NCBI GenBank assembly: GCA_030950925.1 | Contig: JAUZQO010000033.1 | Coordinates: 1-32,385, forward strand | Reading direction: 5' to 3' | DNA length: 32,385 bases | Origin: Mariprofundaceae bacterium | Lineage (GTDB): Bacteria; Pseudomonadota; Zetaproteobacteria; Mariprofundales; Mariprofundaceae | Shown here: positions 1 to 32,385 of the stretch, piece after piece | Layout of the letters: each line of letters begins with the position of its first letter | Numbering within the stretch: position 1 is the stretch's first letter | Translations under genes and position numbers: made by a program | Notes under the pieces: generated by a model | Told to the model about the DNA's origin: nothing | The model's input: only the letters and a program-made list of their open reading frames with translations | Database searches by the model: none

Positions 1-2
1 AG

Positions 3-104
3 AACATTTTAGAATCATGGCGGCAGGACATTGCCGTTTCAGCCTGTGGAGTGGATGCAATAGCAACCACAATGAAGCAGGAACCTGCATTAGCATCATG
101 CTAA
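3..104 (+). pseudogene. tnpB: 3' end of an IS605-group tnpB, cut by the window edge
   Basis: The frame reads NILESWRQDIAVSACGVDA and ends in ASC followed by TAA. It matches the C-terminal tail of the tnpB at 7266-8463, where the same stretch reads NILAAGHAVLACGVDAIATT, so this is the end of a TnpB nuclease gene. The two tails differ by a few codons and are therefore separate lineages of the same family. Only 34 codons are present, so nothing can be said about whether the rest of the gene is intact. The same sequence occurs inverted at the other end of the window. Confidence 0.8.
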
Positions 105-110
105 TCGAAT

Positions 111-141
111 CCCCTGAATTTATTCATGGGGAGGATGTCAA
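111..141 (+). mobile_element. Right end of IS605-group (tnpB-type) element, copy 1
   Basis: A stem-loop at 111-131 pairs CCCC-TGAAT with ATTCA-T-GGGG and leaves one bulged T. It is followed by GAGGATGTCAA, which all three copies in the window share. Sequence after about position 141 differs between copies and so is host DNA. In TnpB systems the RNA made across this end carries the first flanking bases as its guide, which here would be the leader of purT. Confidence 0.75.
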
Positions 142-168
142 TTTTAATATATGTTATTTGGAGCATTC

Positions 169-1362
169 ATGCCATTATCACAACCATCCATTGGAACCCC
201 TCTATCACCCACAGCCACCCGTGTTTTATTGTTGGGTTCAGGTGAATTGGGCAAAGAAGTTGCCATTGAATTGCAGCGTTTGGGCATCGAAGTCATCGCC
301 GCAGACCGTTATGCGGATGCACCCGCCATGCAGGTGGCACATCGCTCTTATGTGGTGGATATGTTGGATGGTGAAGCACTGCGAGAGATTGTGGAAAAAG
401 AACAACCACATTTGATTGTACCCGAAGTGGAAGCCATTGCCACGGATACGCTTGTAGCACTGGAACAAGAAGGGTTTACAGTCATTCCTTCTGCCAAAGC
501 CACACACTTGACCATGAACCGTGAAGGCATTCGCCGTTTGGCGGCTGAAACTTGTGGCTTACCCACATCGCCGTATCAATTTGCAGGCACTAGTGAAGCC
601 TTTAAACAAGCGGTTGCATCGGTGGGTATGCCTTGTGTGGTGAAGCCGATTATGAGTTCATCGGGCAAAGGGCAATCGGTGATTCACACAAGCGATGATA
701 TGGAGAAGGCATGGGTTTATGCCCAAGAAGGTGGGCGTGCAGGAAAAGGCAAAGTGATTGTGGAAGGCTTTGTTGATTTTGATTATGAAATCACCTTATT
801 AACGGTTCGACATCGCGATGGTACAAGCTTTTGTCAGCCGATTGGACATGTGCAAGTTGATGGTGATTACCGTGAATCTTGGCAGCCACAAGCCATGTCT
901 GCTGCGGCTTTAGCCACATCGCAAATGATGGCGAAAACCATTACAGAAGCATTGGGTGGTTATGGTCTATTTGGCGTGGAGTTTTTTATCAAGGGCGATG
1001 ATGTGTTTTTCAGTGAAGTCTCCCCTCGTCCGCATGACACAGGTATGGTCACGTTAATATCACAAGATTTATCCGAATTTGCTTTGCATGTCCGTGCTAT
1101 TTTGGGGCTACCCATTGCCAATATTGTGCAACATGGGGCATCAGCATCCTTTGCGGTGTTGGTTGAAGGTGAATCCAAACAATTAACGTTTGCTAACCTT
1201 GCTGCGGCATTGAAAGAACCTGATACGCAAATACGTTTGTTTGGTAAACCCGAAGTATCAGGCAAACGTCGCATGGCAGTAGCATTGGCACGCGATGTGG
1301 ATACGGATGCTGCGCGTGCAAAAGCCAAATGTGTGGGTGAAGCAATCCATATAACATTATAA
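169..1362 (+). CDS. purT: Formate-dependent phosphoribosylglycinamide formyltransferase 2 (PurT)
   Basis: PurT uses formate and ATP to formylate GAR, the folate-independent form of the third step of de novo purine synthesis, in the cytoplasm. The protein (397 aa; E. coli about 392) follows the family closely: [20 protein letters not shown] at the N-terminus, then [27 protein letters not shown], the ATP-grasp loop [18 protein letters not shown], and [19 protein letters not shown]. The ATG at 169 is chosen over the in-frame ATG at 151 because GGAG lies 5 bases upstream and the N-terminus then fits PurT length. The gene begins about 28 bp after an IS605-group right end, so its original promoter may have been displaced. 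A TauE-like gene follows at once on the same strand. Confidence 0.96.
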
Positions 1363-1394
1363 CACATGGCATTGCCCTTCTGCTATGTATTCCC

Positions 1395-2162
1395 TTGGGT
1401 GCTTGTGTGGGGTTGACGGCAGGTTTGTTTGGTTTGGGTGGCGGGGCTTTGATGGTGCCAAGCCTCACGTTTTTATTTTTATGGCAAGGCATGTATGCCA
1501 ATGATGCGACTCATCTAGCATTGGGGACGTCGATGGCATCCATTGTGATGACTTCATGGGTGAGCATGCGCCAACACCATGCCAAGGGTGGTGTTCGCTG
1601 GGATATTTGGCGAAAATTATTACCAGGGGTGGTATGTGGCATGTTGTTGGGCATGGCATTGGTGTTACATGTGGATGGTCGTTATCTTAGTTGGCTTTTT
1701 GCATGCTTTATGGCGTATATGGCATGGAAGATGTTTTTTAATGTTCAATTTCAAGGTCACAGGAACTTATTGAGAAAATGGCACTTGTTCGGTGTTGGCA
1801 GTGGTATTGGTAGCATGTCAGCCTTGCTTGCCATTGGTGGTGGCACGATGACCGTACCTTTTTTGACATGGCAAGGTGTGAGTATGCGCCAAGCGATTGG
1901 TACGTCGGCTGCTTTGGGTGTGCCGATTTCATGCTTGGGAACAGTGGGTTATATGTTTTTTTCGCATGACCATGATGGGGTCGTTGGTGTGTGGGGATTG
2001 GTCAATGTACCGATGGTGGTGATTATTTCATCGGTGAGTCGATGGACAGTGGCTTATGGCGTAGCTTGCTCGCACCGCTTTGATGAACAGCGATTAAAGC
2101 GTATGTTCGCACTGTTATTGATTGTGTTAAGCTTAAATATGGTCTATATTTCTAGGTGGTAG
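1395..2162 (+). CDS. TauE/SafE family (DUF81) membrane permease
   Basis: This is a polytopic membrane protein of the TauE/SafE family, whose members are linked to export of sulfite, sulfoacetate or other small anions. It has the two-fold repeat of the family: GLTAGLFGLGGGALMVPSL near the start and a related segment, LLAIGGGTMTVPFLTWQGVSMRQAIGTSAALG, in the middle. Strongly hydrophobic helices run throughout. The start is uncertain. The frame is open from about 1341 but has no ATG; TTG at 1395 is the first usual start codon, while homology (ALLLCIPLGACVGLTAG) suggests translation begins about 8-10 codons earlier. The nearby ATG at 1366 is in another frame and stops quickly. It may be translationally coupled to purT, which ends 32 bp before. 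The substrate cannot be told. Confidence 0.85.
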   Translation: MGACVGLTAGLFGLGGGALMVPSLTFLFLWQGMYANDATHLALGTSMASIVMTSWVSMRQHHAKGGVRWDIWRKLLPGVVCGMLLGMALVLHVDGRYLSWLFACFMAYMAWKMFFNVQFQGHRNLLRKWHLFGVGSGIGSMSALLAIGGGTMTVPFLTWQGVSMRQAIGTSAALGVPISCLGTVGYMFFSHDHDGVVGVWGLVNVPMVVIISSVSRWTVAYGVACSHRFDEQRLKRMFALLLIVLSLNMVYISRW

Positions 2163-2169
2163 TTTTTTA

Positions 2170-2300
2170 TCCGACCCTTTCCTCTCCGTCATTCCCAAAG
2201 GCTTGTATTGGGAATCTATGTTGAATTTATTAGCCCCCGACACAAGCCTCGGGGGCTGACGACTTAAGAGGTCGCTCCATACTTAAACGGCTATAGGGAG
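2170..2300 (+). repeat. Diverged copy of the double-hairpin TA-type miniature element
   Basis: The gap between the permease gene and the binding-protein gene holds one repeat. Hairpin 1 (about 2180-2206) pairs ATTCCCAA with TTGGGAAT around AGGCTTGTA. Hairpin 2 (about 2233-2258) pairs AGCCCCCGA with TCGGGGGCT around CACAAGCC. An end CCATACTTAAACGGCTATA at 2277-2295 matches the terminal repeat of the 125-bp elements. The loops are complementary over 7 bases. The left terminus is degenerate. The second hairpin is GC-rich and could also weaken readthrough, but no T-run follows it. Confidence 0.7.
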
Positions 2301-2306
2301 TCACGC

Positions 2307-3566
2307 ATGAAAAAAATGGTATTATTGATGATCATGATTTTTGTAGCCTTTTTCTTTTTTTTTCATAAAGAGGCTTTGCCTCCGATTAAGGTGGGCGTGC
2401 TGCATTCCTTATCAGGAACGATGGCAATGAATGAAAGACCTGTGATGGAAGCAACCTTGTTGGCGATAGAAGATATTAACGCTCAAGGTGGTTTATTGGG
2501 TCGTCAAGTTGAAGCTATCATTGTGGATAGTGAATCAAATAGCGCCACTTTTGCTCGTGAAGCGAAATATCTGATTGTGGATCAAAAGGTGAGTGCTTTG
2601 TTTGGCTGCTGGACATCCTCAAGCCGTAAAACAGTGAAGCCAATTGTTGAAAAATATCACAGCTTATTGTTTTACCCTGTGCAGTATGAAGGATTGGAAC
2701 AATCGGATTACATTGCTTATTTGGGTGCTGTACCCAATCAACAAATTTTCCCTGCGGTTGATTGGTCCTTAAAACATTTGGGTTCGCGTGTCTATTTGGT
2801 GGGCTCGGATTATATTTTCCCCCGTATGGCGAATTGGTTGATCCGCCAACAAATTCAGATCAAACATGGGCATGTTGTGGGTGAGCGTTATATTCCTATG
2901 GGTCATCGCAATATGTCGGATGTGATTACCGATATTCAAAAACTTCATCCTGATGTGATTCTTAACACCATCAATGGTGACTCCAATATTGCTTTTTTTC
3001 ATGCCTTGAAAGAGGCTGGTATTCAGGCAAAAGATACACCCGTGATGTCATTTAGCTTGGGAGAGAGTGAACTATTATCATTGGGGGGGGATGCTGAAGG
3101 GGATTATGCCTCGTGGAGTTATTTTCAGAGTATTGATAATCCCGTCAATGCTGATTTTGTTGGTCGTTACCATGCTAGGTTTGGTTCGGGTAAGCCAGTG
3201 AGTGATCCCATGGAAGCAGCTTGGGTTGCTGTACACTTATGGGCGGAAGCGGTGCGATCAGCACAAACCGATGATGTCAATGCGGTTCGTCGTGTTATCA
3301 AACATCAAAGTATGGTGGCACCTGAAGGTATTGTATCCATTGATCATGGAACACGGCATGCTTGGAAAACTGGTCGTATTGTTCAGGTTGATGGCAAGCA
3401 TCATTTTCGTGTGATCTGGTCTTCCAAGCAGTTGATTCGTCCCATTCCTTATCCATTGTTTATTTCGAAAAATAAAGCAAAGTCTTTTATGGATGCTTTA
3501 TATCAAACCTGGGGGGGGAACTGGGAAGCTCCAGATCCGCTTGTTCAAGGTGGCTCTCATGAATAA
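2307..3566 (+). CDS. Periplasmic urea/short-chain-amide type solute-binding protein (UrtA/FmdD-like)
   Basis: The mature region follows the urea-ABC binding-protein family closely: IKVGVLHSLSGTMA, LLAIEDINAQGGLLGR, ALFGCWTSSSRKTVKP, LLFYPVQYEGLEQS, PNQQIFPAVDW, LVGSDYIFPRMAN, VILNTINGDSNIAFF, SDPMEAAWVAVHLW, and APEGIVSID. The N-terminus is one hydrophobic segment with five consecutive Phe (residues 14-20 region) and no lipobox, so it is a signal peptide or an anchor. No urtBCDE permease or ATPase genes are nearby. The stop overlaps the start of a hybrid sensor kinase by 8 bp, so the likely job is to present a ligand, perhaps urea or an amide, to that kinase; this is inferred. The gene carries a T9 run and two G8 runs (3083-3090, 3511-3518), unusual for one gene here. 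Confidence 0.9.
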   Translation: MKKMVLLMIMIFVAFFFFFHKEALPPIKVGVLHSLSGTMAMNERPVMEATLLAIEDINAQGGLLGRQVEAIIVDSESNSATFAREAKYLIVDQKVSALFGCWTSSSRKTVKPIVEKYHSLLFYPVQYEGLEQSDYIAYLGAVPNQQIFPAVDWSLKHLGSRVYLVGSDYIFPRMANWLIRQQIQIKHGHVVGERYIPMGHRNMSDVITDIQKLHPDVILNTINGDSNIAFFHALKEAGIQAKDTPVMSFSLGESELLSLGGDAEGDYASWSYFQSIDNPVNADFVGRYHARFGSGKPVSDPMEAAWVAVHLWAEAVRSAQTDDVNAVRRVIKHQSMVAPEGIVSIDHGTRHAWKTGRIVQVDGKHHFRVIWSSKQLIRPIPYPLFISKNKAKSFMDALYQTWGGNWEAPDPLVQGGSHE

Positions 3567-6500
3567 GTTTTTGCCCAAATTCATGCGCTTTCATAGCCTG
3601 TTTACTGAATTGATGACATGGGTGAGTTTAACCTTAATTTTATTATCTGTAATATTTGGCATGTATATTTATGATCATGTTAACAAGGTTATTGAGCAAC
3701 AGTATTTAAGTGCCTTGGAAAGTCTTGCCGATGAAAAAGCGAGTTCGATTTATAATATCCTTGAGAAGGATCGTTCGAATGTGCGCGTATTAAGCCATAT
3801 TCCAGAAGTGCATGAAGCTTTATTGGGGTTGGAAAAGGCATTTTATACAGATGGGGTGAATGGACGATCCTACCAAGAGAAGCAACACCATTATGATGCA
3901 TATTTTCAATATTTTCTTGAAGGATCCTATTATGATCTCTTTCTCATCGATCAAAAAGGAACCATTGTTTATACGGTTCAACATGAGTCTGATTTTGGCA
4001 AAAACTTATTGAAAGGTGCTTATAAAAACACAGGTTTAGCGAAAGCATTTAGGCAGTCATTGAAAAATTTGGAAGTCGTAAACAGTACTTTTGCCTATTA
4101 TGAACCCTCGCAAGATCCAGCTCTTTTTATCACGGCACCGATGATCGTTAAGCATCAAGTGATAGGCGTGGTGGGACTGCAAGTAAATACTCAAAACTTT
4201 TATCATGAAGTGAATAATTATGTCGGTTTGGGAAAAACAGGAATGGTGGTGGTTGGAAGGCGTGTGGGGGATCATGTTTTATTGGCATCGCCCTTGCGCC
4301 ATGATCCTGATGCTGCTTTTCAACGTACCATTCCGTTGAATGCCTCATTTTCCCGTCCTATTCGAGAGAGTAGTCAAGGAAAAACGGGCAAGGCCATTTT
4401 AAAAGATGGGCGAGGGAATGATGTATTGGCGGTATGGCAATATATTCCAGCATTGCAATGGGGCATGGTGGTAAAAATTGATACTTCTGAAGCATTTTCA
4501 TATTGGCAAGAACTGAGAAAAACACTGATGTTCTATATTTTTATGGGACTTCTACTGCTTGGCTTGGTGGTGTTTTTAGTGATGTATCGGATCACCAAAC
4601 CCTTGCAACGCTTGACGGAGGCAAGTGCGGCGATTGCCTCAGGTCAAGATGATGTCGTCTGGCCTTCATTAGCCTATCGAAGCAATGAATTAAGTGTGTT
4701 AAGCCAATCATTTCAAACGATGACGCAACATCTTCAAGCTTCAAAACAGGCGTTATTAAAAACAGTACAAGCTCTGGATGAGAACAATCAATTGTTGGAT
4801 AGTCGTGTTCATGAACAAACGGCAAAGGTTCGAGCAGTGCTGGATGCGACATCGGATGGCATGGTGACAGTGGATGTCTTGGGTGTCATCCAACGGGTTA
4901 ATCCTGCTTTATGTCGCATGTTTGAGTATGCAGAAGATGACTTGATTGGCTCTTCTTTTACACGCTTCTTCGAAGCTTCTGAAAAAAAGACTTTAAGCCA
5001 TGAATTGTTGGCGTATTCAGCAGGTGAAGAAGGTTTAAATCGTCATCTGAGGGGGGTTAAAAAATCGGAGGTATTGTTTCAGATTGACTTAAATATCAAT
5101 GTGATGCAAGTGGATCAACAAAACTTATTTTTAGCAACGGTGCATGATGTTTCCGAGCGTACTAGGATGGAATTACAGCAAACACGTTTGACTGAAGCGA
5201 TTGATCAATCCAAAGATGCTGTGTTGATTACTGATAGGGATGGTGTGATTGAATATTTCAACCCCGCTTTTCAGAGGCTATCAGGCTATTCAGAAGAAGA
5301 ACTCTTGGGCAAGAACCCACGGATCATGAACAGCGGTAAGATGTCGAAAGATTTTTATCAACGTATGTGGGATACATTGATGCGTGGGGATATGTGGCAT
5401 GCAGAGTTTACCAATTGTCACAAAGATGGAACACTTTATGAGGTTTATCAAACGATTTCACCTATTTTGGATCAAGATACACATATTGTGGGTTTTACGG
5501 CTGTTCAGCGTGATATTACAGGTGAAAAAGAAGAACGAGAGAAACTCGAACATATTCAACGACTCGAATCCTTGGGTGTATTGGCGGGTGGTATTGCCCA
5601 TGATTTTAATAATTTACTCACCGCTATTTTAGGCAATGCCGCTTTGGCGAAGCAACGGGTGGATCATTTATCCCCCGTGACACCGCTGTTGACCAATGTG
5701 GAACTCGCCAGCGAAAAAGCTGCGGCTTTATGCAAGCAAATGTTAGCCTATTCAGGCAAAGGAAAATTTATTACCGAGAAAATAAATTTAACGCACATGA
5801 TTCAAGAAATGATGAGCTTACTGGATGTGTCCATTGATAAAAATATTGTCGTTCGTTTGGATTTATCTGAACAGTTGATGCCGATTGAAGCTGATGTGGC
5901 GCAAATGCAACAAGTGGTGATGAACTTGGTTATCAATGCTTCGGAAGCCATTGGTAAACATAGCGGTACCATCACCTTACATACTGGGGTGGTGGATATT
6001 GATCAGCAATATATCACAACCACCTATATTGATAGTGATTTGAAACCGGGGCGTTATGTGGCTTTGGAAGTATCGGATACTGGGTGTGGTATGAGCAATG
6101 ACACCAAACGGCATTTGTTTGATCCTTTTTTTACCACAAAATTCACAGGGCGTGGTTTGGGAATGAGTGCGATCTTGGGTATTATTCGTGGTCATCAGGG
6201 TGGCATTAAAGTCTATTCAGAGTTAGCCAAAGGCTCAACATTCAAAGTCTTATTCCCATGTCTGGATTTTTCAGAATTAGAAGTTGAGGATCAAAATTTT
6301 CAAAGCTCGCGACAGACAGTTGAGGCACAAGGCACGATTTTGGTGATTGATGATGAAGAAACGATTCGTAGCACGGCTGCGATGATGTTGGAAACCTTTG
6401 GGTTTAAAACTTTAACAGCACAAGATGGTGAAGTGGGTGTGGCAGTGTTTCGCGAACATCAAGCAGAAATCAGCGCAGTCTTGTTGGACATGACCATGCC

Positions 6501-6699
6501 ACGCATGAATGGAGAAGATTGCTTTCGTGAACTGAGGCGTATTGATCCCCATGTGGTGGTGATTCTTTCTTCGGGATACAATCAACAAGATGCGACCAAT
6601 AGCTTTGCAGGCAAAGGTTTGGCAGGCTTTATTCAAAAACCTTATTTTCCACAAGACTTGGGGGATATGATGATGGAAGCGTTGAAAAAGAAAGGTTAA
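3559..6699 (+). CDS. Hybrid sensor histidine kinase (periplasmic sensor, HAMP, two PAS, kinase, receiver)
   Basis: This is a 1046-residue inner-membrane kinase. It has a transmembrane segment at about 15-37, a large periplasmic Cache-like sensor to about 320, a second transmembrane segment at about 322-345, a HAMP linker, and two PAS domains (about 425-540 and 545-665, the second with the SGYSEEELLGKNPR motif). The dimerisation helix holds GGIAHDFNN (phosphoacceptor His681), the ATPase domain has NLVINASEAIG, DTGCGM and GRGLGM, and the C-terminal receiver carries Asp977 in LLDMTMP and a late Lys in FIQKPY. No DNA-binding output is present, so the signal must leave by a separate Hpt or partner. 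The start at 3559 overlaps the upstream binding-protein stop. Its catalytic half is a close paralogue of the kinase at 23638-25992. The kinase frame is open upstream to 3493. Confidence 0.92.
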   Translation: MNKFLPKFMRFHSLFTELMTWVSLTLILLSVIFGMYIYDHVNKVIEQQYLSALESLADEKASSIYNILEKDRSNVRVLSHIPEVHEALLGLEKAFYTDGVNGRSYQEKQHHYDAYFQYFLEGSYYDLFLIDQKGTIVYTVQHESDFGKNLLKGAYKNTGLAKAFRQSLKNLEVVNSTFAYYEPSQDPALFITAPMIVKHQVIGVVGLQVNTQNFYHEVNNYVGLGKTGMVVVGRRVGDHVLLASPLRHDPDAAFQRTIPLNASFSRPIRESSQGKTGKAILKDGRGNDVLAVWQYIPALQWGMVVKIDTSEAFSYWQELRKTLMFYIFMGLLLLGLVVFLVMYRITKPLQRLTEASAAIASGQDDVVWPSLAYRSNELSVLSQSFQTMTQHLQASKQALLKTVQALDENNQLLDSRVHEQTAKVRAVLDATSDGMVTVDVLGVIQRVNPALCRMFEYAEDDLIGSSFTRFFEASEKKTLSHELLAYSAGEEGLNRHLRGVKKSEVLFQIDLNINVMQVDQQNLFLATVHDVSERTRMELQQTRLTEAIDQSKDAVLITDRDGVIEYFNPAFQRLSGYSEEELLGKNPRIMNSGKMSKDFYQRMWDTLMRGDMWHAEFTNCHKDGTLYEVYQTISPILDQDTHIVGFTAVQRDITGEKEEREKLEHIQRLESLGVLAGGIAHDFNNLLTAILGNAALAKQRVDHLSPVTPLLTNVELASEKAAALCKQMLAYSGKGKFITEKINLTHMIQEMMSLLDVSIDKNIVVRLDLSEQLMPIEADVAQMQQVVMNLVINASEAIGKHSGTITLHTGVVDIDQQYITTTYIDSDLKPGRYVALEVSDTGCGMSNDTKRHLFDPFFTTKFTGRGLGMSAILGIIRGHQGGIKVYSELAKGSTFKVLFPCLDFSELEVEDQNFQSSRQTVEAQGTILVIDDEETIRSTAAMMLETFGFKTLTAQDGEVGVAVFREHQAEISAVLLDMTMPRMNGEDCFRELRRIDPHVVVILSSGYNQQDATNSFAGKGLAGFIQKPYFPQDLGDMMMEALKKKG

Positions 6700-6760
6700 G
6701 ATCCCTGAAATCTGTCTCTATTCGTCATTTCCGAAATCTTGTGTCGGGGATCTATGAATA

Positions 6761-6885
6761 TAGTGATTCAAGTATTAAACCACCGTCATTCCAGAGTGCT
6801 TGTGTCTGGAATCTATCAATAGACCCTCGACACAAGCATTCGAGGGTGACGGCAACATAATGTAGTATTCATACTTAAACGACTA
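6761..6885 (+). mobile_element. 125-bp miniature inverted-repeat element (MITE), copy A
   Basis: The element is bounded by TA at 6759-6760 and 6886-6887. Its ends are TAGTGATTCAAGTATT and, read inward from the other side, TAGTCGTTTAAGTAT. Inside are two hairpins: ATTCCAGA/TCTGGAAT with loop GTGCTTGTG, and ACCCTCGA/TCGAGGGT with loop CACAAGCAT. It is the reverse complement of 9600-9724 with one mismatch in 125. There is no coding capacity. TA duplication and short terminal repeats fit mobilisation by a Tc1/mariner-like (IS630-type) transposase encoded elsewhere, which is inferred. Confidence 0.85.
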
Positions 6886-6976
6886 TAGATACCCACTACA
6901 CGCATTGGGGGGTGACGGCTACATAATGTAGTATTCATACTTAAACGACTATAGATACCCGCTACACGCATTGGGG
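6845..6976 (+). repeat. 66-bp tandem duplication, two copies
   Basis: Units 6845-6910 and 6911-6976 differ at only two positions, and a third start (GGTGACGA) follows at 6977. Each unit contains the right terminal repeat of the miniature element plus 25 bp of the older repeat. The junction lies in GGTGAC, which is present in both parents, consistent with slippage or unequal recombination at microhomology. Confidence 0.85.
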
Positions 6977-7059
6977 GGTGACGATTCGGATGATGAACGA
7001 AAGGATCTTACCTTATCAAAAAATAGCGCAAAGCCCCTAGCTTCAGCTATGGGGATATA

Positions 7060-7091
7060 AGCGATTCAGCGATTCAGCGATTCAGCAATTC
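7060..7091 (+). repeat. 8-bp tandem repeat (AGCGATTC x3 + AGCAATTC)
   Basis: Four head-to-tail 8-mers lie directly after the left-end hairpin of the tnpB element. The last unit has one changed base. The function is unknown; it could be slippage-derived filler in the element's leader. Confidence 0.8.
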
Positions 7092-7265
7092 TCATTTTGA
7101 CTTTTGGGGCTTTCAATTCTTTGAAATTCAGGGGTTAAAAGGGCGAATTAGCCTATTTTCAAGTCAATTTCGTACGAAATAATGGCATGAAATTCTATAA
7201 TGAGAATTGCTGCAAGCGATTGCATGAGCGTTGCATATTCAAGGTTTTGTAGTAGATTAACACTC

Positions 7266-8463
7266 ATGTTGATTCGCAAGGGATATAAATTCAGGCTTGA
7301 TCCAAGTACAGTTCAACGTGCGGATATGGTCATGTTTGCAGGTCATAACCGTGCAGTTTGGAACAAAGTCCTTGCCTTAACCAAAGATAGGCTTGAACGG
7401 AAGAAACCCATCCTATGGTTTCATGAACTCAATTGGAATATGGTCAACTTTTGGAAGAAATCCGAAGAGATGAGCTGGCTTAACGATGGCTCCTAGCCAG
7501 TCACTTATTCAGATCATTAAACAGTTTGATCGAGCTATGCGTGATTGTTTCGATAAAAACCAACCCAATAAACGTATGTCACGCTTCAAAAAGAAAGGTG
7601 TGAAAGATTCCTTTCTTTTCCCACAATGTATATCCGTTGAAGGTAACTGCATGAAATTTCCCAAACTTGGTTGGGTAAAATTCCGCAAGTCGCGTGATTT
7701 GGAAGGCAAGCTAAAATCAGCGACTGTTTCACGAAACGGAAAGCACTGGTTTGTATCCATTTTGTGTGAAATCGACGTGCCTGAACCCATTCACACCTCA
7801 AGCAGTGCCGTGGGCATTGATCGTGGCGTTGCCATCATGGCGGCGTGTTCCGATGGTCAAACCTATATCGTCGCAAAGGCTTTTAAGAAATATGAAAAGA
7901 AACTCGCAAGGGCAGGGCGTTTGCTTGCTCGCAAGGTGAAGTTCTCAAACAACTGGAACAAACAAAAGGAGAAGATTCAAACCATCCACGCGAAGATTGC
8001 CAATATACGCAAAGATGCACTGCACAAAGCGTCCACTGACATCAGCAAGAACCACGCAATGATTGTCATGGAAAAGCTTGGTGTATCGCGTATATCCAAA
8101 TCTGCGAAAGGAAACAGTGAAAAACACGGTTCCAATGTCAAATCCAAAGCAGGCTTAAACAAATCCATCCTCGATGCAGGGTGGAGCATGTTCGCAGCGA
8201 TGCTTGAATATAAACAGCGTTGGCATGGGGGTATGGTTGAATATATACCTGCCGCATACACATCCCAACGATGCCATAAGTGCCAGCATACAGAAAAAGC
8301 CAATCGTGTATCTCAATCCAAATTCAAGTGCCAACAATGTGGACATTCTGCTAACACAGACCAGAACGCAGCACTGAATATCTTAGCGGCAGGACATGCT
8401 GTCTTAGCTTGTGGAGTGGATGCAATAGCAACCACAATGAAGCAAGAACCGCTTACAGCTTAA
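7266..8463 (+). pseudogene. tnpB: TnpB RNA-guided nuclease, frameshifted
   Basis: TnpB is the RNA-guided DNA nuclease of IS200/IS605 elements and an ancestor of Cas12. Translation starts at ATG 7266 (MLIRKGYKFRLDPS) and reads to NDGS, with a stop at 7494-7496. The second frame carries the rest from APSQSLIQIIKQFDRA. One extra G at about 7483-7486 (gatGgct) explains both frames, since NDAPSQSL is the family reading. The RuvC acid residues look intact: D in GIDRGVAIMA, E in IVMEKLGV and D in ANTDQNAALN. So does the zinc finger, CHKC...CQQC. Everything except the single base appears functional, so the lesion is recent, a sequencing error, or bypassed by ribosomal frameshifting. I favour recent decay. 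Confidence 0.88.
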
Positions 8464-8526
8464 CGGCACAGGGAATCTCCTGAATTTATTCATGGGGAGG
8501 ATGTCAATTCAACCATGGTCGCATCA
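8390..8526 (+). ncRNA. Probable TnpB guide RNA (omegaRNA/reRNA) region
   Basis: In this family the guide RNA overlaps the 3' end of tnpB and the right-end hairpin and finishes with 16-20 nt of flanking host DNA. Here the scaffold would end at GATGTCAA (8500-8507), and the guide would be the following bases inside the rseC-like gene. No promoter or processing site was identified. The 5' limit given is approximate and rests on family knowledge only. Confidence 0.35.
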
Positions 8527-8918
8527 AAGCCTTCGGGGGTTCCTTGCTGCCAAATCCAACCGTAATATCCCAATATGGTGAGGATACCTATCAGCGAAGC
8601 CACTACATCGCTATGGGTTTGAAACCAAGCCATTCCTCCGAAAAAAATAAATAGAATCATCGGTACTGCATACAAACGAAACGCCGTTTTTAGCAATAAA
8701 CCATCGGCGACTTCAATCACAACTTCATCGTTTATACGCGCTGCCAAGGTATTTTGAATGCGTAATGAAAGGATGCGTCCATTGCCTGAGCCTTCTTTCC
8801 ATGAACCCAGTGTGTTACACGATGCTTTACCCGCACAACCACCGCAAGATGAGGCTCGTTCACCGACAACCAACACTTCATTGTCGTGTATTTCTGCTAC
8901 ATAAACTATTTGACGCAT
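8490..8918 (-). CDS. rseC: RseC/MucC-family (SoxR-reducing system) membrane protein, 3' end rewritten by an IS
   Basis: RseC proteins are small inner-membrane proteins tied to control of the envelope stress sigma factor and to SoxR reduction. This 142-aa product has the family's N-terminal Cys cluster (SSCGGCAGKASC, about 23-34), a short soluble domain with RINDEVVIEV, and two membrane helices (about 79-96 and 103-122). It is somewhat shorter than E. coli RseC (about 159 aa). The last codons (TSSP and stop) lie inside the right end of the tnpB element at 8490-8507, so the insertion removed the native C-terminus and supplied a new stop. Start MRQIVYVAEI. A possible preceding gene of the same operon survives only as a fragment at 8929-9024. 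Confidence 0.85.
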   Translation of the reverse strand: MRQIVYVAEIHDNEVLVVGERASSCGGCAGKASCNTLGSWKEGSGNGRILSLRIQNTLAARINDEVVIEVADGLLLKTAFRLYAVPMILFIFFGGMAWFQTHSDVVASLIGILTILGYYGWIWQQGTPEGFDATMVELTSSP

Positions 8919-8928
8919 GGGCGTAAGT

Positions 8929-9024
8929 TTAACGAATCATGTCGTGCATAGCCACCCCAAACGCTTGACCCGACAATAAAATTAAGTCTTTGCTAAGTTG
9001 TGATTCTTCTTGATTGAGTGGGTA
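8929..9024 (-). pseudogene. Possible 3' remnant of the gene that preceded rseC
   Basis: On the minus strand, an open frame of 31 codons ends in TAA 10 bp before the rseC-like start and reads LNQEESQLSKDLILLSGQAFGVAMHDMIR. The composition looks protein-like and the spacing is operon-like, but there is no start codon and a stop lies just upstream, where repeat sequence begins. I do not recognise the family. It is best read as the tail of a gene lost when the repeat region at 9025-9130 was rearranged; it could also be chance. Confidence 0.35.
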
Positions 9025-9036
9025 TCAAGTGACTCG

Positions 9037-9130
9037 GTCATGCCCGAAATTTTGTATTGAGCATCTAGCTATGGCTCCCAGCACAAGCACTTGAGGGGTG
9101 ATGATTCGGATAATGGTCGAAAGCTTAGTT
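9037..9130 (+). repeat. Diverged double-hairpin repeat
   Basis: GTCATGCCCGAAATTTTGTATTGAGCATC, then GGCTCCCAGCACAAGCACTTGAGGGGTGATGATTCGGATAATGG, aligns with the repeats around 6723 and 29034. The CACAAGCAC loop is kept, but the partner loop has decayed. The interval 8932-9266 otherwise holds only the possible gene remnant and AT-rich DNA leading to the start at 9267. Confidence 0.65.
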
Positions 9131-9266
9131 GCATCCTTAAAACAATATATTGTTGCAAAAAAAGCTTATATTTTAAAGAATTAACGCGTAGTTTTCTGCC
9201 CAAGTATTGAGGGGTAAGCTGGTCATGGCAGCATATTTTCATCATATTTAAACAACCCAAAAGGAT

Positions 9267-10192
9267 ATGATCAACGTGAATTTACACGCATTTTATAGCG
9301 TATTTAAAAGCCCAAAATCAGGTCAACTCTCACAAACCGACAAGGATGCTATGGTTGTTGGTATTGTCAGCAGGCTATCTCGTGGAAGTGCGCTGCTTCA
9401 GAGAGGTCTTTTTTCAACGCGATCAGATATAGATACTAGAATTGAGAACCTATCAAAACACGATTTTCTTGCTAAGTAAGACACAGATAAAGGAGCTTGA
9501 AGAGATTGCACGACTTTTTGAAAAGGCTGAGAAAGATTTAAAGAAATCTGAGCATCTTGATACAAAATTAACCATTCCTTGTATCAACGAACTACGATAT
9601 AGTCGTTTAAGTATGAATACTACATTATGTTGCTGTCACCCTCGAATGCTTGTGTCGAGGGTCTATTGATAGATTCCAGACACAAGCACTCTGGAATGAC
9701 GGTGGTTTAATACTTGAATCACTATATGCAGGCTATCATATTGTAAAAGCAACATCGAACGATAATACAAATGAAAATCTTAAAAAAGCTGTTGGGCATT
9801 GCAAAAGAGCTATTTATGATGCGAATGAAAGCGCGATTGTATTTTTGCTTGAAAGAATTGCTGCATTTCAAAATGACTATTCAAAATCACCCAATGTTTC
9901 CACAATAATTTTAGAGTACTCAAAATTGAAGCAAGAAATTTTGGGGATTTCTGAGCGGATCCAACACAACAAAAAACAAAATAGGGATAGCAGGGATCAA
10001 TACTATGAAGCTTGCGCCAACGACTGTGATAGGTTGAAAGATATCGAAAGTCTGTTAAATATTAGCCGTGATGAAATCAACGTATTGGAAGCACGTGATG
10101 TTAAAGCAACAAGACGCTTCATTTTGGGAATACTTCTATCTTTCATCGCACTTGCTTTGATTGTTACAAAGTTCTTTATTTCTAAAGACTAA
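9267..10192 (+). pseudogene. Coiled-coil, C-tail-anchored protein of unknown function, broken twice
   Basis: Three frames together form one gene. The first reads from MINVNLHAFYSVFKSPKSGQ to SKHDFL; the second continues LSKTQIKELEEIARLFEKAEKDLKK to INELR; the third runs YAGYHIVKATSNDN to the stop at 10190-10192. Lesion 1 is a one-base gain, most simply TTT to TTTT at about 9460. Lesion 2 is the 125-bp element at 9600-9724; deleting it with one TA copy (127 bp) joins CGA-TAT-GCA in frame (LRYAGYH). The restored protein would be about 265 aa, helical and charged in the middle, with one C-terminal membrane helix (ILGILLSFIALALIVTKFF). I recognise no domain. It stands alone between repeats and the convergent recD. 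Confidence 0.75.
9600..9724 (-). mobile_element. 125-bp miniature inverted-repeat element (MITE), copy B, inside a gene
   Basis: This is the reverse complement of 6761-6885 with a single difference. It is flanked by TA at 9598-9599 and 9725-9726. Precise removal of one TA plus the element restores the host gene's frame, which directly shows that it inserted at TA. It has no coding capacity and the same two hairpins with complementary loops as copy A. Confidence 0.9.
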
Positions 10193-10239
10193 TACACCAT
10201 CTACATCGTGAAAATCAAGAGTAGATATGATCATCTTAT

Positions 10240-12027
10240 TTACCACCCCAAACGCTTTGCCAACCCAGTACTGCGCTGAATACGACGTTTGACCGCTGCT
10301 TCGATGCTTTCAGCACGACCATACAAGTGAAAACTCTTTTTACTGCGTGTGGTGGCAGTATAAAAAAGTTCTCGGCTTAACACATGATGTTCACCCGTTT
10401 GCGAAGGCAAGATTAAAAAGACATGTTCAAACTCTGAACCTTGTGATTTATGCACAGTCATCGCCCAGCAAGGTTCATAATCAGGCAAAATCGCGATAGG
10501 CAAGGTGCGGACAGCGCCTGATATATCAGGGAAACATGCTTGTAATCCATCAGCTGTTTTCCAAATCAAGCCTATATCGCCATTGAACAAGCCTAGCTCA
10601 TAATGATTGTTGAGAATCATGATGGGCATGCCATGCACAGCTTGGCCTACTTTCATATCACCCAATAAACGTTGTTGCATCTCACTGTTGATGCTTTGCA
10701 CCCCTTCGTTGCCTTGCCGAACCGCACACAACACACGGCAGCTTTCAAAGCTTTCCAATGCTTCTTCGACACTTTCACAAGCAAGGTAGTGTTTGTATTG
10801 TTTGGCTGCTACTTCAAGTATGCTGTTTAATTCACCCTCAGCGTTCCAGTACAGAATCTTGCTAGGTTCGTGTAAAATTTTTAAGACTTCTTCCTTATTG
10901 CCCTTGTTGATCTGCTCTGCCAATGCAGCAATCAGCCCCGAAAAACGGTAACTTTTACGAAGTAAGGCAATGCCATCTTGAATACATGAGGATTCTGATT
11001 GTTGAGGGATATGCTTGATGTCTGTATCCGTATATTGTGCCAGTGTTTTAGCCATGCTTGGGCTGTAGGCGAGTGATTTACCATGTCCTGTAATGTCGCC
11101 CAAGACATTGCCAGCATCCACGGATGAAAGTTGATCCCGATCACCCAATAAAATAATGCGTGCTTGGGGTGGTAATGCATCCAAAACGCGTGCCATCATC
11201 GGTAAATCGACCATGGAAGCTTCATCAATCACCAAACAATCCAGCAATACGGGATTGCCTTGATGGTGACGGTAACCACGCGGTGAAAAGCCAAGCAAGC
11301 GGTGCAAGGTGGATGCTTCTTCAGGAATACGTTGGCGAATATCATTATCTGTGTTGATATGAGATTTAGCAAAACGAATAGCGTCCATCATGCGTGCTGC
11401 GGCTTTGCCTGTCGGCGCAGCCAAACGAATACGCATATCAGCGTGTTGTTCCAGTAACAATGCCAATACCTTGACCAAGGATGTGGTTTTTCCTGTGCCA
11501 GGTCCGCCAGAAATCACTGCAAAGCGTTGCTGAACAGCCAAAGCCGCTGCGATTTTTTGCCAATCGACTTCATCCTTTTGCAGTTTCTTATGATTGTCTA
11601 AAAACAAGCGTTTTAGCCCTGCTTTCAAAGCTTTTTCATCAATAGTGACAGGGTTTTGAAGTCGGTCTAAAAGAGCATCAGCGACTTGGCTTTCATACGA
11701 CCAAAAACGCTGTAAATAAAGCAAATCACCATCCAAAATCATGGGGGTATGTTCGCCTGCTTCGCCAACACAAGGCGTTTGTAATAAATACGCACGCCAT
11801 GTTGCCACATCAGGTGTCAATCCACTTTCTTCGCCCCAAGGCATATTGGCAAGGTGTTTGAGATTAAGGCAGACATGCCCTTGTTCATACTGTTTAGATA
11901 AGGAAAATGCGGTATGATAAAGCACATCATGCTTGTCTTCTTCTGCCATTTCGACCATAAAATCTGCAAACATCTGAGCCAGTCCGTGTGTATTTTCTCG
12001 GATGCTTTCCTGTGTGGATGGGTTCAT
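10240..12027 (-). CDS. recD: Exodeoxyribonuclease V alpha subunit (RecD)
   Basis: RecD is the 5'-3' helicase motor of RecBCD, which unwinds double-strand ends and prepares them for RecA. The 595-aa protein has Walker A GGPGTGKTT (K180), the Walker B/motif II region LVIDEASMVDLPMM, motif III LLGDRDQLSSVDAG, and the C-terminal helicase motif MTVHKSQGSEFEHV. Length is normal (E. coli 608). The ATG overlaps the recB stop in an ATGA, so it is translationally coupled as last gene of recC-recB-recD. Downstream, only 47 bp separate it from the convergent broken gene and no clear terminator is seen. Confidence 0.96.
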   Translation of the reverse strand: MNPSTQESIRENTHGLAQMFADFMVEMAEEDKHDVLYHTAFSLSKQYEQGHVCLNLKHLANMPWGEESGLTPDVATWRAYLLQTPCVGEAGEHTPMILDGDLLYLQRFWSYESQVADALLDRLQNPVTIDEKALKAGLKRLFLDNHKKLQKDEVDWQKIAAALAVQQRFAVISGGPGTGKTTSLVKVLALLLEQHADMRIRLAAPTGKAAARMMDAIRFAKSHINTDNDIRQRIPEEASTLHRLLGFSPRGYRHHQGNPVLLDCLVIDEASMVDLPMMARVLDALPPQARIILLGDRDQLSSVDAGNVLGDITGHGKSLAYSPSMAKTLAQYTDTDIKHIPQQSESSCIQDGIALLRKSYRFSGLIAALAEQINKGNKEEVLKILHEPSKILYWNAEGELNSILEVAAKQYKHYLACESVEEALESFESCRVLCAVRQGNEGVQSINSEMQQRLLGDMKVGQAVHGMPIMILNNHYELGLFNGDIGLIWKTADGLQACFPDISGAVRTLPIAILPDYEPCWAMTVHKSQGSEFEHVFLILPSQTGEHHVLSRELFYTATTRSKKSFHLYGRAESIEAAVKRRIQRSTGLAKRLGW

Positions 12028-15000
12028 TGGCTCGCTCCTTTGCCAAAAATATCGTGATCCAGTGTGTCAATCAGGGAGGCTTCAGGTTTATGGGCAAAAA
12101 CACCGTAATTTGAGCCATGTTCCGCACGCATACCACGCAAAAACAAGTAATACACACCGCCAAAATGTTGTTTATAATCATAATTGGGGATGCGCAGTTT
12201 CAAATATCGATGCAATGCCACGGTATAAATCAAATATTGCACATCATAACGGTGGGCAACCATGCTGGCTTGCAAGGCTTGGGGTTGATAGTCATCCAAG
12301 GTGTAGCCCAAATGATTACTTTTATAATCGGCAATGTAATAACGCCCATCATGCTCAAACACCAAATCAATCTCACCCGTGAGATAGCCTTGGCAATCTG
12401 AACCCATCAAACCTTGCAAAGCTGTGGTGCTGGCTTGCTGTAAGGTTTGGTTGAGTTGATGCAGATCCAGTTTTTTCAAGGACATATCAAAATGCAATTC
12501 ATTCAGGCGTTGTGATTTAGACAGGTCTTTTAAGCACAAGCCCTCTTGCAAAACAGTGTGAAGCACATCGTCCATCCATTGTTTGATGGTTTCATGTTGA
12601 TGGTCAAGAATACCATAACGAACACCATGTTTTTGTAGAAAATCATGGGTTTGTGTGTGAATATCCGCTTGAAAATCTATGTTTTCCAATAGTGCATGCA
12701 AACATATACCCATATTTCGATTGGATGGAAGCTGAAAAACAACATCTTGGATGTCATCTGGCTTATCGATAAAGACTATTTGGGGATGGATCGAACGGGT
12801 GAGCTTGGTAAAGCTGCTGATTCCCCGATCATTCGCAATCTTTCTTGAAAACCCTTCGATTTTAAGCGCTTGGTTTGATGAATTTTGGCTTTTCAAGGCG
12901 ATCATAGCATCAGGCTCAAGAGAAAGTGTTTGCATATCAATATGCTGATGGTTTTCAGACTCATCTTTGTGTGAATAGGGGTTAAGTAAGTAAGCCAGCG
13001 CACTTTTGGGCGCATCTGTCCCCACACTTCCCCAAGCTAAATATAGCTTATGACTGGCACGCGTAAGTGCGACATAAAGCAAGCGCATATCTTCCGCCAA
13101 ACGTTCTTTCTCGGCGATGGCCAATTGCCCACGACTGCCATTCAATGCGAGGTAGTGTTGTTGTTTGTTTTCATCATAATAGGGCAAAAGATCATGGTTG
13201 AGCTTGCGTGGCTTACAATCCCAAAGGTAGGGGACAAACACAATCGCATATTCCAAACCTTTGGCAGCATGAATGGTGCTGATTTGCACCAAATTACCAT
13301 CATTTTCCAAACGTAATTTTGCTTCATCACTACGATGATCATCTGTTTGGCATTGTTCTTCAAACCACGTCAGTAAACTTATCATACTCACCCGCGATTG
13401 CGCTTCTTGTTGCAAAAGTTCAGCCAATTGCAAAAGATTGGTCAATTGACGCTCACCATCATTTTGAGCCACAAGATGTTCACCGATATGTAAGCTGCGT
13501 AACAAGCTTTGAAACATGACCATAAAGCCTTGTTGTTCCCATAAAACATGCAGTGTTTTGAATGTATCTTGCCACTGAAAGTTCGTCTTTTCGGTGTTGA
13601 GTTGCTCATAAATATAGTGATAATGATAGCCCAATAATGAGCTACTCATCGCTTCTTTAAGGGTGGATGCATTGCCTTGTTCCACGATAGCTTTTAAAAT
13701 GATGCGTAAGCCTTTCGCCTCATCGCTTTGAAAGACATGCGCTTTACCTGCGGTGACAGCAGCAATGCCGCGTTGTTGCAATGCTTGGCGTACGGCGGCG
13801 GATTCAGTATGTCCACGGGTCAAAACAGCAATATCACTGGCCTGTACGGCACGTTTTCCCAAATATAATTCTTTGTGTTCCGCTTGCTGCAACAGTGTGG
13901 CGATTTCATTGGCAACATACGCATGCAATAAAGCTCTACCCATATCTTTATTCAGCGGTTTATCATCAGCCTTGCGTGGAACTTCCCATAAGGTGAGGGC
14001 TTTGACTTCTTCGCCTTGATGCATCATCAATGTGTGTTTTTTGTTAGGTACTTGAACAGGATAAAAAGGAATGGCATCATAAAGAAACGGTTGATGATGA
14101 CGATCAAAGATATGATTGACGGCGGCAATCATGGCAGGTGTTGACCGCCAGTTGGTATCAAGGGTGTAATGATTATCGGCATGTTCTTTGGCTTGCATAT
14201 AAGTGAAAATATCACCGCCACGAAAGCTGTAAATGGCTTGTTTGGGGTCGCCAATCATCAACAATGTCAGGGCTTCTTGATAGTGATATAAATGACGAAA
14301 GATACCATATTGAATGGCATCGGTATCTTGAAACTCATCAATCATAGCAATGGGAAAACGTTCACGAATCGCATCGCATAATTCAGGACTTTTGACGATT
14401 GCATCATGTAAATGAACCAGTTGATCATCAAAAGCGAGTTGCCCTGATTGTTGTTTAATGCGGGCGATTTTTTTATGTGCATAGCGATGGGCTTGGGCAA
14501 GTAGGGAGGCTTTGAGTTCTTTAAGCGATGTATCCACCTTGGTTAATACATCATCCGTACGAACAAAGAATAATGCAGGAATATCCTCCATATCTTTTCC
14601 TTTTTTTAAGGCTTCTTTTAATTCACTCAAGCGTAGAGCCGTTAATGCTTCGGGAATGGCTGCAACATCAGGGCATACAAAATAGTCATCCAATGTTGTG
14701 CATAGGTCGGGAATATTCGTTTGTTTATAAACTTTCTTCTGTTTTTTTAAGACACCCGATAAGAGAATTGTTTTAATGTCATTGCGTTCTTGCTGCCAAA
14801 GGCTTGCCAAATCTTGCATGGCTTGGCTTAAATCTTTTACAATCGTCTTTAAGTCTACATTTAAATCAGGGCGAAGCTTAACACTGGGTTGTCGTAAACC
14901 TTTTTCCAATCGGTTCAGCGCAGCAAGGGAGGGGAAAACACGTTGAAAACAGGTAAATTTTTCCGCATCCATCGCGGCAATTTGATTGCGCCACCAATCC

Positions 15001-15482
15001 TTAAGTGCTTCTTCCCATAACATGCTGTCATCGGTCAACATCTCAATATCAAAGGCTTGCCCTGAATAAAAAGCGTGTTCAGTCAACATCTTTTGGCAGA
15101 AGGCATGGATGGTATAAATTGCGGCGGCATCCATGCTGGTCATGGCGACTTTTAGGCGGTGTTTGGCGAGTTTAAGATCTTCTGCATCAGCACGGCTGTG
15201 CCAAAGCTTGAGCAGCTCATCCTTACAAACATTCATATTCGATTCCAAATCACTTAACGCGGCATGGATGCGTGTGCGAATACGTCCACGTAATTCTTCC
15301 GTGGCTGCATTGGTGAAGGTCACGACCAAGATTTGTTCGGTGCTTTTGCCTTCTAAAATCATACGTAAATAAAGATTACCAATGGCAAATGTTTTACCTG
15401 TCCCGGCACTGGCTTCAATCAGTTTAAGACCTTGCATGGTCATATCCAAGGTGGTGGTTGGGTTTAAAATAATGGGGGTCAT
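12024..15482 (-). CDS. recB: Exodeoxyribonuclease V beta subunit (RecB)
   Basis: RecB provides the 3'-5' helicase and the only nuclease site of RecBCD. The 1152-aa product has Walker A ASAGTGKT (24-31), motif II MIDEFQDTD, GDPKQAIYSFRGGD, the helicase motif STIHAAKGLEYAIVF and LYVALTRA. The C-terminal nuclease is complete: His929 in GICLHALLEN, Asp1039 in GEIDLVF, and Asp1052 and Lys1054 in ADYKSN. The spacing of the two Asp and the Lys equals that of E. coli D1067/D1080/K1082, so it should be an active nuclease. The start overlaps the recC stop by 4 bp (ATGA). Confidence 0.97.
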   Translation of the reverse strand: MTPIILNPTTTLDMTMQGLKLIEASAGTGKTFAIGNLYLRMILEGKSTEQILVVTFTNAATEELRGRIRTRIHAALSDLESNMNVCKDELLKLWHSRADAEDLKLAKHRLKVAMTSMDAAAIYTIHAFCQKMLTEHAFYSGQAFDIEMLTDDSMLWEEALKDWWRNQIAAMDAEKFTCFQRVFPSLAALNRLEKGLRQPSVKLRPDLNVDLKTIVKDLSQAMQDLASLWQQERNDIKTILLSGVLKKQKKVYKQTNIPDLCTTLDDYFVCPDVAAIPEALTALRLSELKEALKKGKDMEDIPALFFVRTDDVLTKVDTSLKELKASLLAQAHRYAHKKIARIKQQSGQLAFDDQLVHLHDAIVKSPELCDAIRERFPIAMIDEFQDTDAIQYGIFRHLYHYQEALTLLMIGDPKQAIYSFRGGDIFTYMQAKEHADNHYTLDTNWRSTPAMIAAVNHIFDRHHQPFLYDAIPFYPVQVPNKKHTLMMHQGEEVKALTLWEVPRKADDKPLNKDMGRALLHAYVANEIATLLQQAEHKELYLGKRAVQASDIAVLTRGHTESAAVRQALQQRGIAAVTAGKAHVFQSDEAKGLRIILKAIVEQGNASTLKEAMSSSLLGYHYHYIYEQLNTEKTNFQWQDTFKTLHVLWEQQGFMVMFQSLLRSLHIGEHLVAQNDGERQLTNLLQLAELLQQEAQSRVSMISLLTWFEEQCQTDDHRSDEAKLRLENDGNLVQISTIHAAKGLEYAIVFVPYLWDCKPRKLNHDLLPYYDENKQQHYLALNGSRGQLAIAEKERLAEDMRLLYVALTRASHKLYLAWGSVGTDAPKSALAYLLNPYSHKDESENHQHIDMQTLSLEPDAMIALKSQNSSNQALKIEGFSRKIANDRGISSFTKLTRSIHPQIVFIDKPDDIQDVVFQLPSNRNMGICLHALLENIDFQADIHTQTHDFLQKHGVRYGILDHQHETIKQWMDDVLHTVLQEGLCLKDLSKSQRLNELHFDMSLKKLDLHQLNQTLQQASTTALQGLMGSDCQGYLTGEIDLVFEHDGRYYIADYKSNHLGYTLDDYQPQALQASMVAHRYDVQYLIYTVALHRYLKLRIPNYDYKQHFGGVYYLFLRGMRAEHGSNYGVFAHKPEASLIDTLDHDIFGKGASQ

Positions 15483-18400
15483 ACTTTTTCTACCTCTGCA
15501 AAATTCTTGATGGGTGCATAAAACCTATTGGCCCAATCTTTAAATGCTGGGGTGTCAATCGGTTTTTCTTCCACATCACGCATGATGAGTTGTACATAGA
15601 CATCATCTTGATCACCTGGAATACTGTTATAACTGCTGCCCTCCCATGTTAATCCAACCTTCTTTACTTCAAACACATGGGCATAACTTGCGCCTTCAAA
15701 GATAGGTAACGGTTGCTGCATACCTTGCACATAAGCATCCACATAGCTTTGCAACTGAGCTTGAGCGGCATCTTGTTCCATCCACTCAAAGCGCATACTT
15801 TTATCACTGCATTGCAAAAGACTACATTCTTTTTCTTGTAATATATCCGCACTGCACAAGGCTAAATGTTCCAACCAACAGCCTAACATATATTTGCCTT
15901 TGAGCTTGGATGGTGTGGCATGTAGCAAACCTAATGTTGGAATATAATGACGAACTTGCCCCGTGATATGCAGTGGCTTCCCCTCATCCGTATTCAAAAC
16001 CAAATCAATCCATTTCGATTGATTTTCTTTGCCGTGATAGGCTTTAAGTTGAAGCAAGATAGGCTGAACATCACTTAGTTTAGATTGTAATTCAACATCA
16101 CCTGCCATGCCATGCGGTAATAAACCTTCAGCTTTGAAACGCGCCTTATCCAAGGTTTGATCTTGTAGGCTGTCATCCAATAATCGTTTCTTAATCATCC
16201 ATGCTTCAAGGTGATTGAGTTCAAACGGTTCATCATCGCAGTGTTCTTCATGATCCGTGATATAGATATTCAAACGGTGGTTGATAAAACACTTCACAGG
16301 ATGTTTTACAAATTGAATCAAGCGTTCCAGCGTTAAGCTTTCTACATCCAAAGCGGGCAATGAAGCTTGTCCCCATGCACTTGGCGACGTGGATGTCGCT
16401 TGTTGCAACGTGTTCGCCAGCACACACCAATAGGCATCATGGGCGTGTTCTTTGGTGAAGTTATTGGCTGAAAATGCTTGCATGGGATGCACGGTTTCTT
16501 TCACCGCTTTCTTACCATAAGTGTTACGCAGTTCATCACATAACTCACTGACCAAAATGGATGGTTGGCACGCGCTATTATCTCGAATGTTGCGCCCGAC
16601 ATAACTGATATAGAGTTTTTCCTCGCAACATAACAAGGTTTCCAACATCAAATAACGATCCTGCTCACCTTTGATGGGATCAGCTGCTTGCCATTGTTTT
16701 GCCATGTTATCAAATTCCAAGGGATGTTCACGGCGTGGAAATGCTGCATCAGACATGCCCAACAAGGCAATCATTTTGAATGGCACGCTACGCATGGGGC
16801 GCATGGCACAAAAATTCACACCGCCTGAAAAATAGCGATTGGGTATATCCGATTTGACCAACTGTTGTTGTAACCAGTGGACAAGCAGCGCATGGCTAAG
16901 CATACCCTCGCCAGCTTGGTTCGCCAATGCCTCCAGAGCCTCATCAATATCATTGAGTTCATCGTGATGTTCATCCACTGGAAAGAAATCGAGTAACATG
17001 GTGTGTAAATCAATATGCCATTGTTGCGCGGTGCGTGTATGCACCAGTTTTTTGCGCCAATCATCCATGCACGCTACCATGCGCCAAAAATTAACCATCC
17101 AAATAGCTTCTTGATGATTGAGTTCAATGGGGGCGATACCTTGCCAAAGTTTGGCTTTACCACCCATGGCATAACCTGTAAGAAAACGTTGTTTGGCTTG
17201 TTTCCATGTGTGCATATCATTTTGAGGCAAACCCATGTTGGCGCGATGTTCAGCATCCATGCCCCAACGAACATTCAAATCATTCAATAGCTTGCGAATG
17301 GATGGGATACTTTCCTCATCCAGATCAAAATGCTGATAAACTTCGGGAATATCCAACATGGCTTCCACTTCTGTGCGTGTGAATCGACTATGCGGCAGGT
17401 TTAACAGTGTGAGAAAGGTTCGCACCAAGGGGCTATCATCGGTGACGGATAAATCGGATATATTGTATGGAATATAAGGGCGAACGGATTTTTGGGCATA
17501 TTCACCCCGTTCAAATACCATTTTGATATACGGCGCATATTGGTTGATGTCAGGCACCATGATCAAGACATCTTCGGGGTTCAAATGAGGGTTCTTTTCA
17601 AACGCTTGCAGCAATTCATCATGCAATACCTGACATTCGCGCAAGGGGCTATGGCACAGATGAATAGCGATAGAGTCATCCACAGCTTGCCCTTGTCTTT
17701 TTGTATGTTGGGTTTGAAAGATGTCGCGTTGTAGATGACCTAAGATGGTAGGGGGAAAATCTTTATGATAAGCATCATGTTCAATGGCTTGTAAGGCATC
17801 ATGATTGAGTAGTAAATCATGAAAAATTTGACCTTGTCGTCCCCAAGAGGTCAAAAGATCATGACCTGTTTTTCGATACATATTTTTATTGGGTGCTTCG
17901 AGTCGTTGTTGCGCATCCATTAAATCCAAGCCATACGCTGGCGTGGAGCTAACATAATAAAAATAAATGTCTGTGTGCTGTGAGAGTTGTTTCAATATGT
18001 TTAACTGCAAGGGTGCTAGGCTTGAAATGCCAAAAATGCTGATACGTTTGGGCAAGCCTTGTATCACTCGGGCATGTGCTGTTAAATCTTGTGACCATTG
18101 ATCCATGATGGCAATGCGGTGGTTCTGTTGCCCCACATCGTCCAGTAATGTGCGCCAAAGCTTTGCCTGCCAATCATCGCCGCCACCCGCACTCCAATGG
18201 CGAATGGTGTCGGGGCGATAATCTTGATAACGATCCAAGGTATCAGCGATACGATCCGACAATTGCCAACGTTTCACACCCTCGACATCATCTTTTAAAT
18301 AACGATGCAATGACGTAAAAGCACCATCATCCAAAAGTTTGGGTAAGTGTTGAAAAATAAGCCAAGCTGAGGATTCACGAGAAAGAGCATCGGTTTGTCG

Positions 18401-18634
18401 ACTGTTGTTGGCGATGAATCGAGATAACCAAGAAGCAGGCGATGCGTAATTGATATTGCAATGAACCCCCATGCTATCAGCAAGATTTAATGCCAGCCAA
18501 CGTTGTACGGGCATACCCGAAACCAGAATAATGTCAGGACTTAATGGCTTGGCTAATGGTTCGGCCTGCAACGCCTCCCCCATAGATTTCATTAAACTTT
18601 CAATCTTGTTGGAAATGGTGAAATGAAAACTCAT
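15479..18634 (-). CDS. recC: Exodeoxyribonuclease V gamma subunit (RecC)
   Basis: RecC is the scaffold of RecBCD and reads Chi sites in single-stranded DNA. The 1051-aa protein shows the family's N-terminal pattern ILVSGMPVQRWLALNLADSMGVHCNINYASPASWL, then DRIADTLDRYQDYRPDTIRHWSAGG, IFGISSLAPLQLNILKQLSQHTDIYFYYVSS, MVPDINQYAPYI, FCAMRPMRSVPFKMIALLGMSDAAFPRRE and the C-terminal LTWEGSS region. ATG 18634 (MSFHFTISN) is preferred to TTG 18652 because AAGGA lies 7 bases upstream. The order recC-recB-recD differs from E. coli, where ptrA lies between recC and recB; here the genes overlap directly. The 69-bp gap after sbcC is the largest inside the run and could hold a weak promoter, but none is evident. 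Confidence 0.95.
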   Translation of the reverse strand: MSFHFTISNKIESLMKSMGEALQAEPLAKPLSPDIILVSGMPVQRWLALNLADSMGVHCNINYASPASWLSRFIANNSRQTDALSRESSAWLIFQHLPKLLDDGAFTSLHRYLKDDVEGVKRWQLSDRIADTLDRYQDYRPDTIRHWSAGGGDDWQAKLWRTLLDDVGQQNHRIAIMDQWSQDLTAHARVIQGLPKRISIFGISSLAPLQLNILKQLSQHTDIYFYYVSSTPAYGLDLMDAQQRLEAPNKNMYRKTGHDLLTSWGRQGQIFHDLLLNHDALQAIEHDAYHKDFPPTILGHLQRDIFQTQHTKRQGQAVDDSIAIHLCHSPLRECQVLHDELLQAFEKNPHLNPEDVLIMVPDINQYAPYIKMVFERGEYAQKSVRPYIPYNISDLSVTDDSPLVRTFLTLLNLPHSRFTRTEVEAMLDIPEVYQHFDLDEESIPSIRKLLNDLNVRWGMDAEHRANMGLPQNDMHTWKQAKQRFLTGYAMGGKAKLWQGIAPIELNHQEAIWMVNFWRMVACMDDWRKKLVHTRTAQQWHIDLHTMLLDFFPVDEHHDELNDIDEALEALANQAGEGMLSHALLVHWLQQQLVKSDIPNRYFSGGVNFCAMRPMRSVPFKMIALLGMSDAAFPRREHPLEFDNMAKQWQAADPIKGEQDRYLMLETLLCCEEKLYISYVGRNIRDNSACQPSILVSELCDELRNTYGKKAVKETVHPMQAFSANNFTKEHAHDAYWCVLANTLQQATSTSPSAWGQASLPALDVESLTLERLIQFVKHPVKCFINHRLNIYITDHEEHCDDEPFELNHLEAWMIKKRLLDDSLQDQTLDKARFKAEGLLPHGMAGDVELQSKLSDVQPILLQLKAYHGKENQSKWIDLVLNTDEGKPLHITGQVRHYIPTLGLLHATPSKLKGKYMLGCWLEHLALCSADILQEKECSLLQCSDKSMRFEWMEQDAAQAQLQSYVDAYVQGMQQPLPIFEGASYAHVFEVKKVGLTWEGSSYNSIPGDQDDVYVQLIMRDVEEKPIDTPAFKDWANRFYAPIKNFAEVEKV

Positions 18635-18703
18635 GGTTTTATCCTTATACAAATCTATATTTTTATTGTGTTATGAAAGCATCAAACATGGCCGACTTAC
18701 GCC

Positions 18704-21700
18704 TTAAAGTGCATAACATCCTGAACCTGATATTGCACTTTTTCCTTCTGATATAGGATGAACTTGAATCTGTGTGCCAATGCGCTCTTTGATACTATCC
18801 ACATGAGAAATAATACCGATGATTTTTCCATCTTGTTGCAATTGCGATAGTGTATCAATGGCTGTCTCCAACGATTCATGATCCAAGGTGCCAAAACCCT
18901 CATCCAAAAATAAAGAGTCAATTTTCACATTTTTGCTCGACATTTGGGATAATCCCAAGGCAAGCGCGAGACTAATGATAAAGCTTTCACCGCCTGAAAT
19001 ATTTTTAACCGAGCGGACTTCCCCAGCCTGATAGTAGTCCACGACATTCAGTTCCAAGGGGAGTTCTTGATCGCGTTGCAACACATAGCGGTCACTCATA
19101 TGGCGCAATTGTTGGTTGGCATATTGCACCACCAACTCGAAGGTCAAACCTTGTGCGAAATTGCGGAATTTTTTGCCATCGCCCGAACCAATCAATGCAT
19201 TTAAATTTGTCCAGCGCGCCAGTTCACGCTTTTGAGCCTCTATTTTTTCAAGGTGAGCCTGTAGTTTTTTCTGACTGGCTTCTTGCTCTTTGAGCTGTTG
19301 CTTCATTGCGCCTGTGGTTTCGAGTGCTTGCGCCAATGTTTTTTTCACCGCATCAAGATTGATTTGGCACTCATTCAGTGTTTGTGTGGTATATTGCAAG
19401 TTTTCTTGTTGCTTTATGTCTTCTTTTAAGCGGGTGATATTGGCTTGCAGTGTGTTTTTTTGTTGCTCCAATGTTCTGATTTTATCTTTCAATGTTTGAC
19501 GTTCGGCTTGTGATAACAACGATTGGCAAAACATGGCTTCATCATCAAAACCATGTTGTTTGAGTGTTTTTTGGAAGGCAAGCTGCGTTTTTTCAATAGG
19601 CTTATGACTTGCTTCTATCTTTAGACTCAATTCTTCCACATCCCGTTGAAGGTTCTTCCATGCTTGTTTGGTTTGAACACTTGCATCACGCGCTGCCTCA
19701 TACTCTTTTTCGAGCTTATGAATCATGCCTATCAGTGCCGTTTCTTCGTCATCGGGGTTTCTCTCTGCAAACAAGGTTAGCCTTTCTTGCTTGAGGGTAT
19801 CGAGCTTCGCTTGATGTTCACTCACATGCTGTTGCTTGAGTAGCCATGCTTCTTGTGCTTGTTTGAGTTCATCTTGTTTCGCCGCATACATCAGATCAAG
19901 ACGCGCGTTGTTTTGTTTGCTCTCTCTAAGCTGCTTCTCTTGCTGTTGCCAGTATTGGTTACGTTGCTGTAAGGCATCTTGAATCTTAGGAAGCTGATGC
20001 AGTTCCCATGCTTGAACACCAAAAAAAGCCAGATTTTTGGCAAGTTTTTCTTGCAAAGCTGCTTGTTTTATAATGTTTTCTTTGTGTTCACCCAGCAAAC
20101 GCTGCGCATCTTGTTTGGCATATTCTTGCTTGCCATCGACTTCAACCTGTTTGTTTTTCAATCTCTCACATGCATCACGTTGCTCACGGCATTGCACCTG
20201 CAATGCTTGTTGTTTCCCTTCCAAAGCTTCGGCTTTTGCCACAAGGTTTTGAATACACTGGATTTCTTTTTCTTGCGCTTGATATTTCTCTTGCAACGGC
20301 GTGAGAAAATCATCATCAAGCACATCCATAGGGTGAGATTGGCAATAAGCTTTCAGCATGCTGCGATGCTTATCATACTGTAGGTCATACGCTTCTATTT
20401 GTTGTTGGTGATGAGCATTATCGTGTTGCATGGCTTCAAGTTGAATGGTGAACGCCGTATACTGAGCTTGATTGTTTCGATGTTGTGCCTGTAATTTTTT
20501 CAATCGTTTTTCGGCTGTATCCAAGATTGGTATATTGCCTTGTGCAAACGGGTGATTTTCCGAACCACATAATGGGCATGGGCAGTCATCTTGTAATTGT
20601 AAACGTGTTTTTTCATAGGATTGAATGGCTTTGAGAGCATCGCATTGTTGCTGCCAAGCATCCAGCTCAAGTTGCCCCTGATGAAGAATTTTCTTCATCG
20701 CCTCATATTGCTCTGATACATCATTGTGTTCGATAGTTAGTTTTTGAAGTATCGTTTGATGTTTTTCTTTTCCCTTAGCTGTTTGTGCTGCTTGGGTGGC
20801 AGCATGGATGACCTCATGCAGCGATTCACGTGCTTTCATCAGCTCATCTTTTTTCGTTCGCCATTCGGGTAAGGTTTGTTTCTTCAGAAGCGTATGCAAA
20901 GCTTGTTGGGTTACATTTATTTTTTGTTGAAGCATATCCAAATCTTGGCACTTTCCATGCAGCGCTTGTTTTATGATTTGATGCTCTTCTTCATGCTGAA
21001 TCAACAATAAATCATTCGTTTTCTTATCTTTTTGAAGCTTTTTAGATTGGCTTTGTATATCCAAAAAGATGATACACTGCTGTTGAATTCCGCTCAATTG
21101 TTCATGCAGGTGTTCGTCACAGGCATGCTCTTTTAATGTGCTTTTCAAGGTCTTGATACTTGCTTTAAGCCCGTCTTTTTGAAGCTTTAAATCAGCTGTT
21201 TTGTTTTGTAAGTTTTGCACATCCACTTGCCATTGAATGTCATCGGCTTTCACTTCATTCAGCCTGTTTTGTTGATTCCCGATATGAATATCTTGCTCTC
21301 GAATGTGTTTCAACATCGGTAAAAGTGTGTGGTATTGCTGTTTTTTCTCTTGCTTGCTTTGAGCAAGCTGCTTTTCTTGGTTTACGGCTGTTGCTTGTTT
21401 GGCTTGAATCAGTGGCTGTTGTTGCACAAGCGCATCATGCTTTTGAATGTCTTGCCGTTGATGTTGGCGAAGGTTGTTTAGCGTGTTGTATTGCCCATTC
21501 AATTCCAAGGCTTGTTCGGCTTGTTGCAAGGTATGGATGTCGGGCTGCATGGCTTGCCATTGTTGCGAAATATCTTGTTGCTTGCTTTGATTCGTATCCA
21601 AATCCCGTGTCAAATCTGCCAAATGATTCAGCCATGTGATGTCTCGTTGATATATTTTTTCCTGCTCACTCAAGAGCTGACACTGTTTTTCTTGTTGTTC

Positions 21701-22375
21701 ATAGTTGGAAAGCAGTGTGGCTTCATCTTCAGGGCTAAGCACCACCACACCATTGATCTCTGCTTCCAGTAATGTAAGACGCTCTTTTTCATTGGCATGC
21801 ACCTTATGCGCTTCTTTTGAAATCTGTGTATAAATATCTGTGCCTGTGATTTGCTCCAAAATAGGCGCACGATGATCGGCACTGGCTTGTAAAAAAGAGG
21901 CAAACTTACCCTGAGCCAACAACATGGAACGTGTAAAACGATCAAAATTCATGCCCGTTAATGATTCAACATGTTGCGCCACATCTTTTAATTTATGGGC
22001 GAGGATTTTTTTACTGATCGCATCCGATATTTCATGCTTGGGTGTTTGTAGGTTTCCTTCGCTTAAACCTTTCGCACGGCGTTGCGCCCATTGGCAGCGA
22101 AATTGCCCTGCTTTTGTTTCAAACAACACCTCCGCCATGCAATGCCCTGTTTTTCTCGACATGATGTCGTTATGACTTTGATTCACTTTGTCCAAGCGCG
22201 GTGTGCGACCATAAAGAGCCAAACAAATCGCATCAAGAATGGTACTTTTACCTGCACCCGTTGGCCCTGTGATGGCAAAAATACCATGTTGGATAAAATC
22301 AGGGTGGGTAAAATCAATGCGCCACTTGCCATACAAGGCGTTAATATTTTCAAATTGAATGTCTAAAATTTTCAA
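18704..22375 (-). CDS. sbcC: SbcC (Rad50-like) ATPase subunit of the SbcCD nuclease
   Basis: SbcC is the SMC-like ATPase that, with SbcD, cleaves DNA hairpins and protein-blocked ends. The start is TTG 22375 (MKILDIQFENINALYGKWRIDF), with AAGGAG 7 bases upstream; the longer open frame reaches back into sbcD and has no family homology. The 1223-aa product has Walker A GPTGAGKS (37-44), a Q-loop region MLLAQGKFASFL, two long Gln-rich coiled coils, the zinc hook CPLC (Cys600, Cys603) at the centre, the signature NISGGESFIISLALALGLS, and Walker B LFLDEGFGTLD. It lies 11 bp after sbcD. Length and domain symmetry are normal. Confidence 0.96.
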   Translation of the reverse strand: MKILDIQFENINALYGKWRIDFTHPDFIQHGIFAITGPTGAGKSTILDAICLALYGRTPRLDKVNQSHNDIMSRKTGHCMAEVLFETKAGQFRCQWAQRRAKGLSEGNLQTPKHEISDAISKKILAHKLKDVAQHVESLTGMNFDRFTRSMLLAQGKFASFLQASADHRAPILEQITGTDIYTQISKEAHKVHANEKERLTLLEAEINGVVVLSPEDEATLLSNYEQQEKQCQLLSEQEKIYQRDITWLNHLADLTRDLDTNQSKQQDISQQWQAMQPDIHTLQQAEQALELNGQYNTLNNLRQHQRQDIQKHDALVQQQPLIQAKQATAVNQEKQLAQSKQEKKQQYHTLLPMLKHIREQDIHIGNQQNRLNEVKADDIQWQVDVQNLQNKTADLKLQKDGLKASIKTLKSTLKEHACDEHLHEQLSGIQQQCIIFLDIQSQSKKLQKDKKTNDLLLIQHEEEHQIIKQALHGKCQDLDMLQQKINVTQQALHTLLKKQTLPEWRTKKDELMKARESLHEVIHAATQAAQTAKGKEKHQTILQKLTIEHNDVSEQYEAMKKILHQGQLELDAWQQQCDALKAIQSYEKTRLQLQDDCPCPLCGSENHPFAQGNIPILDTAEKRLKKLQAQHRNNQAQYTAFTIQLEAMQHDNAHHQQQIEAYDLQYDKHRSMLKAYCQSHPMDVLDDDFLTPLQEKYQAQEKEIQCIQNLVAKAEALEGKQQALQVQCREQRDACERLKNKQVEVDGKQEYAKQDAQRLLGEHKENIIKQAALQEKLAKNLAFFGVQAWELHQLPKIQDALQQRNQYWQQQEKQLRESKQNNARLDLMYAAKQDELKQAQEAWLLKQQHVSEHQAKLDTLKQERLTLFAERNPDDEETALIGMIHKLEKEYEAARDASVQTKQAWKNLQRDVEELSLKIEASHKPIEKTQLAFQKTLKQHGFDDEAMFCQSLLSQAERQTLKDKIRTLEQQKNTLQANITRLKEDIKQQENLQYTTQTLNECQINLDAVKKTLAQALETTGAMKQQLKEQEASQKKLQAHLEKIEAQKRELARWTNLNALIGSGDGKKFRNFAQGLTFELVVQYANQQLRHMSDRYVLQRDQELPLELNVVDYYQAGEVRSVKNISGGESFIISLALALGLSQMSSKNVKIDSLFLDEGFGTLDHESLETAIDTLSQLQQDGKIIGIISHVDSIKERIGTQIQVHPISEGKSAISGSGCYAL

Positions 22376-22386
22376 TGCTTGGCTCC

Positions 22387-23631
22387 TTATTTCGCAGCGT
22401 GGTCGTGTTGTTCCATCTGATTGATTAAATGTTGAAAACTTTGCCGCAAATCCTCTTGCTGACTTTCTGGAAGGCCATGTTGAGTCAGACAACGGTTAAA
22501 CACATCCAGCGGCTCAAGCTCATCCAAACGCTCTTGATGGATATTGCTAGAAATCATGGGGCTGCGGATTTGAGTGTTTTTAACACGCAAGATTTCCACC
22601 TGTGAGCCTTCTACCAAGGCACCCATACGCTCGCGCAAATCAGGCATGACTTCTTCACCAGTGTATTGCACTTCCAGCCAAATAGATGCCGCTTCCTGAT
22701 ACAATTGTTGGATTTTGACTTCAATCTGTTGCCAATCGCCACGCACCATTTTCAAGCGTTGAAAGACAGGAATCGTGATGTTTTCAATATGAATTTTATC
22801 ATCATGGTAGGCTAAAAGATGATAAAGTTTGGTTTGCTCGGCTTCACCAAAACCCATGGGCAAGGGTGAACCGCTATAACGAATATGCTCACAACCACCT
22901 ACTTTTTGTGGTACATGCAAATGCCCCAAGGCAACATAATCAAAGGTATCGGGGAATGCCGAGGCAGGTACATGCGCCAATGAACCCACATAAAGATCTC
23001 GCACACCATCGCCTTCAATGGTTTTACCATCGGCGGCAAAAAGATGTCCCATGCCCACAATGGGCAGGCGGTAGCCTGTGGTTTTTTGGTGGTTTTGTTG
23101 GTATTGCAAAGCAATCTTCGCAACATCAGCATAATGTTGAGCAATGGCTTGCGCGAGTTTTTTTTCTTTATCCGCGATGCTCTCACCTGCTTCAACCAAA
23201 CGCATGTCCCGATCACGCAAAAATGGCACAGCACAGACAATCAATACTGGCACACCTTCTGAATTTTTAAGGATAATCACTTCATCCTCGATGGCTTGTT
23301 GTTCCACCGAAGCGATGACATGGACTTGCAACTGTTTCAAAATATCACGGGGTGCGTGCAAAAAAGACGGTGAATCATGGTTGCCGCTAATGATGACAAT
23401 ATGCTGGCAAGAGGATGTCGCCACACGGCATAAAAAATCATAATACATCGCCTGCGCCCGATGCGTGGGCGCTGTGGTATCAAATATATCACCTGCAATC
23501 AGCAGTACATCAATGTTCTGCGTTTCGATTTGTTCGGCAAACCAGTCCAAGCACTGTTGAAATTCATCATAACGATTGCGCCCATAAAGCTTGCGCCCCA
23601 AATGCCAATCGGATGTGTGTAATATGTTCAT
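22387..23631 (-). CDS. sbcD: SbcD (Mre11-like) nuclease subunit
   Basis: SbcD is the metallophosphoesterase partner of SbcC. In order it shows SDWHLG (7-12), GDIFD, the GNHD motif in ISGNHDSPSFLHAP, IVGMGHLFA, and ALGHLHVPQ, the five metal-binding motifs of the Mre11/SbcD fold. At 414 aa it is close to E. coli SbcD (400). It starts 6 bp after the stop of the upstream hybrid kinase, an arrangement that implies cotranscription. TATAAT happens to fall at the end of the kinase gene just before this start, but it is too close to the start codon to act as its -10 box. Confidence 0.96.
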   Translation of the reverse strand: MNILHTSDWHLGRKLYGRNRYDEFQQCLDWFAEQIETQNIDVLLIAGDIFDTTAPTHRAQAMYYDFLCRVATSSCQHIVIISGNHDSPSFLHAPRDILKQLQVHVIASVEQQAIEDEVIILKNSEGVPVLIVCAVPFLRDRDMRLVEAGESIADKEKKLAQAIAQHYADVAKIALQYQQNHQKTTGYRLPIVGMGHLFAADGKTIEGDGVRDLYVGSLAHVPASAFPDTFDYVALGHLHVPQKVGGCEHIRYSGSPLPMGFGEAEQTKLYHLLAYHDDKIHIENITIPVFQRLKMVRGDWQQIEVKIQQLYQEAASIWLEVQYTGEEVMPDLRERMGALVEGSQVEILRVKNTQIRSPMISSNIHQERLDELEPLDVFNRCLTQHGLPESQQEDLRQSFQHLINQMEQHDHAAK

Positions 23632-23637
23632 GGGGTA

Positions 23638-25992
23638 TTATACCTGAGTTGTACAAGCTAGACGCAAACTTTTTTCTAATTCATTAAGATTATATGGCTT
23701 CTGAACAAAGCCAGCCAAGCCTGCTCCGTCAAATCGATTCGTCACATCTTGTTTATTATAACCCGATGATAAAATCACTTTCACATCTGGGTTGATATGT
23801 TTGAGTTCACCAAAACAACTTTCACCATCAAGCCGTGGCATGGTCATGTCCAGTAAGACAGCCACAATTTGATCCTGATACTGACGGTAGATTTCTATGC
23901 CTTCTTGACCATCGACAGCTTCGATTACATTAAAACCTATATCTTCCAACATGAGAGAGGCAACTTCACGGATCATCTCTTCATCATCAACCACCAATAC
24001 CGTACCACTTGGCTGCCATTTACCCTCAGACAGTGGTGTAGGTTCAGCATGATGATCCAGTGTTTGATGAGAGGCTGGGAACAAGACTTTAAAAGTTGTT
24101 CCATGCCCCAATTCACTGTATACATTCATCGCACCTTGATGACCGCGAATAATACCCTGAACGGCACTCATGCCCAAACCTCTGCCTGTGAACTTGGTGG
24201 TGAAAAAAGGTTCAAATAAATGCTGTTGCACTTCTTGACTCATACCGCAACCTGTATCCGATACTTCCAAGTAAACATAATCACCTGCATTCAGCGGCAG
24301 CTCTGATTGCACCACTGTTTGTGCCAAATAGGCTGTATCTGCATACATCATTCCCGAAGTAATCGTCACAACCCCACTATGTTCTCCGATGGCATCGGAA
24401 GCATTGATGACCAAATTCATAATCACCTGTTGTAACTGTGCCTCATCGGCTTCAATGTTGGGTAGTTGATCCGCGAGATGATATTTCAATTCAATCGTAC
24501 TATGAATGGAAACACCCAATAAACTGGTCACACTTTCAATCATGCTGGATAAATTCAATGGTTTTATAATAAAATGACCTTTGCCAGAATACGCCAGCAT
24601 CTGTTTGCAAAGCAAGGCGGCTTTCTCAGAGGAAAGAACTATTTTGGATAAATAGGCAGCACCTTCAGCAGAGACACCTTTAAGTTTTCGCTCAGCCATG
24701 GCGGCATTCCCCATAATAGATGTTAGAATATTATTAAAATCGTGGGCAATACCACCTGCTAAAACGCCCAGGCTTTCGAGGCGCTGTGTGTGTTCAACCT
24801 GCTTTTGCATTTGCTCTTTTTCAGCATCGGCTTGTAATCGAGATGTCGCATCAATGGCAATGCCAACCAAGCCGATCATATCGCCTTGATTATTTCGCAA
24901 AGGGGCTTTGACCACATCAAAAATATGCACCTTACTATCCGAGCAGGGAATATGCTCCTGACTATGGATCATGGCATTCATTGTAAAACATTGGTTATCT
25001 GATTGTGTGGCTTGCAATGACACTATTTGAGGAAATAACTCAGTGTAATGCTTAGCATTCAGAAATGCCTGCTCAGATATACCCACTGCTGTCGAAAAGG
25101 CCTTATTCATAAAGATCATACGACGATCTAGACCTAGCATCCATATACCGACAGGTGCTGTATCTAAAATAAGTTGCATGGTGCGTTGCTGTTCATGTAG
25201 CTTTCCATTTCGTTTCGCCAACTCTTCAAGCATGTGGTTAAAAGCCATGGCAAGTTGCGTCATTTCATTTTGTCCATGAAGCTGAATACGTTGATTGAAA
25301 TCACCATTTTGGGTCTTTTCTATTACCGACACCATATACGCCAAGGGGCGCGTTAAGGCACGTGCTAGCCACCATGCGGCGAATAAAGCAAGTAAAAAGA
25401 CAATAAAAAATGTACGGATGCCATTTATGATTGTTTGCTGGGTCGCATGTTGGATGCTAGCTCCACTCAAAATGACATGAATATAACCAATGACTTGTTG
25501 TTGCATATCACCCTCGCCATCAAACAACATGGATTCTCCACTTCCATGAATCTCATTGATAACAGGCATGTGAAATTCATAAATATCGCGCTGTTTCCAA
25601 AGATTTTTTACCCACAATTCGGATAGTGGTTGCCCTGATTTTAGCATTAAGGTGTTGCTGGTATCGGCATGTTTTTTCAATAATTTTGAAGTTTCAGAGG
25701 TGGCGATATTTTGACCCTTTGCATCAAAAATACCTGCATAAAGCACGTCTTTTTCTTTGAGAAGTTTATTGAGTAAGGCATGCAGTCCATTCTCATCACC
25801 TGTTAAAATTCCAATTTCAACGCCATAAGATAAATGACGTGCCGTGATTTCCCCCCGCTCAATGAGCTCCAATTCCAATGATGATGTTTGTTGAACAATG
25901 GATATCCAACCAAAAATTAGACTTAGTAGGATAACCAGTGTCGTGACTGATAAGAAGATGCGAGAACGTAAGGAATAAAAGAGTTGTTTCAC
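23638..25992 (-). CDS. Hybrid sensor histidine kinase (sensor, HAMP, PAS, kinase, receiver)
   Basis: This 784-aa inner-membrane kinase has a transmembrane segment at about 9-31, a periplasmic sensor of about 150 residues, a second transmembrane segment at about 190-213, HAMP, and one PAS domain (about 275-390). Its catalytic parts are GGIAHDFNN with His417, NLVINASDAIG, DTGCGM, GRGLGM, and a C-terminal receiver with Asp715 in LLDMTMP and FVQKPY. The kinase and receiver halves are near-parallel to those of the protein at 3559-6699, while the sensors are unrelated in length. It starts with GTG inside the stop of the binding-protein gene (4-bp overlap) and ends 6 bp before sbcD. It has no DNA-binding domain, so its partner is unknown. 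Confidence 0.92.
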   Translation of the reverse strand: MKQLFYSLRSRIFLSVTTLVILLSLIFGWISIVQQTSSLELELIERGEITARHLSYGVEIGILTGDENGLHALLNKLLKEKDVLYAGIFDAKGQNIATSETSKLLKKHADTSNTLMLKSGQPLSELWVKNLWKQRDIYEFHMPVINEIHGSGESMLFDGEGDMQQQVIGYIHVILSGASIQHATQQTIINGIRTFFIVFLLALFAAWWLARALTRPLAYMVSVIEKTQNGDFNQRIQLHGQNEMTQLAMAFNHMLEELAKRNGKLHEQQRTMQLILDTAPVGIWMLGLDRRMIFMNKAFSTAVGISEQAFLNAKHYTELFPQIVSLQATQSDNQCFTMNAMIHSQEHIPCSDSKVHIFDVVKAPLRNNQGDMIGLVGIAIDATSRLQADAEKEQMQKQVEHTQRLESLGVLAGGIAHDFNNILTSIMGNAAMAERKLKGVSAEGAAYLSKIVLSSEKAALLCKQMLAYSGKGHFIIKPLNLSSMIESVTSLLGVSIHSTIELKYHLADQLPNIEADEAQLQQVIMNLVINASDAIGEHSGVVTITSGMMYADTAYLAQTVVQSELPLNAGDYVYLEVSDTGCGMSQEVQQHLFEPFFTTKFTGRGLGMSAVQGIIRGHQGAMNVYSELGHGTTFKVLFPASHQTLDHHAEPTPLSEGKWQPSGTVLVVDDEEMIREVASLMLEDIGFNVIEAVDGQEGIEIYRQYQDQIVAVLLDMTMPRLDGESCFGELKHINPDVKVILSSGYNKQDVTNRFDGAGLAGFVQKPYNLNELEKSLRLACTTQV

Positions 25993-26915
25993 TTTCTTTC
26001 TCCATAGAGATGATCTACTTTTTTTAACAATGAGGTGGGGAGATATAAACCAAGTTGCTTAGCTGCTTGCTTATTTAGGGTGAAATATACCCTATTGGGT
26101 GGTACTTGATTCGCCACTTTCTTACCTGCCAATATCCTCTTGACCATAGCTCCTGCTTGGGATCCTATAGCATGACTATCGAATGAAAGGGCGAATAAAC
26201 AGCCTGCACGAACATATTTGGGAGCTAGACCAATCAATACTACAGTATATTTCAATGATAAATGTAGCATTTGTTTAAATGTCGTCGATGTCAGCACTGT
26301 GATATCTGGAATCATCCACATGGCATCGACTTTCGGCATCACGCTAGCAATCAAAGATGTCGCCATTTTTTGATTGTCAGCGGGCACAGCGAGTAGGTGA
26401 ATGCCCAAGTTTTTGGCAGCGATCTTAGCCTGTTGAATGATGCTGGCGCTTTTCTTTGGATTATAAACCACAGCGATATGTTTTACACTTGGTGCAATGT
26501 CGATAAGCATCTTGAATTGTTGTGCTGGTGCAATCGACATGGCAATGCCGAATTCACTTGGCTGATGCTGATGACCACTGGAAGGATTGTTTGGGTGTAA
26601 TACAAATATAAACACGACAGGCACATGAAAATGTATATGGCGTGTAAAATTCAATGCTAATTTACCCAAAGCAAAAATAAGCTCGGGTTGTTGCTGAGCA
26701 ATATCCAATGCAACGGCACTGTGCTGCTCACCTCTGTTATCCAAATGATAGATATGAATAGGTAAGTTGACTTGTTCACGAAAACCCGCAATGGCAAGTT
26801 GATAAGGTTTGATGTTGGCATGACTGATGATTGCAATACCATCTGCTTGCGCTTCAATGGGTGCAAGCATGGTGATACAATAAACCGAGAGACAAAAAAA
26901 TAAGGTTTTTAGCAT
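25989..26915 (-). CDS. ABC-type periplasmic solute-binding protein (ABC_sub_bind / PF04392-like)
   Basis: This 308-aa protein has an N-terminal signal peptide (LFFCLSVYCITMLAPIEAQAD, cut near residue 24). The fold and segments match the ABC_sub_bind family: LDIAQQQPELIFALGKLAL, VPVVFIFVLHP, IAVVYNPKKSASIIQQAKIAAKNLGI, VDAMWMIPDITVLTS, and GSQAGAMVKRILAGKKV. No permease or ATPase gene is adjacent. It overlaps the kinase downstream by 4 bp and lies 18 bp after the TonB receptor, so it probably captures a ligand brought in by the receptor and reports it to the kinase. This is inferred from order, not shown; the ligand is unknown. Confidence 0.85.
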   Translation of the reverse strand: MLKTLFFCLSVYCITMLAPIEAQADGIAIISHANIKPYQLAIAGFREQVNLPIHIYHLDNRGEQHSAVALDIAQQQPELIFALGKLALNFTRHIHFHVPVVFIFVLHPNNPSSGHQHQPSEFGIAMSIAPAQQFKMLIDIAPSVKHIAVVYNPKKSASIIQQAKIAAKNLGIHLLAVPADNQKMATSLIASVMPKVDAMWMIPDITVLTSTTFKQMLHLSLKYTVVLIGLAPKYVRAGCLFALSFDSHAIGSQAGAMVKRILAGKKVANQVPPNRVYFTLNKQAAKQLGLYLPTSLLKKVDHLYGERK

Positions 26916-26933
26916 GATATGAATGCGATGACC

Positions 26934-28967
26934 TTAAAGCCGATAACCGAGGGTTAGTAAAATATTTCGACCCAGCTGTGGGTAAGGGATCCGAGTTGTA
27001 CCACCGCGCCAATCTCGTTTGTTTAAGAGGTTATGCAGCGATAACTGTGCCTGCATACCATCGAGTACATCATCAGCATTTAATGTCATATTCACCAAAG
27101 CCGCCGCAGGAATGGCATTTGATGGATTCGATTGAGCAGCCGTTGCTCCCACAATCGGCGATGCAATATTGCTATGCCAATTCATATACACACTACCCGA
27201 TAAAGCTGAGGCAGACTTCCAAGTGACACCCGCAGTCACAGCGTCACGTGGTATATTCGCCAGTTTTCCTAAAGCCATCAATTTCGCATCGGTTCCACTA
27301 CTCACTGGTATGGTCAACGCATGATTGGCAAATATTTCCATTGATTTGGTCACTTTAATCTTGATTTCCGTTTCAATACCTTGGGTGATTAAACCACCGA
27401 TATTTTGATAACTTGTTGCTCCGACAGGGCGTGTAATTAAATTTTTAATGCGGTTGTGAAACATGGTCATACGCAACCATGTCTTGTTTAGGAATGTGTT
27501 TTCCACACTGATTTGAACATTTTCCAACTTTTCAGGGGTTAAACCCGTGGGTGAGCCATAACCCAAGCCCTTATTTTTAGTGCGATAAAAATAACTGGGG
27601 GCTTGAAAAGCGCGCCCATAAATTGCTTTCATATATAACTCATCAAAAGGGTTGTAAACCAACGCCAAACGTGGGTTTAATGCATGACCAAAGGATTGAT
27701 AATAATCCCAACGTATACCTGCATTGACAATCAGATGCGGTGTGATGTGATATTTTTCTTGTGCATACAGCGCGCCATTCCATTCAGACACTTGGGCTAA
27801 ATTTGGAAATGCCACCATCGTTGAGTTATTAGCAAAACTGGTTTTAATGGATGAATTCAATAACCAAAAGTTTTCCAGTTGCGTGCCAAGGATCAATTCA
27901 CCGCCATCATGGGCTATTACAGCACTATATTCGATGCCTGCTCTCGCCGATTCGATGCGTAAATCAAATGCTTTTCCCAATGGTCGGGCATCACGTGCTG
28001 TTTGGACATATTGGGGTGTACGTAAAAATGAACGATCAGCATAATGGCGCAGTGTGAAATGAATATCATGCCACTGCGGCAACAGTTGAACATCCAAATG
28101 TTGCGTTTCAAACACTTGAATCGGTTTCACCAATGTATCGGCATGGGTCAGTAATGCACCATTATTGGAGCGAGGTGTGTTGTAAGCAGCTCGTCTGGCA
28201 GAAAAAGCGATCAATGAGGTTTTACGCTTATATTTCATGCCTACATCAAAATTAAACGGGCGACTTGCGATTTTCTGACTGCCTGCTACTGGGTTAGCAG
28301 CCATATCCTGATTTGCAGGCAAGTTGACAATTTCACCACTAGCATGGCGTACACTGGCGAAAAGTAATAACTGCCTATCTTGGTTGAATTTTTCATTGAT
28401 AACAAAATCAGCACCAATCTCGCCAAAATTACCCATTACAACGGATGCCTGAGAAGGTGCATTCGCATCCAGAGTAATGATATTGATGACACCCAAAAAT
28501 GCAGCATTGCCATATAAACTTGCACCGGGCCCACGTAAGACTTCAATACGCTTGATACTGGTTAAAGAAATCGCATTGGCGGGCATAATTTCTTCAAACA
28601 TGGGTTCATTCAAACGATGACCATCGCGCAGCAATAAAAACTTATGCGTGGTTGTTGCAAACACGCCACGACCAGCCACGACTTTTTCATTGGTGTCTTG
28701 AATTTCGGTAAAGCCGGGAATTGTCACCAAAACATCCATCAAATTGCGCGCACCCAGCGTGCGAATTTGACGCGCAGTAATAATATTCACCACCGCAGGT
28801 GCTTCAGAAATAGTTTCTTTGATGCGTGAAGCAGATTTCACATAAAGCTCATCGGCATCAAAAAACAATGATAAATCTTCTTGTTCTGAAAATATGTCAA
28901 TATTGTCTGCTTGTGCCATACTTAATTTTAGCAAAAAGAATACCAAGAATACCAAGAATAGATGCAT
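26934..28967 (-). CDS. TonB-dependent outer-membrane receptor
   Basis: The 677-aa protein has a signal peptide (MHLFLVFLVFFLLKLSMAQAD), a plug domain (about 48-165) with EAPAVVNIITARQIRTLGARNLMDVLVTIPGFTE and IKRIEVLRGPGASLYGNAAFLGVINIIT, and a beta-barrel ending in LGRNILLTLGYRL with a C-terminal aromatic-rich strand. Such receptors import scarce ligands such as metal complexes, cobalamin or other cofactors by TonB energy; the barrel does not tell which. It is the first gene of the leftward run, with a good GGAGG-type ribosome site just before its ATG, and repeats lie upstream. Confidence 0.93.
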   Translation of the reverse strand: MHLFLVFLVFFLLKLSMAQADNIDIFSEQEDLSLFFDADELYVKSASRIKETISEAPAVVNIITARQIRTLGARNLMDVLVTIPGFTEIQDTNEKVVAGRGVFATTTHKFLLLRDGHRLNEPMFEEIMPANAISLTSIKRIEVLRGPGASLYGNAAFLGVINIITLDANAPSQASVVMGNFGEIGADFVINEKFNQDRQLLLFASVRHASGEIVNLPANQDMAANPVAGSQKIASRPFNFDVGMKYKRKTSLIAFSARRAAYNTPRSNNGALLTHADTLVKPIQVFETQHLDVQLLPQWHDIHFTLRHYADRSFLRTPQYVQTARDARPLGKAFDLRIESARAGIEYSAVIAHDGGELILGTQLENFWLLNSSIKTSFANNSTMVAFPNLAQVSEWNGALYAQEKYHITPHLIVNAGIRWDYYQSFGHALNPRLALVYNPFDELYMKAIYGRAFQAPSYFYRTKNKGLGYGSPTGLTPEKLENVQISVENTFLNKTWLRMTMFHNRIKNLITRPVGATSYQNIGGLITQGIETEIKIKVTKSMEIFANHALTIPVSSGTDAKLMALGKLANIPRDAVTAGVTWKSASALSGSVYMNWHSNIASPIVGATAAQSNPSNAIPAAALVNMTLNADDVLDGMQAQLSLHNLLNKRDWRGGTTRIPYPQLGRNILLTLGYRL

Positions 28968-28997
28968 CTTCTTTCCCTCCCCCTCATACGTTTTTTC

Positions 28998-29006
28998 AAT
29001 ATATCA
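28998..29006 (-). promoter_or_regulatory. Candidate extended -10 for the TonB-kinase-sbcDC-recCBD run
   Basis: On the minus strand TGATATATT matches an extended -10 (TGnTATAnT) about 31 bp before the receptor ATG. No convincing -35 hexamer is seen upstream, where the repeat begins. This is a candidate by pattern only. Confidence 0.25.
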
Positions 29007-29033
29007 CGATTCGTATAAAACTACCCCTGAGTT

Positions 29034-29170
29034 CGTCATTCTCGAAATCTTTTATAGGGAATCTATGTGCTCCAACAGACTCCCGAGACAACCCCCGACA
29101 CAAACATTCGGGGGTGACGTACGCGGGGTGACGATTCAGATGATGATCTAAAGGTCAGTTCCATATTTAA
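29034..29170 (+). repeat. Double-hairpin repeat between the TonB receptor and the FetB-like gene
   Basis: The 250-bp gap holds one repeat: a weak first hairpin (CGTCATTCTCGAAATC...GGGAATC), a strong second hairpin ACCCCCGA/TCGGGGGT around CACAAACAT, then GTGACGATTCAGATGATGATC and the terminal-like CCATATTTAAA. The 49-bp block at 29088-29136 recurs inverted and identical at 31853-31901. Confidence 0.75.
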
Positions 29171-29217
29171 AATATGCGTTCAGCCTGTGTTCATCGGCAT
29201 GTATAATCTCATTTGGG

Positions 29218-29889
29218 TTATTTTACAAGCTTCTTTTGCCAATGGTTTATCAATAAAAAAGTCACCATGCAAGCGGTAAAACTCGAGGCGATTATCATAT
29301 AAAGAACGGTCAATTGTGCAGCAGCAGCCTGCATAGGTGGGCTGCCTGCCAAGACCATGCCAACGAAAACGCCAGGCATATGCACCAAACCGACGACTTT
29401 TAACGTATCAATAGTTGGAATCAAAGCAATACGCATACCATCGCCAGCATGACCACCTTGTTTGATACGTTCAAACATCATGGAAACAGTGTTCATACCA
29501 TTGGCAGCGACCATACTCGCCAATGGAATCAGTGCGCGGCTGTCGCTATCAATCGCTCCTGTCCAAGCGAGCCAAGGTAAACTCACGGCGCAGCCACATA
29601 TAAGACCGATGGATGTGGCCAGCCATGCTTGTTTGGGTTGGGTGTGGTGGGAGGCACTGGTTTGCGCTGCCAAAAGACAAAAAGCCACAATGATGGTGAT
29701 TTGCAGCCAAACAGCGGTAATATCAAATATCCAGTGCAAGATAAAAGCCAATAATAGTAATTGAATCGGTCCACGGATGGAAGCCATGAGCATCGCACGC
29801 GATAGTCCTAAATCTTGTTGGTGGGCGATATAGGCAGAGCCCGCCAATAAAAGCCAAGCGGCCATAAGTCCGATGATGGTATCTGTCAT
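29218..29889 (-). CDS. fetB: FetB/YbbM family (UPF0014) ABC transporter permease
   Basis: FetB with the ATPase FetA forms a putative iron exporter in E. coli. This 223-aa inner-membrane protein has about six or seven helices and the family hallmarks SIRGPIQLLLLAFIL (about 38-52), ALIPLASMVAANGMNTVSMMFERI, and IPTIDTLKVVGLVHMPGVFVGMVLAGSPPMQAAAAQ. Length is close to the usual 250-260, slightly short. No fetA lies in the window, so the ATPase must be elsewhere or absent. It is divergent from ampD; fewer than 40 bp separate the two starts, so their promoters must overlap each other's coding regions. Confidence 0.87.
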   Translation of the reverse strand: MTDTIIGLMAAWLLLAGSAYIAHQQDLGLSRAMLMASIRGPIQLLLLAFILHWIFDITAVWLQITIIVAFCLLAAQTSASHHTQPKQAWLATSIGLICGCAVSLPWLAWTGAIDSDSRALIPLASMVAANGMNTVSMMFERIKQGGHAGDGMRIALIPTIDTLKVVGLVHMPGVFVGMVLAGSPPMQAAAAQLTVLYMIIASSFTACMVTFLLINHWQKKLVK

Positions 29890-29920
29890 CTGTGGGTTCC
29901 TCTTTTGGGTGACAACTCTT

Positions 29921-30487
29921 GTGATTTGTGGGCATCATTGCCAGATGCGCTTTATGCCTTCCCCCCACTACAACGAACGCCCCAATGATATGAGCATTGA
30001 TATGATTGTATTGCATGCGATCAGTTTGCCTGCGGGTGAATTTGAAATGAAGCATATAGAACAACTTTTCCTTGGTTCTTTGGATATGGCTGCACACCCA
30101 TCCTTTCATGATTTGCAAGGCATGAATGTGTCAGCGCACTTTGTGGTTGATCGTCAGGGTGATGTGACTCAATTTGTTGCTTGTGATAAGCGAGCTTGGC
30201 ATGCAGGATCATCAAGTTGGCAGGGGCGCGAGAATTGTAACGATTATGCGATGGGTATTGAAATAATTGGCGATGAGTTACGACCATTCACTGTCAATCA
30301 ATACAAGGAAACGGCGCGTTTATGTCGAGCATTGATGTTGCGTTACCCCGATATAACCATAGAGCGCATGGTGGGGCATCAAGATATTGCGCCAACGCGA
30401 AAATGGGATCCTGGAAAACAATGGGATTGGCAACATTTTCATCGTTCCTTGGCACATATTCGCAATATAAAACTTGAGGTGAAATAA
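29921..30487 (+). CDS. ampD: 1,6-anhydro-N-acetylmuramyl-L-alanine amidase (AmpD)
   Basis: AmpD is the cytoplasmic zinc amidase that cuts the peptide from anhydro-muropeptides during wall recycling and so lowers the AmpR-activating signal. Family matches include PSPHYNERP, IVLHAISLPAGEF, HPSFHDLQGMNVSAHFVVDRQGDVTQFV, DKRAWHAGSSSWQGRENCNDYAMGIEIIG, and GHQDIAPTRKWDPG. The zinc ligands are expected to be the His of VLHAIS and the His and Asp of GHQDIAPTRKWDPG. GTG 29921 gives 188 aa (E. coli 183) with GGGTGA 8 bases upstream. ATG 29945 is possible too. ATG 29873 would add a hydrophobic leader overlapping fetB and is disfavoured. The next gene starts 1 bp after the stop. Confidence 0.93.
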   Translation: MICGHHCQMRFMPSPHYNERPNDMSIDMIVLHAISLPAGEFEMKHIEQLFLGSLDMAAHPSFHDLQGMNVSAHFVVDRQGDVTQFVACDKRAWHAGSSSWQGRENCNDYAMGIEIIGDELRPFTVNQYKETARLCRALMLRYPDITIERMVGHQDIAPTRKWDPGKQWDWQHFHRSLAHIRNIKLEVK

Positions 30488-30488
30488 T

Positions 30489-31295
30489 ATGGAACATGAG
30501 TCCACAATGCGTTTGGCGGTATTTTTTGGTATTTTCCTATGCATGATGGTGCTTGAAGCCCTGATGTTTAAGAAAAAACTACGCTTTGGACGAAGCCGTT
30601 GGTCTGCCAACCTTGGCTTGGTGGTGTTGAATACAGTGCTTGTTCGGGTTTTATTCCCTGTGGGTGCGGTGGGTGCAGCATTATGGGCGCAACATCATCA
30701 TGTCGGTTTGTTGCCCATGCTGAAGCTCGATGATATTTGGACGGTGCTGTTGGCAGTGGTGATATTGGATGGGGTGATTTATGGACAACATCTGTTGTTT
30801 CACCGTGTGACTTGGCTTTGGCGTTTGCACCAAGTTCACCATGCAGATCGTGATATTGATGTGACCACAGGTTTACGCTTTCACCCGATTGAAATCATTC
30901 TTTCCATGCTTATTAAAATATCAGTGGTGGTGGCATTGGGTGCGCCTGTCATGGCGGTCATTATTTTTGAAATGATTTTGAATGGTATGGCCATGTTTAA
31001 TCATGCGAATGTAAAACTACCCAAACCTTTGGATGCCTTATTACGACTTGTGTTTATTACACCCGACGTGCATCGTATTCACCATTCGGTGTTGGTGCAT
31101 GAAACCAATAGCAACTATGGTTTTAACTTTTCATGGTGGGATCGCTGCTTTAAGACATACCGCGCCCAACCCGACATGGGGCATGATGCTATGACCATTG
31201 GCTTGCCTGAATATCAACAGCAACCCACGCATGATTTGTTTTGGATGTTGCGCTTACCTTTTAATAAACGCAGATCGAAACATGAAGGTGTATGA
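30489..31295 (+). CDS. Sterol desaturase / fatty-acid hydroxylase family membrane di-iron protein
   Basis: This is a 268-aa integral-membrane protein with the histidine boxes that bind two irons in this superfamily: HLLFH (101-105), HQVHH (114-118), FHPIE (His132), NHAN (His172), and HRIHH (195-199). Four or so helices separate them. Bacterial members hydroxylate or desaturate lipids, including sterol-like and ornithine lipids; the substrate cannot be told. GAGGTG precedes the ATG, and the start lies 1 bp after ampD, so the two are cotranscribed. Confidence 0.9.
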   Translation: MEHESTMRLAVFFGIFLCMMVLEALMFKKKLRFGRSRWSANLGLVVLNTVLVRVLFPVGAVGAALWAQHHHVGLLPMLKLDDIWTVLLAVVILDGVIYGQHLLFHRVTWLWRLHQVHHADRDIDVTTGLRFHPIEIILSMLIKISVVVALGAPVMAVIIFEMILNGMAMFNHANVKLPKPLDALLRLVFITPDVHRIHHSVLVHETNSNYGFNFSWWDRCFKTYRAQPDMGHDAMTIGLPEYQQQPTHDLFWMLRLPFNKRRSKHEGV

Positions 31296-31365
31296 TTGCC
31301 CTGATATTGGCGAAGGTTTTTTTGTAGCGGCTTTATTTTATGATATGTCGGCTAAGGAGTTCGAT

Positions 31366-31779
31366 ATGAATCAAAACAAGACAATCCATAAAATGGTCAA
31401 ATATTCAGCAGCAGCAGCGATGATGTTGGGAGCCACGTCAGTATTTGCTGGCGGTGTGAGCTTTGTTGAACCCCAAAATGGTGCAAAAGTTGGGCAAGAT
31501 GTCCATGTTGTGATGGCAGTGGAAGGTATGAGGGTTCACAAAGCGGGTGATGTCATCAAAGAAACGGGGCATCACCATTTGGTGATTGATGGTGGTTTTG
31601 TCCCCAAAGGTGATGTGGTGGCTAAAGATGAAACACACAAACATTTTGGTAAAGGGCAAACGGAAACAACACTACATTTAACACCAGGTGAGCATACCTT
31701 GACCTTGCAGTTTGCTGATGGTCATCATCAATCTTATGGCAAAACTATGAGCCAGACCATTCATATCTTTGTGAAGTAA
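31366..31779 (+). CDS. Small secreted DUF4399-type protein
   Basis: The 137-aa product starts at ATG 31366, with AAGGAG 6 bases upstream. It has a signal peptide (MNQNKTIHKMVKYSAAAAMMLGATSVFAGG, cut after AFA) and a periplasmic domain with GVSFVEPQNGAKVGQDVHVVMAVEGM, HHHLVIDG, TLHLTPGEHTLTLQFADGHHQSYG, matching the DUF4399 pattern. The longer open frame back to 31198 overlaps the hydroxylase and is not favoured. The many histidines (GHHHL, THKHFG, DGHHQS) suggest metal contact, but the family's role is not established. Confidence 0.85.
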   Translation: MNQNKTIHKMVKYSAAAAMMLGATSVFAGGVSFVEPQNGAKVGQDVHVVMAVEGMRVHKAGDVIKETGHHHLVIDGGFVPKGDVVAKDETHKHFGKGQTETTLHLTPGEHTLTLQFADGHHQSYGKTMSQTIHIFVK

Positions 31780-31810
31780 TATTTTTTATGTGTGCTTTTT
31801 CTGATGGGTA

Positions 31811-31910
31811 TAGCGTGGTTTAAGTATGGAACTACCGCTTTGATCATCATCCAATCGTCACCCCGCGTACGTCACCCCCGAATGTTTGTGTCGGGGGTTG
31901 TATCGAGGGG
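31811..31910 (-). repeat. Double-hairpin repeat, inverted relative to 29034-29170
   Basis: A terminal repeat TAGCGTGGTTTAAGTATGG starts at 31811 after a TA (31809-31810). It is followed by the strong hairpin ACCCCCGA/TCGGGGGT (read on the minus strand) and then CCTCGA. The left half of the element is missing. 31853-31901 is the exact inverse of 29088-29136. It fills the gap between the DUF4399 gene and the kinase-like fragment. Confidence 0.75.
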
Positions 31911-31915
31911 TCTTA

Positions 31916-32263
31916 TCATGTTGTCTGCATGTTCTGAAGGGTGGGGTGTATTTGATTAAAGAGCGGGCGTTGCTTGGTATCGGGATGGCAGCAGTCTTTT
32001 TGAAGCTGTTCAAGCTGTTGGACTTGTGTCGCCGATACCATGCGGTGCTCAGCATCAAGGCGGGATAAAAGCTCCTCCAGTAAACAAGCAAAAGCACGCA
32101 CTTCCAAGCGTTCTATGGCTTGAGCCTCTGTTGTACTTTGAGATAAGTAAGGGCTGGCAGCACCAAAATCACCCAATAAACAATGGGCATCGTTATTCCA
32201 TAAGATATTGTGGGCGTATAAATCGCCGTGCATCCAGCCTTGGGCATTTGACATCCTCCCCAT
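31916..32263 (-). pseudogene. C-terminal fragment of a protein-kinase-like protein, cut by an IS
   Basis: The 115-codon frame has a kinase catalytic loop HGDLYAHNIL and, 15 residues on, the metal loop GDFGAA, followed by a helical C-lobe (FACLLEELLSRLDAEH) and a Pro-rich region DTKQRPLFNQIHPTL. The N-lobe with the nucleotide loop and Lys is missing. The first five codons (MGRMS) are the inverted right end of the tnpB element, so the insertion removed the front of the gene. It is probably not active. Related full-length kinases with this HGDLYAHN...DFGAA pattern occur in other proteobacteria. The stop lies 5 bp after the repeat. Confidence 0.75.
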
Positions 32264-32278
32264 GAATAAATTCAGGGG
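32248..32278 (-). mobile_element. Right end of IS605-group element, copy 3 (inverted)
   Basis: On the minus strand this is the same CCCC-TGAAT/ATTCA-T-GGGG stem-loop followed by GAGGATGTCAA as at 111-141. After the shared bases the sequence becomes the kinase-like gene. The RNA guide, if made, would match that gene. Confidence 0.75.
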
Positions 32279-32284
32279 ATTCGA

Positions 32285-32385
32285 TTAGCATGATGCTAAT
32301 GCAGGTTCCTGCTTCATTGTGGTTGCTATTGCATCCACTCCACAGGCTGAAACGGCAATGTCCTGCCGCCATGATTCTAAAATGT
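32285..32385 (-). pseudogene. tnpB: 3' end of IS605-group tnpB, cut by the window edge
   Basis: This is the exact inverse of the tnpB tail at 4-104, ending in the same ASC codons and TAA. Identity extends over the whole overlap with the left end of the window, so it is the same element copy type. Only the tail is present. Confidence 0.8.

Follow-up and report, generated by a model that had tools for sequence, protein, structure and literature searches.

Nested insertion at a single TA in the twin-hairpin core of a small IS630-type MITE of the Mariprofundaceae

Our analysis of a 32,385-nt stretch of Mariprofundaceae DNA (hereafter the window) centred on a pair of hairpins. With good probability, they form the core of a MITE of the IS630/Tc1-mariner type, a small non-autonomous transposon whose new copies would preferentially enter the spacer of an existing copy at the TA adjacent to the B hairpin. 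Thirteen of the 51 complete elements are enclosed by the A and B arms of a different copy, including 11 of the 30 from the source genome, among them the window element. Eleven of the 13 nested copies, including ten of the 11 in the source genome, entered at the TA that a single base separates from the B stem (GAGGGTC^TA). The core consists of two GTCA-footed hairpins which are inverted relative to each other and flank a CTAT..ATAG spacer, and in other copies the TA of this spacer beside the B arm is a fixed landing site for further MITEs. Both arms follow one plan of GTCA foot, 8-bp stem and 9-nt loop. The A arm has the sequence ATTCCAGA-gtgcttgtg-TCTGGAAT and the B arm ACCCTCGA-cacaagcat-TCGAGGGT; read in one direction, these become GTCATTCCAGA-GTGCTTGTG-TCTGGAAT and GTCACCCTCGA-ATGCTTGTG-TCGAGGGT. 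The two hairpins had been proposed at this place in a first-pass annotation of the window, and we located both, as well as a further hairpin pair that it had placed near 2180–2258 and whose loops match as it had stated (Table 1).

Table 1. Positions of the hairpin-bearing elements and their parts in the window.
Feature	Position	Strand	Details
IS630-type MITE (TAGTGATTCAAGTAT...ATACTTAAACGACTA)	6761–6885	+	duplicated TA flanks at 6759–6760 and 6886–6887
A-arm hairpin	6785–6812	+	GTCA foot, 8-bp stem, 9-nt loop GTGCTTGTG; stem covariation
Spacer CTATCAATAG	6813–6822	none	between A and B arms
B-arm hairpin	6823–6850	-	GTCA foot, 8-bp stem, loop ATGCTTGTG (- strand reading)
A arm of older host element (GTCATTTCCGAAATCTTGTGTCGGGGAT)	6724–6751	+	unit score 43 bits; 7 nt from insertion point
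Diverged B arm of older host element (ATACCCACTACACGCATTGGGGGGTGAC)	6888–6916	-	unit score 26.8 bits; 1 nt past insertion point
Second complete copy of the same MITE	9598–9726	-	TA duplications; arms 9635–9662 and 9673–9700
Diverged A/B hairpin pair	2188–2260	+	arms 2188–2215 and 2233–2260; loops AGGCTTGTA / AGGCTTGTG (second in unit orientation)
A/B hairpin pair of a different subfamily	29035–29118	+	mismatched loops AATCTTTTA, ATGTTTGTG
Solitary B-type hairpin ACCCCCGA-ATGTTTGTG-TCGGGGGT	31871–31898	+	

The hairpin units are numerous in the source genome, a draft of 75 contigs, and in its congeners, which are likewise draft assemblies. A covariance model of the unit gave at least 150 matches in the source genome, and an independent IUPAC pattern found 187 units there and none when the pattern was reversed. 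Congeners carry up to 244 units per genome and the remaining genera of the family at most one. Within the window, the pattern GTCA-N-GCTTGT-N-GA occurs five times, compared to 0.27 expected occurrences. Our sample of paired hairpins comprises 123 pairs, about 94 from the source genome and about 29–30 from congeners, with one ambiguous pair of the source genome omitted; in each, the stem of the A arm is ATTCC[AC]GA or ATCCCCGA, and the B arm is of the ACCCTCGA or ATCCTCGA type. Arrays of half-hairpin units, for example of repeated CTCGAGGGTGACG, were observed at four loci (L078, L116, L117 and L118) and probably arose from the twin-hairpin core by deletion. Convergent GTCA-footed pairs (GTCATTCC...GGAATGAC) were also seen in Omnitrophota, Bacteroidota, Methylophaga, Sulfuricellaceae and Calditrichota (L162, L163, L167, L170, L173, L181, L191 and L236), which suggests a very widespread class of palindromic repeats; in other phyla, the two loops are often unrelated, such as ATGCTTTTA with CGAAAG. 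Among the papers listed in a literature search for the motif GTCATTCCCG, all were apparently unrelated.

Several features mark the element as a mobile unit. It is non-coding and about 125 bp long (129–143 bp if both TAs are counted), the outer boundary of its copies is sharp, with TATAGTGATTCAAGTAT on the left and inverted TATAGTCGTTTAAGTAT on the right, and the terminal repeat TATAGTNRTTYAAG stands at either end in inverted orientation. A search from terminal repeat to terminal repeat that made no demand on hairpins found 30 places in the source genome, 20 in genome G005 and one in G010, compared to none for the reversed pattern, and all 51 elements read from these places contain the hairpin arms. 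When the flanks of un-nested copies are fused, they match, base by base for L106, L113 and L097, uninterrupted one-TA sites in genome G005. For copy L112, G005 again holds an uninterrupted one-TA site, and the alignment shows a small gap where the flanks meet; for L122, the match of the fused flanks is too weak to place the junction. The congener stretches with the empty sites are L325, L326, L327 and L322. In the source genome and congener G008, genes for IS630-family transposases (PF13358) lie between ends that are of the MITE's type: TATAGTGAATCAAGAAT / TATAGTGAATCAAAAAT for L035 of the source genome, TATAGTGATTCAAGAAT for congener locus L256, and TATAGTAATTCAAG and TATAGTAGTTTAAG for congener locus L254, compared with the MITE ends TATAGTGATTCAAG and TATAGTCGTTTAAG. 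The match of the terminal repeats spans about 14–17 bp and no further. At L035, the IS630 element interrupts an open reading frame, which is restored by a join at one TA (GAC AAA CGT GC-TA-TG TAT TAT TGG). Based on the terminal inverted repeats, the IS630-like ends and the one-TA empty sites, the sequence identifies the window element as a MITE of the IS630/Tc1-mariner type, and the family has most likely moved since the split of the two species.

The IS630 element of the source genome reads as two out-of-frame ORFs. In its transposase region (L035, 1293–2185), two frames overlap and a run of A marks their junction, which could point either to programmed frameshifting or to a disrupted gene. 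On the same contig (C29), the IS630 element is adjoined by a TnpB like the one encoded at 7268–8463 of the window, where a TnpB gene (OrfB_IS605 / Cas12f1-like) lies near the MITE and has no adjacent TnpA. The same A/B core was also observed inside a second MITE family of about 150–255 bp with unrelated ends (ACTGATGTTACGC; L054, L086, L091, L098, L106, L107 and L126). Tracing this terminal repeat in the source genome revealed no pair of ends about 1–1.5 kb apart that would be fit to bound an autonomous partner.

The window element itself sits in the spacer of an older element, and a second copy of the B arm of this host lies in a tandem duplication that ends at about 6982. This duplication of about 66 bp (6855–6982) links the right MITE end with the host B arm, and both the right end (ATACTTAAACGACTATA) and one GGGGGGTGAC arm are consequently present twice. 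The complete copy at 9598–9726 is located at the 5′ end of an ORF (9650–10192) and may have truncated that gene. The diverged pair at 2188–2260 has kept a flank resembling the terminal repeat (CATACTTAAACGGCTATAG) on its right side only. The copy near 29034, which had been taken for a decayed version of the element, is a pair of a different and commoner type with non-matching loops.

Nested insertions were found in both orientations, in hosts from different subfamilies and with outer flanks that differ between loci, and they therefore represent independent events; they leave host spacers that can be restored as intact. Among the 30 elements of the source genome, 0.06 nested copies would be expected if all TAs were equally available, 0.53 if only intergenic TAs counted, and 1.5 if these were further limited to the context [AC]TA[GT], which is favoured by the un-nested insertions. 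Compared to this last expectation, the 11 nested copies correspond to a P of about 1e-7 and to an enrichment of about 7-fold, a factor that is approximate since the count of intergenic TAs was extrapolated from this single window. The preference is strong and not absolute, with 38 of the 51 insertions un-nested. At an orthologous locus of genomes G000 and G005, different MITE subfamilies occupy the same TA (L065 and L329, with flanks CATAATAT/ATATTATG), which is an independent hot spot and another sign that such hot spots exist.

Insertions into old copies might also accumulate without any targeting if selection had removed those elsewhere. All hairpin pairs of the window lie between genes, old MITEs presumably offer neutral ground, and nesting could in part reflect that insertions there do no harm. 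We regard such tolerance as an unlikely explanation, as the element contains 13 TAs and few other insertions were found in or next to hairpin elements, whereas 11 of the 13 nested copies occupy one and the same TA, which favours recognition of one site over general tolerance; moreover, the enrichment persists if the count is restricted to intergenic TAs in the favoured context. The anatomy of the core also resembles that of REP doublets, with a conserved 4-nt foot, a hairpin, inverted pairs and more than 180 units per genome, and congeners encode Y1 proteins of the size of REP-associated tyrosine transposases (RAYTs), so that the repeats could be REP or BIME sequences spread by a RAYT that recognises the GTCA-footed hairpin. 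The foot of our unit is, however, GTCA and not of the GTAG/GTGG type that heads RAYT REPs (PMC2817692), none of the Y1 loci scanned in the source genome and the congeners is flanked by paired or inverted GTCA units, and the Y1 matches of the source genome are IS200/IS605 remnants. In addition, the TA duplication marks the whole 125-bp element, and not the hairpin, as the mobile unit. We therefore rejected a RAYT-type REP identity on the grounds of the foot and the Y1 loci, and consider spread by a RAYT very improbable.

The first-pass annotation had proposed that selection maintains a paired-hairpin or kissing-loop structure, since the loops of the window element are complementary and appeared to covary with those of the copy at 2188. 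Its claim of stem compensation between copies holds: five of eight stem positions show strong mutual information (0.25–0.94 bits, p<0.001). The same does not apply to the loops. Among 85 distinct pairs, partner loops are identical at 5.55 of 9 positions on average and randomly re-paired loops at 5.66 (p=0.93), and the longest pairable run is 4.55 compared to 4.63 after shuffling (p=0.76); for the CCAGA subfamily by itself, the corresponding values are p = 0.28 (identity) and p = 0.12 (longest run). Mutual information per loop position revealed no association of the pairing type beyond shuffles, except weakly at position 9 (p=0.019 in nine tests), while position 1 is anti-associated between partner arms. 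As the stems were strongly positive in this test, it has power. The cited two-sided change from T to G corresponds to loop position 2, and there congeners G001 and G008 have G, T or C in the A arm but only T in the B arm. Among CCAGA copies of the source genome, 25 loop changes are one-sided and three two-sided, two of these being compensated; such one-sided changes had been named beforehand as evidence against covariation.

Similar loops that are inverted relative to each other are complementary by construction, so that complementarity alone is uninformative on pairing. The match of the loops comes from a shared motif (N-N-K-C-T-T-K-T-R), versions of which stand in the two arms in opposite directions, and loop pairing is not conserved. 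Long complementarity is mostly limited to one recently amplified subfamily: a loop match of at least 7 nt is present in 32 of 46 CCAGA elements, 25 of which share an identical loop pair from a single recent burst, and in only 8 of the 77 non-CCAGA elements, leaving 69 without. The transcript of the window element is predicted to fold into one long foldback (-43.3 kcal/mol, z -6.2), in which the loops pair inside a continuous stem and do not kiss, and folding across the set indicated that the preference for the foldback is stronger in the CCAGA subfamily. Partner shuffling and mutual information thus refute kissing loops as a general property, and maintenance of an RNA or DNA structure by selection on loop–loop pairing, to which the CCAGA matches and the matching loops at 2188 had seemed to point, is highly implausible. 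What stands of the proposal are the stems, kept either by selection or by hairpin-templated correction; because hairpin-templated mutation can equally yield stem compensation, compensation is no proof of function.

The hairpins might nevertheless act mainly at the RNA level, as structures for mRNA processing or attenuation comparable to the Correia/NEMIS elements cleaved by RNase III. The strong predicted fold of the transcript would agree with such a role, and the account of Neisseria MITEs in PMC2229807 provides a precedent. We consider this rather improbable as their main role, though such an RNA effect may arise as a by-product, as neither a terminator-like site nor an Rfam match was found: the Rfam 15 covariance models gave no match in the window at the gathering score and none in 6650–7050 up to E=1, and consensus detected no terminator.

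Nearest in kind to the MITE described here, judged from their published descriptions, are the Correia, ERIC and RUP elements; in ERIC, we know of no twin-hairpin landing site. The ERIC elements of enterobacteria share with it a length of about 127 bp, terminal TA and an intergenic location, as outlined in PMC2229807 and PMC3049150. According to the same accounts, Correia/NEMIS elements of Neisseria are similar in having about 107–156 bp, inverted repeats of about 24–26 bp and a terminal TA, whereas the core described here consists of two separate local GTCA-footed hairpins and a landing-site spacer. RUP of Streptococcus pneumoniae, a MITE proposed to be moved by IS630-Spn1, is likewise short, TA-flanked and non-coding, with terminal repeats that resemble those of an IS630-family element; its description in PMC2229807 gives neither a fixed landing position nor a twin GTCA-footed hairpin core. 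Pneumococcal small repeats have also been reported to insert into one another (PMC3049150). REP sequences are targeted by the IS elements ISPsy8, ISPpu9 and ISRm22 (Tobes and Pareja 2006, PMC1525189), which similarly enter a hairpin-forming repeat at a single precise point. Those IS elements do not themselves contain the repeat that they target, while here the landing site lies inside the element and the TA is duplicated. ISY100 and other IS630/Tc1-mariner elements also target and duplicate TA, and ISY100 appears to need nothing in cis other than its terminal repeats of about 24 bp (PMC2170065); our element differs in being non-autonomous and in its marked preference for one TA of a hairpin core. 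Judging by its sequence, the MITE would thus differ from the known cases in carrying the landing site itself and being hit at one base. Among the titles and abstracts listed for zetaproteobacterial MITEs and for nested bacterial IS630 MITEs, we found no described case.

From the nesting pattern, we infer that the transposase acting on the MITE ends may prefer the TA on the B-hairpin side of the spacer in an existing copy, and that new copies would consequently nest inside old ones. The core would serve as the landing site, most likely owing to the ease with which DNA prone to form hairpins or cruciforms bends or unwinds, and its stems might be maintained for this role or through hairpin-templated mutation. 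It is also quite possible, and we put this forward tentatively, that the MITE is self-targeting: the twin-hairpin core would then be a built-in pad that steers copies of its own and related families to the exact TA in older copies; genes would be spared and nested arrays would build up.

Overall, a direct statistical test with the stems as positive control eliminated a tempting claim of RNA kissing loops. The nested copies provide ready-made empty-site controls for target choice by IS630 elements. The element represents a candidate for a bacterial MITE which bears its own preferred insertion site, and may be relevant to how small parasitic repeats reach dozens of copies with limited damage in a 2-Mb genome.
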